In this document: positions 1 to 64,000 of the stretch, in pieces
Layout: each line of letters starts with the position of its first letter
Position numbering within the stretch: the stretch's first letter is position 1
DNA from: Melioribacteraceae bacterium
GTDB lineage: Bacteria > Bacteroidota > Ignavibacteria > Ignavibacteriales > Melioribacteraceae
DNA: 64,000 bases
NCBI GenBank assembly: GCA_015493615.1
Contig: WGCV01000035.1
Span: 1-64,000 of the forward strand
Reading direction: 5' to 3'
The notes under the pieces: model-generated
The model's input: the letters and a program-made list of their open reading frames with translations, nothing else
The model's database searches: none
Told to the model about the DNA's origin: nothing
Program-made: the position numbers and the translations under genes

Positions 1-1301
1 ATGGCGATTCTACATATTCCGTAACGGTTGATACATTAACCGGCGGAGAAACTTTATACTTCAAATTTATCTACGGCGACCAAGGCTCAACCAACTACGA
101 ATGGGAAAGCGTTGACAACCGTACATTTACTCCGATAGATGGCGAAAACAGCTATTTCGCATATTGGGATAATGTTGAACCTGGACAAGACTTCGCAGAC
201 GGCAACATTACGTTTAACGTTGATATGAGCGTTATGAGCGAGGTCGGTATTTTTGATAACGCTTCCGATTCACTAAAAGTACGCGGCAGCTTTAACGGCT
301 GGGGCGACTCAGACCCGATGGATCAGAACTTCCTCGATCCGAACCAATGGTTCAGAACAATTGCGTTTACGCAGGAAGTGGTAGGAACTGACGAACCGTA
401 TAAATTCTTTGTAAACTTAGCCGATACCGCTTCGATGTGGAAAGACGGCTATGAACGTCCGTTCAGTCAGGGCGGCGGCAACAGAGACGTTGCATTTGCA
501 GGCACTGACGACCAGACAATCGATCCGGTTTATTACGATGATGTAAATCCCGATTGGGTAGTGCCGGCAGGCGAAACCGTATCAATCACTTTCTCGGTTG
601 ATATGACAGACGCGGCGAACGACCAGATTCAGGTGCCTACATTTAATCCGGCAACCGACACGGTATGGTGGGTAGCCGAAGAACCGGCATTTACTTACTT
701 AATGGGCTGGGTTGACAGAGACGATATGAGAGAAGTAATGTTAACCGACCCGGACGGCGATATGATTTACACTGCAACTTTAAGCGTAACCGGACCGGCA
801 TGGAACGGCTTTGAATATCGTTACGGCTTCAGCGACGCAGACGGCGCGTTCCACGCGGAACCGGCGGGCTTTGCAGACTTTGCCTACAGAGTGCGTTACA
901 TTGCAATGACAGGCGCGAGAACGTTTGTACAGCCTTACGACGCGCCGCAAGACCATTGGACGCCGCAGGAAGATAAATCTGACCAGTGGGAAGCAGGTCC
1001 TCAAATGAACGGCGTTAACGATGGTACCGGAACAGCTGTAAGATTTGAATTGGGACAGAATTACCCGAACCCGTTCAATCCTACGACAACAATTAAGTTC
1101 TCGATACCTCAGAGCGGAATGGTAACATTGGCTGTATATAACTTGTTGGGACAGAAAGTTGCAACTTTGGTTAACAGTCAGCTCAATACAGGAAATTATG
1201 AATACCACTTCGACGCATCAAAATTAGGAAGCGGCGTTTACTTCTACAGCTTAAAAGCTGGAAGTTACTCTGCAACCAAGAAAATGATTCTGATGAAGTA
1301 A
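1..1301 (+). CDS. Type IX secreted protein with CBM/E-set-like modules (5' partial)
   Basis: The reading frame is open from base 3, so the gene begins outside the window; the first internal ATG at 225 is not its start. At least two similar beta-sandwich modules are visible, each with an FNVDMS/FSVDMT-type opening and one with a GSFNGW motif, as in starch-binding or E-set carbohydrate-binding folds. The last ~80 residues are a typical type IX secretion sorting domain: YPNPFNPTT, then a YNLLGQKV segment, GVYFY and a basic KKMILMK end. The protein is therefore predicted to cross the outer membrane and be released or surface-attached. Carbohydrate binding is inference from fold-like motifs. A hairpin terminator follows 30 bases after the stop. 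Confidence 0.85.
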   Translation, partial: GDSTYSVTVDTLTGGETLYFKFIYGDQGSTNYEWESVDNRTFTPIDGENSYFAYWDNVEPGQDFADGNITFNVDMSVMSEVGIFDNASDSLKVRGSFNGWGDSDPMDQNFLDPNQWFRTIAFTQEVVGTDEPYKFFVNLADTASMWKDGYERPFSQGGGNRDVAFAGTDDQTIDPVYYDDVNPDWVVPAGETVSITFSVDMTDAANDQIQVPTFNPATDTVWWVAEEPAFTYLMGWVDRDDMREVMLTDPDGDMIYTATLSVTGPAWNGFEYRYGFSDADGAFHAEPAGFADFAYRVRYIAMTGARTFVQPYDAPQDHWTPQEDKSDQWEAGPQMNGVNDGTGTAVRFELGQNYPNPFNPTTTIKFSIPQSGMVTLAVYNLLGQKVATLVNSQLNTGNYEYHFDASKLGSGVYFYSLKAGSYSATKKMILMK

Positions 1302-1324
1302 GAGACGAAACTCTATATATAACT

Positions 1325-1357
1325 AAAAAAGCCGAGATTTTTTCTCGGCTTTTTTAG
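1325..1357 (+). terminator. Rho-independent terminator after the T9SS protein gene
   Basis: GCCGAGA (1331-1337) pairs with TCTCGGC (1343-1349). It is preceded by A6 and followed by T6, so it could work on both strands. It lies just downstream of the stop at 1301. Confidence 0.85.
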
Positions 1358-1575
1358 TTTATGTTAACATGGAATAGTTCTTGGCGAAAGAATGGATGAA
1401 AAATTTTGAATGGTTATTGTCGTGTTTCATTCTTTTGTAAACCGTTAAATTCGAAAATCAAAATGTTTTCTTCCACAAGCTTGAAGCAGTTTAATATTTA
1501 ATGCCTAAAGACAAAAACCTTTGAGCAAATAAAACTGCAACCTCGAATTTGATTTAATAATAAGATGTGTTCCCG

Positions 1576-1919
1576 TCAATTCAACTGCTTCGCAGTTGGC
1601 GTTTCTCCTTTCTTTCATTATCCCCGAATTAAATTCGGGGCTATTGTGAATTTAACTGCTTCGCAGTTGATAACTTCAAATGCTGACTGTTCGGTTTCGA
1701 TTTTTTGCGAAATTCGGGAACAATTGAATTTAACTGCTTCGCAGTTAGTTTGTTCATATATAAGTTTTTCGGCTTAGTTCTTTTGCAAACCGCAAGATTC
1801 AAAAATTCAACATTAGCCTTCCAAAAGCGCGAAGCGCTTTAATTGAGAATAACTATGGGTGAAACCCATAGAAAAGAGCTACCCCAAAATCACAAGAACT
1901 GCGAACGCAGTTCAATTTA
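1576..1919. repeat. Composite palindromic repeat, copy A (upstream of transposase)
   Basis: This is an array of short perfect hairpins with 2-3 base loops: CAACTGC-TTC-GCAGTTG (1582-1598), CCCCGAATT-A-AATTCGGGG (1622-1640), AACTGC-TTC-GCAGTT (1654-1668 and again 1732-1746), AAAGCGC-GAA-GCGCTTT (1824-1840), CTATGGGT-GAA-ACCCATAG (1853-1871) and GAACTGCG-AA-CGCAGTTC (1896-1913). Bases 1821-1918 are identical over 98 bases to 2608-2705 on the other side of the transposase. Homology to the 29.9 kb copy seems to extend left to about 1535. The rest of the 1302-1955 gap shows no gene; the small open frame at 1565-1777 consists of these palindromes. Confidence 0.85.
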
Positions 1920-1955
1920 TTTTTTATATTTTTGTAAAAACAAATCGAGGGAAAA

Positions 1956-2402
1956 ATGTCAACTTACACGCAAATTCTTTATCAAATAATTTTCTCGACG
2001 AAGAACAGAGAAAAATCGTTAATTGAAACAAACAGACATGAGCTTTTCAATTATATTTGGGGAGTAGTAAAGAACCAAAAATCTCATCTTTATCGGATCA
2101 ACGGAGTTGAAGATCATATACACATTTTAACGCATTTACATCCTACTGTCGCTCTATCGGATTTTATCAAAAATATTAAAGTCTCAAGTTCACTTATGAT
2201 AAAAGAAAATAAAATATTCCCCAAATTTAGTGGTTGGCAAATCGGATACGGAGCTTTTACTTATTCCATAGATGCGAAAGAAGATTTAATGAAATATATT
2301 ATTAATCAGTCTGAACATCATAAAAGTGAATCGTTTGTCGATGAATATAAAAGAATATTAGACGAGTTTAATATTACATACGATGAAAAATATTTAATCT
2401 AA
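1956..2402 (+). CDS. tnpA: IS200/IS605-like HUH Y1 transposase
   Basis: A 148-residue single-domain transposase of the IS200/REP-associated tyrosine transposase superfamily, which acts on single-stranded DNA hairpins. The HUH metal motif is His54-Ile-His56. The catalytic Tyr is Tyr114 in a YIINQ motif with Gln118, matching the Tyr127/Gln131 pair of IS608 TnpA. GYGAFTYS (97-104) precedes it. The length is normal for the family and there is no truncation. The ATG has a GAGGG ribosome binding site. There is no tnpB. Hairpin-rich repeat copies A and B flank it and are the likely substrates. Whether it is a free IS200-like element or a domesticated REP-type transposase cannot be settled from the sequence. 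Confidence 0.9.
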   Translation: MSTYTQILYQIIFSTKNREKSLIETNRHELFNYIWGVVKNQKSHLYRINGVEDHIHILTHLHPTVALSDFIKNIKVSSSLMIKENKIFPKFSGWQIGYGAFTYSIDAKEDLMKYIINQSEHHKSESFVDEYKRILDEFNITYDEKYLI

Positions 2403-2439
2403 ACCAATGTGTTATTAGCTTGAACTGGAACCAATTCTA

Positions 2440-2705
2440 TTTAAATTCAACTGCTTCGCAGTTGGCGTTTTCCCTTTCTTCCATTATCCCCGAATTGCAT
2501 TCGGGGCTATTGTGAATTTAACTGCTTCGCAGTTACTGATTCCAAATCGAAATTGTTACATTTTGTTTTTTTTTAGTCGCGCAATTCAAAAATTCAAACG
2601 TTCTTTTCCAAAAGCGCGAAGCGCTTTAATTGAGAATAACTATGGGTGAAACCCATAGAAAAGAGCTACCCCAAAATCACAAGAACTGCGAACGCAGTTC
2701 AATTT
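2440..2705. repeat. Composite palindromic repeat, copy B (downstream of transposase)
   Basis: The same hairpin order as copy A: the AACTGC-TTC-GCAGTT hairpin near 2448, CCCCGAATT..AATTCGGGG near 2487, a second AACTGC-TTC-GCAGTT near 2520, then the GCGC-GAA-GCGC, CTATGGGT-GAA-ACCCATAG and GAACTGCG-AA-CGCAGTTC hairpins (2610-2700). It is in the same orientation as copy A and lacks the third AACTGC hairpin of A. It fills most of the 2403-2797 gap; no gene is seen there. Confidence 0.85.
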
Positions 2706-2797
2706 GTTTTCCTAATGCAATAAAGAAATATTCCCTGCGGCAAGAGAATCTAAAATGTAAACTCTTGCCGTCAAAGACATTCCTCGACGAAAAAAAT

Positions 2798-3559
2798 CTA
2801 TAATTCCGCAGAGTAAATAATATCAATAAAACTATCGGCTTTCAAAGCCGCTCCTCCTATCAGAGCGCCATCTATGTTCGGCTGGGATAAAAGCTCCGCA
2901 GCATTATTGGGCTTAACGCTTCCGCCATACTGAATTACCAAATTATCAGCCACATCCTTATTGTACATTTTGGTAATCAAATCACGGATGAATTTATGTA
3001 CTTCTTCCGCTTGCTCCGGAGAAGCTGTTTTTCCGGTACCGATAGCCCAAACCGGTTCGTACGCCACAATCACTTCTTCCATCTGATTTGAAGTAACTCC
3101 CGTAAGCCCTTCTGTAATCTGCTTTTTAAGGACGTCCTTCATAACTCCGCTTTCGCGTTCTTCCAAAGTCTCACCGACGCAGAATATCGGTTTTAATCCT
3201 GAAGATAACGCTTTATGAATCTTCTTGTTTATCCACTCGTTGGATTCGTTAAAAATTGCGCGGCGTTCGCTGTGTCCGAGTATTACATAATCGCACCCTG
3301 CGCTTAACAGCATTGCTGCTGAAATCTCGCCGGTGAAAGCTCCCTTATCTTCAAAAAACATATTTTGCGCTCCGACTTTTATCGGAGTATTTTTTACAAG
3401 CTCTGAAGCTGTTTCAAGCGATGTAAATGGCGGACAAACTATCACGTCCGAGTTTACCCTTGAAAAATCAATGTTATTAATGATACCCGAAATCAGTTCC
3501 GCTGAACCGGAAATATCGTTATTCATTTTCCAGTTGCCGGCTATTACTTTTTTTCTCAT
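2798..3559 (-). CDS. tpiA: Triosephosphate isomerase
   Basis: Interconverts dihydroxyacetone phosphate and glyceraldehyde 3-phosphate in glycolysis and gluconeogenesis, in the cytoplasm. The 253-residue length is normal. All catalytic residues are present: Asn9/Lys11 in GNWKMN, His96 in GHSERR and Glu168 in AYEPVWAIGTG, followed by the loop-6 GTGKT hinge and the C-terminal phosphate-binding GGSV and IGGAAL. The gene lies 12 bases downstream of the Nfu gene on the same strand and probably forms the end of a mrp-nfu-tpiA operon. No terminator hairpin was found in the 90 bases between its stop and repeat copy B. Confidence 0.97.
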   Translation of the reverse strand: MRKKVIAGNWKMNNDISGSAELISGIINNIDFSRVNSDVIVCPPFTSLETASELVKNTPIKVGAQNMFFEDKGAFTGEISAAMLLSAGCDYVILGHSERRAIFNESNEWINKKIHKALSSGLKPIFCVGETLEERESGVMKDVLKKQITEGLTGVTSNQMEEVIVAYEPVWAIGTGKTASPEQAEEVHKFIRDLITKMYNKDVADNLVIQYGGSVKPNNAAELLSQPNIDGALIGGAALKADSFIDIIYSAEL

Positions 3560-3571
3560 AATTCCCTCTTC

Positions 3572-3808
3572 TTAAAGGTTAATTGCTTCTACTCTTTTAA
3601 TTGCCGGAATTTTCTGCATTAAAACTTTTTCCACTCCGGCGCGTAATGTCATAGAAGCCATTGGGCACTCTGCGCAAGCGCCCAACAGCTTAACTTTGAC
3701 AATATTTTTTTCCGTTACTTCAATCAGTTCGATGTCCCCTTCATCTACCAAAAGATAAGGGCGAACTTCCTGTAACGTTTTATTTACATCTTCAAATGAG
3801 ATTTGCAT
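3572..3808 (-). CDS. Nfu-type iron-sulfur cluster scaffold (NifU C-terminal domain)
   Basis: A 78-residue protein made only of the NifU C-terminal domain, which carries and delivers [4Fe-4S] clusters. The cluster-binding CxxC is Cys45-Ala-Glu-Cys48, followed by the family's PMASMTLRAGVE helix. The stop of the upstream Mrp-like gene abuts its ATG (3809/3808), so the two are co-transcribed and probably translationally coupled. Pairing Nfu with an Mrp/ApbC ATPase is a classic iron-sulfur assembly arrangement. The family assignment is secure; the client proteins are unknown. Confidence 0.93.
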   Translation of the reverse strand: MQISFEDVNKTLQEVRPYLLVDEGDIELIEVTEKNIVKVKLLGACAECPMASMTLRAGVEKVLMQKIPAIKRVEAINL

Positions 3809-4672
3809 TTATAATTTAATTTCAATTTTACTTGCAGCCGCATTTTTAATTTTAACCTGCTCGGCAAGATTTTTACCGATTTCAATAAATTTCTGAGCGT
3901 ATTCGGAATCGGGATTTTGAATTACAAACGGTTTCCCAGAATCGCCGCCTTCGCGTATGGAAATATCAATCGGGATTCCTCCCAAGAATTTAGTCTCCAA
4001 CTCGCCGGCTAATTTTTCGCCGCCGCCTACGCCGAAGATGTCGTATCTGTTGCCGGTATCGGGAGCGACAAAATAGCTCATATTTTCGATAACGCCGAGT
4101 ACGGGAACATTAACCTTTCTAAACATCTTCAGAGCTTTCTTAGCGTCAATCAGCGAAACGTCCTGAGGCGTTGTAACTATAATCGAGCCGGTCATCGGAA
4201 TTGTTTGCGCTATCGTCAGTTGAATATCGCCCGTTCCTGGAGGCAAATCGAAAATCAGATAATCAAGTTCGCCCCAATTTACATCCGACATAAATTGTTT
4301 GATTGCGCCGCTCGCCATTGCGCCGCGCCAGATAACGGGATCGTTGTCGTCAATTAAAAATCCGATTGACATTACTTTGATTCCGTAATTTTCAATCGGT
4401 TTGATTTTCTGCTTCCCGTCGATAACTTCCATTTCAGGTTTTTCATTAATTCCAAGCATCATAGGGATACTCGGTCCGTATAAGTCCGCGTCGATTAAGC
4501 CGACTTTTGCGCCATCTTTTGCCATTGCGATAGCTAAGTTAACAGCTACAGTACTTTTACCTACTCCCCCTTTTCCGGAGGCAACTGCTATTGTATTTTT
4601 AACTCCGGGAAGATATTCCGATTGTCCGCTCGGAGCTGCATTATTATTTAAATTAGGATTTTTATAAGCCAT
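3809..4672 (-). CDS. Mrp/ApbC-family P-loop ATPase (iron-sulfur carrier type)
   Basis: A 287-residue MinD-like ATPase. The deviant Walker A is GKGGVGKST (33-41) with signature Lys34, followed by DADLYGPSIPMMLG and the DLPPGTGD switch. Family members bind a labile [4Fe-4S] cluster at a C-terminal CxxC and load it on targets. Here the segment after ENMSYFV reads APDTG, so both Cys are absent, and the N-terminal MIP18/DUF59 domain found in many homologues is missing as well. The role in cluster transfer is inferred from family and from the adjoining Nfu gene. A homodimer could not bind a cluster through the usual Cys pair. Confidence 0.9.
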   Translation of the reverse strand: MAYKNPNLNNNAAPSGQSEYLPGVKNTIAVASGKGGVGKSTVAVNLAIAMAKDGAKVGLIDADLYGPSIPMMLGINEKPEMEVIDGKQKIKPIENYGIKVMSIGFLIDDNDPVIWRGAMASGAIKQFMSDVNWGELDYLIFDLPPGTGDIQLTIAQTIPMTGSIIVTTPQDVSLIDAKKALKMFRKVNVPVLGVIENMSYFVAPDTGNRYDIFGVGGGEKLAGELETKFLGGIPIDISIREGGDSGKPFVIQNPDSEYAQKFIEIGKNLAEQVKIKNAAASKIEIKL

Positions 4673-5172
4673 ATCATTAAACCATTTTTTATTAATAAAT
4701 TCAGTTAATAATTAATTTTAAACATTAAAATTAATCATAAATAGTCAAATCCCAAAGGTGTTTTTCTCCAATTACCGAAACAGTTTTGTACGCTGCTTTG
4801 TGAAACGTAAAACGTGAAACGAAAGACGGGAAATCCAACCTTTATCTTGTCATAAATGCCGCCTCGTCATTGCAAACCCGCAGAATGCGACTGAAGCTCC
4901 GCCTTGACTGACTCACCAGAAAACTTACAATTGATAAATATTCAAAAACAGTTTAAATAGTGAGGTTAGATATTCAGAAGTCCGACTTGGCGGAATACGA
5001 GGTGTGCTAACCTGAAAAATAAATTTCGCCTAAAGCCGCTTGATTTAACGCTGAAAATTTTCTAATTTATTTTACAAAAATGAGGTTATTAATGGGCATC
5101 GCCGAATTAAACAAATATTATCGATATTTCGACTAAGTAAATCATTTAGACAATAAAACTTGGAGGTTTAAT
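4673..5172. other. Gene-poor gap with a decayed dispersed repeat
   Basis: No convincing gene is present. About 4868-5000 keeps fragments of the CGTCATTGCGAG repeat family seen intact at 10.3, 10.8, 47.1 and 50.5 kb: a CGTCATTGC left end, a TGATAAATATTCAAAAA middle and a GGTTAGATATTCAG segment. The rest is AT-rich. A 13-codon open frame near 5092 is too short to support. Confidence 0.5.
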
Positions 5173-5742
5173 ATGAAAAGTTATAAACAAACACAATTGA
5201 TGATCTTTTTAATAGTTCTTTTCTCTTTTTATAGCAACCTTTTGCTTGCACAATCAACTAAATATAATTTGGAAAAAATTGATTTTATCACATACCAAGT
5301 TTCTAAAATTGATACAATGATTGCTAAAAAACAATACGGAGAAATTCAATCTTTTGGTTGGTCAAAAAATGATGACCCAAAAGGTGTTACGACTGAGGTT
5401 AGCGGTTCAGTTGATTTTTATTTCCAAAATGGGGTGTTAAGAAAAACGATTTTAAATAGTGAACCTGGCGGCACTATATCCCTAAAAGAGGAGTATTTCT
5501 ATAATGCAAACGGTGTACTCATATTATTTAAGAAAACAGATGACTTTCACCAGACTATTTATTTTTTTGATAATAATAAATTTATTCTTGGTGCAATTGC
5601 AAATGTAAATTTTCACCAAGTTGATAAAACTTCAATAAGATTGGTAAAAGAAACCTATAAGATAAAGAAACAATGTCAAAAATATAAAAAGAAATCGGTA
5701 AACCTCTACCGTATTATGAAAAACATATTAGATATTTCATAA
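5173..5742 (+). CDS. Hypothetical secreted protein
   Basis: A 189-residue protein not recognised by family. Residues 1-26 form a signal peptide (hydrophobic core LMIFLIVLFSF, cleavage after LLLAQ), so it is predicted to be periplasmic or exported. The mature part alternates short polar and aromatic strands (DFYFQNGVLRK, EEYFYNANG), suggesting a small beta-rich domain. A strong GGAGG site sits just upstream of the ATG. The C-terminal ~25 residues are Lys-rich and unlike the rest. The +1 frame over the same bases reads as a plausible continuation (EIGKPLPYYEKHIRYF), so a small frameshift near 5690 is possible but unproven. Confidence 0.6.
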   Translation: MKSYKQTQLMIFLIVLFSFYSNLLLAQSTKYNLEKIDFITYQVSKIDTMIAKKQYGEIQSFGWSKNDDPKGVTTEVSGSVDFYFQNGVLRKTILNSEPGGTISLKEEYFYNANGVLILFKKTDDFHQTIYFFDNNKFILGAIANVNFHQVDKTSIRLVKETYKIKKQCQKYKKKSVNLYRIMKNILDIS

Positions 5743-6026
5743 CTATGATTACATATAACTGAAGATTTGCGAAATCAGTATTTACGATAGTTGAAGATCA
5801 TCATAATCTCTTTTAAGTCTCGTACTCCTACAGAATAGTAGGCAAATAGATAAAGTTAATTTTACTGTAAACCGCTTAATTAAAAATGAAAATAATTTAA
5901 TTTATTTTACTAAAATGAGAATCGAATTAATAATTAATTTTTTAACAAACGGTGTCAGCAAAGTCGTTCAAAGCGGACGGGTGAAAAGCGATTCCGTTAT
6001 ATGTTCATAAAACAAAGGTGATTATT

Positions 6027-6482
6027 ATGGAAAAAGTCAATTTAAATAATGAACAAATAAAAGAAATTGCCAGTGAACTTGATATAGGTATGAATGTTTA
6101 CGTCAATAAAGTTACAAAAGAAATTAAATCCTTAATCAATTTTGACCATCACATTTATGCGGAAGAAGAATTATGGGAAGATGATATAAATGAAATCGAA
6201 AAAAATTTCGATTCGTATATTGAATTTGAACCGATGGATTCTCGTCAAGCATTTCGCGTAATGGAAGAATTTGTTGAAACTCTTGACAATAGCGAGATAA
6301 AAAACAAGCTTGAATTGGGATTGAGTCTTTCAAAACCATTTAGAAATTTTAAGGATATTCTTGAGAATTATCTTGAATATAGAGAGAAGTGGTTTTCATT
6401 TAAGGAATCAAAGTATATTGAATTTGTTAAGGAGCAGTTAGACGATTACAACAATACAGAAAAATATTTTAACCGTCTGTAG
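6027..6482 (+). CDS. UPF0158 family protein
   Basis: A 151-residue cytoplasmic acidic protein matching the pattern of the UPF0158 family: an N-terminal helix ending in a DIGMNVYVNK strand, a central FEPMDSRQAFRVMEEFVE segment, a GLSLSKPFRNFKDIL motif, and a WFSFKE C-terminal helix. Its biochemical role is unknown. I chose the ATG at 6027 over the in-frame GTG at 6018 because AAAGGTG (6014-6020) is then a ribosome binding site at good spacing. It stands alone, with AT-rich flanks on both sides, in what looks like an accessory region. Confidence 0.8.
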   Translation: MEKVNLNNEQIKEIASELDIGMNVYVNKVTKEIKSLINFDHHIYAEEELWEDDINEIEKNFDSYIEFEPMDSRQAFRVMEEFVETLDNSEIKNKLELGLSLSKPFRNFKDILENYLEYREKWFSFKESKYIEFVKEQLDDYNNTEKYFNRL

Positions 6483-6846
6483 CGATAATCCGCCACGGAG
6501 TAGCTGAGGTTCATAAATTTTTACCTTTGCGCCATTAAACCTCTGCTCCTTTCTACCTTTCGGTTTACCGCAATCAGGATAAACAATAAAAAATATTTCC
6601 GGTAAAAGTTATGAAACTCATTGATCCTTATCAGCGTCAATCATAATAGGACCAAAATAATCAGCGTCCCGTTTTTCATTCTTAATCCGCCTTTCATGAA
6701 AAATACAGTTCCGTTTCATCAAAAAATTTTGAACAAGCGCTGAAACTTGTGCCGATTATTCGGCTCTTTTCGATATATTAATAGTTTAAATTTTTATTAT
6801 AATTGAAAATCAAACCTCTCAGTAACTGAAGAAAACAAAGGAATTT
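6483..6846. other. Intergenic region, nothing identified
   Basis: The 364-base gap shows no open frame with a ribosome binding site, no long hairpin and no repeat shared with the rest of the window. AT-rich sequence near 6770-6800 (CGATATATTAATAG) could hold the promoter of the following operon. Confidence 0.4.
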
Positions 6847-7647
6847 ATGTTAATAAATATTTTATTTATCGGAGATATTGTCGGAACGCCGGGAATGAAT
6901 ATGGTGGAAACCTGGCTGCCCGGACTGATAAAAAAGCACAACGCCGACTTGGTAATCGTAAACGCCGAAAACTCGGCGGACGGAAAAGGATGCACGGAGA
7001 AAGAAGGGTCCGTACTCTTTAACCTCGGAGTGGATGTAATCACCGGAGGAAATCATTCGTGGGACAGGCATCAATCTCAGGAGTATATGAAAAAGAACAA
7101 CAAGGTTCTGCGTCCGCTGAACTATCCTTTCGGGACTTACGGAAACGGCTACTACATTGCCGAAACCAAGAAAGGTAAAGTTGCCGTACTAAACTTACAG
7201 GGTCGCTCTTTTATGCCGACTATCGACTGCCCCTTCCGCGCCGCCGAAAGAATTTTGAAAAGAATCAAGCAGGAGACGAAAAACATTTTCGTTGATTTCC
7301 ACGCTGAAACAACTGCCGAAAAGTTAGCTCTCGCAGCATTTATAGAGAAAGACGTAAGCGTATTTGTCGGAACTCACACTCATATTCAAACCGCCGACGA
7401 ACGGATTACCGCAAACGGAATGGCGTATATCACGGATGTAGGAATGACCGGTCCGTACGATTCCGTAATCGGGATGAAAACCGAAGCCGCCATCAACAGA
7501 TTTTTATATTCCACTCCGCAGAAATATCAAACCGCTCTGGAAAATTTACATCTTGCGGGAATTATTGCCAAGATTGATTCCGACAGCGGACGAGCAAAAA
7601 GCATCGAACGAATTTTTATCCCCGAATTTGATAAAACAGTTGAATAA
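6847..7647 (+). CDS. YmdB-family metallophosphoesterase
   Basis: A 266-residue calcineurin-like phosphoesterase of the YmdB/TIGR00282 family; characterised members cleave 2',3'-cyclic nucleotides with a di-iron centre. The metal ligands are all visible: Asp10 (FIGDIVG), Glu41-Asn42 (NAENSA), Asn69-His70 (GGNHSWD), His152 and the His177-His179 pair (GTHTHIQTAD). The length is normal. AAAGGAA precedes the ATG. It opens a plus-strand operon with folD 16 bases downstream. The natural substrate here is unknown; B. subtilis YmdB affects biofilm gene expression. Confidence 0.93.
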   Translation: MLINILFIGDIVGTPGMNMVETWLPGLIKKHNADLVIVNAENSADGKGCTEKEGSVLFNLGVDVITGGNHSWDRHQSQEYMKKNNKVLRPLNYPFGTYGNGYYIAETKKGKVAVLNLQGRSFMPTIDCPFRAAERILKRIKQETKNIFVDFHAETTAEKLALAAFIEKDVSVFVGTHTHIQTADERITANGMAYITDVGMTGPYDSVIGMKTEAAINRFLYSTPQKYQTALENLHLAGIIAKIDSDSGRAKSIERIFIPEFDKTVE

Positions 7648-7663
7648 CCGAGGTTGATTGGAA

Positions 7664-8545
7664 ATGACAATTATTGACGGTAAAAAGATTTCAAACGAGA
7701 TTAAAGAAGAATTAAAAATTAAAATTGAAAATGCCAAATCAAAAGGACTCGGCGTTCCCGGTTTGGCGGCTATTTTAGTAGGAGAAAATCCGGCGTCGCA
7801 GGTTTATGTGAATTCCAAAAAGAAAGCCTGCGAAAAAATCGGGATGAATTCAGTAGTGGAAGTTCTTTCTGAAAAAACAACCGAAACGGAATTAATTAAT
7901 CTCGTAAAAAAATACAATGAAACCGAAGAGTTCAACGGCATCTTGGTTCAGCTTCCTCTTCCTTCCCACATATCAGAACAAAAAGTAATCGAAGCAATTT
8001 CTCCCGAAAAAGATGTGGATGGTTTTCATCCGGTAAATGTGGGAAAACTGGTAATCGGACTGGAGACTTTTTATCCATGCACGCCGTACGGAATAATTGA
8101 GCTTTTGCGAAGGTATAGAATTGAAACAGCGGGAAAGCACGTTGTAGTAGTGGGAAGAAGCAACATAGTCGGCAAACCCATTGCCAATATGCTGCTTCAG
8201 AAAAAGGAGAATGCCAATTCAATTGTTACGATTGTTCACTCCGCCGCAAAAGATATTTCACAATTCACCAAACAGGCTGATATTCTTATCGCCGCGATAG
8301 GCAAACCCAAATTTATTACCGCAGAAATGGTTAAGGAAGGCGTTGCCGTTATTGACGTAGGCATCAACAGAATTAACTCGCCCGAAAGCAAAAGAGGATA
8401 TAAAATTGTAGGCGATGTTGATTTTGATTCCGTTTCTCAAAAAGCGGCTTACATTACTCCCGTTCCCGGCGGCGTTGGAAGAATGACTATTGCAATGCTC
8501 CTCCAAAATACTTATAATGCATTTATCAAACAAAAAGAGATTTAG
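7664..8545 (+). CDS. folD: Bifunctional methylenetetrahydrofolate dehydrogenase/cyclohydrolase
   Basis: Interconverts 5,10-methylene-, 5,10-methenyl- and 10-formyl-tetrahydrofolate with NADP, in the cytoplasm. Catalytic Tyr48 and Lys54 (VYVNSKKKA), the folate-site QLPLP and DVDGFHP motifs, the Rossmann GRSNIVGKP loop, and the C-terminal PVPGGVGRMTIAMLLQNT signature are all intact. The ATG at 7664 is preferred to the TTG at 7658: it leaves GAGG at a workable spacing and gives the usual MTIIDGK-type N-terminus. deoC begins 3 bases after its stop. Confidence 0.97.
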   Translation: MTIIDGKKISNEIKEELKIKIENAKSKGLGVPGLAAILVGENPASQVYVNSKKKACEKIGMNSVVEVLSEKTTETELINLVKKYNETEEFNGILVQLPLPSHISEQKVIEAISPEKDVDGFHPVNVGKLVIGLETFYPCTPYGIIELLRRYRIETAGKHVVVVGRSNIVGKPIANMLLQKKENANSIVTIVHSAAKDISQFTKQADILIAAIGKPKFITAEMVKEGVAVIDVGINRINSPESKRGYKIVGDVDFDSVSQKAAYITPVPGGVGRMTIAMLLQNTYNAFIKQKEI

Positions 8546-8548
8546 ATT

Positions 8549-9418
8549 ATGGGAAGTTCTTTAATCGACAAAGTAGTTAATCAAGTTTTTACCGAAAAAG
8601 CTTTACATGATTTTTACTGCACATACAACACGTGCGAGGGCTGGGAAAGAAATATTGTTGACCAGCCGGAAGCCGTTCAGAATATTATTCAAACCGGCGC
8701 CGATAGAATCGCGGCGGGACCCGGAATCGGGGACGAATTGCCGAACAGAGATATCGCGAGAATGATTGATCACACGCTTCTAAAGCCCGAAGCGACTCCG
8801 GACGATGTTACAAAGCTTTGCCATGAAGCCCGCGATTACCATTTCGCGTCGGTCTGCATTAACCCGAGCTATGTAAAACAGAGCTACGAAATTTTAAAAG
8901 AAACAGACGTTAAAGTCTGTACGGTTATCGGATTTCCTCTCGGCGCTACTACAACGGAAGTTAAACGCTGGGAAGCCGAGCAGGCTCTCGAAGAAGGCGC
9001 CGAAGAAATTGATATGGTAATTCATGTTGGCAAATTGAAAGCAGGCGATTTTGATTATGTTTTTAATGACATTAACCAAGTTGTGCGCGCCGCGCATAAA
9101 CATGGGGCAATATGCAAAGTGATTATCGAAACGGCGTTACTTACAGACGAAGAAAAAGTTAAAGCGTGTTTAATCTCAAAAGAAGCCCGCGCAGATTTCG
9201 TTAAAACATCCACCGGATTCAGCAAAGGCGGAGCAACCGCCGGCGACGTGGCTTTGATGAAGTACGTTGTGGGAAGCGCGATGGGCGTTAAGGCGTCAGG
9301 TGGAATCCGCTCGGCAGAGGACGCGCAAAAGATGATTGCAAGCGGCGCGGACAGAATAGGCGCGAGCGCAAGCGTTAAGATTGCCACGGGACAAACGGAC
9401 AACTCGAAAGGTTATTAA
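8549..9418 (+). CDS. deoC: Deoxyribose-phosphate aldolase
   Basis: Splits 2-deoxyribose 5-phosphate into acetaldehyde and glyceraldehyde 3-phosphate in deoxynucleoside salvage. The class I aldolase residues are present: Asp155 (EEIDMV), the Schiff-base Lys219 ([14 protein letters not shown]) and the proton-relay Lys248 (VKASGGIR). At 289 residues it is longer than the ~220 of short forms because of a ~65-residue N-terminal extension before the [10 protein letters not shown] start of the fold. That extension contains ADRIAAGPG, resembling the protein's own C-terminal ADRIGASAS. Its stop overlaps the next ATG (TAATG), so the downstream gene is translationally coupled. Confidence 0.95.
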
Positions 9419-9645
9419 TGATATTGGATTTAGTTGTTACCAAAACCGATGACGGATTTGACGCTAAGATTCCTTCACTCAACGAAGCCGAAAGCTGGGC
9501 GCACACAGAGGATGAAGCGATCGAGAAAGTTATCGAACTGCTGATGTTCTACCTCGGGCTTGAAGATAAAAAAAAGATAAAAATCGATTTAGCACGCAAA
9601 GAAAATAACCAAACAATTTACAAACTTGTTTTCAACAAACGATGA
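9418..9645 (+). CDS. Small HicB-like fold protein
   Basis: A 75-residue protein with the beta-beta-alpha pattern of the HicB N-terminal domain: a DGFDAKIPSL strand pair, an acidic TEDEAIEKVIELL helix and a basic C-terminal strand. It overlaps deoC by one base (TAATG) and trmH by four (ATGA), so it is tightly embedded in a metabolic operon. No HicA-like toxin with a double-stranded-RNA-binding fold is next to it and it lacks a C-terminal DNA-binding domain, so a toxin-antitoxin role is unlikely. Function unknown. Confidence 0.65.
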   Translation: MILDLVVTKTDDGFDAKIPSLNEAESWAHTEDEAIEKVIELLMFYLGLEDKKKIKIDLARKENNQTIYKLVFNKR

Positions 9646-10232
9646 GAGAATTTTTAACCGAAAGACGATTGAATAAAATTACTCGCGTTGTAAACGAGCG
9701 TCAGCATTCGTTGCGCGTTGTAATTGAAAACGTTCACGACCCGCACAATGTAAGCGCGATATTCAGAACGTGCGACGCGGTAGGCGTCCCGAAAATCTTG
9801 CTCCTTTACAATACGGAATCTTTCCCGAAAATAAGCAGAATTTCATCTTCCTCCGCCAATAAGTGGATTGAGAAGGAACGGTTTTCCGATACTGCAGAAT
9901 GCTTTGCTTCGCTCAGAAAAGAAGGATTTAAAATTTATTCAACTCTGCTTGATAAAACCGCGAAAAATATTTACGATGTCGATTTTACCGAAAAGGTTGC
10001 GATCGTGATGGGAAACGAGCACAGAGGCGTTTCCGATGAAGCGGCGGAACTTTCCGACGGCTTAATTTATATTCCTATGCACGGAATGATACAAAGCTTA
10101 AATGTTTCGGTTGCGACAGCAGTTATTTTGTACGAAGCTCAGCGCCAGAGACTTGCCGCCGGGATGTACGAAAAATCGGAACTGCACGCCGAACAAATAG
10201 AAAACATGATTGACGAATGGAGCGATAAATAA
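9642..10232 (+). CDS. trmH: tRNA (guanosine-18-2'-O-)methyltransferase (SpoU family)
   Basis: A SPOUT-class enzyme that 2'-O-methylates G18 of tRNAs with S-adenosylmethionine. The three knot motifs are clear: motif 1 HNVSAIFRTCDAVG, motif 2 VMGNEHRGVS and motif 3 IPMHGMIQSLNVSVA. Asn and Arg in motif 1 and Ser-Leu-Asn in motif 3 are the usual catalytic and cofactor residues. At 196 residues it is a minimal form close to TrmH. It starts inside the preceding stop (ATGA). The last 13 codons are the first member of the downstream 538-base tandem repeat, so decayed copies of its C-terminus recur at 10729 and 11266. Confidence 0.9.
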   Translation: MREFLTERRLNKITRVVNERQHSLRVVIENVHDPHNVSAIFRTCDAVGVPKILLLYNTESFPKISRISSSSANKWIEKERFSDTAECFASLRKEGFKIYSTLLDKTAKNIYDVDFTEKVAIVMGNEHRGVSDEAAELSDGLIYIPMHGMIQSLNVSVATAVILYEAQRQRLAAGMYEKSELHAEQIENMIDEWSDK

Positions 10233-11325
10233 AATCATTGATTTTTGATCTACTGCGATAGGTTTTTGGGTTTCGATCGCAATGACAACGCCGTCTCGTA
10301 ATAGTCAGCGTCATTGCGAGGAGTGGAGCGACGAAGCAATCTCACCGAAAAACATACATTTGCTGAATATTCAAAAAGCGATTTTGCCGTTGAAGTTGAA
10401 TATTTAGGAGATTGCCGCGCTCACTCCGTTCGCTCGCAATGACGGCGTGTTGTTTATTAAGTCTGACAGTTTAGATCCTTCCCGCAAAAAGAACGGAGCA
10501 TGTATTTTATTAATAAATCTATTTGGTGAATAGTGAATTGTAATCCGCCGTGGCGGAGTGAATTATAATTGCCTTCGAGGTTGAATTAACATTAATGAGA
10601 CGCAGATACTGATGAATTTATTATGTTTTTTTCTGAAGTAAATTACCTTCAAGGCGCTTGCTCCTTGAAGGTAAAAATATACGAGTATCCAACCTTTAAG
10701 GAACAAGTACCTTAAAGGTTGCTGTTTCGAACAAATAGAAAGTATGATTGACGAATGGAGTGATAAATAAAATCATTGATTTTTGATCCACTGCGAAAGG
10801 TTTTTGGGTTTCGATCGCAATGACAACGCCGTCTCGTCATAGTCAGCGTCATTGCGAGGAGTGGAGCGACGAAGCAATCTCACCGGAAAACATACATTTG
10901 CTGAATATTCAAAAAGCGATTTTGCTGTTGAAGTTGAATATTTAGGAGATTGCCGCGCTCACTCCGTTCGCTCGCAATGACGGCGTGTTGTTTATTAAGT
11001 CTGACAGTTTAGATCCTTCCCGCAAAAAGAACGGAACATGTATTTTATTAATAAATCTATTTGGTGAATAGTGAATTGTAATCCGCCGTGGCGGAGTGAA
11101 TTATAATTGAGTTCGCGGTTGAATTAACATTAATGAGTCGCAGATACTGATGAATTTATTATGTTTTTTCTGGAGTAAATTACCTTCAAGGCGCTTGCTC
11201 CTTGAAGGTAAAAATAAACAAGCATCCAGTCTTTAAGGAACAAGTACCTTAAAGGTTGCTGTTTCGAACAATTAGGAAGCATGATTGACGAATAGAGCGA
11301 TAAATAAAATCATTGATTTTTGATT
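10191..11325. repeat. 538-base tandem duplication seeded from the trmH 3' end
   Basis: Two full units and the start of a third. The GAACAAATAG-type unit start recurs at 10191, 10729 and 11266 (periods 538 and 537). Each unit begins with the last 13 codons of trmH; the third copy has a premature TAG (GAATAGAGC). Inside each unit are one dispersed CGTCATTGCGAG...CTCGCAATGACG inverted repeat (10309-10444; about 10850-10983) and two long hairpins, TACCTTCAAGG..CCTTGAAGGTA (10644-10673) and AACCTTTAAGG..CCTTAAAGGTT (10691-10720), repeated near 11182-11260. No gene is present in 10233-11391. Confidence 0.93.
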
Positions 11326-11391
11326 TGTCTTTCTGAGTTAAATTATATAAAATTAAAACAGATTTTGTGAATTAATTCGGGAAAACAAAAA

Positions 11392-12168
11392 ATGAAAATC
11401 GGGCTTGTACAGTTCTCTCCCATTTGGGAAGACAAAAAAAAATCAATCAAAAAAGTAAATTCCCTTCTTGAAAAGATTAATCTTAGTGAAATTGAAATAC
11501 TAATTTTTCCGGAACTTTCTTTTACGGGATTTTCCATGAATGTTGAAAATCTTGCCGAAGAAATTGACGGAGAATCGATGCGTTATTTCCTTAAGCTCTC
11601 CGCCGATTATAAAATCAACGTCTTCGGCGGACTGATTGAAAAATATGAAAATAAGTTTTACAACACGCTGATTCATTTTGACGAGAACGGACTGATAAAA
11701 GCGCGCTACCGCAAAATACATCCTTTCTCTATGACAAACGAAGATAAATATTTTACCGCCGGGAAAGAAGTTGTTGTAACCAAAATCAAGGATGTTCATT
11801 TCGGACTTTCGATTTGTTACGATTTACGCTTTCCCGAACTCTACAGACTTCTAACTCTTAAAGGAGCTGAAGTCCTTGTAAACATTGCCAATTGGCCCGT
11901 TCCGAGAATCGCGCATTGGGAATTGATCACTAAAGCTACAGCGGTCCAGCAGCTCTCATATTTTATCGGCGTTAACCGAACCGGAGACGACCCATACAAC
12001 AGTTACAGCGGCTCAAGTTGCGTGGTTTCCCCGGCGGGCGAAGATTTGGTTAGAAATTACAATGACGAGAAAATTATTGTTTTTGATATTGACATTGAGG
12101 AAGTGAATAAAATTAGGAAAAAATTTCCTTTCCTTGAGGATGTCAAATTGATTTCGGCGAAAGATTAA
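11392..12168 (+). CDS. Carbon-nitrogen hydrolase, probable omega-amidase (YafV/Nit2-like)
   Basis: A 258-residue nitrilase-superfamily enzyme with the full catalytic triad: Glu41 (FPELSFTGF), Lys108 (YRKIHPF) and Cys142 (ICYDLRFPELYR). The ICYDLRFPE context and the length fit the YafV/Nit2 branch, whose members deamidate 2-oxoglutaramate and 2-oxosuccinamate formed by glutamine and asparagine transaminases. That substrate is inferred from motif context only; other short-chain amidases remain possible. It has its own upstream region after the tandem repeat, and no genes follow it on the same strand. Confidence 0.88.
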   Translation: MKIGLVQFSPIWEDKKKSIKKVNSLLEKINLSEIEILIFPELSFTGFSMNVENLAEEIDGESMRYFLKLSADYKINVFGGLIEKYENKFYNTLIHFDENGLIKARYRKIHPFSMTNEDKYFTAGKEVVVTKIKDVHFGLSICYDLRFPELYRLLTLKGAEVLVNIANWPVPRIAHWELITKATAVQQLSYFIGVNRTGDDPYNSYSGSSCVVSPAGEDLVRNYNDEKIIVFDIDIEEVNKIRKKFPFLEDVKLISAKD

Positions 12169-12490
12169 ACTCAAAATTGTCAATAGGCTGAAAATTTCTA
12201 ATGACCGCCTTTAGGGAATAGATGAGCTAAATTATAAAAAACAATAAGTTGACTGACGTAAAAATGTGAAGTTTAGACAAAAAACAGATAGGAAAATCTT
12301 AAAAATCAAACTTGTTCTACTTGTAGCACAGATTGATTAGTGAGCTTGTGAACGGTCAATCTGTGGCAATTAATAATTTAGCGTTATTTTTTTTCGCAGA
12401 CTGCAAGCAATCTACGCTACAAAAGAATTTTTGTTATTCGAGTTTTTAGAGCAAAAAAATTTTTCTAATGACAATTTAGGATCAAAACAA
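12169..12490. other. Intergenic gap with one long inverted repeat
   Basis: No gene is seen. CACAGATTGA (12327-12336) is inverted as TCAATCTGTG (12355-12364) around an 18-base loop. It could be a weak transcription end for the plus-strand amidase gene or a repeat remnant; no T run follows directly. Confidence 0.45.
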
Positions 12491-12517
12491 AATAGCCCTT
12501 TTCAACAAAGGGCTATT
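12491..12517 (-). terminator. Terminator of the liv/CBS gene cluster
   Basis: AATAGCCCTTT (12491-12501) pairs with AAAGGGCTATT (12507-12517). On the minus strand the stem is followed by TTGTTTTGAT, a few bases after the CBS-ACT gene's stop. On the plus strand CTCATTTTT follows, so it may act in both directions. Confidence 0.85.
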
Positions 12518-12542
12518 CTCATTTTTATCAGATTATTTAATC

Positions 12543-13196
12543 TTAAAGTTCTTCAATCATCTGTACATTTTCAAACTTATCTTCCAACTGAGCAATAATT
12601 TTATCTATATTTTCTTTATCGGTCTGGAAGCGGATAATTACCGAACGTCGATTTTCCCGCACTTCGTAATAAGTGTTTAAGATACTGATACACTTATGTT
12701 TGTAGTTATCGAGAATATCGCAGACTTCCTTGATTGCTCCCCCTTCGTCAGGCAAGCACATCGATACGCGGTAACTCGGAACTCTTGCGCCGGTAATTCT
12801 AATCAAAGCGTTAAAAACGTCGTGTTCGGTAAGCATTCCGACCAAATCGCCCTTTCCGTCAACAACAGGCAATCCGCCGATTTTCTCATCGAACATGAGC
12901 ACAGCCGCTTTTTCAATCGTTGAATCATCTCTGATTGTAAAAGGATTTTTCTTGTAAATATCTTTAATTTTTATTTTGGAAAGAAGATAATGGACCTCCC
13001 AAACGTCAAGAGAAGTAACTTTTGAAGGAGACGCTTCTTTCAAATCCCTGTCGGAAATTATCCCTACGAGTTTGCCATCTTTCATTACCGGCAAACGTCT
13101 GATTCTGTTCCTTTTGAGAGTTTCGACCGCCTCGGTAAGAGTATCGTTAATATCAATTGTAATCGGATTTTTACTCATCCATTTTCTGACTAACAT
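12543..13196 (-). CDS. CBS-pair plus ACT-domain protein (AcuB-like)
   Basis: A 217-residue cytoplasmic regulator. Two CBS domains span about 1-60 (MSKNPITI..GIISDRDL) and 75-135 (FTIRDDSTIEKA..GMLTEHDV), followed by an ACT-like domain at 140-217 (VSMCLPDEGGAIKEVCDILD). This order matches AcuB-type proteins; CBS pairs bind adenine nucleotides and ACT domains often sense amino acids. It is the last gene of the liv cluster, 14 bases after livF with an AGGAG site, so a role in sensing energy or amino acid status around branched-chain amino acid uptake is plausible but unproven. Confidence 0.88.
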   Translation of the reverse strand: MLVRKWMSKNPITIDINDTLTEAVETLKRNRIRRLPVMKDGKLVGIISDRDLKEASPSKVTSLDVWEVHYLLSKIKIKDIYKKNPFTIRDDSTIEKAAVLMFDEKIGGLPVVDGKGDLVGMLTEHDVFNALIRITGARVPSYRVSMCLPDEGGAIKEVCDILDNYKHKCISILNTYYEVRENRRSVIIRFQTDKENIDKIIAQLEDKFENVQMIEEL

Positions 13197-13210
13197 TTTA
13201 TGCTCCTAAT

Positions 13211-13915
13211 TTATATTCCTAAGAATGCTTCTTTAACATGGTCGTCGTTCAGTAATTGTTGTCCTGTACCTTCCATAACGATTTTTCCGTTTTCCAGTAC
13301 ATAAGCTCTGTCGCAGAACTTCAATGTAGCCTGAACATTCTGCTCAACAAGAAGAACTGTAATCCCTTGTTTCCTGACGCTTTTAATAATATCGAAGATA
13401 TCCTGAACAAGCACGGGGGCAAGCCCTAAACTCGGCTCATCGAACATCAAAAGTTTCGGCTTAGCCATTAATCCTCGGGCAACGGCAACCATCTGCTGTT
13501 CGCCGCCGCTTAACGTTCCCGCTAACTGCGTTCTTCTGTCGCGCAGTTTAGGAAACAAGTCATAGCAAATCTCCATGGTTTCGGCTCGCTTCTCTTTTGC
13601 CTCTCCCCACAAAGCTCCCATTATCAGGTTTTCTTCAACAGTCATTTCGTTAAACAGACGCCTTCCTTCCGGAACATGCACCAATCCCTTTTTAAGAATA
13701 TCTTCCGGTTTAAGATTTGTTACATCGCCTCCGTTAAAAGTAATTTTTCCGTTGGATACTTTTTGAAGCCCCGATATAGTTTTTATAATAGATGATTTTC
13801 CGGCGCCGTTTGCTCCTACAAGAACAACAATTTCGCCTTCGTGCACTTCAAAGGAAACATCCCAAAGCACTTGAAGGTCGCCGTAACTCATATCTACATT
13901 TTCTAATTTTAGCAT
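13211..13915 (-). CDS. livF: Branched-chain amino acid ABC transporter ATP-binding protein LivF
   Basis: A 234-residue ABC ATPase on the cytoplasmic face of the Liv transporter. Walker A GANGAGKSS (~35-43), Q-loop, signature LSGGEQQ (~136), Walker B LLMFDEPSLGLAP and switch His region LLVEQN are intact. The EPSLGLAPVLVQDIF segment and the VEQNVQATLKFCDRAYVLENG end are typical of LivF rather than LivG. It follows livG by 12 bases with an AGGAGA site before the ATG. Confidence 0.95.
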   Translation of the reverse strand: MLKLENVDMSYGDLQVLWDVSFEVHEGEIVVLVGANGAGKSSIIKTISGLQKVSNGKITFNGGDVTNLKPEDILKKGLVHVPEGRRLFNEMTVEENLIMGALWGEAKEKRAETMEICYDLFPKLRDRRTQLAGTLSGGEQQMVAVARGLMAKPKLLMFDEPSLGLAPVLVQDIFDIIKSVRKQGITVLLVEQNVQATLKFCDRAYVLENGKIVMEGTGQQLLNDDHVKEAFLGI

Positions 13916-13927
13916 GAAATTTTTCTC

Positions 13928-14650
13928 CTAATGATAATCGCTTCCTAAATATGCTTCGATTACGGTCGGGTTTGCCGCTACTTCAGCCGGACTACCTTCC
14001 GTAATAGTTGTTCCGTAAGCAATTGCATGAATTCTATCCGAAATATTCATAATAACTTTCATTATATGCTCAACGATAATAATGGTTATTCCCAAGTCGG
14101 AACGAATTGCTCTAATGATATCAATCGCTTCATCCAACTCCGCCGGATTTAATCCCGCGGCTGTTTCATCAAGCAACAGAAGTGTCGGTCTTGTTGCAAG
14201 AGCTTTGGCAATTTCCAGTCTTTTTCTTCCCGCAATCGGCAAACCGCCCGCTTTTTGATGTGCAACATGGTCGAGATGTGTAAATTCAAGAACTTCTCTC
14301 GTAACTCTTTTTGCGCCTTCAAAAGTCGATTCCCTTGAAAAAGCGGCTGCCATAATATTATCAGCGACGGATAATCTTTTCAAAGGTTTTACCACTTGAA
14401 AAGTCCGCCCGATTCCGAGCATTGCTATTTCGTGTGTTTTTTTATGTGTAATATTATTTCCTTTAAAAATAATATCTCCGGACGAAACAGGGAAGAAATG
14501 ATTTATAAGATTAAAAATTGTAGTTTTACCGCTTCCGTTAGGTCCAATCAATCCGAGTATTTCTCCTTCCTCGACATCAAAAGAGACGTTGTTAACTGCG
14601 GTAAGTCCGCCAAAATTTTTAGTTACATTTTTTAATGAAAGTATGCTCAT
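13928..14650 (-). CDS. livG: Branched-chain amino acid ABC transporter ATP-binding protein LivG
   Basis: A 240-residue ABC ATPase. Walker A GPNGSGKTT (~36-44), the LivG-typical GIGRTFQVVKPLKRLSV segment, the signature region AGRKRLEIAKAL, Walker B LLLLDETAAGLNP, and IVEHIMKVIM with the switch His. Its ATG overlaps the livM stop (ATGA), so the two are translated together. LivG normally pairs with LivF as a heterodimer that drives LivH/LivM. Confidence 0.95.
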   Translation of the reverse strand: MSILSLKNVTKNFGGLTAVNNVSFDVEEGEILGLIGPNGSGKTTIFNLINHFFPVSSGDIIFKGNNITHKKTHEIAMLGIGRTFQVVKPLKRLSVADNIMAAAFSRESTFEGAKRVTREVLEFTHLDHVAHQKAGGLPIAGRKRLEIAKALATRPTLLLLDETAAGLNPAELDEAIDIIRAIRSDLGITIIIVEHIMKVIMNISDRIHAIAYGTTITEGSPAEVAANPTVIEAYLGSDYH

Positions 14651-15630
14651 TTTTTCATCTCCGACTTTCTTTTCAGATGCAATTTTTTTCTAATCAAATC
14701 CCAATCTCCTACTACTCCGCCGGGTAAATAAAGAATAACGAAGATAACCAGCAGTCCGAAAACAAAAGCGTGCATTCCGGAAACCCATTGCGGAGCGAAT
14801 CCGAAGAAAGCGGAACGAAACGTCTCCTGCAGCAGAACCATAATAATTGCTCCGATTGCAGGTCCCCAAATAGTACCTACTCCGCCGATAATACCGACCA
14901 GGATTGAAATAATCGAGATGTTATGAAGAGCAAACACAGTTTCGGGATCAATAAATCCCATATATATAAAGTAAAATGCGCCCGCCATTCCAGCCCAGAA
15001 TGAAGATAAGCCCATAGAAATATTTTTATACTTACTGGCGTTGATGCCGATTGCGGAAGCCGCATCCTCATCTTCGCGAATCGAAAGGAAATAATAACCT
15101 TCTCTCCGTCTCATCACCACTTTTACGGTTAAAATAGTTCCCGCGGCAATTGCGAGAATGATGAAGTAATAAGGATATTTACTTACCCATGTAGTCATGT
15201 AAAGAATTCCGTTATGACCGTTGGTAAGCCATTCCTCCTGCCCGAATGCGATGCGCAAAATTTCTGCGGCAGCCAATGTGCCCAGCGCAAAGTAGGGACC
15301 CCGTAACCGGAAAACGACAATTCCGAGTAAATAACCGAGAATTACCGCCGTAATTCCGCCGAACAATAAGCCCCACCAGGGAGAAACTTTGAATAAGAAA
15401 AACGGCACACCGGCAGCATAAGCGCCTATCCCGAAAAACGCCGCATGACCAAAAGAAACTTGTCCCGTATAACCGGCAAGAAGATTCCACGATGTTCCCA
15501 GCACTACCCACAATACCACAAAAATCAGAAGACCTTGTATGTAGGGAGAAAAGTCAAAGATAAAAGGGAGCGCCAAGGCAAAAATAAAAATGCCGATTTC
15601 CGATTTACTGATAAATTTATCATTATGCAT
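14647..15630 (-). CDS. livM: Branched-chain amino acid ABC transporter permease LivM
   Basis: A 327-residue inner-membrane permease with about nine hydrophobic segments. Family features are the N-terminal LLAGYTGQVSFGHAAFFGIGAY motif region, the central RREGYYFLSIREDEDAASAIGI coupling region that contacts the ATPase, and GVGTIWGPAIGA near the end. The length is usual for LivM. It is four-base overlapped by livG and lies 7 bases after livH. Confidence 0.94.
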   Translation of the reverse strand: MHNDKFISKSEIGIFIFALALPFIFDFSPYIQGLLIFVVLWVVLGTSWNLLAGYTGQVSFGHAAFFGIGAYAAGVPFFLFKVSPWWGLLFGGITAVILGYLLGIVVFRLRGPYFALGTLAAAEILRIAFGQEEWLTNGHNGILYMTTWVSKYPYYFIILAIAAGTILTVKVVMRRREGYYFLSIREDEDAASAIGINASKYKNISMGLSSFWAGMAGAFYFIYMGFIDPETVFALHNISIISILVGIIGGVGTIWGPAIGAIIMVLLQETFRSAFFGFAPQWVSGMHAFVFGLLVIFVILYLPGGVVGDWDLIRKKLHLKRKSEMKK

Positions 15631-15637
15631 AATCTAC

Positions 15638-16513
15638 CTACACTTTCGTTAAACTTTTTAATCCTCCCGGTAAGAAGACTAAAACCAGGAGAAAAATAAT
15701 TAATCCGTAAGCGTCTCTATATCCGGAGGAAAGATAAGTAGCTCCGAACGTTTCCGCCAACGCAAGAACGATACCGCCGGTTATTGCGCCCACGGTAGAA
15801 CCGAGTCCTCCGAGAATTGTAATCACAAACGCTTTGGCTGTAAATTCAGGACCGACATCCGGATAAAGATAGAAAATCGGGAGAAAAAACGTTCCGGCTG
15901 CGGCAATCAATGCGCTGCCGATTCCGTAGGTTAAAACCGTAATCTTTTCCGCACTAACTCCCATTAAGGAAGCAGCCAGTCTGTCCTGAGCGGTCGCCCG
16001 TATTGAACGCCCCAAGTCGGTTTTCATCAATAAATAAAATAATCCGGCGGTCAATAAAAGAGAAACAATAAACGCGATTAAAAGCGGAATACTGATTGAC
16101 ACGCCGCCTAAATCCCAAGCTTGTCCGGTATAGCTGGTTTGAACCGAACGATAATCCGACGTAAATAAAAACCGCGCAAGTTCAACTAATACCATTCCGA
16201 TACCGACGGTCATCAATACTTGGTTCTCAGGTAAAATCGAATCCTTTTCAATTAATGGGTTGAGTAAATATTTACTCAAAAACTTTGCTAAATAAAATGT
16301 AAAAGGAACCGACAGAACCACTGATAAGTAAGGATCGATACCCAAGTAATTCCATGCCGACCAAGACACATACATGGCAACCATCATTAACTGACCGTGC
16401 GCCAAGTTAATTATTTTGAGAACGCCCATGATCAGAGACATTCCCAAACCGATTATTGCGTAAAGTCCGCCTACCAGCAATCCGGAAATCAAAGATTGCA
16501 AAAACATTTCCAT
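15638..16513 (-). CDS. livH: Branched-chain amino acid ABC transporter permease LivH
   Basis: A 291-residue inner-membrane permease. The typical N-terminus (GLLVGGLYAIIGLGMSLIMGV, KIINLAHGQLMM), the TDLGRSIRATAQD coupling loop, and a C-terminal TILGGLGSTVGAITGG are present. A GGAGA site precedes the ATG. An intergenic hairpin at 16570-16595 separates it from the binding-protein gene upstream, which would lower its expression relative to that gene. Confidence 0.94.
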   Translation of the reverse strand: MEMFLQSLISGLLVGGLYAIIGLGMSLIMGVLKIINLAHGQLMMVAMYVSWSAWNYLGIDPYLSVVLSVPFTFYLAKFLSKYLLNPLIEKDSILPENQVLMTVGIGMVLVELARFLFTSDYRSVQTSYTGQAWDLGGVSISIPLLIAFIVSLLLTAGLFYLLMKTDLGRSIRATAQDRLAASLMGVSAEKITVLTYGIGSALIAAAGTFFLPIFYLYPDVGPEFTAKAFVITILGGLGSTVGAITGGIVLALAETFGATYLSSGYRDAYGLIIFLLVLVFLPGGLKSLTKV

Positions 16514-16569
16514 AATTTCTCCAAAGGAATTTTGTAAGAAGTTTTCTCTCTAAAAAACAAATAAAAATT

Positions 16570-16595
16570 GTCTGCCCTATTGAGTTAGGGCAGAC
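16570..16595 (-). terminator. Internal terminator between binding protein and livH
   Basis: GTCTGCCCTA (16570-16579) pairs with TAGGGCAGAC (16586-16595). Read on the minus strand the stem is followed by AATTTTTAT. It lies 20 bases after the binding-protein stop and before livH. Partial read-through would yield excess binding protein over permease, as in many ABC operons. Confidence 0.85.
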
Positions 16596-16614
16596 CAAAA
16601 CAGATCAAATCAGA

Positions 16615-17850
16615 TTATTTCCAAATCTTTTTATAATCAATAGGATAATAAATCGGCGCGTTTGCAAGGTTTTTAGGCCATACTAATTTTAATGCGCCGT
16701 TTTGCCACTGAACTACGTAAGTGGTCATTTTATTCTGATGAATTTTTTCACCGTAGGAAGTAAATTTGACGGGACCGAAAGCTGTCATCATATCGGTTTT
16801 ATCCAAAGCTTTTTTAATATTTTCTTTGGAATAATCGCCGTTGCAGCGTTTCAGAACATTTGCCACTACGTAAGCGGCAGAATAAGCTTCAGCGCCGTGA
16901 TAATCAGGACCGTCGCCGCCGTACTTCTTAATATAGTTATCATAGAAAGCTTTGGCTCCGGGAATAGGAAGCGTTTGGTGCCATAATGTCGCCGAGAAAA
17001 CGCCTTCGGAAGCTTTGCCTGCATTTTCTTTGAAAGCTGGCATTGTAAATCCGGCTCCCGCGCCGACGTAAAGTTTAGGCTGGAAGTTTAATTCGCGAGC
17101 CTGTTTCATTAACATTGCCGCGTCCATAACGTAGGAAATCATATAAACCATATCAGGTTTAACTTTCTTCGCGTTCAGAAGAATAGGTTTGAAATCAACA
17201 GTACCGCTTGAATATGCTTGAGTTCCGAGAACTTTGATACCTAATTTACCCGCAGTTTTTGCGAAAGATTTTGCTCCCTTCGTTCCGAAAGTTGTGTTTT
17301 CATGAATTAAGAAAACGGTTTTAGGTTTAATAACCTGTGACAACATTGTTTCCAATCCGGAAGCATATTCCGAAACAGGAGGATTCATACGATAAATGTA
17401 GAATTTATCTCCATCTTTGGTTGTCAGGTTAAAAGCAGCAGGCTGTGTAATTTTATCTACAGAACCGGTGTTAACCAAGAACGGAGTTCTGTACTGCTGA
17501 GCAACTGCCGCCGCCGCAAAAGTAACCGATGACGAATAACCGCCGGCTAACATTGGAACTTTGTCAACATTGATTAATTTTTCCGCCGCTGCGCGACCTA
17601 CATCCGGCTTGCCGGTATCGTCTTCATAAGCAAAATCAATTTTTCTTCCGTTAATACCGCCTTTAGCGTTAATTTCAGCTTTTGCCAACTCGTAAGCATT
17701 TTTCTCCATTGTTCCGAACTTAGCTTTGCTTCCCGTAAGAGGAAGAATAACGCCTATTTTGATAGGTCCGTTGTCTTTCTTACTGCAGCCGTTAAAACTG
17801 AATAGGAAAGAAACGCTGAGTAACGCAATTAATAATTTTCCAAATTTCAT
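16615..17850 (-). CDS. Branched-chain amino acid-type substrate-binding lipoprotein (LivJ/LivK family)
   Basis: A 411-residue periplasmic-binding-protein type I lipoprotein: signal peptide with lipobox ending at Cys22 (SFNGC), then the family opening IKIGVILPLTGSKAKFG, the EDDTGKPDVGRAAAEKLI segment and GGYSSSVTFAAAAVAQQ. It presents the ligand to the LivHMGF complex encoded downstream. The start has AAGGAGGTACG before the ATG. The ligand could be branched-chain or other amino acids, or amides; the family is broad and the binding-site residues cannot be read with certainty. Confidence 0.93.
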   Translation of the reverse strand: MKFGKLLIALLSVSFLFSFNGCSKKDNGPIKIGVILPLTGSKAKFGTMEKNAYELAKAEINAKGGINGRKIDFAYEDDTGKPDVGRAAAEKLINVDKVPMLAGGYSSSVTFAAAAVAQQYRTPFLVNTGSVDKITQPAAFNLTTKDGDKFYIYRMNPPVSEYASGLETMLSQVIKPKTVFLIHENTTFGTKGAKSFAKTAGKLGIKVLGTQAYSSGTVDFKPILLNAKKVKPDMVYMISYVMDAAMLMKQARELNFQPKLYVGAGAGFTMPAFKENAGKASEGVFSATLWHQTLPIPGAKAFYDNYIKKYGGDGPDYHGAEAYSAAYVVANVLKRCNGDYSKENIKKALDKTDMMTAFGPVKFTSYGEKIHQNKMTTYVVQWQNGALKLVWPKNLANAPIYYPIDYKKIWK

Positions 17851-17870
17851 CGTACCTCCTTGAATTTGGT

Positions 17871-17902
17871 TGATGAAAAAATAAGGGAGGTAAAAACCTC
17901 CC
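17871..17902 (-). terminator. Terminator of the porin-like gene
   Basis: GGGAGGT (17885-17891) pairs with ACCTCCC (17896-17902), followed on the minus strand by TATTTTTTC. It is 11 bases after the porin stop. Because the liv genes continue downstream, it may be a leaky internal terminator. Confidence 0.85.
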
Positions 17903-17912
17903 CCAACATTAA

Positions 17913-18968
17913 TTAAAATTTAGCTATGAATAAAACTTCAGCTTTTGTTCTGCTGAAATCTTTAGCATTGTCAATTTTATCAGAAAGGATTCTGACTCTC
18001 GGCATAACCAATACTTTCTTTGTTAAGTTATACTTATATGCAGCCCAGATGTAACCGTAGTTTTCAATTCTGTCAGTTCCATCTGAGTTATATTTAACAT
18101 CAGTTCTTTTTGCATAATCATACCAGAAAATAACCGAGCCGGGACCAACTTTGCCGGTAACTTTAAAACGTAACAACATACCATTATATTCAGCAGTTCC
18201 TGTAGCATTGTTTGAGGTCATACCGGCGGAAACGCCAAATCCGAATCCGGCAAACTTAGGTGTAGCAATATTAACGCCGTAAGTTATCGGAGCTGAAACA
18301 GAGTCGTTTTCCATTGTGTAGTATAATACTGGCTGAATTTTAAATCCTGCAACTTTCATTGCATAGTCAAAACCAAGAACGTACGCATCGTGAGAATCTT
18401 CAACAACTTTTCCCGCTGCATCTTCTTCGTACCATCCGTTTCCAATTAATGATGCTGACGCATGTAATTTACCAGGTCCCAAGTTAGCCCAGCCCTGGAA
18501 ACCTACAACATTGTTCAAATTATAAATTGCAAATGGAATGTCAACCATTTTATTCGGATAATAGTGAATATCTAACATCGGGTCGGCAATTCCGTTAAGA
18601 GGATAAATACCGGCTCCAATACCGAAATTCTCTCCCTTGTAACCAAAGCAAGCAAGATTAAAGTTAACTGTCGGATTAGGTAAAAATTGATGAGTCATTT
18701 CAATACCGTTTGTAAAAGTATAACCGGCATAGTTGAAGTGACCTAATTTAATTTTTCCATACCAGCCATCGCCAATATTAGCGTTGATATTGATTTGGGC
18801 GCGTAACATGTAATACATGTCATTCTTCTTGCCGCCGTAATCGCCGTAATCTTTCATGTCGTAACGCGGGCGTACTTGCAAATCACCGGAAATCTTAACT
18901 TGAGCGCTGGTGTTTGCCCAAAAGCCTATCACGAGAAGAGCTGTCATGATCGAAAATAATTTTTTCAT
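17913..18968 (-). CDS. Porin-like outer-membrane beta-barrel protein
   Basis: A 351-residue protein with a signal peptide (MKKLFSIMTALLVIGFW, cleavage near TSAQ) and a body of amphipathic aromatic strands (DLQVRPRYD, GWYGKIKLGHFNYAG, FMLRFKV-like, VMPRVRILSD) ending in Phe (VLFIAKF), as expected for barrel assembly. I chose the ATG at 18968, which has a near-perfect AAAGGAGG site five bases upstream; the longer frame back to 19034 has no such site. It directly precedes the amino acid ABC transporter, so it may be the outer-membrane entry route for that system. The substrate is not known. Confidence 0.8.
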   Translation of the reverse strand: MKKLFSIMTALLVIGFWANTSAQVKISGDLQVRPRYDMKDYGDYGGKKNDMYYMLRAQININANIGDGWYGKIKLGHFNYAGYTFTNGIEMTHQFLPNPTVNFNLACFGYKGENFGIGAGIYPLNGIADPMLDIHYYPNKMVDIPFAIYNLNNVVGFQGWANLGPGKLHASASLIGNGWYEEDAAGKVVEDSHDAYVLGFDYAMKVAGFKIQPVLYYTMENDSVSAPITYGVNIATPKFAGFGFGVSAGMTSNNATGTAEYNGMLLRFKVTGKVGPGSVIFWYDYAKRTDVKYNSDGTDRIENYGYIWAAYKYNLTKKVLVMPRVRILSDKIDNAKDFSRTKAEVLFIAKF

Positions 18969-19040
18969 AAATCCTCCTTTTAGAGTTTTTTGATTAGTAA
19001 TTAATAAATAGAGAACACATACTCCTAAACCCAATCAATA

Positions 19041-19059
19041 CTTACAATAAGTATGCCAA
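19041..19059 (-). promoter_or_regulatory. Sigma-54-like promoter upstream of porin/liv genes
   Basis: On the minus strand TTGGCATACTTATTGTA has TGGCA at the -24 position (19054-19058) and TTGT at -12 (19044-19047) with five bases between TGGCAT and TTGT, the sigma-54 spacing. The -12 element is TTGT rather than TTGC. It is about 75 bases upstream of the porin ATG and next to a sigma-54 activator gene. Confidence 0.55.
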
Positions 19060-19157
19060 GCTTCAAAATATGTATCTCCGATTTTCTTTTTATTTAGCTT
19101 AAAAAAAGCCATTTTATTTTATTAAGACAAAACCACTTATTTAGCCGAAACCAAATT

Positions 19158-19191
19158 GGTGAAAATTCTCCGAAAGTGGTCAATTTTCACC
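19158..19191. promoter_or_regulatory. Inverted repeat, possible enhancer-type activator site
   Basis: GGTGAAAATT (19158-19167) is inverted as AATTTTCACC (19182-19191). One arm lies in the last codons of the response regulator gene. It sits about 100-130 bases upstream of the -24/-12 element, the usual distance for an NtrC-type activator site. No T run follows, so a terminator is less likely. Confidence 0.45.
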
Positions 19192-20583
19192 GGCAAAAAT
19201 TCCATATTTGGTTAATTTATATCTTAGTGTTTCTCTTGGTATCTTCAAAAGCCGTGCGGCTTTACTTATATTATCGTTACTCTCTTTTAAAGCATTTATG
19301 ATTAATTCAGTTTCAATTTCACTAACAATATCATCCAATGATTTTCCATTGAAACTACTCAGATTTATACTTGAATGTTTTTTATTGTTTCCCTCAAAGC
19401 CTAATTTTATTTCTTCCGGTAATTCCTCTTTCCCTACTACTTCATTGTGTGTCATTATGGAAATTCTGTCAATCACATTCTTAAGTTCTCTCACATTTCC
19501 GGGCCAAACATAATTTGATAAAAGTTCTTCCGCATCATGCGTAAATCCGAGAATGTTCTTTCCGAAGCGTAAATTGTTTTTTTCCAAAAAGTAATTTGCA
19601 AGAATTATAATATCTTCTTTTCTTTCCCTTAGGGAAGGAACATGAATTCTTAAAACATTTAATCTGTAATATAAATCGCTGCGGAATTCCTTTGATTCAA
19701 TTGCCTCTTGCAAGTCTTTATTTGTTGCCGCAATTATTCTGACATCGACATTAATATTTTCCGTTGATCCGAGGCGCCTTATTTGTTTATTTTCCAATAA
19801 TCTCAAAAGTTTTGCCTGAAGTCCGGGACTCATCTCCCCAATCTCGTCGAGGAAAATTGTACCTTTATTTGCTTTTTCGAGCAAACCGATTTTCTTAGTC
19901 TTGGCATCGGTAAACGCCCCCTTTTCATATCCGAAAAGTTCACTCTCCAGTAAGTTCTCCGGAATCGAGGCGCAATTTATCTCGATAAACGGATGATTAC
20001 TTCTCGGGCTTTTCTGGTGAATCGCCCGCGATACAAGTTCCTTCCCTACGCCGCTCTCCCCCGTTATCAAAACCGTTTCCTCGTCGTACTTGGCAAATTG
20101 TTCAATCTGCTCGCGCAAACGTTTTAAGCTCTCGCTGCTTCCGAGAAGTTCTTCAAAGGATTGTTTTTCTTCTTCCCTCGATTTTGAAAGCTCCTGCACT
20201 CTGCGGGAAAGAAGCTGCCTTTCCAAAGCAAGCTTGGTTATCAACTTAATTGCATCGGCTTTAAACGGTTTTTTAATGTAATCATAAGCGCCGAGTTTCA
20301 GCGCGTTAACGGCGGATTCCACCGATGCAAATCCTGTAATTATTATCACCAATAAATCGGGCTTAATTTTTTTTATATCTTGTAGAATTTCAATACCGTT
20401 TCTGTCGGGAAGATTTAAATCGAGGAAAGCTAAATTTGCGTCATTGTCTTTAAGATATTCAATTGCGGAGTTCCCGTTCTCGAAAGTTGTAACCGAGTAC
20501 TGCCCTTCATGAAAAATTCTTTCGAGATTTAATCTGATAAAAGCTTCGTCGTCAATTACAACTATTTTCTTCTCATTACCCAT
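19180..20583 (-). CDS. NtrC-family sigma-54-dependent response regulator
   Basis: A 467-residue regulator with three domains. The receiver (1-125) has phospho-acceptor Asp55, acidic pocket Asp11-Asp12 and Lys105. The AAA+ sigma-54 activation domain (~150-380) has Walker A GESGVGKE (~174), Walker B LDEIGEM and the sensor R residues. The C-terminal Fis-type helix-turn-helix (~425-467) reads [20 protein letters not shown]. The sigma-54-contacting loop reads GAFTDA in place of GAFTGA. It is co-directional with and 121 bases after the sensor kinase gene. The adjacent sigma-54-like promoter suggests the porin/liv genes as targets. Confidence 0.93.
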
Positions 20584-20704
20584 TTTCAGCCTTAATCAGA
20601 AAACAAATGAATCAAATGGAAAAAATTATTGCAGATAAACTTCTTCAAACTTTTCAACTCCTTTTGTGAATGGACAAAAAAATAAAGAAATCAAAATCCG
20701 ACAT

Positions 20705-23700
20705 TTAATTTAATGGCAAATGGACAGAAAAACAAGCGCCAAAACCTTCGCCGTTTTTTACAAATATTTTTCCGTTGTGTTCCGTAATTATCGAATGAGT
20801 AATTGATAGTCCGAGCCCCGTCCCTTTCTCTTTTGTTGTAAAGAAAGGGTCAAAAATCTTTCCGATTATTTTCTCATCGATACCTTTACCGTTGTCGCAA
20901 ATCTTGATCACAATTCCCGGACCGCTCTTCTTGCCTCTCGATATATAATAATTATAAAGCGAAGTATCTTCTTCTAAATATTCGGTTGAAACAAAAATTT
21001 TGCCGTTTTCTTCCAGTTCCTCAACGCTGTTAATTATAATATTAAGCGCCGCCTGAACAATCTTATCTTTCATCGCTTTTATCTTGGGAATATCTGGCTG
21101 TAATTTTTTTTCAAGCGAAATGTTCTTCTTTTTCAGAAAACTTTTAGTGAAGGTAAGCGCCGCTTCAATCACTTGATTTATATCGACTTCCTCCAATTCC
21201 CCTTTTGAAGGCGAAGCGTAATCAAGAATTTCGTTGACTAACTTTTCAAGTCTCTCCACTTCGTTCAAAGCTAACTCAATTACTTTTCCGTTAGTTTGAT
21301 CAAAAGCAAAAGTATCGTGCAAATCATCGAGGAACAGACTGATTCCCGTTAAAGGATTTCTTATTTCATGGGCAATTCCGGCTGCAAAACGCCCGAGGAA
21401 CGCCAGCTTCTCTATCTCCTTAACTTCTTCGTCTATCAATTTCCGCTCCGTCTGGTCTTCAAGAATAATAAGGAGTTCATTTTCCGCTTCATCCTTTTTT
21501 TCAATGGGGGAAACATAGATTGAAAAGTATTTTTTCTCCCCGTTTATTGTCGTTTCCACATCCTTGTTGGAATAAAATCCCTGCGAGTCGATTGCCTTTA
21601 GAATTTCATTCCGCAAGTCGGAGTACTTACCGAAAACGACTTCGTTCTTCTTAAGCAGCGTCGCGTCTTTGTCAAGCTTAAGCATATTTACGGCGGAATC
21701 ATTGATACTCGTAACATAACCGTCGCTGTTAATCGTTATTACGCCGCTCGGCATAAACCGGAGGATATCTGATACAAAGTTGCGCTGCTCTAAAATTTTC
21801 TGATACAGCTTTGTAATTTCTATTATTCTTGACGCTTGGTTCGCCAGAATATGAAGGGAATCGATTTCCTCTTCCATGATTGACGACTTTGTTTTGTATT
21901 TGTCCGCGCCTAAGATTCCGATGACATTATCCTTGGTTTTCAAAGGGATGTAAATAAAGGAATTGCTCTTTCCCGATTTCCTTATTTTTTTATCAAGAAG
22001 AGTTTTTCCTTCAAACTTTTCAAAATCTTCCACAAAGATAATTTCCCCTTCCCTTGCCGTTTTCGTCTCAACACATTCGTCGGTTTCAATACGATACTTC
22101 GACGCTTTTAATTTTTCGGCTTCCTCATCGGTAAATCCGTACATCTCTTTATATTCGAGATATTCTCCATCCTCGCTGACAAGATAAAGAACGGCTCTGT
22201 CAAATCCGATTGTTTCAACGCTGTGCTTCAAAATGAGTTTAAGAATTGAATCAATATCAAAAGTGGTTCCCAGCAAATTACTTACTTCATGAATTCCCTT
22301 AAAAATCCGCAGCTGGTACTCAATCCTCGAAGCATATTCCCTTGCCTCCTTAGTTGCCTCCTTTTCGCTTTTAAGCGAAATCTCCAGTTCGTTTTTCATG
22401 TGAAATAATTCGTAAGCCATAAAGTTTAACGAACTTGCCAAAGTCCCGATTTCATCTTTTCTCTCTATCGAAATGTACTTATCCAAATCGCCCGAAGCGA
22501 AATCCTGAGAGTATTTCGTAAGCTCGACAATCGGTTTCGAAAAGTTTCGGGAAACAAACAACGAAAGAAGAACCGCAACCCCGAAAATAATCAGAACATA
22601 ATAGATGATATCATTTTTGTAATAGGAAAGAACTTTGTCGATATCCCTGGAAATAAACTTTGCCTGCTCGTTAAAATGGCGTAGCTGAAGCCCGATTGTA
22701 ATTCCGCCGAAAACACCGCTTGTTTTATAAACCCCTTTTGAATACTTTATCGGAGCGTACGCCATAATTTTTTTTACTCCGCCTACGTTCGTCGTAAGAA
22801 CAGAACCGGAATCTTTATTGCGGACTTCCTCAGCCACATACGGATAATTGGGATGAATAAATCCGGCATAATCAAGATTGAACGGAATATTCCCCAGTTC
22901 AATATCTTTTTTACTGCTTGACTCGGTATAAGGAGGAACAGGCTTCCCGTTTTTAAAAACGCCTCTGATATCCCAAAGTTTGGGATGCGTAATTATCCAC
23001 CCTTCGTCGTCGAACATAAATGCGTAATCGCCCGAACTGTAGCTTGGAGCGACAACTTGCTGAGTTTTATTGGGCAAAACGTGCTGAGTAAATTCCATAA
23101 GATGACGATGATCTAATCCGAGGACAACAATACCGATAAGTTTTCCGCCTTTGTAAACAGGCTTGGCAAAGCGGATTACCCCATCGTAAAAGACGCCGTG
23201 AAACGCGGTTTCCAAACTTTTGGAATCTTGAAGCTGTTCTTTTCTTGTTACGTGAAAACCGTTAAGATGCGAAACATAAATCTCCTTCGGAGGAAGTTTA
23301 ATTGTTCGCGAAAAATACTCCTCGCATTTATAGCGCGTGTTTTTCTTAAATCTGACATTTTTCAGTTTATTCTCCGGAACGATTCTCGAATCGGAAATCC
23401 GAACAAGCTCCTTTCCGTCGGGCGCGACAAAACTGATTTCCTTATAGAGCGATATATATTTATGAACATCGATCGGAATCCCTTCTTTATCAAATCTGTA
23501 CCAGACCTCGCCCGTATGTTCGCGGTCGAACTCCGAATACTTTTTCGCCGACGGCTCCAACTCCGCAAGTGCGTCCAAATCGCTTTCGCATTTTTTCAAA
23601 AACCGCTCAACCGTTCCCGCTAATAACGACGCCTGTAACTCCGTGGTACGCTTTGTTTTTTCGTCAATCGTTTCTGTCAGATGTTTTGAAACTCCCGATT

Positions 23701-23866
23701 CAAGATTATCCAAAGTTGAAGTAGTGTAGTAATAGAGGATGATTAAAGGAACAATTGATATGAATATTGAAGATAGGAGCAATCTACGGAATATTCCGAA
23801 GCGTGATTTGGGGAGATAAATTGAAAAATTGGATTTGTCTGTAATATTATTCTTTTTAGCTGCCAA
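20705..23866 (-). CDS. Membrane sensor histidine kinase with Cache, HAMP, GAF and PAS domains
   Basis: A 1053-residue kinase. A transmembrane helix (~28-48) leads to a large periplasmic double-Cache-like sensor (~70-410), then a second helix (~418-440), HAMP (PIVELTKYSQDFASGDLD, ~445-495), a GAF domain (~530-690), a PAS domain (~700-800), a HisKA domain with the phospho-His near residue 830 (GIAHEIRNPLTG), and an intact HATPase (IINSVEEL, DNGKGID, TTKEKGTGLGLS). Cache domains commonly bind small organic ligands such as amino acids. Together with the adjoining NtrC-type regulator it forms a two-component system, probably tied to the neighbouring amino acid uptake genes. The start codon is TTG with a weak ribosome site, so the exact start is uncertain. 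Confidence 0.92.
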   Translation of the reverse strand: MAAKKNNITDKSNFSIYLPKSRFGIFRRLLLSSIFISIVPLIILYYYTTSTLDNLESGVSKHLTETIDEKTKRTTELQASLLAGTVERFLKKCESDLDALAELEPSAKKYSEFDREHTGEVWYRFDKEGIPIDVHKYISLYKEISFVAPDGKELVRISDSRIVPENKLKNVRFKKNTRYKCEEYFSRTIKLPPKEIYVSHLNGFHVTRKEQLQDSKSLETAFHGVFYDGVIRFAKPVYKGGKLIGIVVLGLDHRHLMEFTQHVLPNKTQQVVAPSYSSGDYAFMFDDEGWIITHPKLWDIRGVFKNGKPVPPYTESSSKKDIELGNIPFNLDYAGFIHPNYPYVAEEVRNKDSGSVLTTNVGGVKKIMAYAPIKYSKGVYKTSGVFGGITIGLQLRHFNEQAKFISRDIDKVLSYYKNDIIYYVLIIFGVAVLLSLFVSRNFSKPIVELTKYSQDFASGDLDKYISIERKDEIGTLASSLNFMAYELFHMKNELEISLKSEKEATKEAREYASRIEYQLRIFKGIHEVSNLLGTTFDIDSILKLILKHSVETIGFDRAVLYLVSEDGEYLEYKEMYGFTDEEAEKLKASKYRIETDECVETKTAREGEIIFVEDFEKFEGKTLLDKKIRKSGKSNSFIYIPLKTKDNVIGILGADKYKTKSSIMEEEIDSLHILANQASRIIEITKLYQKILEQRNFVSDILRFMPSGVITINSDGYVTSINDSAVNMLKLDKDATLLKKNEVVFGKYSDLRNEILKAIDSQGFYSNKDVETTINGEKKYFSIYVSPIEKKDEAENELLIILEDQTERKLIDEEVKEIEKLAFLGRFAAGIAHEIRNPLTGISLFLDDLHDTFAFDQTNGKVIELALNEVERLEKLVNEILDYASPSKGELEEVDINQVIEAALTFTKSFLKKKNISLEKKLQPDIPKIKAMKDKIVQAALNIIINSVEELEENGKIFVSTEYLEEDTSLYNYYISRGKKSGPGIVIKICDNGKGIDEKIIGKIFDPFFTTKEKGTGLGLSITHSIITEHNGKIFVKNGEGFGACFSVHLPLN

Positions 23867-24002
23867 TATTAACGTTCTTTAAGATTAATGTTGCAATATA
23901 AGAAAAGTAAAAATAATCGGGAGAAAAAAGAGAAATTTAAGAGATGTTTTGCCTTGTACCCGGAAATGCTGTCAACTTAAGAAAATAATCATTACGATTC
24001 CC

Positions 24003-24148
24003 CCCACTGATTCATCAGTGGGTTACAAGAAAACTAAAAATTGCTGTAACCGATTCATCGGTTTATGTGCTGTAGAGATAATGAAACCGGTAAACCGGTT
24101 GAATGTCATTACTTTTACGTACTAAACCCATTGCTAAAGCAATGGGTT
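24003..24148. repeat. Composite palindromic repeat of a second family
   Basis: Four hairpins in a row: CCCACTGA-TTCA-TCAGTGGG (24003-24022), AACCGA-TTCA-TCGGTT (24048-24063), AACCGGT-AA-ACCGGTT (24085-24100) and AACCCATTGCT-AA-AGCAATGGGTT (24125-24148). The architecture is like the repeat around the transposase but the stem sequences differ. It fills most of the 23867-24182 gap. Confidence 0.75.
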
Positions 24149-24182
24149 AATTATAAAAAACTCTTAAGTTCACAACATTGTG

Positions 24183-24266
24183 TACCCGGAGGGGGACTCG
24201 AACCCCCAAGGGAATACTCCCACTAGACCCTGAACCTAGCGCGGTTACCAATTTCGCCATCCGGGC
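24183..24266 (-). tRNA. tRNA-Leu (CAG)
   Basis: A class II tRNA of 84 bases: acceptor GCCCGGA/TCCGGGT, GGTAACCGCG D-arm, anticodon loop GTTCAGG giving CAG, a long variable arm (GGGAGTATTCCC) and GGTTCGAGTCC T-arm. No CCA is encoded. Confidence 0.95.
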
Positions 24267-24370
24267 AAAAAGAACATATTTTTGAACTACAAATTTAGAA
24301 AAATATTCAGATAAAGAAAGAACAATATTTTGAATTTCAGCAACTCAATTGAAAATTCACACAGACAAAG

Positions 24371-25216
24371 TCAAATCCCCTCCCCTTTTTCCTTTTTACC
24401 TTCTACTTTTTCCTTGACAATCAAATCCTCTCTTCCCCACTCAATTAATTTTCCCTTAATAAAATCAAGAACGTATTTATGAGTATCGGCAGAATTTGAA
24501 ACTTTCATAGGTTCGCCGAAGGAATAGCGCGTCGGCTTGCTCATATCCATTTTTCCCAAATCTTTAATTACCTTACCGTTTTGCCAAGCGTCTGTTAACA
24601 CGGCGATTGGAACAACCGGAACGTTATTTTTCTGAGCCAATTTAACGCCGAGAGAATTAAATTCCTTCTCGATAAAATATTTAGTTCTTGTCTTCTGCGG
24701 GAAAATGATTATGGATTTCCCCTCGCTGAGTTTCTTTTTCCCTTCCTTCAGAACAATCTGCAAATCTTCCCTCGGATTTTCTCGCCCGACAATAATCGGC
24801 TCGCGCGCAACGGTAACCGCTCCGAACAGAGGAAAGTTAACCAAATCTTTTTTCATAACGTAAAGGACGCGCTTAACGGGATGAATAACGCAAGCCAATA
24901 CCAAAGTTTCGTGAGAACTCATGTGGTTGCCGACAAAGACTACAGGTCCCTCAACTTTTTTCAGATTATCCATTCCCTCGATGCAAATCTTTCCTCCTGC
25001 TTTTTCCCAAGCTCTGAAAATCTCATCCGAAGCCGCTATCCATTGGAAATCATGCAAAGTTCCCTTAATAGCCTGATCATTGGCGACAGCAAAAATACTA
25101 ACTAATTTTGTGTAAAAATAAATTGAAGGAAAAGATGTATAAATGGCTTTATTGTCGGGAGTGCAATATTTATCGTTAATTGCGTATTTATTAGGTAAGT
25201 AGTCTGTACTTTTCAT
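24371..25216 (-). CDS. PlsC-like lysophospholipid acyltransferase
   Basis: A 281-residue glycerolipid acyltransferase-fold protein, expected to acylate lysophosphatidic acid or another lysolipid at the inner membrane. The motif-I site reads NHMSSHE, so the usual H(X4)D pair is H(X4)E, and motif III is FPQKTRT rather than FPEGTRS. Catalytic His, the VAREP region and the VPVVPIAV C-terminal motif are present. Only a weak N-terminal hydrophobic stretch is seen. I placed the start at the ATG at 25216; the longer frame would begin with a TTG inside tRNA-Glu. The altered motifs suggest a divergent subfamily, so the substrate is uncertain. Confidence 0.85.
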   Translation of the reverse strand: MKSTDYLPNKYAINDKYCTPDNKAIYTSFPSIYFYTKLVSIFAVANDQAIKGTLHDFQWIAASDEIFRAWEKAGGKICIEGMDNLKKVEGPVVFVGNHMSSHETLVLACVIHPVKRVLYVMKKDLVNFPLFGAVTVAREPIIVGRENPREDLQIVLKEGKKKLSEGKSIIIFPQKTRTKYFIEKEFNSLGVKLAQKNNVPVVPIAVLTDAWQNGKVIKDLGKMDMSKPTRYSFGEPMKVSNSADTHKYVLDFIKGKLIEWGREDLIVKEKVEGKKEKGEGI

Positions 25217-25234
25217 ACGGCTCACAAAATGTTG

Positions 25235-25308
25235 TGACCCCAACGGGACTCGAACCCGTACTCTCCACCTTGAAAGGGTGATGTGTTAACCAGTTACACC
25301 ATAGGGCC
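25235..25308 (-). tRNA. tRNA-Glu (TTC), copy 1
   Basis: 74 bases; acceptor GGCCCTA/TGGGGTC, anticodon loop CTTTCAA giving TTC, GGTTCGAGTCC T-arm, discriminator A. It appears identical to the copy at 25343-25416. Confidence 0.95.
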
Positions 25309-25342
25309 AAAAATAGATCTTAACAAAACTTCAAAAACATGG

Positions 25343-25416
25343 TGACCCCAACGGGACTCGAACCCGTACTCTCCACCTTGAAAGGGTGATGTGTTAACCA
25401 GTTACACCATAGGGCC
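25343..25416 (-). tRNA. tRNA-Glu (TTC), copy 2
   Basis: 74 bases, same sequence as the copy 108 bases away; the pair looks like a tandem gene duplication. CCA is not encoded. Confidence 0.95.
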
Positions 25417-25423
25417 TTGCTTG

Positions 25424-25497
25424 GGTGGATGATGGGATTTGAACCCATGACCTTCTGGGCCACAACCAGATACTCTAACCAACTGAGCTACATCCAC
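25424..25497 (-). tRNA. tRNA-His (GTG)
   Basis: Acceptor GTGGATG/CATCCAC, anticodon loop TTGTGGC giving GTG, discriminator C. The base before the acceptor is G (25498), so the G-1 identity base is encoded. Confidence 0.95.
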
Positions 25498-25511
25498 CAT
25501 TTAAAAAAAAG

Positions 25512-25585
25512 TACGCCCGAGTGGACTCGAACCACTAACCTACGGCTTAGAAGGCCGTTGCTCTATCCGGTTGAGCTACGGGCGC
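25512..25585 (-). tRNA. tRNA-Arg (TCT)
   Basis: 74 bases; acceptor GCGCCCG/CGGGCGT, anticodon stem ACGGC/GCCGT around loop CTTCTAA giving TCT, GGTTCGAGTCC T-arm. Confidence 0.95.
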
Positions 25586-25637
25586 ATTTTTTATTGCAAA
25601 TTTATAAAACCAACACAAAATGAACAAGAACTTTTTG

Positions 25638-25712
25638 TCGGGGCGGCAGGATTCGAACCTGCGACCTCCTGCTCCCAAAGCAGGCGCGCTAACCGGACTA
25701 CGCTACGCCCCG
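25638..25712 (-). tRNA. tRNA-Pro (TGG)
   Basis: 75 bases; acceptor CGGGGCG/CGCCCCG, anticodon stem CCTGC/GCAGG around loop TTTGGGA giving TGG, GGTTCGAATCC T-arm, discriminator A. Confidence 0.95.
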
Positions 25713-25830
25713 TTCTCAAAATATTTGAGCTTGTAAAATTATGATATTACTCTTTAAATGTCAATTTTGATTATTTTATTTCATTAGTTTTTTTTTACTC
25801 TTATTTTATAAATCAAAAATTTACAAAATA

Positions 25831-27045
25831 TTGAACATAAATTTATTTCTTGCATATCGTTTTATTCGCTCGAAAAAACATTCCAATTTTTTCTCTTTAA
25901 CCACAACGTTTTCGATTCTCGGAATCGCAGTAGGAGTTACGGTTTTAATTCTAACTCTGCAAATTCTGGACGGATTTGAAAATTCGATTTTTACAACTGC
26001 GACAAACTTTGATTCCGATATAAAAATTACGGGATATTCCAACCGCAACATTAATTACACCGATGAAGTTAAAAGTGAAATTAAAAAAACAATTGGGGAA
26101 AATTTGGTTTCCGTAGAGCCGTTTCTTTCCAAATATACGCTTGTTAAATCGAAATCAAACAGCGACGGAGCAATTATCACCGGTTTATCGGGAAAACAAA
26201 CAATCGCCAACATTTCCAAATTTGTCCGGCTCGGGAAACCTCAATTAGGGAATCACAGAATCATAATCGGACAAACTCTTGCCGAAAGGTTGGGAATAAA
26301 AATTAACGACAAAATTACCGTGTTCGCTCTCAAAAATGATAAAATCCCCGATATGAAAAACCCGCCAAATATTGAAAATTTTGTCGTCGGGGGAATTTTC
26401 CAGGTCGGGATGCCTTATTACGACGATTCTTTCTGCTTTATCTCAATGAGAGACGCAGAGAGTTTGTTTGAAATCAGAAACGAAATCAGCGGGTTAAATA
26501 TTTACATTAAGAACGTTAATAAAGCGGAAATTTATTCAGCTAAACTGAAAAAAGCGCTCCCCTATCCTTATTATTCCCGCTCAATTTTCGCGATTCACAG
26601 AAACATTTTTGTTTGGCTGGAACTCCAGAAAAAACCGATCCCCATCGTCCTTACGGCAATCGTTCTTGTCGCCGTTTTTAATATCGTCGGAGCGCTTTTT
26701 ATTCTGGTTCTGCAAAGAAAAAAATCAATCGGAATTTTACGAACGCTCGGTTACAGAGGAAAAACCATTACCAACGTTTTTATTCTGCAGGGATTTGTAA
26801 TTGCCCTGCTCGGAGTAATTCTCGGAACGCTTCTGACATTGCTCCTAACATATATTCAAGACCGGTACTCTATCGTTTCCCTTCCGGGAAATATTTATTT
26901 TATCGACACGCTTAAAATAGCGGCGTCTCCTTTCTACTACATTATTGTTAACGCCGGAACTTTGGCTGTCGCTCTATTTGCTTCCTGGATACCGAGTAAA
27001 TTCGCCGCAAAAATTTCGCCGATAAGCGCAATAAGGAACGAGTGA
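25831..27045 (+). CDS. LolC/LolE-family lipoprotein-releasing permease (first)
   Basis: A 404-residue MacB-like permease of the lipoprotein-releasing system: an N-terminal cytoplasmic/transmembrane start (LFLAYRFIRSKKHSNF, then a helix at ~25-50), a large periplasmic domain (~50-265), and three C-terminal helices (~275-400) with the RTLGYRGKTI coupling motif. It extracts lipoproteins from the inner membrane for transfer to LolA. The likely start is TTG at 25831, since no ATG lies near the conserved N-terminus. The stop overlaps the next ATG (TGATG). Together with the next two genes it encodes a complete LolCDE-like complex. Confidence 0.9.
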   Translation: MNINLFLAYRFIRSKKHSNFFSLTTTFSILGIAVGVTVLILTLQILDGFENSIFTTATNFDSDIKITGYSNRNINYTDEVKSEIKKTIGENLVSVEPFLSKYTLVKSKSNSDGAIITGLSGKQTIANISKFVRLGKPQLGNHRIIIGQTLAERLGIKINDKITVFALKNDKIPDMKNPPNIENFVVGGIFQVGMPYYDDSFCFISMRDAESLFEIRNEISGLNIYIKNVNKAEIYSAKLKKALPYPYYSRSIFAIHRNIFVWLELQKKPIPIVLTAIVLVAVFNIVGALFILVLQRKKSIGILRTLGYRGKTITNVFILQGFVIALLGVILGTLLTLLLTYIQDRYSIVSLPGNIYFIDTLKIAASPFYYIIVNAGTLAVALFASWIPSKFAAKISPISAIRNE

Positions 27046-28259
27046 TGATTGAATATTTCGTTGCAAAAAGATATATGAAGTCGAAACGCCGGCTCAATTT
27101 TATTACCGTTATTTCACGGATTTCGGTTCTCGGAGTAAGTCTCGGAGTTGCCGCGCTGATTGTTGTACTTTCGGTTTTTAACGGTTTCGGCGACCTGGCA
27201 AAAAAGATGATGCTTGAAGCCGAGCCGCATCTCATTATACATTTTACAAAAACCCCGGATAAAACGGAAATCGGTAATATCAAGAAATTTTTGCGCGACT
27301 ATAATGACGTTTCGTCATGCTATCTTTTCTCGCAGGGTAAAGCTATAATCGGCATCGGAAAAAGTTTTGATATTCTTACCGTTACCGGCGTTGAAAACGA
27401 CTACTATTTTTCGGATAAGTTCAGATTAAAAAAATATTCAGAAACGGAATCGTCCGCCGGTAAAAATTCAATTGCAATTTCACTCTATACGGCGATAAAA
27501 CTCAATGCGCGTCTCGGCGACACGCTGGGAGTTACTAGTTTTCAGAATCTTGAGAAATCCGTTACAACTTTTCTTACTCCGAGAGTTATTAAGCCTGTGG
27601 TAACAATGATTTTTAATACGAATAATAACAGGCTGAATTCAAAATATGTTTATATGCCTCTTAGTAAAACCAAAGCGCTTTTTGCGAGAAAAAACAGGCT
27701 TGCGGGAATCAGCGTTTTTATGAAAAACTTTAAGAATGCCGGGAAATTAAAATCGGCTTTACTCAATAAGCATTTTCCTTTCACCGAAATTACCACTTGG
27801 GAAGATACGCATAAGCAGCTTTTAACCGTTATGCGGATTGAACGCTGGAGCGCATATCTGATTTTGAGCTTAATTATCGCAATCGCCTCGTTTAATATCT
27901 TAAGCTCCTTAACAATGTCCGTTACCGTAAAACAAAAGGATATCGGCGTGATGCGTTCGTTCGGCGTTTCGAGAAAAAGCATAAAAAAAATCTTTTTGAT
28001 TGAAGGCGCGTTAACCGGATTGAAAGGAGCGTTACTCGGATTTCTGATAGGTTTTTCGATTTACCTTGCGCAGCTTTATTTTCACATCTATTCTCTTGAT
28101 GCGACCAAATACATTATTGACGCTCTACCGGTTAAACTTTATTTTTCCGATGTTCTCGCCATTACTTTTATGGCGCTCTTTCTCGCTTTTCTTTCCGCGC
28201 TATATCCTTCAACAATCGCGGCAAAAACAAATGTAATCGAAGCAATAAAATGGGAATAA
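27045..28259 (+). CDS. LolC/LolE-family lipoprotein-releasing permease (second)
   Basis: A 404-residue paralogue of the preceding permease with the same order: EYFVAKRYMKSKRRLNF start, first helix at ~25-50, periplasmic domain, and three C-terminal helices with the MRSFGVSRKSIKKIF coupling motif. Two non-identical permeases point to a LolC/LolE heterodimer rather than a homodimer. I use the ATG at 27045 (overlapping the TGA), with AAGGAA upstream, in place of the GTG at 27042. The lolD-like gene starts one base after its stop. Confidence 0.9.
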   Translation: MIEYFVAKRYMKSKRRLNFITVISRISVLGVSLGVAALIVVLSVFNGFGDLAKKMMLEAEPHLIIHFTKTPDKTEIGNIKKFLRDYNDVSSCYLFSQGKAIIGIGKSFDILTVTGVENDYYFSDKFRLKKYSETESSAGKNSIAISLYTAIKLNARLGDTLGVTSFQNLEKSVTTFLTPRVIKPVVTMIFNTNNNRLNSKYVYMPLSKTKALFARKNRLAGISVFMKNFKNAGKLKSALLNKHFPFTEITTWEDTHKQLLTVMRIERWSAYLILSLIIAIASFNILSSLTMSVTVKQKDIGVMRSFGVSRKSIKKIFLIEGALTGLKGALLGFLIGFSIYLAQLYFHIYSLDATKYIIDALPVKLYFSDVLAITFMALFLAFLSALYPSTIAAKTNVIEAIKWE

Positions 28260-28260
28260 T

Positions 28261-28941
28261 ATGCCGACAATTTTAAAATGCGAAAATATTTTTAAAACAT
28301 ATCATACCGAGGAAAAAATAATTGAAGTCCTCCGCGGAGTTACGCTTGAGCTTGAAGAAAGCCAAACAACCGTTGTCGTAGGAGCTTCCGGCGCGGGTAA
28401 AAGCACTTTTCTTCATATTTTAAGCGGACTTGACGAACCGGACAAAGGGAAAGTCTTTTATATGAACGAAGACTTGTTAAAAAAATCCGACGAGGAAATC
28501 TCAGCGTTCAGAAATCAAAATATAGGTTTTGTTTTTCAGTTCCATTATCTCCTCCCCGAATTTACCGCGGAAGAAAATGTAGCTCTTCCGATGCTCGTTC
28601 AAAATATATCATTCTCCAAAGCAATTGAACGCGCTCGGGTTTTACTGAAAGAAGTAAACCTCGAAGAACGAGCGTCTCACAAACCGGCGGAGCTTTCGGG
28701 CGGCGAGCAGCAACGCGTGGCAATAGCGAGAGCTTTAGCGAATAATCCCAAAATACTTTTCGCCGACGAACCGACCGGCAACCTTGATTCGGATACAAGC
28801 AAATTAATCGAGAATCTGCTTGTGAAACTCCGCGAAAAATACGGACTGACTTTACTGATTGTTACTCACAACGATGAACTCAAAAAAATCGGAGGAAGGG
28901 TGATTACAATGAAAGACGGAAAAATAATCGAGAGTAATTAA
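28261..28941 (+). CDS. lolD: LolD-like lipoprotein-releasing ABC ATPase
   Basis: A 226-residue ABC ATPase. Walker [10 protein letters not shown] (~41-49), the LolD/MacB-type [24 protein letters not shown]-loop region, signature [15 protein letters not shown], Walker [13 protein letters not shown] and a switch His (VTHNDEL). [12 protein letters not shown] is characteristic of LolD. Directly downstream of the two permeases, it powers lipoprotein release. Its stop is followed by the repeat-filled 28.9-30.2 kb gap. Confidence 0.93.
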
Positions 28942-28953
28942 AAAATATGAACG

Positions 28954-29072
28954 AGACCTTAGCAAAAACAATAATTGTAATATTGAGTCCGCCAATCCTC
29001 CAAGGCGGAGGAGGAATGTAAGCCGTCCGAAATATCTCAGAACTCAGTTTAATTGCCGGTTCTGAGATTTTT
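28954..29072 (+). repeat. MITE-like repeat M, copy 1 (right end missing)
   Basis: Starts AGACCTTAGCAAAAACAAT, then GAGTCCGCCAATC, a CCTCCAAGGCGGAGG hairpin, CCGTCCGAAATATCTCAGAAC and GGTTCTGAGATTTTTC. It matches copy 2 (29660) closely up to the GAGATTTTTC segment but lacks the right terminus. Confidence 0.75.
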
Positions 29073-29276
29073 CTCCCTCCAAGTTTACCCCAACTGTTTT
29101 TCGTTAGAGGCGGAATTCAGAATTTACTCTGATTGATTTTCCTTAGTGCAGCAAAATAATTTATGTTCGTTGTTTATTGAAGCATATATGAGCCTACTCA
29201 AAAAAGGTGATTATTTACAAATTCAATAATTTATAAACTGCTGAAGCGGTTACTGATTTCTCTATGTTATTACTAA

Positions 29277-29641
29277 CCCACGACTTAAGTCGTGGGCTAA
29301 TAGAATGCTTAATATACATTGCAACCGTTTCAACGGTTTTTAGACCTTTCTTTAGTAAACTCATATATAAAATTGTTAATTGTGAGGATCGGGGTGAAGT
29401 GCATGCACCGATGACCTCATTAGAGACAATCTCTTATCCCGCTTCAACTAATTTTCTTTCGGGTTACAAATGCGTAGAAAAATGCAGTTAAGAGAACAAG
29501 GCAAGGATATCAAATGACTTAATGAATCCGAAGGATTCAGATATTTGTAACAAAATAGACCAATAATAAGATACGACCCCAACGGGGTCGAATTTATCTT
29601 ATATGTGAACAATATTATAAATATTTAATCCCTTCGGGATT
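29277..29641. repeat. Composite palindromic repeat, second family
   Basis: Hairpins CCCACGACT-TA-AGTCGTGGG (29277-29296), AACCGTT-TC-AACGGTT (29323-29338), GAATCC-GAA-GGATTC (29524-29538), CGACCCC-AAC-GGGGTCG (29574-29590) and AATCCC-TTC-GGGATT (29627-29641). An open frame at 29264-29491 falls inside and is not a credible gene. Together with flanking copies it makes 28942-30200 a gene-free repeat cluster. Confidence 0.7.
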
Positions 29642-29659
29642 TTAGAACAAATAATAATA

Positions 29660-29829
29660 GAGACCTTTGCAAAACCTAATGTTGTCGTATTGAGTCCGCC
29701 AATCCGCCAAGGCGGAGGAGGAATGTAAGCCGTCCGAAATATCTCAGAACTCAGTTTAATTGCCGGTTCTGAGATTTTTCATTTCGCTTCGCTCTATTCA
29801 GAATGACATATCAATTTAGATATGCAAAT
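29660..29829 (+). repeat. MITE-like repeat M, copy 2
   Basis: Left end AGACCTTTGCAAAACCTAAT and TTGTCGTATTGAG; body with the CCGCCAAGGCGG hairpin and AAATATCTCAGAAC; right end CAGAATGACATATCAATTT then ATGCAAAT. The ends are imperfect inverted repeats. Confidence 0.75.
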
Positions 29830-29876
29830 ATTTCAAGAAAACAAAAATTTCTTTGACTATACCATAGAGAAGGTAA

Positions 29877-30183
29877 AGCTGCAAGCTCGAATCTGATAAA
29901 ATGGAAAAAGCGTTTCCATTAATTCAACTGCTTCGCAGTTGGCATATCTGCTTTCTTTCATTACCCCGAATTTAATTCGGGGCTATTGCGAATTAAACTG
30001 CTTCGCGATTGGTTTATTTAAATGTTAATTGTTCGGCTTTAGATTTGCAAATCGCGAGATTAAAAAATTCAACACTCTCCTTCAAAAGCGCGAAGCGCTT
30101 TAATTTACAATAACTATGGGGGAAACCCATGGAGAATATATACCCCAAAATCTCAAGAACTGCGAACGCAGTACAATTTATTT
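29877..30183. repeat. Composite palindromic repeat, copy C (no transposase)
   Basis: Same order and orientation as copies A and B: AACTGC-TTC-GCAGTT near 29930, CCCCGAATT..AATTCGGGG near 29965, a mutated AACTGCTTCGCGATT near 29996, AAAGCGC-GAA-GCGCTTT, CTATGGG-GGAA-CCCATGG-type and GAACTGCG-AA-CGCAGTAC. The stems carry mutations relative to A and B, so this solo copy is older or less constrained. Confidence 0.8.
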
Positions 30184-30204
30184 TTAATATTTGACAAATA
30201 TAAA

Positions 30205-30236
30205 AAAGCCCTTCTGAGCAATGCTCAAAGGGCTTT
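30205..30236 (-). terminator. Terminator of pckA
   Basis: AAAGCCCTT (30205-30213) pairs with AAGGGCTTT (30228-30236), with an inner TGAGC/GCTCA stem. On the minus strand it is followed by TTTTTTATATT. It lies 25 bases after the pckA stop. Confidence 0.88.
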
Positions 30237-30260
30237 CATCAATTTAAATTTGAAAAAGGG

Positions 30261-31856
30261 TTACGCCTTCGGCGCCGCCTTTAAAATATTTCCCGGCGTT
30301 CCTTCTTCAAACGTTTTGAAATTATCAATAAACATTTTTGCTAATTTTTTAGCGGTTTTATCGTAAGCTTCCTTATCCTTCCAAGTGTTTCGGGGATTAA
30401 GAATCTCTGTCGGGACGCCGTCAACGGCTACGGGAATATTTAAACCGAAAATCGGATCTTCAACCGTATCCACATTATCAAGGTTTCCCGCTAAAGCTTC
30501 GTTCAGCATTGCACGCGTATATTTAATTTTCATTCTCTCGCCTACGCCGTAAGGACCGCCGCTCCAACCGGTATTGATAAGCCAGCATTTAGCGTCATGC
30601 TCTTTAATCTTATCGCCTAACAGATTTGCATAAACGGAAGGATGCATCGGCATAAAAGGCGCGCCAAAGCAAGCGCTGAATGTCGCGACAGGTTCGGTTA
30701 TTCCTTTTTCCGTTCCCGCAACTTTAGCCGTGTAGCCGGAGATAAAATGGTACATTGCCTGTTCGGGCGTGAGTCTGGAAATCGGAGGCAAAACGCCGAA
30801 AGCGTCCGCGGTAAGCATTACAACATTTTTTGCATGCCCGCCTTTCCCTGACGGCTCGATATTGTCTATAAACTCAAGCGGATAAGCTGCTCGGGTGTTT
30901 TCGGTAAGCTCGGAACTGTTTAAGTCGGCTTCCCGCGTCCATGGGTCAAGTACGACATTTTCCAAAACCGTTCCGAATTTTCTGGTAGTTGCAAAAATCT
31001 CGGGTTCTGCTTCAGGCGATAAGCGAATAACCTTTGCGTAGCATCCTCCTTCAAAATTGAAAACGCCGGAATCGCTCCAACCGTGTTCGTCGTCTCCGAT
31101 TAATCTGCGTTTCGGATCCGCCGAAAGCGTTGTTTTTCCGGTGCCTGACAAACCGAACAGCACAGCCACATCCCCTTTCTCTCCAATATTTGCCGAACAG
31201 TGCATCGGCATTACGTTCTTCTGAGGGAGGAAAAAGTTCATAACCGTAAAAATTGATTTCTTAATTTCGCCCGCATAAGAAGTGCCCGCAATCAAAACAA
31301 TCTTTTTCTTAAAATTAACTACAACCGCCGTCGATGAATTTGTGTTATCTTCTTCCGGATCCGCATGGAAAGAAGGAACCGCAATAACCGTAAACTCCGG
31401 ATGATGATGCATTCTTTCATCGTCGGTAGGAACAACAAATAAGTTGTGCGCGAACAAACTTTGCCATGCGTACTTCGTAATAATTCTTACGGGGAGTTTA
31501 TATTTATCATCCGTTCCGGCAAAAACATCCTGCACAAATATTTCTTTCCTCTGCAGATATCCTCTTACTTTTGCGAAAAGTTTTTCAAAATTTTCCTCGC
31601 TCATATCTCTGTTTACATCTCCCCACCAAACCAAATCCTTTGTAGTTTCATCTTTGACGATGAACTTATCGTTTGGGCTTCTTCCGGTGTGCTGACCGGT
31701 TTCCACTACAAGCGGACCGTCGGCAGAGATAACGCCTTCGTTGCGACTGATTGCATTTTCATAAAGAGCAGGTACTTTGTAATTAAGATGAATGTCCTCA
31801 ATGTTGATTAAACCGATTTCTCTTAATTCGTTGATTACTTGTTCTTTTGATTTCAT
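30261..31856 (-). CDS. pckA: Phosphoenolpyruvate carboxykinase (ATP)
   Basis: Converts oxaloacetate and ATP to phosphoenolpyruvate, CO2 and ADP, the entry step of gluconeogenesis. The 531-residue length is normal for the ATP-dependent class. It has the RSPNDKFIV substrate loop, the P-loop [11 protein letters not shown] (~236-246), the metal-site HCSANIG and GDDEHGWSD motifs, and [20 protein letters not shown] lies six bases before the ATG and a strong terminator follows. It is a single-gene unit that runs divergently from the propeller kinase. Confidence 0.97.
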
Positions 31857-32069
31857 TGATACTCCTTTGATTAATGATTATTCAATATAAGAATGAGAAC
31901 TAATCTAACAAAGAGAAAAATAAATTTTGCGTATGCGGAAATTTTTACGACTTATATTTTAGTTTTTACGTCAAATTCCTTGTTCTTAAAAAATTAAAAA
32001 ACTTAACTGAAAGAACGTTTTTTTTACTATATTTTTTAATAATAATTTTTATTACTCGTTTATTCAATT

Positions 32070-35000
32070 GTGGGGAAATATTTGGGGAAATATAATATCC
32101 ATACTTTTGCAAAAAGCATCTTTCTGTTTTTTTTCTTCTTAAGTCCTTTTGTTGTTCAAGGACAGTCTTCAATCATAAACACTTTTTTCCCAAAAGATAA
32201 TTTTACTTCCCATCACGAATTTGAGCATTGGTCAACTGAAAACGGACTTCCCCAAAACTCCGTTCGTTCCATTGCTCAGACAAAAGACGGATATTTATGG
32301 CTTGCGACTCAGGGCGGATTGGTCCGGTTCGACGGTAAAGATTTTACCGTTTTCGATGTAAAAAAATATCCTAATCTCGGAGGGAACAGAATCATCCAGT
32401 TGGCGACGGATTCCTCCGGCGGTTTGTGGATACTCTGCGAAGACTCGCACATCGCCTATCTGAAAAATCATAAGTTTACCGATTATACTCCCTTGATAAA
32501 TAATAGTCTAAGAACTACGGATAACAGCAACAGGGAATTTATCGCCCATATTGCCCTTAGCTCCGATTCGACTCTTTATTTACAAACCGAAAGCAAAATT
32601 ATTTCGTTCGACTATAAAACGTCTCGAGTAATTTTTCGAAACAAAGGAAAAGAAATCCAAAACATTTTGATTCTTCCCGATAACAAAATCTTTGTCTTAA
32701 CAAAAACAAAAATATTTTCTCTCGAAAACGGAAAATTTGTTTCAGCGGTAAAAGAATTCGGACGCAACATCAGATACTTAACTGAAGACGGATTCAATAA
32801 TTATTGGAAGATTTATAATTATCCGAGTTCTCGCGGAATTTTTACCTCTCAAGTTGTTACCTCCGGCAAGACTTTTAATTTTAAGCATCCGCTCGAAATT
32901 ATTTTTTGCGATAAGCAAAACCGCAAATGGATAGCCCACGGGACTTTCGGCTTATCGGTAATTGATGAAAACAACAAACTGCATAAGGTACGCTACAAAT
33001 ATTTCGACAACAGTAAGGTAATCTCAATATTTAATGACAACAGAGGCAACCTTTGGCTCGGCACCGACATCAAAGGACTATTTAAAATAAAGGAGAGAAC
33101 GCTATACCCGATTTCGTTAAAGAACGGAGTTTTTAATGATGTCATTTATCCTATTCTAAAAAGCAGAGACGGTTCGATTTGGGTCGGGTCTGCGTGCGGA
33201 GGAATAGCAAGAATAAAGCAAGGAAAAGTTTCTTACTTTTCAAAAAATTTAAAAAAATCTTCATTTAATTGTATCTTTTCACTTTGCCAAACTTCTGACG
33301 GAAAGATTCTCGCAGGCGGACAACGCGGCGGAATAATGGAATTCAACGGGAGAAAATTTGAAAAAAAATATTATTCCCCGGAAGTTGACAGTAAAGATGT
33401 ATTTTCAATTTTTGAACAGAGCAATAAAAATCTCTGGTTCGGCACTACGGAAGGTGTTTTTTTATATAAGAACGGGAAGGTTAAAACTTTTTCCGTTGTG
33501 AACAGCGCTCTTCCCGGGCAACGAGTTTCATTTATAACCGAAGATAAAAATGGAACTGTCTGGTTTGCAACTAATAATGGACTGGCATACTTTAAGAACG
33601 GAAAATTTAGTGTAATCCATTTCACGGATGACCTATCCACTAACTACGTTCGCTCAATTTATATTGATAAAAATAACGCTATGTGGTTAGGAACATACGG
33701 AGGCGGACTAATATATTATAAAAACGGAAAATATAAAATAATCTCAAAAGCAAACGGACTGTACGATAACTACATTCATGCGACGGTTGAAGACAAATAC
33801 GGATATTTCTGGATGCCGACTAATCACGGAATCTTCTGTGCTAAAAAGAGTCAGCTTCTTCAATTTGTAAACGGAGAAATTAATAAAGTAAACTATACTC
33901 TTGTTTCACGGAACTCCCATTTGCCGAGTAATGAATTTAACGGCGGAGTGGAACCGCAATTCTGCATGCCTGATTCAAATACAATTTTATTTCCCTCTTT
34001 TGGCGGCGTTGTTGCGGTTGACTTATCCTCGGTTAAAATTAAGCAACATCTTCCGAAAACCATAATTGAAAATTTTTCGGTTGACAATAAACAAGCGCCA
34101 ATCTCAAAAAAATATATAGTACCCAAAGATTACTCTCAAATTAAAATAAAGTTTACTTCAATATTTTTCGATAATCCAGATGGTGTATTTTTTAAATACA
34201 AGCTTGAACCGTTAGATAAACAATGGAAGAGTTTAAACAGAGAAAGAAGCGTTCAATTTAGGGGACTTCCTCCGGGACATTATAAGTTCAAAGTTGCAGC
34301 TTACAATCTCGAGGGAACTTCAAAAAACAATAACTCTTCAATAGATTTTGTTGTTCAAGCAAATTTTTATCAGGAAAGCTGGTTTAAGATTCTAATTGTT
34401 CTGACGGTAATATTTATTATTATACTCTTCTTTATGTTGCGACTTAAACTGGCGAAAAAACACGAAGATAAGTTAAACAAGATTATTGAAAAAAGGACGG
34501 AAAGTCTATCCGTTGCTTTGTCCGAGGTTACTTCGGCTAAATTAAGGGAGGAAAAAGAACGGGAAAAAGCTGAACGACTTAACAGTGAAAAGAGCGAGCT
34601 GTTAAGAATAGTTACTCACGATTTAAAAAATCCGATTGGAGTGATTAAGAATGCAGCCGACTTAATCAGCGATGATTTAGAAGATCCGGAAACCGTAAAA
34701 GAAATGGTAAGAATAATCAAAAGTTCCTCCGGCAGAATGTTGGACTCGGTTCATGAGCTGCTGCTGATGAGCGAAGTAGAGGAAGATTTTAAAATTAAGC
34801 CTTCAAAATTCGACTTCCTTGAATTGGTAAAAAATGTTGTAAAACGAAATCTTTCATTCGCCCGGAAAAAGAGACAAACCATATCTGTAATATCAAACTT
34901 GGATATTATTGAAGTTTCAGCCGATTATGATAAATTAATGAGTTGTGTTGAAAATTATTTAAGCAATGCGATTAAATATTCCCCTTCCGGTTTTAAAATT

Positions 35001-35258
35001 GAAGTTATTGTAGAAACAGACGGTAAAAATTTAATTTTTAAAGTTAAAGATTACGGTCCCGGTTTAACCGAGGAAGACTTAAAACATGTTTTCGGGAAAT
35101 TCAAAAAACTTTCTTCGCGTCCTACGGCGGGCGAATCCTCCACCGGGCTGGGCTTATCAATAGTGAAACGAATTATTGAAATGCACGGAGGTGAAGTAGG
35201 TGTGGAATCGGAATATAAAAAAGGAAGTTTGTTCTTCTTTATTCTCCCGCTTCAATAA
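32070..35258 (+). CDS. Two-component-regulator-propeller sensor histidine kinase
   Basis: A 1062-residue sensor kinase. A signal peptide (~12-35, SIFLFFFFLSPFVVQG) is followed by about a dozen Reg_prop repeats (GLPQNSVRSI, DGYLWLATQGGL, GNLWLGTDIKGL types, ~50-660) forming two periplasmic beta-propellers. Then come a Y_Y_Y domain (~690-770), a transmembrane helix (~775-797), a coiled coil, HisKA with HDLKNPIG (His near 849) and an intact HATPase (LSNAIKYSP, KDYGPGL, STGLGLS). There is no attached receiver or DNA-binding domain, unlike the hybrid forms in Bacteroides, and no partner regulator is adjacent. Propeller sensors often detect carbohydrates. The start is a GTG at 32070, with TTG at 32082 as an alternative. 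Confidence 0.9.
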   Translation: MGKYLGKYNIHTFAKSIFLFFFFLSPFVVQGQSSIINTFFPKDNFTSHHEFEHWSTENGLPQNSVRSIAQTKDGYLWLATQGGLVRFDGKDFTVFDVKKYPNLGGNRIIQLATDSSGGLWILCEDSHIAYLKNHKFTDYTPLINNSLRTTDNSNREFIAHIALSSDSTLYLQTESKIISFDYKTSRVIFRNKGKEIQNILILPDNKIFVLTKTKIFSLENGKFVSAVKEFGRNIRYLTEDGFNNYWKIYNYPSSRGIFTSQVVTSGKTFNFKHPLEIIFCDKQNRKWIAHGTFGLSVIDENNKLHKVRYKYFDNSKVISIFNDNRGNLWLGTDIKGLFKIKERTLYPISLKNGVFNDVIYPILKSRDGSIWVGSACGGIARIKQGKVSYFSKNLKKSSFNCIFSLCQTSDGKILAGGQRGGIMEFNGRKFEKKYYSPEVDSKDVFSIFEQSNKNLWFGTTEGVFLYKNGKVKTFSVVNSALPGQRVSFITEDKNGTVWFATNNGLAYFKNGKFSVIHFTDDLSTNYVRSIYIDKNNAMWLGTYGGGLIYYKNGKYKIISKANGLYDNYIHATVEDKYGYFWMPTNHGIFCAKKSQLLQFVNGEINKVNYTLVSRNSHLPSNEFNGGVEPQFCMPDSNTILFPSFGGVVAVDLSSVKIKQHLPKTIIENFSVDNKQAPISKKYIVPKDYSQIKIKFTSIFFDNPDGVFFKYKLEPLDKQWKSLNRERSVQFRGLPPGHYKFKVAAYNLEGTSKNNNSSIDFVVQANFYQESWFKILIVLTVIFIIILFFMLRLKLAKKHEDKLNKIIEKRTESLSVALSEVTSAKLREEKEREKAERLNSEKSELLRIVTHDLKNPIGVIKNAADLISDDLEDPETVKEMVRIIKSSSGRMLDSVHELLLMSEVEEDFKIKPSKFDFLELVKNVVKRNLSFARKKRQTISVISNLDIIEVSADYDKLMSCVENYLSNAIKYSPSGFKIEVIVETDGKNLIFKVKDYGPGLTEEDLKHVFGKFKKLSSRPTAGESSTGLGLSIVKRIIEMHGGEVGVESEYKKGSLFFFILPLQ

Positions 35259-35485
35259 TCTTTTACAGATTAAAAAATATAATTAGGTTATTCTAATTAA
35301 TTATGGTAACTTAAGTAATCAATTAATGTACATTGTTTTTTTAGCTTTATAAGTTGTTTTGTTTCAATTCTCTGAAATTAACATCCGAATGAATCGCACC
35401 AAATATTATTTATTTACTCCGATTTATTTTCAACAAGCAAGAACATCAGTACGTAAGCAAATAATATAACAGAAGGAATACTTCA

Positions 35486-35686
35486 ATGGAAACAGGAACA
35501 GTAAAATGGTTCAACGGCACTAAAGGTTACGGATTTATCACAAGAGAAGATGGCGAGGACGTATTTGTCCATTACAAATCAATTCAGAGTGACGGTTACA
35601 AATCTTTGGACGAAGGCGACAGAGTTCAGTTCGAAATCGGAAACGGACCGAAAGGACTTCAAGCAACTAACGTATCAAAGATATAA
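35486..35686 (+). CDS. Cold shock domain protein
   Basis: A 66-residue single OB-fold nucleic-acid chaperone. RNP1 KGYGFI (13-18) and RNP2 VFVHY (26-30) are intact, with the usual TGTVKWFN start. AGAAGGAA precedes the ATG. The preceding 227-base AT-rich region has no gene and would allow a long 5' leader like those of cold-inducible csp mRNAs, although no specific thermosensor fold was identified. A terminator follows 20 bases after the stop, so it is a single-gene unit. Confidence 0.96.
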
Positions 35687-35707
35687 TATAAATTTTTGAT
35701 ATTTACC

Positions 35708-35738
35708 AAGCCCGGCTTTTCAGTCGGGCTTTTTTTAT
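35708..35738 (+). terminator. Terminator of the cold shock gene
   Basis: AAGCCCG (35708-35714) pairs with CGGGCTT (35725-35731), followed by a T run. Confidence 0.9.
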
Positions 35739-35825
35739 TTTAAATCTTTAAGTTATTATTAGGGAACAAAATTTATTTTTTTAAGTTTATTTAATAATAT
35801 TTAACAAGTCTTTTTCGGAGTTATT

Positions 35826-37403
35826 ATTTTTAGAAAAATTTTAATCCTCATACTTATTGCCGGAAGCATCTCTTTTAGTCAGGATTCCACCAAGAGCCAA
35901 GCGTTCAAAAAGAACGTTCCCAATAATTTGTACAAGCTGAACAGACTTCGTTACCCGAGTTACCCTTTAATTTCCAGCTACTTTTTAATGGACGAAGCAA
36001 AAAAAGGAAATCCCCTTGCCGAACACGCTCTGGGACTGGAATATCTTCTCGGACAAGGTTTCCCCGCCGATACGGCAAAAGCCGTCTATTGGATAAACAA
36101 AGCCGCTTCAACCAAACTGCCGCCGGCTTGTTTTAATATGGGACTACTTTACAATTACGGAATAGGAGTTGAGTGGAACCCTTTCAACGCATACGATTTT
36201 TTTAAATGCGCGGCAAAACTCGGTATGCCGGAAGCCGAATATGTTTTCGGCGTACTCCATTCTTCATCGTTGATAGTCAACAGAAATTTAACCGAAACCT
36301 ACAAATGGGTTAAACTGGCGGCGGAACAGAACTACAAACCCGCAATTAAAACTCTGAAAGAACTCCGGAAAATGAATATCGATTTTGATAAAAACGCTTC
36401 GGAAGATAAAATTGATACTACAAAAAAATCGGGTAAAAGCGAATACGTTCTTGCCGATGAAAATCTTGTTCAAAGCGAATATAAGCTGGAAACATTCAAT
36501 TTCAAAGAAGACACAACATTCAAATCAAACAGCGCCGAAAACTTTAAGAAATACATTGAGAACGACTCAACGGAATTAAAAGTCAAGCTCGGTTTAATAT
36601 TGCCCGACGGCAATGATAGTCTCAAATCTGAGATTGACACTTTAAAAGGAATTAATCTGATTAAACAGGCGGCGCTTTCCGGAAGCCCCGAGGCGATGAT
36701 GCTCCTCGGCAAAGCGTATGAATTGGGGGCGTTCTTCCCTAAAGATACTGTAAAGGCGTATTCTGAATATCTGCATGCATACAAGTTAGGCGCTTTGCGG
36801 GCGGGCGGACTTCTTTACTCCAAAGCGAATTCTCAGAAGTTTTTTGACAAATTAAAGAATGAGATTGATAAAAAAAATCCCGAAGCCATGTATGTTTGGG
36901 CGGGAATGGCCGCTCTCGGATTTAATTTTCAAATCACAAAAGAGCAGGCATTTAAGATTTTGGAAAAAGCTGCAAGGCTGAATCATATTCCTTCAATGGT
37001 GGAATTAGGAAACGCATATTTTGCCGGTTCGCAAGTATCCAAAGATACGGCGAAAGCGTATCAATATTGGAAGAAAGCGGCGGAACTCGGAAGCGCGGAA
37101 GCCGAGATTAAGATAAATTTCAGCCGGTTAACAAATCCCGCCCTCTCGCAGAAGGAAAAACGTAAATCGGTAAAACGCTTAAAAACGTTTGCCAACAAAG
37201 GCTCGGTTATGGCTCAAGCTTTGCTCGGACTTTGCTACGAGCAGGGAATCGGGGTTAAAATGGATAAAGCCAAAGCGGCGGAATTCTATCGTATGGCGGC
37301 TCAGCGCGGCAGCCAGTCAGCGTATTTTTCACTAAAAAGCATGTATGATAAAATTCGTCCGAAAGAGAGACCGGAATTTCAAATTTATGAAAGCGAATTG
37401 TAA
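35826..37403 (+). CDS. Sel1-repeat protein, secreted, with probable ATT start
   Basis: Solenoid protein with Sel1-like repeats (AEHALGLEYLLGQGFPADTAKAVYW, CFNMGLLYNYGIGVEWN, AMMLLGKAYELGA, MVELGNAYFAGSQVSKDTAKAYQYW, AQALLGLCYEQGIGVKMDKAKA types) around a less regular centre with a hydrophilic insert (~150-210). Sel1 proteins act as protein-interaction scaffolds. The frame contains no ATG, GTG or TTG before 35928, but upstream in the same frame it encodes a good signal peptide (RKILILILIAGSISFSQ). A CGGAG site (35816-35820) lies before ATT at 35826. I therefore place the start at that ATT; a TTG start at 35928 would remove the signal peptide. Function unknown. Confidence 0.75.
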   Translation: MFRKILILILIAGSISFSQDSTKSQAFKKNVPNNLYKLNRLRYPSYPLISSYFLMDEAKKGNPLAEHALGLEYLLGQGFPADTAKAVYWINKAASTKLPPACFNMGLLYNYGIGVEWNPFNAYDFFKCAAKLGMPEAEYVFGVLHSSSLIVNRNLTETYKWVKLAAEQNYKPAIKTLKELRKMNIDFDKNASEDKIDTTKKSGKSEYVLADENLVQSEYKLETFNFKEDTTFKSNSAENFKKYIENDSTELKVKLGLILPDGNDSLKSEIDTLKGINLIKQAALSGSPEAMMLLGKAYELGAFFPKDTVKAYSEYLHAYKLGALRAGGLLYSKANSQKFFDKLKNEIDKKNPEAMYVWAGMAALGFNFQITKEQAFKILEKAARLNHIPSMVELGNAYFAGSQVSKDTAKAYQYWKKAAELGSAEAEIKINFSRLTNPALSQKEKRKSVKRLKTFANKGSVMAQALLGLCYEQGIGVKMDKAKAAEFYRMAAQRGSQSAYFSLKSMYDKIRPKERPEFQIYESEL

Positions 37404-37406
37404 TCC

Positions 37407-37772
37407 CTAAATGTTCAGATTCATTTTTTCTAATTCTTCATTAAGCGCTTTTTCAATCAATCCGGAATACTTGTTTCTGAGTATCTCGGTAAAACCTTTC
37501 GGTTTATCAATTTTTTCATAAACGCTTTCTTTCAGCGATAATTCTCTTTCTTCGTCTGAGAGCTTATATGATGTATATTCAAAATAAATTGCCTCGACAT
37601 CATCATTGTTTGGATTTGCTCGCTGTATCGCATTCAACCCCGCACTATCAATCAGTTTGTTCTTAATCGGAATAGGGAGATTTTTCGTTGTTTCGTTACG
37701 GTTAATCATCAATAAAATCCGGGTGTAAACAAAATTTGCTTCCGAAGTATCCAGGGTATTTCTCTTTCTCAT
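37407..37772 (-). CDS. Hypothetical protein in the metal-permease unit
   Basis: A 121-residue, charged, probably helical cytoplasmic protein that I do not recognise. It starts 7 bases after the stop of the heavy-metal permease-like gene, with GAGGCG before its ATG, so the two are co-transcribed and may act together. No metal-binding Cys or His cluster is present. It converges tail to tail with the Sel1 gene, three bases apart, with no obvious terminator between them. Confidence 0.65.
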   Translation of the reverse strand: MRKRNTLDTSEANFVYTRILLMINRNETTKNLPIPIKNKLIDSAGLNAIQRANPNNDDVEAIYFEYTSYKLSDEERELSLKESVYEKIDKPKGFTEILRNKYSGLIEKALNEELEKMNLNI

Positions 37773-37779
37773 AATCGCC

Positions 37780-38808
37780 TCAAGTCAGTAATAAAATTCC
37801 GCCTATTGCCAATCCCCAAGCGAAGTTAATCAATTTAAGTATAAGCCAGCCTTTTCTCGTAACGGCAAGAAGCGGCAACGTCCCGTGTCCGTCCTGAACT
37901 ATTGAGCTTGTCAGTAAAATGGGGAACGGAACAACTCCGGATGCGAAGAGTGTAACAAACACAAGGTGAGGACCGGACTCGGGAATCAAACCTATTAGAG
38001 CGGCAATAAACAAAACGTAAATCATATTAGACTGCACCCAGGAGTTGACGTCAAAATAAACATTCAATAGCCCTACGACAAAAAGCGCTCCGAATGTCCA
38101 CGCAAAAATTCTGACAAGATGTTTTTTAATAACGTGCTTCCAAAGATGTTCTTCAAGAAAATGATCGCTTACAACGGAAACAATAAGTATCGAGATTGCA
38201 GTTCCCGCAATAAAAGTATCTTTGATCCACTCCTTGTCAAAACCGCCGAGAGAGCCGGAAAGAATCAGCAGAAGAAAACCAATCAAAAGAAAAAGCAACA
38301 AAGCTCTTTCAAAACTGAGTCCGCGCAATTGCGACAAAACCATTTTAACATCAAGAACTTTGGGAGTTTCATGCCCGTGAATTTCAAAATCATGTATATC
38401 CTCGGGCAACAAACTGCGCTGATTTTTATATAATTTGTCGGTCGTAAATGCTACGACCAATCCGATAACTATCAGAATTAACGTTAATATTGTCGCTTTG
38501 GCGGGAAACATGGAAAACATTACAAACGCTTCGTCGCCGCTTGTGGCTACCATTGTTCCGGTTAACGCTCCGAAAGAAACTACGCCGTGAGCATAAAGCG
38601 AAACGACGGTGTAAGCTCCGAGACATCCCGGAGTCGCGCCTAACAATATTCCGAGCAAATATTGCCCAAGCTTCGATTTTTTAAGTTTTTCTTCCCACTC
38701 CCCATGAGTCATAACGTTAATGAACTCAATGATTAGCATCATTATCAAAACAAATGACGTAATCATCAGGGACTGCTTTAAAATTCCGATTATTGAATCT
38801 ATATTCAT
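37780..38808 (-). CDS. Putative heavy-metal/manganese permease (ArsP_2-like, 10 TM)
   Basis: An inner-membrane protein with about ten hydrophobic helices in two inverted halves. The first half carries GATPGCLGAYTVVSLYAHG and TMVATSGDEAFVM; the second carries IPESGPHLVFVTLFASGVVP and SSIVQDGHGTLPLLA. A His/Glu/Asp-rich loop (LPEDIHDFEIHGHETPK) lies between them. This pattern fits the PF11449-type putative metal exporters. The substrate is unproven. I prefer the ATG at 38808, which gives the MNIDSIIGILKQSL start; a longer frame begins at 38874, and neither has a clear ribosome site. Confidence 0.75.
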   Translation of the reverse strand: MNIDSIIGILKQSLMITSFVLIMMLIIEFINVMTHGEWEEKLKKSKLGQYLLGILLGATPGCLGAYTVVSLYAHGVVSFGALTGTMVATSGDEAFVMFSMFPAKATILTLILIVIGLVVAFTTDKLYKNQRSLLPEDIHDFEIHGHETPKVLDVKMVLSQLRGLSFERALLLFLLIGFLLLILSGSLGGFDKEWIKDTFIAGTAISILIVSVVSDHFLEEHLWKHVIKKHLVRIFAWTFGALFVVGLLNVYFDVNSWVQSNMIYVLFIAALIGLIPESGPHLVFVTLFASGVVPFPILLTSSIVQDGHGTLPLLAVTRKGWLILKLINFAWGLAIGGILLLT

Positions 38809-39114
38809 TTTAAATATTTTTTTTATAATATAATTTGATGTGAATATAATTAAAACGATTCCGATAAATGACATTTATTAGAATTGGCGAAAATGCTTGA
38901 TAGGAGATTCTTCTCCCGCTCCGCCGTGGCGGAGGATCAGAATGACAATGGTAGGATTAGACTTTACATTTCACTACCCCCTTACCTTTAACGTTTATTT
39001 AACAATTTTTGTACCTAATCCGCCTTGGATGATTTCCTTTTACCGCGATAGGATAATCTAAACAGTGAGAAGTAATTCTGTAAACAGAAAAATTTTGAGT
39101 AAAACTAAAAAATT
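38809..39114. other. Intergenic gap with repeat remnants
   Basis: No gene is seen. 38898-38955 contains GGAGATTCTTCTCCCG, the CCGCCGTGGCGG hairpin and CAGAATGACA, fragments of repeat family M. The rest is AT-rich and would include the promoter of the permease gene. Confidence 0.45.
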
Positions 39115-39144
39115 TGTAGAGACGCTGTGCGACACGTCTCTACA
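39115..39144 (-). terminator. Terminator of the TPR protein gene
   Basis: TGTAGAGACG (39115-39124) pairs perfectly with CGTCTCTACA (39135-39144). The minus strand continues AAATTTTTTAG. It lies 14 bases after the TPR gene's stop. Confidence 0.85.
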
Positions 39145-39158
39145 TTGGAATGTGAAAA

Positions 39159-39791
39159 TTATTTTTTTAATTCTTTAATCATATTAGCCGATAGTTTTCC
39201 CTCTTCGGATTTCGGACTTTTTCTTGCGACGTCTTTCCAGATTTTAACAGCGTTAACAGTGTCTTTCTTAAAGAATAAAATCAGACCTTTATTGTATCTC
39301 GCATTCATGTCGTTGGGGTCCAGCTGAATTATCTTTTCAATAAAACTTTGCGACTTATCAAAATTCTTCTCCTGAAATGAAAGATAGGAAGCTTCCATCA
39401 AAATTGATTTTGAGTTAGGAGCCGCTTTAAGAAGTTTGTCGTAAACGCTAAGAGCTTTGTCCATTTGATGTCCGGCTGCAAGATAATGCGCGTATTCCAA
39501 GCCGAGAGCAGTGTCCGCCGGATTGGAGGCAAATGCGGTTGCCAACGAATCCAACCTTTTGTAGTACTGAGGAAGAACGTCCGCTTTACTCGGACCGTTT
39601 TGGTTTGCCTTCCCGTGGATTGCGTCATTCGGCATTTTCCCGCGCGCTCCCTGATGAATCGCATCATTAGGCATTTCCGTAGTCACAACGGTTTTGGTTT
39701 CGGATTCGGTTGATGATTTATCCATTAGTACAATAGCCAAAACTATCACTATGAATATTCCGAGATAAATATAAATCGACTTAATCTTCAT
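39159..39791 (-). CDS. Membrane-anchored TPR protein
   Basis: A 210-residue protein with an N-terminal transmembrane anchor (IYLGIFIVIVLAIVLM, 7-22), a short linker with a duplicated MPNDAIH element, and about three tetratricopeptide repeats (~95-200; e.g. ALSVYDKLLKAAPNSKSILMEASY, SFIEKIIQLDPNDMNARYNKGLI). Topology would place the TPRs in the periplasm. Function unknown; TPR solenoids bind partner proteins. It lies 35 bases upstream, in the map sense, of the UMF1 transporter gene, on the same strand and after it in transcription. Confidence 0.8.
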   Translation of the reverse strand: MKIKSIYIYLGIFIVIVLAIVLMDKSSTESETKTVVTTEMPNDAIHQGARGKMPNDAIHGKANQNGPSKADVLPQYYKRLDSLATAFASNPADTALGLEYAHYLAAGHQMDKALSVYDKLLKAAPNSKSILMEASYLSFQEKNFDKSQSFIEKIIQLDPNDMNARYNKGLILFFKKDTVNAVKIWKDVARKSPKSEEGKLSANMIKELKK

Positions 39792-39826
39792 TGGTACTCC
39801 TATTATATTTTTTCAGTTTATAAAAT

Positions 39827-41110
39827 TTAACTTTTTTGCGGTTCAATATCATTAACAAAATTAAGTATTGCCAAACCTATTATAAAGAAAATTCCGATTG
39901 AACTAATCGCATATCTCTGGCTCCCTGTTAAATAACTGACAACTCCGAAAACAAAGGGACCGAGAATCGCCGAGCTTTTACCGAAAAATGAGAAGAAGCC
40001 GAAAAACTCGGTTTTTTTCTCATCGGGAGTTAAGCGAGACATCATACTACGGCTTGTTGATTGCGTTGCGCCCATTACGCTTCCCGCCCCTAAACCTACT
40101 ACGTAAAAACTAAGCTTAATAAAATACTCCGGCGTAACGCTAAGCGCTTTTGCCGAGATTACTACAAAATCCCCTTTGATATCCGAACTGATATACGCAA
40201 ATAGAATTATCCCGACCCAAATAATTAACGACAAAACCAGCGACCTTTTCTGTCCGATAGAATCGGCTAAAATTCCGAAAAGCACAGAACCGAATATTGC
40301 GGTTGTCTGCACAATCAGAAAGAAAACGACAAGCTCTTTCTGGGAAAATTTAAGAGTAGTCGCCGCATAATTTCCGGCAAAGAAGATTACCGTATTTACT
40401 CCTTCTATATAAAAGAAAAACGCCAGCAGAAACGTCGAAAGCGTCTTGTAATCTTTCAGGTGTGTAATTGTGTAATAAACTCTTTTGAAACCGATTTTAA
40501 CAAACGGTTCGTCGGTTGTAACTTTTCGTCTTGTTTCCTTGAGATAAAAAAACAGAGGCGATGCAAACACTAAGAAGAATAGGGCGGAAATCGGGAATGT
40601 AATCCTGACCATATTTTTTGTAATGAAGGGATAAGCGATAGCCAATGTAATTAGGGAACCGAGATACCCCATTGCAAATCCGTATCCGCTCACGCGCCCA
40701 TAGTTTTTCGGCTCTGTGATTTCGGGCAGAAAAGAATCGTAAAAAACCAGTCCCGATTCAAATCCGATATTCGCCAGAATGAAAAGCAAAACTCCCGCAA
40801 AAACATCGCCCGGTCCGATAAAATAGAGAAACGAAGTAGAAACAATGCACAACAGAGAAAACGCCAGCAAGAATCTTTTTTTACCGGAAGAAAAATCCGC
40901 AATAGCCCCAAGCACCGGAGAAATAAAGGCGGTAATCAGCATAGAGGAACTAATCGCCAAACTCCAATACAAATCGCCGATAGGTTCCCCTTCGGCGACT
41001 GTCTGCTTAAAATAAACAGCGTAAATTAAAGTAACAACAACAATCGAATAAGAAGTATTTGCGAAATCAAATAACGACCAAATAAATATTTTCTTATCGG
41101 AAGATTTCAA
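39827..41110 (-). CDS. UMF1/ATG22-like MFS transporter
   Basis: A 427-residue major-facilitator protein with about twelve hydrophobic segments and the UMF1 family opening (WSLFDFANTSYSIVV), the SPVLGAIADFSSGKKRF loop of MFS motif A, and GATQSTSRSMMSRLTP in the second half. Family members are linked to amino acid efflux in fungi; the bacterial substrate is unknown. It begins with TTG five bases after the nusB stop, so it is in one operon with nusB and the leucine-dehydrogenase-like gene. Confidence 0.88.
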   Translation of the reverse strand: MKSSDKKIFIWSLFDFANTSYSIVVVTLIYAVYFKQTVAEGEPIGDLYWSLAISSSMLITAFISPVLGAIADFSSGKKRFLLAFSLLCIVSTSFLYFIGPGDVFAGVLLFILANIGFESGLVFYDSFLPEITEPKNYGRVSGYGFAMGYLGSLITLAIAYPFITKNMVRITFPISALFFLVFASPLFFYLKETRRKVTTDEPFVKIGFKRVYYTITHLKDYKTLSTFLLAFFFYIEGVNTVIFFAGNYAATTLKFSQKELVVFFLIVQTTAIFGSVLFGILADSIGQKRSLVLSLIIWVGIILFAYISSDIKGDFVVISAKALSVTPEYFIKLSFYVVGLGAGSVMGATQSTSRSMMSRLTPDEKKTEFFGFFSFFGKSSAILGPFVFGVVSYLTGSQRYAISSIGIFFIIGLAILNFVNDIEPQKS

Positions 41111-41115
41111 CGTCT

Positions 41116-41595
41116 CTAAGATTTTTTTGGAATAGTTTCGTCAATTAATCCGCGTCCGAATTTGTTTAATTTTTTTTGGGATTTTAATTCGTTCAAAATT
41201 GCGTCGAGAATTCCGTTGATGAATCTGCTGCTTTTTGAAGTGCTGTATTCCTTGGCGATTTCAATAACTTCGTTTATCGATACTTTGGGAGGAATGTCGG
41301 GGAAATATAATATTTCCGCAATTCCCATCCTTAGCAGAAGTCTGTCGATAAGCGCAATCCGGTCCAGTTCCCAGTTGCTCGCTTTCGCCTCAATAAGTTT
41401 ATCCATCTCATCTTGATTTCTTACGACGTTTCTAACCAGCGAACGACTGAATTCCTTCTCGTTTTCGCCGTTCAAATCATCATAATAATTCGTTAATAAT
41501 TCATTAAAAGCGTCCGGGTTCATTTCAGTCGCATACAAAATCTGCAGAGCTTTTTCCCTCGCAATTCTTCTTTTCGATTTTTTCTTTCGTATCAT
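41116..41595 (-). CDS. nusB: Transcription antitermination protein NusB
   Basis: A 159-residue all-helical RNA-binding protein that joins NusE on boxA RNA in rRNA antitermination. RRIAREKALQILYATEMN at the N-terminus, NWELDRIALIDRLLLRMGIAEI and the VSINEVIEIAKEYSTSKSSRFINGILDAI end are diagnostic. The basic C-terminal tail (GRGLIDETIPKKS) is short. Its ATG lies two bases after the stop of the upstream dehydrogenase gene, indicating coupled translation. Confidence 0.95.
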   Translation of the reverse strand: MIRKKKSKRRIAREKALQILYATEMNPDAFNELLTNYYDDLNGENEKEFSRSLVRNVVRNQDEMDKLIEAKASNWELDRIALIDRLLLRMGIAEILYFPDIPPKVSINEVIEIAKEYSTSKSSRFINGILDAILNELKSQKKLNKFGRGLIDETIPKKS

Positions 41596-41597
41596 AT

Positions 41598-42716
41598 TTA
41601 TCTGTTCTTCCTCGTAAGTTCTCCGAATCTACCCGAAAAAGTAGAGTCGCCTGTGTACATATTTTTCATACCCCGAACCATCTGCAGCCTTCCTTCGGCT
41701 AATCTGTTTGCCGCCGCCGAGGTAGGTAAATCTTCTTTTTCGGAAAGTTCCAATACTTTAAGTAATGTATCGTATATTCCTTCAGCCTGGCGCAAAGCTC
41801 TGTCCTGTCTGTAACCTTCAAGTTCGTTAGCTACATTAATTAATCCGCCCGCGTTGATAACATAATCGGGAGCGTAAAAAATTCCTTTTTGCTTCAGCAT
41901 AATCCCGTGAGTTTTTTCATCGACTAATTGATTATTAGCCGCGCCGGCAATTATGCTGAACTTCATCTCTTCTATCGATTTATCGTCTATTATACCGCCG
42001 AGAGCGCAAGGAGAAAATATATCGGCGTCAACCGAATAAATTTCTTCAGGTTTAACAATGTGCGCTTTTACCGAACCGACAATAGATTTTAATTTATCAT
42101 GATGTTTATCCGTAATAATAATTTCCACGCCTTCGTGATTAAGATGTTCGACGAGATATCTTGCCACATTTCCGGCGCCCTGAATTGCAACTTTCTTACC
42201 GCGCAATGAGTCATAGCCGTAAAGGCGCTTCATCATCGCTTTCATCCCGACATAAATTCCATATGCCGTTACCGGAGAAGGATCTCCCGAACCGCCGAGA
42301 GCTTTTGAAATTCCGGCGACATATTTTGTTTCCATACGAACGTATTCCATATCCGCAACGTCTGTGCCGACATCCTCCGCCGCAATATATCTGCCTCCCA
42401 AACCTTCGACATATTTGCCGAAAGTTCTGAAAAGATTTTCCGACTTATCTTTCTTCGGATCGCCGATAATAACCGCGTTGCCGCCGCCTAGGTTTAATCC
42501 GGAAATAGCCGCTTTGTATGTCATCGTACGCGCCACCTTAAGCGCATCGGAAAGAGCGTCGTTAATGGCGTCGTAATTACGCATGCGGACTCCTCCGATA
42601 GCGGGACCCAAAGTAGTATCGTGTATTGCAATTATGCCTCTTAAACCGGCAGATTTATTGGAACAGAGCGTCATTTGCTCATGGTCATGTTTCTCAAGCA
42701 TTTCAAACTGAAACAT
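41598..42716 (-). CDS. Leucine-dehydrogenase-like Glu/Leu/Phe/Val dehydrogenase with Asn at position 80
   Basis: A 372-residue amino acid dehydrogenase of the Leu/Val/Phe group, expected to deaminate branched-chain amino acids to 2-oxo acids with NAD. Residue numbering matches Bacillus LeuDH: Lys68 (TYKAAISG), the glycine-rich NLGGG at 75-79, Asp115 (AEDVGTD), and the Rossmann GAGNVA near 185. Position 80, the catalytic Lys in characterised enzymes, is Asn (codon AAC, GGGNAV). Everything else looks intact, including the C-terminal NAGGLINV. A GAGGT site precedes the ATG. It is first in a unit with nusB and the UMF1 transporter. Activity is uncertain because of the Asn. Confidence 0.9.
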   Translation of the reverse strand: MFQFEMLEKHDHEQMTLCSNKSAGLRGIIAIHDTTLGPAIGGVRMRNYDAINDALSDALKVARTMTYKAAISGLNLGGGNAVIIGDPKKDKSENLFRTFGKYVEGLGGRYIAAEDVGTDVADMEYVRMETKYVAGISKALGGSGDPSPVTAYGIYVGMKAMMKRLYGYDSLRGKKVAIQGAGNVARYLVEHLNHEGVEIIITDKHHDKLKSIVGSVKAHIVKPEEIYSVDADIFSPCALGGIIDDKSIEEMKFSIIAGAANNQLVDEKTHGIMLKQKGIFYAPDYVINAGGLINVANELEGYRQDRALRQAEGIYDTLLKVLELSEKEDLPTSAAANRLAEGRLQMVRGMKNMYTGDSTFSGRFGELTRKNR

Positions 42717-42829
42717 ATATACCTCAAAAAAATATTTTCAATTTTTTAATTTGCAAAAAAGAGATTTTATAACAAAGATAACTATTGTTTAATCATCTAT
42801 TGAAACAAAATCAAAAATCATTTATAAGA

Positions 42830-42996
42830 AGGCTTTGTATAACCTAATATTGTCATATTGAGTTCGCCAATCCGCCAAGGCGGAGAAGTGGAAGCAGTCC
42901 GAAATATCTCTAAATTCGGTACGTTTACCGGTCATGAGATTCTTCATTCCGCTTCGCTCCATTCAGAATGACAAATTTCGGGGTTTTGCAAAGGTT
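42830..42996 (+). repeat. MITE-like repeat M, copy 3, overlapping speB end
   Basis: Left end GGCTTTGTATAACCTAATAT and TTGTCATATTGAG; body with the CCGCCAAGGCGG hairpin and CCGAAATATCTCTAAATTC; right end CAGAATGACAAATTTCGGGG and TTTTGCAAAGGTT. The right end runs 34 bases into the agmatinase coding region and provides its stop codon. Confidence 0.85.
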
Positions 42997-43880
42997 CTAT
43001 TAATAAAAGCATAGTTCAACATCTTGTAAACGAGCTTTGCCGCAATAAAATCAGATGCGGGATGAGCTTTTGCAGGAGCAAGTTCCACAACATCAAATCC
43101 GACAATATTCTTTTCCTTCCCAATTTTCTTCAGCAAGTTCATTGTATCATCCCAGAAAAGTCCTCCCGGTTCCGGAGTTCCGGTCGCCGGCAATAGCGAA
43201 GGATCAAAGCCGTCAACATCAAATGTTATATAAACATTCTCACCGAGAGCATTTACAACATCATTGCGCCACTTCACAGAATCGGACGAAAAAATATCGC
43301 GTGCGTAGAATGTTCTGATTTCATTGGCTTTGATAAATTCATATTCCTCTTTACACTGCGCTCTGATACCGACCTGCACAATCGACTTAGTCATCTCGGC
43401 GACCCTTGCCATTACAGAAGCGTGCGAAAATTTTGTTCCCTCGTACGAATCTCTTAAATCGGAATGAGCGTCAAACTGCAGAATAGTCAGCCCGGGGAAC
43501 TTTTCCAAATATGCTTTTATCGGAGCCTGCGAAATTGTATGTTCGCCGCCAAGTGTAACAACAAACTTATCCTTATTCAACAGCTTTTTTGTTGACTCGT
43601 AAATTTTCTTAATCGCTTCCGCCGGAGACTGTTTTTCCAGATTAAGCGGGGGCAATACAGCAATTCCCTTTTCAAAACAAAGCTCCCTGTTTAATTCCTC
43701 GTCGAAAAACTCAACATAATGGGAAGCCTTCAGAATTGCTTGCGGACCTTTGGATGTACCTTTTCCGTAGCTTACGGTTTTCTCGTAAGGAGCCGATTGA
43801 ATTACAATTTCGGAATTTTCAAAAGAACTGTATTTCTCATCAATCGCAAGAAAATTATTTTTAACGCCGAGTGTTTTCAT
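42963..43880 (-). CDS. speB: Agmatinase/arginase-family ureohydrolase
   Basis: A 305-residue binuclear manganese enzyme expected to hydrolyse agmatine to putrescine and urea. The metal ligands are complete: GGEHT (His), FDAHSD (Asp-His-Asp) and FDVDGFDP (Asp-Asp). SYGKGTSKGPQAI at the N-terminus and the TGTPEPGG active-site loop favour agmatinase over arginase. The last dozen residues (NRTFAKPRNLSF) and the TGA stop are encoded by the terminus of repeat M copy 3, so the original C-terminus was replaced. No arginine decarboxylase gene is nearby, so the polyamine context is inferred. Confidence 0.92.
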   Translation of the reverse strand: MKTLGVKNNFLAIDEKYSSFENSEIVIQSAPYEKTVSYGKGTSKGPQAILKASHYVEFFDEELNRELCFEKGIAVLPPLNLEKQSPAEAIKKIYESTKKLLNKDKFVVTLGGEHTISQAPIKAYLEKFPGLTILQFDAHSDLRDSYEGTKFSHASVMARVAEMTKSIVQVGIRAQCKEEYEFIKANEIRTFYARDIFSSDSVKWRNDVVNALGENVYITFDVDGFDPSLLPATGTPEPGGLFWDDTMNLLKKIGKEKNIVGFDVVELAPAKAHPASDFIAAKLVYKMLNYAFINRTFAKPRNLSF

Positions 43881-44024
43881 ACCTGTTAATAATTAACCTG
43901 TCTCTAAATAGGCGAAAAGTAAAAGGAATAAATAATTAACCAACGACGATTGCCGCCGGTTAATTGTTCAAACCGCTGCTTTATATTGTTAAGATTTACT
44001 GCCCCTTAAAAAGGCGCAATAAAT

Positions 44025-44359
44025 TTATTTCTTCGCGTCAGCTTTAGATTCCTTACCGGGCTGAGCCAAAACATTGATTGCAGAACGATCGAATTTTATC
44101 TTAATGTTGTTTCCCACATCAATTAATACTGTCTTGTCGTCGATACCTGCGATAGTTCCGTACATCCCGCCGGTAGTTACAATCTTATCTCCCTTCTTAA
44201 GAGAGTTGAGCATCGCCTCTTTTTCTTTCTGCTTTTTTTGCTGGGGGCGAATAATCATAAAGTAAAAGATTGCGAAGATAGCGCCGAACATAATCAGGGT
44301 GCTTACCATGCTTCCTCCGCCTTGTCCTTGCTGAGGCGCCATTGCCAATAAATAGTTCA

Positions 44360-44360
<1 letters not shown>
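44025..44360 (-). CDS. yajC: Preprotein translocase subunit YajC
   Basis: A 111-residue single-helix membrane protein associated with SecDF. The transmembrane segment is at ~18-38 (STLIMFGAIFAIFYFMIIRPQ), followed by the diagnostic RPQQKKQKE, LKKGDKIVTTGGMYGTI and VLIDVGNNIKIKFDR. Its ATG overlaps the tgt stop by one base (TAATG), with GGAGGA inside the end of tgt as ribosome site, so it is translated by coupling. tgt-yajC linkage is common in bacteria. Confidence 0.96.
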
Positions 44361-45523
<1,163 letters not shown>

Positions 45524-46741
45524 CTATTTCTTCTTAACTTTAACTAATTCTATCTTTGTCTTATCTGCAAACATTACTTCTATTACAAAATCGCCTATTA
45601 CAACCTTTTCCCCTTTTTCAGGAATTCTGCCGAGCGATGTAATTACAAAACCGGCAATCGTTTCATATTCCCCTTCGGGAATGCCGAGTTCAAACTCTTC
45701 GTTAATTGTGTCAATCTCAACTTTTCCGCTGAAGAGAAAAGTCTTATCGTCTATTTTTCGTTTAACTTCGTCCTCTTCGTCATACTCATCGCGGATTTCT
45801 CCAATCATTTCTTCGATAATATCTTCGAGCGTAACAATTCCCGCGGTGCCTCCGAATTCGTCAACCACAACAGCCATCGAAAGATGAGCGTCAAGAAGTT
45901 CGTTCAATGTGTCGAGACTTCTTTTCGTTTCGGGAATAAAAGGAACTTCGCGTACGATACTTTTAATATCTTCCGGTTTCTTAAACAAATCGTAAGCTAA
46001 TATCACTCCTTTAATGTGATCGAGACTTTCTTCGTAAACCGGCAGTTTGGAATAGCCGGATTCAATAAACGTTTCAAGGGCTTCGTCAATTGACGCGTCC
46101 AATTCTATTCCCACGATATCTGTTCGCGGGGTCATTGTTTCGGAAACCTTTTGGTCTCTCAGTTCAAAAACTTTATTCAGAATATCTGAGTTAGATTCAT
46201 CAACAAATCCCGCTTCAGCGCTTTCGTTAATTAACGACTGGAAATCCTCGCGCTTGAAAATTCTGTTAATTCCTTCTTCGCTCAGTTTTGTTCTTCCCGT
46301 AAAAACCGAAGAAACCATTGAAGTAAATTTTACAAAGGGATAAAGAACAAAAGTGAAAAATCTGAGTGGAGTAACCGCAAAACTGAGAAGCGAATCGGGA
46401 GCTTCGCTCGAAAAAAACTTGGGGAGGAGTTCTCCGAAAAAGAAAATAAGGGTTGTCGATATAAGCAAAATTTGAAAGTTGTCCAATCCGAAATATTTGG
46501 AGAGGAAAATCGTGATTATTGAGGCGAAAGCGGTATTGATAATATTGTTTGAAATTAATATCGTAGAAAAAAACATCTGCGGATTTTTGACATAGTAAAG
46601 CGCGTTCTTTGCCGAAAGAACGTTCTTCTGCGCACGAAGTTCAATCTTTAATTTGTTTGAAAGAACATATGCAAGTTCCGTTGAGGAAAAAAATGCGCTT
46701 GCAAAAATTAATGCAATCAAAAATATTAATTCAAAAGTCAT
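45524..46741 (-). CDS. CNNM/HlyC-CorC family protein (DUF21-CBS-CorC)
   Basis: A 405-residue membrane protein: DUF21/CNNM transmembrane domain (~1-170; FFSSTELAYVLSN, STILISNNIINTA, FFFGELLPKFF), a CBS pair (~185-320; MTPRTDIVGIELD, VVVDEFGGTAGIVTLEDIIEEMIGEI), and a C-terminal CorC_HlyC transporter-associated domain (~330-405; GKVEIDTINEEF). CNNM relatives export or balance Mg2+; hemolysin naming is historical. In Bacteroidota a related protein (GldE) is tied to gliding, but this copy cannot be assigned to that role. It sits 15 bases upstream of tgt. Confidence 0.9.
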   Translation of the reverse strand: MTFELIFLIALIFASAFFSSTELAYVLSNKLKIELRAQKNVLSAKNALYYVKNPQMFFSTILISNNIINTAFASIITIFLSKYFGLDNFQILLISTTLIFFFGELLPKFFSSEAPDSLLSFAVTPLRFFTFVLYPFVKFTSMVSSVFTGRTKLSEEGINRIFKREDFQSLINESAEAGFVDESNSDILNKVFELRDQKVSETMTPRTDIVGIELDASIDEALETFIESGYSKLPVYEESLDHIKGVILAYDLFKKPEDIKSIVREVPFIPETKRSLDTLNELLDAHLSMAVVVDEFGGTAGIVTLEDIIEEMIGEIRDEYDEEDEVKRKIDDKTFLFSGKVEIDTINEEFELGIPEGEYETIAGFVITSLGRIPEKGEKVVIGDFVIEVMFADKTKIELVKVKKK

Positions 46742-47005
46742 ATCTAAATATACTAAACCATTTAAAATGAATTACAAATTTACGAAAGATATATATTCTT
46801 TGGCAAACTTTTGCGTACAATTCATATAGGGAAATATTACATGAAATTTAAGGTTTCTGGGCGAAATGCAAATAATTTTTCCCGCTGTACAAAACAATAT
46901 CCGTTTTTCTGAAGTCGGACACAATCCGGATGAAAAATCTCAAAAGGATTACTATCGCCAACCCCGAAAGTCCAATATCGGTTTAACTGCTAAGGTTAAA
47001 CTCCG

Positions 47006-47222
47006 GTGAGATTGCCACGCTCCCTACGTACGCTCGCAATGACGGTATGTTTTTTAGGTTTGTTTTTAAAATTTCAACGTCATTGCGAGGAGCGCAGCGA
47101 CGAAGCAATCTCACCGAAAAACAAGCCAATGCTGAATGAACAAAGCCGGTTTAACAGGTGAAGCTGAACATTCAGGGGATTGCCGCGCCAGTCCGCTTTC
47201 CCGGATTGTCTCGCAATAACGG
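47006..47222. repeat. Dispersed inverted repeat R (half unit plus full unit)
   Basis: A right half (GAGATTGCCACGC..CGCTCGCAATGACGG, 47008-47044) is followed by a full unit: CGTCATTGCGAGGAGCGCAG at 47078, GCAATCTCACCGAAAAACA, a TGAAT/AACATTCAG core, GGATTGCCGCGCC and CTCGCAATAACGG at 47222. It fills most of the 46742-47303 gap; no gene is seen there. Confidence 0.8.
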
Positions 47223-47303
47223 TGTGTTTTTTAGTGCCGTCTCATTTCTCTTAGCGAATTGCGAAGAAGAAGCTTACGACGATTAAACGTTTTTCAACGC
47301 TTT

Positions 47304-48803
47304 CTACTTTTCCGTTAAATATTCCGTAATTAATCTTACTCCGAAACCTGTTGCGTATTTTTTTGTGTAAGACGATAAATCATTTTTCAAAGCGGGTCCG
47401 GCAATATCAAGATGCGCCCAATTTTTCTTCATTTCATCGGAAAGGAAAAATTTAAGGAATTCCGCCGCAGTGATTGAGCCTGCCCATCTTCCTTTTGAAA
47501 TATTTGAAATATCTGCCAAATCGCTTTTAAGCAAATCCTCATATTCCTTAGGCATAGGAAGACGCCAAACTTTTTCATAAGTTTTTTCACCGGCAGAATA
47601 AATTGTTCCGGCGAGTTCTTCATTATCGGTAAACAGTCCGGCAATCGATTCGCCTAACGCGACCAAACACGCGCCGGTAAGCGTAGCGAAATCAATAATT
47701 TTATTCGGCTTCAGCTTTTCGGCAAACTCGAGAGCGTCGGCAAGAATCAGTCTTCCTTCGGCGTCGGTATTGCCGACCTCGATTGTTTTACCCGACGCAG
47801 TATGAATGATATCTCCGGGCTTGTATGCGCTTCCAGAAATCACATTTTCCACAACGGGAATAACTCCGAAAAGCTCCTGAGCAAATTTAATTTTTTCTGC
47901 GGCGTAAAATATTCCAACTACTGCTGCGGCGCCCGCCATATCTCCTTTCATTTCAACCATTCCGGAAGTCGGCTTAATCGATAATCCGCCCGCATCATAC
48001 ATTACCCCTTTCCCTACGAGCGCAATTTTATCTTTGGCTTTTCCTTTCGGCTTGTAGTGAAGTTTAACAAGAACAGGCGGATGGACGCTTGCCTGACCTA
48101 CGGAAAGAAGCGCGTTCATATTTTTCTTTTTAAGCGCCGCTTCTGTAAGAACTTCAACCCTAACATCGGTGCCGGCAAAAGCTTTTCTTACGCGCTTTAC
48201 AAACTCCTGCGGATAGAGCGTATTGGCAGGTTCATTTACCAAATCCCTCGAAAAATAAACCGCTTCGGCTATTCCTTGCGCTTTTTTTATTGCATTTTTA
48301 GCGACTGCAATTTTATCGGTTCTCAAAATGCATCTTACTTTTCTTGCTTTTTTCTTTTCAGATTTATATTCGTCGAAAGTGTAGTTGCCTAACAACAGCC
48401 CTTCGGTTACCGACTGAAGAAGATATTCGTGCGAACCGAAAATTGCATTCAGCTTTTTACAGTCGGGAATGTTAACTACCAAATCATCAAAATCATCTTT
48501 AATATTTGAGATAACGGAAGCTGTATCGTTTCTGAAAAAGTCGGTTGTAATCTTATCGTAATCAACTTTCTTCAAAATATATTTTTGCGTCTTATTCTCG
48601 TAAAAGATTACTGAAAAATCGTCATCTTTCCCATCGAGAAATCTCTTGGCGGAAACATTGCTTTTCGGAATATTTAAGTAACTTAAGAATTCATTCGCAT
48701 AAAACTTAAAATCTTTATCTGCGATAAAATAATTAACATAAACTAATGATTTATTCTTGGGTTCATAATTTTTTGCGGCTGTAAAACTGATGTTGTATAT
48801 CAT
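47304..48803 (-). CDS. pepA: Leucyl aminopeptidase (M17 family)
   Basis: A 499-residue cytoplasmic M17 aminopeptidase that trims N-terminal residues from peptides. The C-terminal catalytic domain has the bimetal and catalytic residues: GKGVMYDAGGLSIK (Lys, Asp, Lys), MKGDMAGAAAV (Asp) and NTDAEGRLILADAL (Asp, Glu, Arg). The N-terminal domain is divergent, as is usual. An AGGAGA site is six bases from the ATG. It stands alone between two repeat-containing gaps. Confidence 0.95.
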   Translation of the reverse strand: MIYNISFTAAKNYEPKNKSLVYVNYFIADKDFKFYANEFLSYLNIPKSNVSAKRFLDGKDDDFSVIFYENKTQKYILKKVDYDKITTDFFRNDTASVISNIKDDFDDLVVNIPDCKKLNAIFGSHEYLLQSVTEGLLLGNYTFDEYKSEKKKARKVRCILRTDKIAVAKNAIKKAQGIAEAVYFSRDLVNEPANTLYPQEFVKRVRKAFAGTDVRVEVLTEAALKKKNMNALLSVGQASVHPPVLVKLHYKPKGKAKDKIALVGKGVMYDAGGLSIKPTSGMVEMKGDMAGAAAVVGIFYAAEKIKFAQELFGVIPVVENVISGSAYKPGDIIHTASGKTIEVGNTDAEGRLILADALEFAEKLKPNKIIDFATLTGACLVALGESIAGLFTDNEELAGTIYSAGEKTYEKVWRLPMPKEYEDLLKSDLADISNISKGRWAGSITAAEFLKFFLSDEMKKNWAHLDIAGPALKNDLSSYTKKYATGFGVRLITEYLTEK

Positions 48804-48939
48804 ACGATTTCTCCTAAATGTAGTGAAATTGAATACTCAAAATATTAAAATTGAACCAGTAAACAAAAATCAAGTTAAGATTTCATCGTATTATTTTTCT
48901 ATGTCCAATTTAACTTTTCAGATTAAGAATAATCTGTAG

Positions 48940-49086
48940 AAGGCTTTGCATAACCTAATTTATTTGTCATTCTTCTCCCGCCTTGGCGGGAGAAGAATCT
49001 CAAAACCAGTAATAATACAGGATTAGAGATATTTCGGACGGCTTACACCGTCCTCAATATGACAAATTTAGGTTATGCAAAGGTCT
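48940..49086 (-). repeat. MITE-like repeat M, copy 4 (inverted orientation)
   Basis: Terminal inverted repeats are almost perfect: CTTTGCATAACCTAA (48944-48958) against TTAGGTTATGCAAAG (49068-49082), each followed inward by TTTGTCAT/ATGACAAA. The body is CTTCTCCCGCCTTGGCGGG, AGATATTTCGGACGGC and TGACAAATTT. It is about 147 bases with no coding capacity and fills the pepA-aminotransferase gap. Confidence 0.88.
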
Positions 49087-49242
49087 CCTGTAGTTAATAA
49101 TTTGAATTGTATAAATTTCGTTCAAGTGTTTAAAGAATCCGGATTAAACTTTTAGGTTTTATTTTATTTAATTATCACTTTTTCTAACTATTTTTGGATT
49201 AGATAAAATTTACAGTTAGACAAAAACAATTTGAGGTTGATT

Positions 49243-50448
49243 ATGCAAAAGATAGTTCCGGCAAAAAGAACCGAAGAAATTAAATATGCAGTACGCGACA
49301 TAGTAGTTCTTGCAAATGAAGTTGCAAAATCAGGGAAGGAAATGCTTTATCTGAATATCGGCGATCCCAATCTTTTTGATTTCGCTCCGCCGCGCGAAAT
49401 GATTGAAGCTACCTACAAAGCAATGCTCGAAAACAAAAACGGCTACGCGCCCTCATCCGGTATTCCCGCGGCTCGCGAAGCAATTGAAGCCGAAGCGGAA
49501 AGAAAAGGAATTAAGAACATCCACGATATTTTTGTAACTACAGGAGCAAGCGAAGCAATTGAACTGGCGCTTACCGCATTAGTTAACGAAGGGGATAATG
49601 TTTTAACTCCAACTCCCGGATATCCTCTTTACACCGCAGTCGAGAGCAAACTGCAAAGCGTGGAAAATCCTTACTACCTTGATGAAGCAAACGGCTGGCA
49701 GCCTGATGTGGAAGACATCAAATCAAAAATTAACGAACGCACGAAAGCAATTATCGTTATTAATCCCAACAATCCTACAGGTTCAAACGCAAAAAAGGAA
49801 ACGCTTCTAGAGATAATAAAAATTGCAAAAGAAAATAACATAGTAATTTTTGCCGATGAAATTTACGATAAACTCCTCTTCGACGGAAACGAACACATCT
49901 CACTTGCGTCATTGGACAGCGAAGCTCCCATAATTACATTCGGAGGATTGTCCAAAAATTATGTAGTTCCGGGATTCAGAATCGGTTGGGGAGTTGTCAG
50001 CGGAGATTATAATATCATGAGCGAATATATCGAAGCAATAAACAAAATGCTGCGAGCAAGATTATCCGCAAATCATCCCGAACAGTATGCTATTCCCGCA
50101 GCTCTAAACGGAGATAACGCTCATCTGGTTCCAATGATGGAAAAACTTACAAGACGCAGAGATTTAACCGTGGAAATGCTGAACGCAATCGACGGAATAA
50201 CTTGCGTAAAACCGGAAGGCGCTTTCTACGCTTTCCCGAGTCTTGATATCAAAAACGAAGATTCGCATTTTGTCGCCGAGCTTATAAAAGAAACCGGCGT
50301 AGTTGTTGTCCCCGGAAGCGGTTTCGGACAGGTACCCGGCACAAAACATTTCCGCGTTGTTTTTCTGCCGCAGGAGGAAAAACTGATTAAAGCTTATGAA
50401 AGTATCGGCAAATTTATGGAGAGGTACAAAGATAAGTTTGAGAAATAA
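49243..50448 (+). CDS. Class I/II pyridoxal-phosphate aminotransferase (AlaA/AspC-like)
   Basis: A 401-residue fold-type I aminotransferase. The PLP Lys lies in GGLSKNYVVPGFRIGW; NPNNPTGSN, the FADEIYDKLLF Asp/Tyr pair and the substrate-carboxylate Arg in KHFRVVFL are present. The motif set resembles AlaA (alanine aminotransferase) and related archaeal-type aspartate aminotransferases, so alanine, aspartate or similar is likely. I chose the ATG at 49243, with GAGGTTG upstream, over the TTG at 49231. The following 320 bases hold repeat family R. Confidence 0.9.
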   Translation: MQKIVPAKRTEEIKYAVRDIVVLANEVAKSGKEMLYLNIGDPNLFDFAPPREMIEATYKAMLENKNGYAPSSGIPAAREAIEAEAERKGIKNIHDIFVTTGASEAIELALTALVNEGDNVLTPTPGYPLYTAVESKLQSVENPYYLDEANGWQPDVEDIKSKINERTKAIIVINPNNPTGSNAKKETLLEIIKIAKENNIVIFADEIYDKLLFDGNEHISLASLDSEAPIITFGGLSKNYVVPGFRIGWGVVSGDYNIMSEYIEAINKMLRARLSANHPEQYAIPAALNGDNAHLVPMMEKLTRRRDLTVEMLNAIDGITCVKPEGAFYAFPSLDIKNEDSHFVAELIKETGVVVVPGSGFGQVPGTKHFRVVFLPQEEKLIKAYESIGKFMERYKDKFEK

Positions 50449-50483
50449 CGGAAGTATTGTTTCATTTTTGTCAAATCTGTTGC

Positions 50484-50652
50484 CTCATTGCGAGAAGCGG
50501 AACAAAGCGCTTGCCCCTACCGTTTTTTAGTTAGGGCAATCTCACTATAGAACACTTTATCGCTGAATATTCAGCAACAGCTTAACGGCTGAGGTTTAAT
50601 ACTGGTGAGATTGCCACGCCAATCCCGACAAGCCGGGACTGTCTCGCAATGA
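50484..50652. repeat. Dispersed inverted repeat R, diverged copy
   Basis: CTCATTGCGAGAAGCGGA at the left end, GCAATCTCACTATAGAACA, CGCTGAATATTCAGCAACAG core palindrome, GGTGAGATTGCCACGCC and GTCTCGCAATGACAG at the right end. It occupies the gap between two convergent genes; no other feature is seen in 50449-50768. Confidence 0.75.
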
Positions 50653-50768
50653 CAGTAAGTTTTTTAGATTTCAGCGTCCGCCGCGGCAGCGGAGCGCAGT
50701 CGGAATACGGGGTGTGAAAATTTTGGCGCTTTTTTACGAGAATTAAAATCTTCGAAGATGACGCAACA

Positions 50769-53700
50769 TTAAAGCACGCGCCTTAAGCTTTCGATCATCT
50801 TTTCCCGCATAATCGGCTTGGAAATAAAATCATCAAATCCGGCGCGAATGTAATTATCATGGTCGCCCGGCATAACGTAAGCTGTTGCGGCAATTATCGG
50901 CACATCTCTGTAAGCGGGAATATTTCTTATTTCGTGCAATGCGTCAAGTCCGTTATATTCACCCTGCAGATTAATATCCATCACGATAAAATCAAATTTT
51001 TTCCGTTTAAGAAGCGGAAGCGCATCCTCAAATTTTGCGGCTACTTCAATATCTTTAAGTTCTTTCATTTGCTGTTTGAACAAAATCTGCGAATCGATTT
51101 GATCTTCAAGCAGTAAACAGGAAAGCTCGCTTAAAATAATTTTTTTATCGACTGAAGTTTTATTCCCAGACTCGGGGACTTTATTTACAATGTTTTCCGT
51201 AATCTTTGTTTTCTGTTTTTCCGTAACCTCGGGTGCGGGAGCAAATTCAGGACGCTCGATTTCCACGGCTTTCTCAACTATCGGAACTTCTTTTTTAACA
51301 TCCTCCTTTTTCTCGACGACAGGCGACTTACCCAAATCGATAGCGACAGGAAGCTGAGCGGCAAAACCGACAATTTCGTTTCCCTTTCTTACTTCCGTAA
51401 AAGTTACCTGAAGCAAATGCGCCAGTTTTCTGAAAAGACGAACGGCAAAGCGGGATATTCCGTAGTTCCGACGGATAATATTTTCATCCTCGGTTAAAAA
51501 CTCGTTCATAGCTACAATTAAGCCCTGCGAAATTGTCTTCCGGTCGTCCCTGATAATGATTAGAACTTTTCCGTTTTCCTGTTTTGCGCTGATGTAAACC
51601 TGCCCTTCTTTGGTACCTCTTACGGCAAACTCCCACAACATCGAGATAATTGAAATCACTCTCTCTTTATCGTTTATCAAAGTTATTGAAGATGAGATTT
51701 TTCCGTACTTCAAATTTACGCCGTAAGATTCTGCAACTTTTTTAACTCTTTCTTCGACTTCGTCCAAAATATCAACAATGCTAAACGTTACGGGAGAAAT
51801 TTCAACATTGTTTTCTTCAAGAGCAACATATTCCGAAGCCGCATCCATAAGATTTTTCAGCGCTTTCTGATTTTCCTTAATAATCTCAGCCGATTCCAAC
51901 TGTTCGGGAGTGGGATTTTCAATGCTCTCGGCTAATTCCTGAGAAAACCCGATTATCACGTTTATCGGAGTAAGCAGCTCGTGAAAAAGATGACCGAGAA
52001 AAGCGGCGTCAATTCCCGAAACTCCTTCGGAGGAAGTAACCGGAGCCGCAACTCCCGAGCGAAACGATTGCTCAGCCGCTTCGGGCGCAACTTCAGGTTT
52101 AATAAAAATCGAATATGAAATAACCTCGTTGAAAAAATCCGAAATCGGCAGAAAATGCGCCTGCGCCGAAAATATTTTGCCGTTCTTGTTTTTGAAAGAA
52201 ACATCTAAAGTTGTTTCCTCGTTTTTCTTATTGATAAAAATTGTCTTATTGATTTTCCCTCTGTCCTGATCTGTAATCAGTGTAACAAAGGAATCTCCCG
52301 AAACTTCTTTTTCCGAAAAAGAAAACAATTCGGTAAATGCCGGATTTACTTTTAAGATAAATCCTTCCGCGTCTGTTTCAACAAAAGCTTCGGCGGCTAA
52401 CTTTGAGAAAACCCGAAACTCTTTAAGTTCTTTTTCAAGTTCGAGCGACTTGGAAGAATCGTCAAGGTAAGTTAACACCGCATCTTTCCCGTCATAATTA
52501 ATCTTAACCTTACTCATCCGGACGATTAGCACCGTTCCATCTTTTCTTTTATTTTTGACGGGCTTGCCCCATCCTGTTTCATTTTCATCTTCGCTTGATT
52601 CAAGCAAGGTTTGAATATTTTCCGGAGAATAAAGGTCGGTTAAATCCAAAGAGAGAAAACTTTTGCGGTCGTAACCGTAAAGGGACAAAGCGGCGTCGTT
52701 GACCGCCAAAAACATTAAATTTTCAGAATCATAAATAAAAATAGGCTGCGGGCTTGTATTCAATATAATATCGTAAATTTTTTCTTCCATAATTCTTCCA
52801 ATATTTTCTTCGTTCATTCTTACCAGCGTAATAAAACCGCCGGACAAAACATTCTTTCTATTAAAAATTTTTTTAATATATAAATTTAAGTTTTTATAAC
52901 TTGAATCAGCATAAAAATCTCCGAGTTCAAATTCGGTTTCATCATTTTTTTCTTCGGAATAAAGGAACACACTTATTTTTTCTCCCAGCTTTTTCCCGAA
53001 TAAATCGGTTAAGTTTTCTCCCGTTATTTCATTCATCTTCAAACCGAACGCTTCCGCAAAGCCCAAGCTGGATTTTTTAATTTTTCCCGAATAATCAAAA
53101 ATGGCAAACGGAAGATTTAACTTCTCGATTGTCGAATAAATCAGATATTCTTCTCTGTCCGAAATACTCAAAACCCTATCCGGCTGAACAAGCCCGATAG
53201 TCGCTACTACATTTTCATTTGAATCGAAAACCGGAATTTTAATTATATCGTATCCTGAAAGAAGTTCCGAATCGGTTAAGGTTAAATCGTCACGCACAAG
53301 AATTTCTTTGTAACGAACGGCTTGCTCGGTTAATAAAGTCATTACTTCGGCAATCGAGGATAAAAAAGCTTCCTTTTCCGAAAAACCTTCAGCCGCGCCG
53401 ACAGCAAGAAACTCTTTCATGTTTTCATTTGCAAATGTAATTTTCCCCGAGGAATCGGTAATCCAGAATGAAATTTGCTTACCGTGAAGCGCCTTTTTCA
53501 ATCTATTTTTTTCGATTATGGAAAGAGGATATTCATTTTCAATTGTGTAAAGGACGTCAAGGATTTCTTCGTTGGTTACGATTTTCCGGAGGTTATCCGA
53601 AACGATTCTGTATTTGACAGCGGATAAATATTCCGGCTCGTCAACTTCAAACTGTATCAGAAAGTAATTTTCATTTCCCGAGACTAACGGAATCAGTTTA

Positions 53701-53974
53701 CATCCGGCTTCAATCGTTTCGCCCGTATTCGTAACAATCTGAAAAACTCCCGCTTCAGGTTCTCGCTTTGATAAAACAGAATTCCAAAGAACGGTTATTT
53801 TCGGGCTTTTTTTTTTAATAGCGAAATCAAGTTATCTCCGGTTTTTAACGATTCCCGCAAAAAACGGGATAACCGGATATTGAAAAATTGAAGATTTCCC
53901 CCTTCGTTAAGCAAAGCGGTCGGAAACGAGAACTCGTTTACATATTCTTTCAATATTTCTTTTTTAGCAATCAC
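50769..53974 (-). CDS. PAS / histidine-kinase-like / receiver protein, split by a frameshift at A10
   Basis: The natural start is GTG at 53974, overlapping the FN3 gene's stop (GTGA) with the strong coupling typical of this operon. The first 52 codons end at a TAA at 53797 unless the reading frame shifts by -1 (or one extra A is read) in the A10 run at 53807-53816. After that the frame is open to 50769, giving about 1068 residues. Domains: an N-terminal PAS-like region, at least three PAS domains (e.g. FWITDSSGKITFANENM, FIYDSENLMFLAVNDAALSLYGYDR, VETDAEGFILKVNPAFTELFSF), a HisKA-like helix pair (HLFHELLTPINVIIGF), a degenerate HATPase without N, G1 or G2 boxes, and a C-terminal receiver with Asp in VMDINLQ. 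The protein is probably a scaffold or pseudokinase for the exopolysaccharide locus. Confidence 0.8.
53807..53816 (-). other. A10 homopolymer, frameshift or slippage site
   Basis: Minus-strand reading TTA-AAA-AAA-AAA-GCC in the upstream frame; both frames are open here. A -1 slip on A-AAA-AAA, or an RNA with 11 A residues, joins the GTG-initiated N-terminus to the long downstream frame. A sequencing or assembly error in the homopolymer would look the same. Confidence 0.7.
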
Positions 53975-55791
53975 TTTTTACTCGGCACCGTAACTGTTAT
54001 TACATCTGTCCATTCCGAAGCCGAGACGCTGTTGACCGCCCGCATTCTATAATTGTAAGCGGAACCGCGGAAAACATCGTTATCGACAAACTGAGTTGTG
54101 TTGGGCGGAGCAACGCCGACATTTTCGAATGTTCCGCCTCCCGCGAATCTTCTCTGAATTTGGAAATAATCTTCATTGCCCGAATTATCCGACCAGTTTA
54201 GTATTACTCGCGGCGTGTTATCGGCAACTCCGTTAAAGTTTGTCGGAGCCACAAGCGGAGTAACGACTTCGTTACTGAATTCGGAATAAAGATTATTCCG
54301 GAATGAGCGGACTTTGAAAAAATAGGATGAATCCCTGCTAAGTCCGACCACAGTGTAAGTTTCCGTATTTGCCGGTAAAGTTTTCAGCAAGAAATAATCG
54401 CCGCCTTCGCCGTTTTTCTTCCAAACTTCAAATCCGTCTTCATCCCACGAGTCGTCGGTCCAGCTGAGAAGGAAAGCCGTTCCCGGATTAATAGTGGAAA
54501 TCGTTAGCGCTTTCGGAGGCTTGGGAGGAAGAATAGGTACGTAAGCCGTATCGACATTGGAATATGTTGTATATGAACCGTCTCCGGTTTTATATCTAAC
54601 TCTGTAAGCGTATGTTCTTCCCGCTGAATAGGAAGAATCCCAATAAGTTGTTACGTCAGGATCGGTATCGCCTATTTTAGCAAATGGTTCTTCTGAACCG
54701 TAAATTTTTCTTTCTACTTCGCTGCCGTATTCCAAAGTGGAATTATCGCTCCAATGCAGATAAACTTTCCTTTCGCTCATATCAAATGTAGCCACAAGAT
54801 TAGAAGGAGGCGTAATATCTCTCGATCCGGTTGTTACTGTCGTTTCATTAGAATAAGCAAAAGAGGAAGGCAAAATTGCCGCAACGCGATATTGATAAGT
54901 CGTGTTCTTTTCCAATCCTTCGTCAAGATATTCAATCGTATTCGGCGGAAGAACCGTTACCTGTGCATAATCGGTACCTGCGGAGAGATTTTTTCTTTCT
55001 ACAAGATAACCGTTTTCGCGTGTAGAATTATCATTCCAAGTAAGATGAACAACGCTTGCTCCCAAAGCTTCACCACGAAGATTTGTGGGAGCATCTCTTC
55101 CGGTAGGTCCGTTAGTGTTAACTTCATTGCTAAAATGTGATGTTCCTGAATTATTTACTGCGCGAACTTTATAATAATACGTTACAAATTCATTTAATCC
55201 GAAATCAGAATAGCTTGTTTGATCTTTTGCAAGGGTTCTGTAAGGTGCAGAGCCGTAACTTGTGTTATTTCCTACACTTCTCCACAGTTCGTAATTATTT
55301 TCATTAGTAGCATTATCTTTCCACAAAAGAAGCACCGAATTATTTCCGAATGTAGATAAAGTTAAGTTTGTAGGTGTGTTAGGAGCGTTTGAAACAAAAA
55401 TGTTCTTTTGAATATCACTCTGTTTGTATGCTCCGCTTTTACTGTATGCGATAATATAGAACTGAATCATGCTTCCGGCGGCTTCGGGAGCAATATCAAA
55501 ATAGAGTGTATCGTCAGGTAAAAAAACGTGCTCCGTTGAAACGGTATTAATAAAAATCTCAAGATGATCCAATCCCGGACCTCCGAGCGCGTCATCAGCC
55601 GTATAATCAACATAATTTCTGCCGATATAAACCGTATCGCCGGTGGCAGGATAATAAACTTTTACGGAAGGTTTATCGGCGGATGTCGGCGGATTCGAAC
55701 TCGCCTCAACGCATCCTTCCAAATAAAAAAGACTAAGCACAAATGTGGTTAGTAAAAATGACGTAATTATAATATTTTTTATTCTTTTCAT
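53971..55791 (-). CDS. Fibronectin type III repeat lipoprotein
   Basis: A 606-residue envelope lipoprotein: signal peptide with lipobox ending at Cys27 (FYLEGC), a short beta domain with a GDTVYIGRNYVDY segment (~40-130), then five FN3 domains (~135-600; recurring NLTLSTFGNNSVLLLWKDN, NLRGEALGASVVHLTWNDN, YRVRA types). Each repeat carries the LxWxDNSxNExxYxVER core. FN3 arrays in secreted bacterial proteins act as spacers or in carbohydrate and cell contacts. Its ATG overlaps the upstream stop (ATGA), and its own stop overlaps the next GTG, so it is an integral member of the exopolysaccharide operon. Confidence 0.88.
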   Translation of the reverse strand: MKRIKNIIITSFLLTTFVLSLFYLEGCVEASSNPPTSADKPSVKVYYPATGDTVYIGRNYVDYTADDALGGPGLDHLEIFINTVSTEHVFLPDDTLYFDIAPEAAGSMIQFYIIAYSKSGAYKQSDIQKNIFVSNAPNTPTNLTLSTFGNNSVLLLWKDNATNENNYELWRSVGNNTSYGSAPYRTLAKDQTSYSDFGLNEFVTYYYKVRAVNNSGTSHFSNEVNTNGPTGRDAPTNLRGEALGASVVHLTWNDNSTRENGYLVERKNLSAGTDYAQVTVLPPNTIEYLDEGLEKNTTYQYRVAAILPSSFAYSNETTVTTGSRDITPPSNLVATFDMSERKVYLHWSDNSTLEYGSEVERKIYGSEEPFAKIGDTDPDVTTYWDSSYSAGRTYAYRVRYKTGDGSYTTYSNVDTAYVPILPPKPPKALTISTINPGTAFLLSWTDDSWDEDGFEVWKKNGEGGDYFLLKTLPANTETYTVVGLSRDSSYFFKVRSFRNNLYSEFSNEVVTPLVAPTNFNGVADNTPRVILNWSDNSGNEDYFQIQRRFAGGGTFENVGVAPPNTTQFVDNDVFRGSAYNYRMRAVNSVSASEWTDVITVTVPSKK

Positions 55792-57746
55792 TCTTTATTC
55801 TTAAAATCCAATAAAATTGACCGAGTGTCTCCGGCATCCAATTTATCAAAAGTCAGATAAATACTCTGAGTGGGTTCGTCAAAAGTATATGCAGGGAGTT
55901 TTGTATTTATTATATCCGAAGATACTTTCAAATCCGTAATCGACTTATTTAAATAAATTTTAACCATAAAATCTTCTACAGTTTCTTCCGAAGGATTAGA
56001 GACTTCAATTGCAATCCGGCGTTTTCCTCTGATTGTATAGTTGATTTCCACGCTTCCTCGCTTAAACCACCAATTCTGAAGTTCATCCAAAGTTGTAAAC
56101 CACATATTCTTACTTCTTACATAGTCAACAACCTGCTTGATAACGGGAATATTTGCCGGTTTTAACTGCTCGTCCGTATGGAATTTAAATACATATAATC
56201 CGCCTGTAAAATCCACGCGGTCAACGTCTTCTTCGTAAGTATATTCCTGAAAATGCAAATCTTTAAGTCCGAAATCCCTTATAACCCGATAATCGTCTCT
56301 TGCTGTATTTCCAACGATAAAAATTTTATTTCCATCGAAAATTTCCGTTTTGGGAATAATTCTGTCTGTCAGCGAATCGGTGAAAATTAAGTTAAATCCG
56401 TTTTTTGACATAGCAGAGAGCGTATTTTTATCAAAATAACCGTAAGAAGGCATCAATTTTTTAACGTCGATTCCAAGCAGAGAATCGGCTTCCATTTTAG
56501 CGTTTCGCAATATTTCATTCTGTTCGTCAATACTGTATAGTGAGTTTGTGGTATCCTCAAACGATTCCACATAACCGATATCCAACTCCAATCCGATATT
56601 TAACCCCGCCGCGTATTTTATCAGATATTTTCGGTCTTGCGGTAATTTTTCCGCGCTTGTAAAAATCGTGGAAGCGTCTCCGGTTCCGAAAACTCCGGTA
56701 AAGTTCTTTAAATTTTCAGGTTGTGAAGCGACAATCGGAACCATAACGGCGGCGGATTTGTAAGGCGGAGGCCAATCCACAATTTCCGCCGTAGGCAAAT
56801 GAAGCAGCCAGTCCATTGAGCTTGAAAAAAAACGATCAAAATAGATGTAATCTTCCTGTGTTCCTATTACGGAATTGAGTTCAAAACCGTACCAGACAAA
56901 GCGTCCTTTTCCATATCTTCCGAATGCGCTTCCCGCGCTTTTTTGTATGTTTTCGATGACTAAACCGTGCTCCCGCCTGAAATCGTACCAGTAGCTAGCC
57001 TGAATTGTACGAGGCTCAAGCACTTCGGCATATATCGGTCTGTCCCAAGTTGCGATATCAAGCGTGTAACCGGTCGGGACGCCGGTTGTTATCGGAAGGT
57101 TGCCGCGTACGGTGTGAATTTTTGTAGTTCCCTCTTCAGGATCAATTTCCTTTGTAAACTTTAGCCCGAAAACTTCGTTAAAAAATTTCCAGCCTGCCCA
57201 TTTTCCGTCGGGAGAAAATGTCGCGGGTCCTCCGGTAGAAAATAAGCTTCCGCCATGTTTAATATATAACTTTATCTCTGAAACTTCTTTGTCGCTTAAA
57301 ACCCTCGAACCCGGCATAATTAAAACTTTATACTGCTTTTCAGCTCCGAGTTCAACATCATGATCATAAATAATTTTATAAGGAATTTTATGGCTTTTCA
57401 GAAATTTTTCCCACGTGGAAATATTATCTATCAGCCACGTGCTCCCTTCTTCGAGAAGGTTCTCGGTATATTTTGAATAAAGAATTGCGACTTCGGTTTT
57501 TTTCTCGAGAACCGCCTCTATATTTTTCTTGGAAGGAGTCATCTCGTCAATTTTAACTTCGCCGAAAACTCCTTTGATAATCAAAAGATAAAACATTACG
57601 GCTGAAATAAATAAAGCCGCCCCGCCGATTAAAATCACAAAAATATTTACCCTCATACCGCTTAATGCGGTATTTTCATAATTATCCGCGGAGAGTTTTG
57701 AACTCTTAACTTTTTTCTTTCTTTTTTTAAAGAATTTTAGCGCCAC
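55788..57746 (-). CDS. Membrane-anchored amidotransferase-like plus NodB-like (pseudo)deacetylase
   Basis: A 652-residue protein: basic cytoplasmic N-terminus, one transmembrane helix (~33-57), a class-I-amidotransferase/ThuA-like alpha-beta domain (~85-300; VAILYSKYTENLL, KVLIMPGSRVLSDKEVSEIKLYIKHGG), a NodB-like domain (~325-560) and a C-terminal beta domain. The NodB fold is recognisable from the IDEQNEILRNAKMEADSLLGIDVKKLMPSYGYFDKNTLSAMSKNGFNLIFTDS-type order, here given by its key pieces YSIDEQNEIL, MPSYGYFD and NGFNLIFTDS. The metal-binding TFDDG motif is replaced by VPIVAS and the HSxxH motif by LELDIGYVES, so deacetylase activity is unlikely. In PNAG operons the equivalent position is held by the active deacetylase PgaB. 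Confidence 0.75.
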   Translation of the reverse strand: MALKFFKKRKKKVKSSKLSADNYENTALSGMRVNIFVILIGGAALFISAVMFYLLIIKGVFGEVKIDEMTPSKKNIEAVLEKKTEVAILYSKYTENLLEEGSTWLIDNISTWEKFLKSHKIPYKIIYDHDVELGAEKQYKVLIMPGSRVLSDKEVSEIKLYIKHGGSLFSTGGPATFSPDGKWAGWKFFNEVFGLKFTKEIDPEEGTTKIHTVRGNLPITTGVPTGYTLDIATWDRPIYAEVLEPRTIQASYWYDFRREHGLVIENIQKSAGSAFGRYGKGRFVWYGFELNSVIGTQEDYIYFDRFFSSSMDWLLHLPTAEIVDWPPPYKSAAVMVPIVASQPENLKNFTGVFGTGDASTIFTSAEKLPQDRKYLIKYAAGLNIGLELDIGYVESFEDTTNSLYSIDEQNEILRNAKMEADSLLGIDVKKLMPSYGYFDKNTLSAMSKNGFNLIFTDSLTDRIIPKTEIFDGNKIFIVGNTARDDYRVIRDFGLKDLHFQEYTYEEDVDRVDFTGGLYVFKFHTDEQLKPANIPVIKQVVDYVRSKNMWFTTLDELQNWWFKRGSVEINYTIRGKRRIAIEVSNPSEETVEDFMVKIYLNKSITDLKVSSDIINTKLPAYTFDEPTQSIYLTFDKLDAGDTRSILLDFKNKE

Positions 57747-58228
57747 TTAAGGGGCTCCTCGTTATCTTTAGTATTGGCTTTCTTTTCCACTTCCGTGTAG
57801 CCGGCGCTTGTATATCTGCTGAATCTTCCTCTTGTGGAAGAAAATCTTTCGGCATTTACAGTTGTTTTACCGGGTTGTCTGTACGGTTCGAAAGTTTCTT
57901 CGTCCATAGTAGAGCCAACAATGGTAGGTCGCATTTCCGGTCTTGTCGAAGCGCCACCCGTGCGGAACATAGGAGCAGATTCTCCCAAAGTTGACCTGAA
58001 TTCGGAATCTCCGTAGGTTCGTCTTAAGTCAGTTCCGGTAAGTCTGGTAGTCTGTCCGGCAACTTGCGGAGTAATAAGTTCCGCCGGAATCGCTTCAGGC
58101 TTGGGAGCTTCGGCAGCCTGTCCCTTCTTCTCCCGAATTTTATAAAGCACATAAGCCCCGACAGAGAGAACGAAAGTCGATATTGTCGCGACTAATATGA
58201 TTAAAGATAGTATTGGAATTAATTCCAT
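57737..58228 (-). CDS. Small membrane-anchored protein of the exopolysaccharide locus
   Basis: A 163-residue protein with one N-terminal transmembrane helix (ILSLIILVATISTFVLSVGAYVLY, 6-29) and a hydrophilic, Thr/Arg-rich, probably disordered cytoplasmic or periplasmic tail. It is not recognised by family. It lies 19 bases after the glycosyltransferase gene and overlaps the next gene by 10 bases. By position it could be a synthase-associated subunit analogous to PgaD, which, however, has two helices; there is no sequence evidence for homology. Confidence 0.75.
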   Translation of the reverse strand: MELIPILSLIILVATISTFVLSVGAYVLYKIREKKGQAAEAPKPEAIPAELITPQVAGQTTRLTGTDLRRTYGDSEFRSTLGESAPMFRTGGASTRPEMRPTIVGSTMDEETFEPYRQPGKTTVNAERFSSTRGRFSRYTSAGYTEVEKKANTKDNEEPLKWR

Positions 58229-58247
58229 TTTATACTCCTGTTAATTT

Positions 58248-59636
58248 TCACTTATTAGGGGTTCCGATTCTTTCTAATTTTCCCCAACTCATCTTGAGCC
58301 CGAGAAATTCTTCAATCGTAGCCATTCCTTTTGTAATATCTATCATAAGGACAAAAAATATTCTGTATATCAATGAATAGGGAATCAAACGGGCTTCCTC
58401 TCTTTCCGCAGCAACGCAGAAAAGAGCCGACATAAAGTCGAGAATCGCAATACCGAACCACCAGAATACGATTAAGCTTGTCATTCCATATAATAAAGCA
58501 ACAATTATAAACCACAAGTTTGCAAAAATATTCATCGTAGGCCAAATCAGGGCTTCAAAAACCATCGACCACAGCACCAACGAATTATTGAAATTCTTAG
58601 TCGGATTTATCAAATATCTTTTATGTTTTCTGATTGCCTGTAAAATTCCTCGCGTCCAGCGGTAACGTTGTTTAAGAAGCTGAAATAACTTCGACGGAGC
58701 TTCCGTCCAAGCCTGCGCTTCCGGCTCATATTCGATTTTCCAGCCCTGAGCCAAAATCTTCAGCGTTAAATCAGCATCTTCGGCAAATGTATCGCTTGAA
58801 TAATATCCCGCATCGTGCAACGCTCTCTTTCTGAAAATACCAATAGGTCCGGGAATAATGTTAACCATTTTAAGAAATCCCTGCGCGCTGCGCGCCATAT
58901 TCAAACCTTCCACATATTCGAGCGCCTGTAAATCAAGCAGCGGTTTTTTACGATTTTCAACTTTTACGTTCCCCGCTACCGCTCCAACTTCCGGATCAAC
59001 AAAATGGCGCATTCCCATCTTCAGCGTTTGAGGCGAAAGGGTTGAATCACCATCCATGCAGAGAACAAAATCCGCTTCCGAATATTGGATTCCCGCATTA
59101 AGGGCTTTAGATTTTCCGCCGTTCGGTTTATTGATTAATGAAACTTTCACATATGAATTCTTACCTTTGTGCAAACCGACCATCTCTTCAGCTACTTTAG
59201 CGGTATTATCTTTCGAGCCGTCGTTGACTACAATAATTTCGTAGTTCGGGTAATCTAACTTCAGAAGAGAATTTATCGAATTTTTAACTACTTTTTCCTC
59301 ATTGTAAACCGGCACAATTATCGAGACAAACGGTGTGTAAATCGGTTTATTTTCCACCGTATATTTTGTCATGTAAAAATACGCCATCCAGATTATCGTA
59401 AAATATCGAACAAGCAAAAGAAAAAGGAAAAGGACGAGAGAAACGATCGAAGCGTAAACAAAAAGTCCGCTCCAAGGAAGAACAGTCATCGGCAAAGTAA
59501 TCAGAATAATAATCAGCAGAATAACGCTCAACACTCCCGAGATTATCATAGTGCGGACTTTCTCCTTCTTCACATCTCTTTTCGGAGGTTCAAGTTCGCG
59601 ATTATCTAATATTATTTTTAATTTTTCATTTTTCAT
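58248..59636 (-). CDS. Processive family-2 glycosyltransferase (PgaC/IcaA-like synthase)
   Basis: A 462-residue inner-membrane polysaccharide synthase. Two N-terminal helices (~28-50, 58-88) precede the GT-A domain, and three or four hydrophobic segments follow (~350-450). The catalytic set is complete: Asp139 (VVNDGSKD), DGD at 195-197, the base in AEDADL (Glu286-Asp287), and QRYRW at 323-327 as the Q-x-x-R-W motif. This set marks processive beta-glycan synthases such as PgaC, IcaA, BcsA and hyaluronan synthase. It has no PilZ domain, and the layout is closest to PgaC/IcaA (poly-beta-1,6-N-acetylglucosamine). The product is inferred. A 223-base AT-rich gap upstream may hold a promoter. Confidence 0.9.
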   Translation of the reverse strand: MKNEKLKIILDNRELEPPKRDVKKEKVRTMIISGVLSVILLIIILITLPMTVLPWSGLFVYASIVSLVLFLFLLLVRYFTIIWMAYFYMTKYTVENKPIYTPFVSIIVPVYNEEKVVKNSINSLLKLDYPNYEIIVVNDGSKDNTAKVAEEMVGLHKGKNSYVKVSLINKPNGGKSKALNAGIQYSEADFVLCMDGDSTLSPQTLKMGMRHFVDPEVGAVAGNVKVENRKKPLLDLQALEYVEGLNMARSAQGFLKMVNIIPGPIGIFRKRALHDAGYYSSDTFAEDADLTLKILAQGWKIEYEPEAQAWTEAPSKLFQLLKQRYRWTRGILQAIRKHKRYLINPTKNFNNSLVLWSMVFEALIWPTMNIFANLWFIIVALLYGMTSLIVFWWFGIAILDFMSALFCVAAEREEARLIPYSLIYRIFFVLMIDITKGMATIEEFLGLKMSWGKLERIGTPNK

Positions 59637-59649
59637 ATATTAACTTTTG

Positions 59650-59676
59650 CAAATCTAATGCCAGAGAAAGTTCTCT
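59650..59676 (-). promoter_or_regulatory. Possible promoter and palindromic operator before the synthase gene
   Basis: AGAGAA-AG-TTCTCT (59663-59676) is a 14-base palindrome, and the minus strand then reads TAGATTTG (59650-59657), matching the Bacteroidota -7 pattern TAnnTTTG. No -33 TTTG at the right distance was found, so this is tentative. The remaining 59637-59859 gap is AT-rich with no gene. Confidence 0.3.
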
Positions 59677-59859
59677 TTTTATTGTTAAAAACAAACTTTT
59701 TATTTATAAATATGTTGCAAAATGAGAAATCACTCTTTTTCTATACACTTTTATGAAATATAATAATTTATTTAACTCTTTTCAATAAAATAATTTAACC
59801 GTTTACATTAAAGTAAAACGATAGTTAGAGTGAATAACTTATTGAAATATTTTACTTTT

Positions 59860-62751
59860 TTAAAAAACAGACCACGACAAACTCAGTCCGAAAGCTTTGG
59901 AACGATACCCCATGTTAAACCTCTGAGATTGTCGTAATGCGGCAAATCCTGTAAAAACCATATTTTCATACGGCTTGTACGAAGCTTCTAATCTTGCGTC
60001 CCAAATAATAAAACTCGATTGCGGTATATAACCGACTTTTCCTATAAAATTCATATTCCATTCTTTATCGCTGTAAAAATTCCAATCTCCAAAAATCGAA
60101 TGCGAAGAATATTCCTGAGGAGAATAATAATAATTCGAAGAGAATTCATAATCAATATATTCAAATTCGTAACCGAGTTGAAGACTATCTATAAAATATT
60201 TCCCCGCGCTTAAATCAAGCTGGTTCCCGAGATTATACCCTAAAGCCGCATTCGGCATTATTTCAAGAATGGTATATTCCCCTTTTAATAACAATTTATC
60301 ATGGATTTTGTACTTTCCGCCGATGCGATACATGTGAGCCGTAGATGAAATAAGCGGAACTAAATATGGCGAATAGAGTACAACTGCGGCTTCGCTGCTT
60401 AGGAAATAACCGTAAAGAGAGAAATTTTTGTTTTTCTTGTACCTCGCGTTAATTTCATAAACTTCATGATTGTAAGGGAAATAATTTGGAGAAAACAATT
60501 TTCCCGTTCCCCCTGAAATCATCATATGGTCGGAAAGTTTAAAGTTTAAGTTGAACATTACCCTCTGGAAACCATTTGTAATATTGCCGTCGGAAACCAG
60601 TCCCTTTCTCCAAGACGCGCCAACTGAGACAAAACTCAATAATCCGGTTTCAACGCCAATCCCCCCGTAAAGATATGTAAAATTAAGATTATCGTTAAAA
60701 TAATAAACATAGGGATTAACGTAGAGGTACGAAGCAAGATTCCCTGTAATGTTATACCAAAAATCAGTAAATAAATTCGGTTCTCTCTCTTTGGGAGGCA
60801 ACCAGGAAATTCGGTCCTCAATTTTATATCTGTCCCACAACGAATCGGGAACGGCTCTGTAAAGTGAATCTGCCAGTTTATAATCATGCTCGCGGAAATA
60901 TGAATCTCCAAGATAAACTTTCAGTTCCGGATCGTCAGGTTTTTCCTCCAAAAGTTTTTGGAATTCATTAACCACATTTAGGGAATCACCTGACCAAAAG
61001 AGTATCTTAGCTTTTGTCAGCTGCGTTTCAAAACTCGGGTCAAGTCGTTCCAGTTTATCAAAAGTTTGCAGCGCAGAATCATAATCATTATCCATGAGAT
61101 AAGCATTACCAAGCGAAAGAAGCACATTTTTTCTTTCTCCGACATTTTCAATATACTCTTCATATTTGGGAATTGCTTCCTTATATTTACCTTCCCTCAT
61201 CAAAGAATCCGCTTTGTTAACCTGCGATACATAATATTCTTCTTTCTTTTTCAATTTAAGAAGCTCGTACATCGATTTAATATCCACATAATCGGAATTT
61301 GTCGAATCAATTGCGGCGGCTTTTTTAACCTCAACGCCCATTGAATCGGGATTATCTTCTGAATAATACATTAAGCTTAAAGCAAGATGAGGCTGAATAT
61401 TGGAAGGTTGTTTTTCTTCAACCTCTTCCAAATTCTTTTTTGCTTCGTCCAAATCCCTTAAAGTCCAAACGGCAAGCTGCCCCGCAAGTAACTTATATTT
61501 TAATTTATTCCCGCCTGCATCTAAAACTTCTTTCATAACTTCGTATGCGTTCTGTTTATCCCCTTTGTACTGAAGAATTCTCGCCAATAAATATTTTGCT
61601 TCCAAATTATTCGGGGATATATCGAGGAAATCTCTCAAAATTTCTTCCGCTTCGTCATACTTTCCCAGTGCAATATATTTTTTTACCAGATTAAAAGTTG
61701 CGGAGCTGTCTTTAGGATTTTCCTTTATTTTCGTCAGATAATCATTTATATCTTTGGAGTAATACAACTCCATATGTTTCCCCAATATTTCTTCAAGCTT
61801 TTTATATCTTTCCGTTCCCGAATATTTATTAGATAACTTTGCGAGCTGCTGCTTCGCTTCTTCGAAACGATTCTTATCCAATAATAAACTTACAAGTTTA
61901 AACCTCGCTTCGTCGTTGGAAGGATTTTTCCTCACAATTCTGTAATATTTATCAATCGGATATATCTGCGCTTTTTTTCGCCGCCGATTATCAAATTCGT
62001 CCGGCTGATACTGAGTAACATATCCCTGCCGTATAGCCAAGTCCAACCCATCCTGCGCCTCTTTAAAAAACGGTTTAAAACTAAGCGCCGTTCTAAAAGC
62101 GTGTTCGGCATTTTTATACTTCCCGAGCCACAAGGTAAAGTATCCGTACCGGTCCCACAAACGCCAATCTTTGGGATAACGCTCGACCCATTTTTTTAAG
62201 ATTTTTTCTCCTTTTCGGATGTGCCCGGTTTTTTGCAGAATGATGGAAAATCTAATAATTTCATCGGGGGAAGCGTTATCGTCGCGCTTCAAATATTCAT
62301 CGTACCAATGCTCCGCCAACGACCATTTTTCCATCTCGCGATAAGCTTTGCCTATATTTAAATAGTTAAACGGATCGCTCGGATCAACCGCAATATTTCT
62401 TTTGTATCCTTCAATATTCTTTTCGAGAATCGGATACCATATTTTAATTATCCTCGCCAAGTTATTCCGGTATTCGGCGTTGTTCGGATCAAGCGAAATC
62501 GCCCGCCTGTAATCCAGTCGCGCCCAGTGGTATCTTCCCTGCGCTTCGTAACAAAGTCCGCGTAAGTTATAGCCTTCCGGCGATTGAGGTTTGTACGTAA
62601 TGTATTTGTTCAGCTGGTCAATAGCCTCTTTGTACCGCCCGTGCTTCATATGATTTAAAGCGACTCTCTTCGTGCCCTCCGCAGTTCTTTGCCCGTACAA
62701 AGGCTCCAGAACGAAGAGAGTCAAAATCAATATTAAAAAGAAGCGTTTCAT
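59860..62751 (-). CDS. TPR plus beta-barrel outer-membrane exporter (PgaA/BcsC-like)
   Basis: A 963-residue secreted protein. A signal peptide (FFLILILTLFVLEPLYG, 4-20) leads to an extended tetratricopeptide solenoid (~25-650; MKHGRYKEAIDQLNKYITYKP, YHWARLDYRRAISLDPNNAEYRNN, KYDEAEEILRDFLDISPNNLEAKYLLA types), then a C-terminal region of aromatic amphipathic strands (~680-963) ending in Phe, as for an outer-membrane barrel. The periplasmic-TPR-then-porin order is that of PgaA, BcsC and AlgK/AlgE. Its ATG overlaps the stop of the KaiC-like gene (ATGA). It would carry the glycan made by the downstream synthase across the outer membrane. Confidence 0.85.
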   Translation of the reverse strand: MKRFFLILILTLFVLEPLYGQRTAEGTKRVALNHMKHGRYKEAIDQLNKYITYKPQSPEGYNLRGLCYEAQGRYHWARLDYRRAISLDPNNAEYRNNLARIIKIWYPILEKNIEGYKRNIAVDPSDPFNYLNIGKAYREMEKWSLAEHWYDEYLKRDDNASPDEIIRFSIILQKTGHIRKGEKILKKWVERYPKDWRLWDRYGYFTLWLGKYKNAEHAFRTALSFKPFFKEAQDGLDLAIRQGYVTQYQPDEFDNRRRKKAQIYPIDKYYRIVRKNPSNDEARFKLVSLLLDKNRFEEAKQQLAKLSNKYSGTERYKKLEEILGKHMELYYSKDINDYLTKIKENPKDSSATFNLVKKYIALGKYDEAEEILRDFLDISPNNLEAKYLLARILQYKGDKQNAYEVMKEVLDAGGNKLKYKLLAGQLAVWTLRDLDEAKKNLEEVEEKQPSNIQPHLALSLMYYSEDNPDSMGVEVKKAAAIDSTNSDYVDIKSMYELLKLKKKEEYYVSQVNKADSLMREGKYKEAIPKYEEYIENVGERKNVLLSLGNAYLMDNDYDSALQTFDKLERLDPSFETQLTKAKILFWSGDSLNVVNEFQKLLEEKPDDPELKVYLGDSYFREHDYKLADSLYRAVPDSLWDRYKIEDRISWLPPKEREPNLFTDFWYNITGNLASYLYVNPYVYYFNDNLNFTYLYGGIGVETGLLSFVSVGASWRKGLVSDGNITNGFQRVMFNLNFKLSDHMMISGGTGKLFSPNYFPYNHEVYEINARYKKNKNFSLYGYFLSSEAAVVLYSPYLVPLISSTAHMYRIGGKYKIHDKLLLKGEYTILEIMPNAALGYNLGNQLDLSAGKYFIDSLQLGYEFEYIDYEFSSNYYYSPQEYSSHSIFGDWNFYSDKEWNMNFIGKVGYIPQSSFIIWDARLEASYKPYENMVFTGFAALRQSQRFNMGYRSKAFGLSLSWSVF

Positions 62752-64000
62752 TTCGTTAAAAATTCTCCGAGAGGCAAGTACAAATTTTCCGTTGTAGTTG
62801 TTGAGGTTAAATAATCTATAATTGTCTCGGCTCTGTCAAGTTTATTGTCAACTTCATAATTAAATAATTTAATCAAAGCGTTGACGACATCTTTTTGAAT
62901 ACCGTATAAGTACAATTTATCTCTCATTGTTGAAACAAACTCAAAAACCCGTTCGTCAGTACTGCTGGGTATCAAAACCAAAATTACATCGTCTATGTAG
63001 CAAATCTTTTCTTTCCTTTCCGACGCTTCTATTACGGCGGCTTTAATTTGATCAAAAGAAATATTTTTCACTTCGATTAAGACGCGTGAAACGGAAAAAG
63101 CGATAAGGTTAAATTTCTGACCGGCGCTTTTAAATAAGGCGATTTGATTATTAAGTATCAGAGAGAAATCATTGTATGAATAAACATTCGGAGCGTATAT
63201 ATTAACAACTTTCTTTACCGGCTGATTTTCCTCACGCTTTTCTTCTACAATAATATTGTCCGGAACTTCCGTTTTATCATGCGCAACATCGTATTTACTG
63301 ATTATATCGGGTTCCGGCTCGGCTTCGACAACTCTCGGAGGAGTTTCAGCCAAATCCACGACTACGCCTTTGTAAGGCTCTATTTTGTAAGTTTCGGAAA
63401 ACTGCCCTTCGGTATGCCCGATGTTCGGAGTAATAACAACTGTGCCGCCGTAAAATTTTCCGCTGATTTTTTTAACGCCTTTCTTTAAATATATTACTCC
63501 CGTAACATTGTTTGCGATTATTTCAACAATTTCATTTGTTCTTTTTGTTGCAGGTTCGGAGACGATAAAAATACTTGTAATATCCCGATCCTCAATAGAT
63601 TCAAGTATATGAACAAAAACCGAACGAAGCGTATTTAGGTTTTTAAAACCTATATAATGCGTTAATTCGTCAAAAATTATTCTCTGCGGATTATACTGCG
63701 CCGCGACAGTCAAAATATCATTTAAATATTCAGCTAAATATTCGTCGCTTATTCCATTCGAATAAACTTCTTCGGGCGAGGCGACGCGGACGACAATTAT
63801 TAAGTTCTGATCCATGTAAGCCTGAATATCAAAATTTAAGGATGCGGCTTGTATCATTAAATCTTTAGGACGCATGTTAGTAAAAAAGAGGGATGTTTCT
63901 CCTTCTTCGGCTGAAGCTATTGCAGCCTGAAGCGCAAGCAGAGTTCGCCCTGATTTACGCGCGCCTATTATTAAATAGCTTCCTCCCTCATAGAGTCCGC
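62748..64000 (-). CDS. KaiC-like ATPase with GGDEF-like C-terminus (5' partial)
   Basis: The frame is open to the window edge; the visible N-terminus begins GLYEGGSYLIIGARKSGRT. This is a RecA/KaiC-type core whose Walker A reads GARKSGRT, with Arg in place of the P-loop Lys, while Walker B (RIIFDELTHY) and the FFTNMRPKDLM, AASLNFD segments follow family order. After a linker (~190-235 of the visible part) the last ~150 residues (YNDFSLILNNQIALFKSAG..YIDDVILVLIP..) have the spacing of a GGDEF domain with the signature lost. The RecA-like plus degenerate GGDEF arrangement in a glycan secretion operon recalls BcsE, a c-di-GMP-sensing cellulose regulator. That parallel is inference; no RxxD I-site was found. 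Confidence 0.7.
   Translation of the reverse strand, partial: GLYEGGSYLIIGARKSGRTLLALQAAIASAEEGETSLFFTNMRPKDLMIQAASLNFDIQAYMDQNLIIVVRVASPEEVYSNGISDEYLAEYLNDILTVAAQYNPQRIIFDELTHYIGFKNLNTLRSVFVHILESIEDRDITSIFIVSEPATKRTNEIVEIIANNVTGVIYLKKGVKKISGKFYGGTVVITPNIGHTEGQFSETYKIEPYKGVVVDLAETPPRVVEAEPEPDIISKYDVAHDKTEVPDNIIVEEKREENQPVKKVVNIYAPNVYSYNDFSLILNNQIALFKSAGQKFNLIAFSVSRVLIEVKNISFDQIKAAVIEASERKEKICYIDDVILVLIPSSTDERVFEFVSTMRDKLYLYGIQKDVVNALIKLFNYEVDNKLDRAETIIDYLTSTTTTENLYLPLGEFLTK

Follow-up and report, generated by a model that had tools for sequence, protein, structure and literature searches.

A conserved operon of Ignavibacteriales is a candidate exopolysaccharide secretion system with Pga-, Bcs- and Pel-like parts

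Seven co-directional genes occupy positions 50769-64000 on the minus strand of the window (the whole stretch of Melioribacteraceae DNA that was analysed, 64,000 nucleotides). Do they encode a machine that makes and exports a polysaccharide, and if so, is it a system that already has a name? The operon is quite probably a synthase-dependent exopolysaccharide secretion system, and the reading that fits it best is a new composite in which a PgaC-like GT2 synthase, a TPR-barrel exporter, a PelA-like protein that has lost its CE4 metal site and a KaiC-GGDEF-like regulator are brought together. No description of the operon was found in the open literature searched, which included the available parts of PMC7439463, PMC12022489, PMC7112194, PMC3534657, PMC7229062 and PMC8669469. 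The composite would give a matrix-polymer system to an order for which the searches found no description of exopolysaccharide machinery, and the mixing of Pga, Bcs and Pel parts within one conserved operon may offer insight into how such machines are assembled.

Gene content and conservation

All seven genes were recovered by ORF and Pfam/NCBIfam scans, on the minus strand and with the families that the original prediction had assigned to them (Table 1). An eighth gene, encoding a GH9 enzyme, lies 141 bp further upstream of the KaiC-like gene and is conserved at the same place, such that the operon reads GH9, KaiC-like, TPR-barrel, GT2 synthase, small TM protein, ThuA/CE4-like, FN3 and histidine kinase. 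The close spacing that had been noted is real (junctions of -4, 223, 19, -10, -4 and 469 bp from the KaiC-like gene to the kinase gene, locus L074), with overlapping or nearly overlapping genes at four of the six junctions and not at five.

Table 1. Coordinates of the operon genes.
Gene	Position	Strand	Product	Pfam
GH9 with CelD_N domain	contig 64200-65846, beyond window			239 bits
KaiC-GGDEF-like	62748..64000 in window; complete on contig, 62748-64058	-	436 aa	
TPR-barrel, presumed exporter	59860..62751	-	963 aa	
GT2 synthase	58248..59636	-	462 aa	
Small TM protein, presumed synthase partner	57737..58228	-		
ThuA/CE4-like, membrane-anchored	55788..57746	-	652 aa	
FN3-repeat, possible lipoprotein	53971..55791	-		fn3
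PAS-PAS-HisKA-REC hybrid kinase, presumed regulator	50769..53501	-		PAS, HisKA, Response_reg

The same eight-gene order recurs in Melioribacteraceae and Ignavibacteriaceae. Sufficient flanking sequence was available for 42 of 80 named loci, and the complete ordered set was found in 35 of these 42 (32 by a strict script test and three in which an extra upstream kinase-like match upset that test). The cultured relative Stygiobacter electus 09-Me (L085) is among those with the complete ordered set. In a count over 35 loci, the FN3 gene was present in 32 and the kinase gene in 34, and the GT2 gene was always accompanied by those for the small TM and ThuA/CE4-like proteins. With a mean pairwise identity of 0.67, GT2 is also the best conserved of the eight products, the other members lying between 0.34 and 0.51. 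In the class as a whole, 54 of 294 genomes carry the ThuA/CE4-like gene together with the KaiC-like gene, 2 carry one of them alone and 238 carry neither, in a genome set that overlaps the named loci and so is not an independent sample. A GT2 orthologue was absent from all eight genomes tested that lack the ThuA/CE4-like gene, and the two genomes in which the operon is broken at one junction retain both halves. Conserved synteny, which had been proposed as a check, was thus borne out in the relatives, with the genes co-occurring across the class.

A five-gene core was also found in distant families. The GH9, FN3 and kinase genes do not stand beside the core in these distant loci, and these three are therefore lineage-specific. 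At two distant loci (L200 and L220) the remaining genes lack adjoining KaiC and TPR-barrel genes, with no contig end at that point, and in one genome of another order (L194) the set is present without KaiC.

The synthase and its presumed small membrane partner

Hydropathy analysis of the GT2 protein predicts two TM segments at the N-terminus and a further three or four at the C-terminus. A QxxRW motif together with C-terminal TM segments is characteristic of processive synthases, and the protein has the full complement of D, DxD, ED, QxxRW and TM segments expected of a processive GT2, with ND139, DGD195-197, AED285-287 and QRYRW323-327 unchanged across 24 sequences. PgaC_IcaA was the top-scoring family (213 bits, under the cut-off of 422); the GT2 profile matched E. 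coli PgaC with an E-value of 7.5e-37 and BcsA with 2e-12, and no PilZ domain was found on the 462 aa protein by the Pfam/NCBIfam scan. The highest GT2 scores outside the family (238-275 bits) came from four plasmid-borne proteins in which NodB and GT2 domains are fused. Clustering of the synthase with GT2 enzymes of unrelated function had been named as a refuting outcome; on score ranking, PgaC and the fusion synthases come first instead.

Long branches kept the trees from resolving where the synthase stands relative to PgaC, NodC or the fusion synthases. The NodC sequence used was a profile match in an unannotated pSymA stretch, which we take to be NodC from its position. Nine own-genome hits were considered, of which one was excluded beforehand and six of the remaining eight were dropped because they lack QxxRW. 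The close group and L194 formed a supported set (98/100), and BcsA fell outside, together with one own-genome GT2 (96/95). The near and far groups were not united in a single clade, and we therefore state the affinity of the synthase from score ranking only.

The small TM gene adjoins the GT2 gene on the same strand, and overlaps the next gene by 10 bp, in 35/35 loci. Its product comprises a strongly conserved N-terminal TM helix followed by a low-complexity linker, and ends with a Trp and one further residue (penultimate Trp in 35/35; [KR]W[RK] in 31/35). No profile similarity to PgaD was found, although proteins this short diverge fast.

A PelA-like protein without the deacetylase metal site

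The original prediction was of an amidotransferase/NodB-like protein, which names the right families but overlooks the PelA-like domain order of this 652 aa protein: a ThuA/GATase1-like domain (82-318), a CE4/NodB-like domain (about 324-566) and a beta-rich C-terminal region (567-650). The tandem was recovered from a structural model (pLDDT 76) by a separate fold search for each domain, the CE4-like part matching 3rxz (Z 25.4) and the ThuA-like part matching the middle domain of a GH42 enzyme (Z 17.6). PelA itself (9cgy) aligns over residues 82-564 with an rmsd of 12.6, such that this match does not establish the domain arrangement. ThuA-like and deacetylase-fold domains are also combined in PelA (the available part of PMC12022489) and in Agd3, whose ThuA-like domain founded a carbohydrate-binding family (the portion consulted of PMC7229062). 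NDST1 ranked first by E-value among fold matches to the model, but was rejected as a relative on its TM-score of 0.30 and rmsd of 13.6; it was not among the 50 rows of a second fold listing.

The HxxxH motif is missing from the CE4-like region in 35/35 close homologues, as had been predicted for a deacetylase-like protein without its ligands. In our alignment, where the motif cells are empty for two secondary copies, the Asp of motif 1 is present in 33/35 and the His of motif 5 in 34/35. Of the catalytic metal triad of PelA (Asp, His, His), the His pair is therefore missing. Among 19 distant rows, which represent 18 proteins because L194 and L227 share one, two were counted as having HxxxH; when the motif had to be flanked by five residues of the region in both directions, there was none, and so both matches sit at its edge.

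The KaiC-GGDEF-like protein

The gene for the predicted KaiC/GGDEF-like regulator is truncated by the end of the window, and its full-length product matches Pfam KaiC with 78.6 bits. A KaiC-like ATPase domain (1-237) is followed by a disordered linker and a GGDEF-like C-terminal domain (about 290-436); in the model (pLDDT 82), residues 3-236 adopt a KaiC fold (Z 26.8). While the KaiC part was upheld, Pfam did not detect the GGDEF-like half in the window's own protein, and this half is suggested by predicted secondary structure and by weak Pfam matches in distant homologues, one of which matches PelD_GGDEF.

The P-loop, GxxK(S/T)G(R/K)T, and FDE are present in 29/29 close homologues. At the position of the canonical Walker A lysine, 24 of them carry Arg and 5 carry Lys; all 29 have a Lys three residues earlier, and the Walker B Asp-Glu is likewise kept in all 29. 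The RxxD I-site motif shows the opposite pattern: it is present in 0/29 Ignavibacteriales proteins and in 9/12 distant homologues, in which the KaiC nucleotide site is eroded.

BcsE has a KaiC-like domain at its N-terminus and also contains a degenerate GGDEF domain. The predicted 'BcsE-like' character held as a common domain plan (KaiC/RecA-like plus degenerate GGDEF), while homology to BcsE in sequence is marginal. The cut-off for the BcsE family (PF10995) was reached in 0/58 genomes, with a positive E. coli control; two of 26 close homologues matched at E-values up to 1 (best 0.043), one divergent homologue matched at 7e-5, below the cut-off, and Pfam gave no BcsE match among 12 distant homologues. 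The PDB fold lists cover residues 1-238 of the model, and the absence of BcsE from them is uninformative. The protein also differs from BcsE in retaining much of its nucleotide site and in having no space for the BcsE receiver domain.

Presumed exporter, GH9, FN3 and kinase proteins

The TPR protein has a signal-like N-terminus, matches many TPR families in Pfam and ends in a region (about residues 640-963) that is a putative outer-membrane barrel. PgaA TIGR03939 scored 68 bits against it (cut-off 367), and its TPR part matched BcsC with an E-value of 7e-8. Single-sequence profile comparison was too insensitive to place four parts of the operon's proteins: the barrel (BcsC 0.007, then PgaA 0.028), the GGDEF-like region (best DgcT, 0.058), the CE4-like region (PgaB at 0.13, no better than PgaD at 0.047) and the KaiC-like domain, for which the unrelated P-loop proteins DppF (0.0016) and PhoH (0.0053) came ahead of BcsE (0.24). 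BCSC_C matched the barrel weakly (13 bits, below cut-off). The exporter predicted as 'PgaA-like' accordingly has the TPR-plus-barrel plan, but its barrel can be assigned to neither PgaA nor BcsC.

The GH9 protein is closest to endo-beta-1,4-glucanases and displays DAGD in 19/20 copies extending that far and NE[PA][TA]I near its end in 26/27, which we take to be catalytic positions. The FN3 protein has a hydrophobic leader and four fn3 stretches (Pfam, 87 bits), and is presumed to be a surface or matrix protein. In the hybrid kinase, His507 and the REC Asp842 are kept in 34/34, while the N and G1 boxes are not and the ATP-binding domain is eroded.

Discussion

By analogy with the named relatives, from which we infer transport, order of action, control and polymer alike, GT2 and its small single-TM partner would polymerise a nucleotide sugar and push the chain across the inner membrane. 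In the periplasm, the anchored ThuA/CE4-like protein may bind and guide the chain without the known CE4 deacetylation mechanism, and the TPR scaffold would deliver it to its own outer-membrane barrel. GH9 might then trim the chain and the FN3 protein retain it at the surface, and two regulators, the KaiC-GGDEF-like protein and the one with PAS, kinase and receiver domains, would turn the machine on. The clues to the polymer conflict, as GH9 points to endoglucanases and GT2 to PgaC and the NodB-GT2 fusions.

We consider it unlikely that the operon is a divergent Pga (PNAG) system, with PgaC-like synthase, PgaA-like exporter, PgaB-like deacetylase and small PgaD-like protein. It does share with Pga/Ica the nearest characterised synthase of those tested, the presumed TPR-plus-barrel exporter plan and a NodB-fold protein. 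However, the latter carries a ThuA-like domain and has lost the metal-site His pair, which argues against PgaB-type deacetylation; no PgaD similarity was found, the PgaC score is half of the family cut-off, and the GH9, KaiC-like and FN3 genes are additions that the E. coli pga operon does not have. If the operon were instead a form of the cellulose (Bcs) system, in which GH9 replaces BcsZ and the KaiC-like protein takes the part of BcsE, this would account for the endoglucanase affinity, the BcsC-like TPR scaffold, the KaiC-GGDEF plan and the single divergent PF10995 match, and an endoglucanase-family gene is common to both (GH9 here, family 8 cellulases in Bcs according to the available part of PMC5070118). 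That reading is improbable too, given a synthase without PilZ and far nearer PgaC than BcsA, a scan of seven operon proteins in which none matched BcsB, and a KaiC-like domain that misses the BcsE cut-off in all 58 genomes and scores better against unrelated P-loop proteins.

Two further readings do away with the secretion machine. In one, the product of GT2 is a short glycan attached to a surface protein or lipid, and the TPR-barrel serves as an adhesin or receptor; the weak barrel assignment and the FN3 protein would suit this, but the processive features of the synthase and the combination of TPR, putative barrel and GT2, a plan also seen in Pga, Bcs and Nfr, make it very unlikely. The other, a cellulose-degradation cluster of secreted GH9 and FN3 enzymes with an incidental GT2, draws on Melioribacter roseus, predicted to be cellulolytic with four GH9 genes (in the part consulted of PMC3534657). 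It is barely credible for an operon whose best conserved member is GT2, invariably accompanied in 35 loci by the genes for the small TM and ThuA/CE4-like proteins, and whose distant versions keep the core without GH9.

Within the preferred reading of a composite secretion system, the nucleotide site and the c-di-GMP motif have fared in opposite ways, which points to relatives of BcsE whose KaiC-like domain may still work and through which that domain, unexplained in BcsE, becomes testable. It is conceivable, if on balance doubtful, that the KaiC-GGDEF-like protein is an ancient polysaccharide-synthase regulator and BcsE its decayed cousin: in Ignavibacteriales it would drive the synthase, or gate it, as a nucleotide-gated ring that has abandoned c-di-GMP sensing, and in sister lineages it would have lost the nucleotide site and sense c-di-GMP via RxxD. 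One machine would then answer to two different signals in different lineages. A conserved and apparently dead deacetylase beside a synthase raises the question of non-catalytic roles.

Other known systems resemble the operon in part. The Pel synthase, PelF, is a GT4 enzyme, unlike the operon's GT2. The ThuA-like domain, deacetylase fold and beta-rich end follow the order of PelA (in the accessible part of PMC12022489; for the beta-rich end the likeness is in order only), and PelD_GGDEF recognises one distant KaiC-like homologue, but the operon's protein lacks a hydrolase domain as well as the His pair. Nfr, which makes the phage N4 receptor glycan, also pairs a GT2 synthase with a TPR-barrel partner (from the part consulted of PMC8669469), whereas Pfam found no MshEN domain on the operon proteins and the GT2 profile gives NfrB only 8.6 bits. 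No gene labelled TPR or porin occurs in three annotated stretches around the NodB-GT2 fusions, which differ from the operon in being single proteins; all three fusions scanned carry a polysaccharide-deacetylase domain, and one of them a GH18 domain as well.

The operon and its conservation in close relatives

All seven minus-strand genes of the original prediction, between positions 50769 and 64000, are present as it described. The window is the first 64,000 bases of contig C35 (83,597 bases; genome 3.15 Mb), and adding the contig sequence past its end completes the KaiC-like gene at 436 aa and brings in, 141 bp upstream, a GH9 gene with a CelD_N domain. Beyond the latter lies an opposite-strand gene, glutaredoxin-like by appearance only. 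Five close junctions had been proposed; four of the six in the window overlap or are at most 19 bp apart, the longer gaps being 223 bp before the GT2 synthase gene and 469 bp before the kinase gene. Among named homologues of the 652 aa ThuA/CE4-like protein, the closest (94% over residues 210–652) belongs to a Melioribacteraceae metagenome-assembled genome.

Positions of the operon genes and of other features, with the number of close loci in which each protein was found (L, fetched stretch)
Feature	Position	Strand	Close loci
Hybrid histidine kinase	window 50769-53501	-	34/35
FN3 protein	window 53971-55791	-	32/35
ThuA/CE4-like protein	window 55788-57746	-	35/35
Small TM protein	window 57737-58228	-	35/35
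GT2 synthase	window 58248-59636	-	35/35
TPR-barrel protein (presumed exporter)	window 59860-62751	-	30/35
KaiC-like protein	contig 62748-64058, cut by window end	-	29/35
GH9 protein, outside window			27/35
Six-tRNA gene cluster (Rfam)	window 24183-25712	-	
Sigma-54 response regulator past window end, adjoining the next	L009:11381-12787	-	
FG-GAP repeat protein with kinase-type ATPase domain, past window end	L009:12738-16307	-	
GHL10-type hydrolase gene, next downstream from the ThuA/CE4-like gene at a single distant locus	L203:11401-13047		
Partial gene set, genome G006 (same family)	L235, C30:36500-56400		

A homologue of the 652 aa protein was found in 50 of the 58 genomes chosen as relatives, its own included. 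The operon proteins were searched against the frames of 35 loci (the source locus and those of 34 of the 49 other homologue-bearing genomes); genes missing there reflect partly contig ends and partly real absences. The small TM and ThuA/CE4-like genes overlap by exactly 10 bp in 35/35, and in 29/29 the KaiC-like gene either overlaps the TPR-barrel gene or is no more than 30 bp away. A second set comprised 80 named loci, some from organisms already counted; in 42 the sequence flanking the ThuA/CE4-like gene reaches 9.5 kb or more upstream and 5.5 kb or more downstream. The same order of all eight genes is seen in 35 of the 42, of which 32 passed a strict test and three failed it through an extra weak kinase-like match upstream; the synteny named as a check in the original prediction is conserved. 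Between one and three genes are missing from the other seven. In L118, L123 and L137 the GH9 gene is immediately preceded by a weak kinase-like match, probably a receiver. Duplications also occur: a second ThuA/CE4-like paralogue adjoins the first in L058, L059, L068, L070 and the distant L195-L201, and in L061 and L206 the KaiC-like gene has further copies or fragments in tandem, upstream of the presumed exporter gene.

Co-occurrence and a five-gene core

Across 294 genomes drawn from the class, the ThuA/CE4-like profile (threshold at least 690 bits) and the KaiC-like profile (E ≤1e-40) each gave a strong match in 55. By comparison of the two match lists, 54 genomes have both and 238 neither. 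The ThuA/CE4-like protein occurs alone in G178, a genome of another order with no KaiC-like match at 1e-40, which has the TPR-barrel, GT2, small TM, ThuA/CE4-like and FN3 genes, then GH9 downstream. The KaiC-like protein occurs alone in G006, where it is kept with a shortened, TPR-poor barrel-like protein and the kinase; a GT2-like protein there gives marginal GT2 matches only, and ThuA/CE4-like and GT2 orthologues are absent from the genome, as if the system were decaying. No GT2 orthologue (profile E ≤1e-60) was found in any of the eight relatives without a ThuA/CE4-like match, two of them less than 90% complete. In two further genomes (G036, G043) the operon is split between the TPR-barrel and GT2 genes, with GH9, KaiC-like and TPR-barrel genes together on another contig from the other halves (L055, L067).

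A class-wide search around genome G453 with a mixed ThuA/CE4-like profile (E <1e-200) gave strong matches in 17 of 146 genomes, and all 17 loci were fetched. Nine hold KaiC-like, TPR-barrel, GT2, small TM and ThuA/CE4-like genes in that order. Three more (L202, L203, L224) keep the order with the small protein missed by its profile, its place being taken by a ~330 aa protein that begins with a similar single TM segment. Three are cut by contig ends; L200 and L220 lack the KaiC-like and TPR-barrel genes beside the rest, and L220 also GT2. No GH9, FN3 or kinase gene lies beside the distant core, and the core therefore comprises five genes, the other three being Ignavibacteriales genes, with GH9 and FN3 shared by G178.

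The synthase and the ThuA/CE4-like protein

Conservation is highest in the GT2 synthase, with a mean pairwise identity of 0.67 (0.34–0.51 for the other seven proteins) and every catalytic motif invariant in 24 sequences. Its best NCBIfam match is PgaC/IcaA (213 bits, half the cut-off), followed by NodC (111); CelA scores 76. The GT2 profile scores NodB-GT2 fusion proteins at 238–275 bits, E. coli PgaC at 176, NodC at 111, BcsA at 67 and NfrB at 8.6; among solved structures, hyaluronan synthases are best (79 bits; BcsA 66).

Hydropathy and a predicted model give the ThuA/CE4-like protein a TM helix (38–56), a ThuA/GATase1-like fold, a CE4-like fold and a beta-rich end. It had been described as deacetylase-like without ligands, and HxxxH is indeed absent from 35/35 close homologues; at motif positions set by alignment, the motif 1 Asp is kept in 33/35 and the motif 5 His in 34/35. 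In PelA, as outlined in passages of PMC12022489, the hydrolase domain is followed by a domain likened to ThuA-like proteins and IFT52, then by deacetylase and beta-rich domains. IFT52 is a weak match in our sequence search (E 0.54). The ThuA-like domain of Agd3 is presented in part of PMC7229062 as founding a carbohydrate-binding family.

GH9, the small TM protein and an optional gene

Of the 20 GH9 copies long enough to include it, 19 have DAGD (exception L056), and NE[PA][TA]I stands close to the end in 26/27; we take these motifs to carry the catalytic acids. The solved structures closest to GH9 are those of endoglucanases and a xyloglucanase. The small TM protein starts with MELIPIL...IILVATISTF.L..GAY..YK.R, a stretch that hardly varies within the close group and is readily identified in most distant members, and its penultimate residue is Trp in 35/35 close members. 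An extra SGNH-like gene lies between the TPR-barrel and GT2 genes in 11 of 30 loci (L043, L045, L048-L051, L054, L061, L063, L065, L066). All 11 products have DxxH near the end and a GDS motif, one oddly placed, and one of two scanned matches Pfam GDSL weakly; the protein is possibly an O-acetylation enzyme.

The KaiC-like regulator and the kinase

The N-terminal 237 residues of the KaiC-like protein are modelled as a KaiC fold (Z 26.8). The authors of the BcsE study likewise used KaiC to model its N-terminus, in which Walker A has diverged severely; c-di-GMP is bound, through RxxD, by the degenerate receiver and GGDEF domains that come after it (sections of PMC7439463). All 29 close homologues of our protein retain GxxK(S/T)G(R/K)T together with the Asp-Glu of Walker B; in 24 of them Arg replaces the canonical Walker A lysine. 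Both the Lys three residues before that position and the Asp-Glu pair are missing from the 12 distant homologues. RxxD occurs at the aligned place in 9/12 distant homologues vs 0/29 close ones; Pfam GGDEF_2 matches four of the 12 weakly and PelD_GGDEF one, and the G006 protein has a Pfam BcsE match of E 7e-5. Support from sequence for kinship with BcsE is marginal and partly contrary. For the predicted BcsE-like ATPase, a function resembling that of BcsE or PelD is therefore plausible, but the tests did not identify it as a BcsE. In the hybrid kinase, the phospho-His and receiver Asp are kept in 34/34 homologues, but its HATPase domain has eroded N and G1 boxes.

Proposed working and relation to known systems

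On the model of Pga, Bcs and Pel, GT2 and the small TM protein would serve synthesis and inner-membrane passage, the ThuA/CE4-like protein and TPR repeats periplasmic handling, and the barrel export; GH9 may trim the polymer, FN3 retain it, and the KaiC-like and kinase proteins exert control. The polymer could be a beta-1,4-glucan, as GH9 hints, or a GlcNAc-type polymer, as GT2 does. No nucleotide-sugar enzyme was recognised among the eight genes, and a common precursor is therefore likely.

The suggestion that the combination matches no named system was supported: no single known system was matched in all its tested defining features. The words Ignavibacter, Bacteroidetes and Chlorobi are absent from the main text of a 2020 exopolysaccharide operon survey (PMC7112194), and no description of this operon appeared among the titles and abstract openings of the literature searched. 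The operon is real and conserved, and is an apparently undescribed composite of known kinds of parts. In portions of the Melioribacter roseus genome paper, GH9 genes are counted as possible cellulolytic enzymes (PMC3534657).
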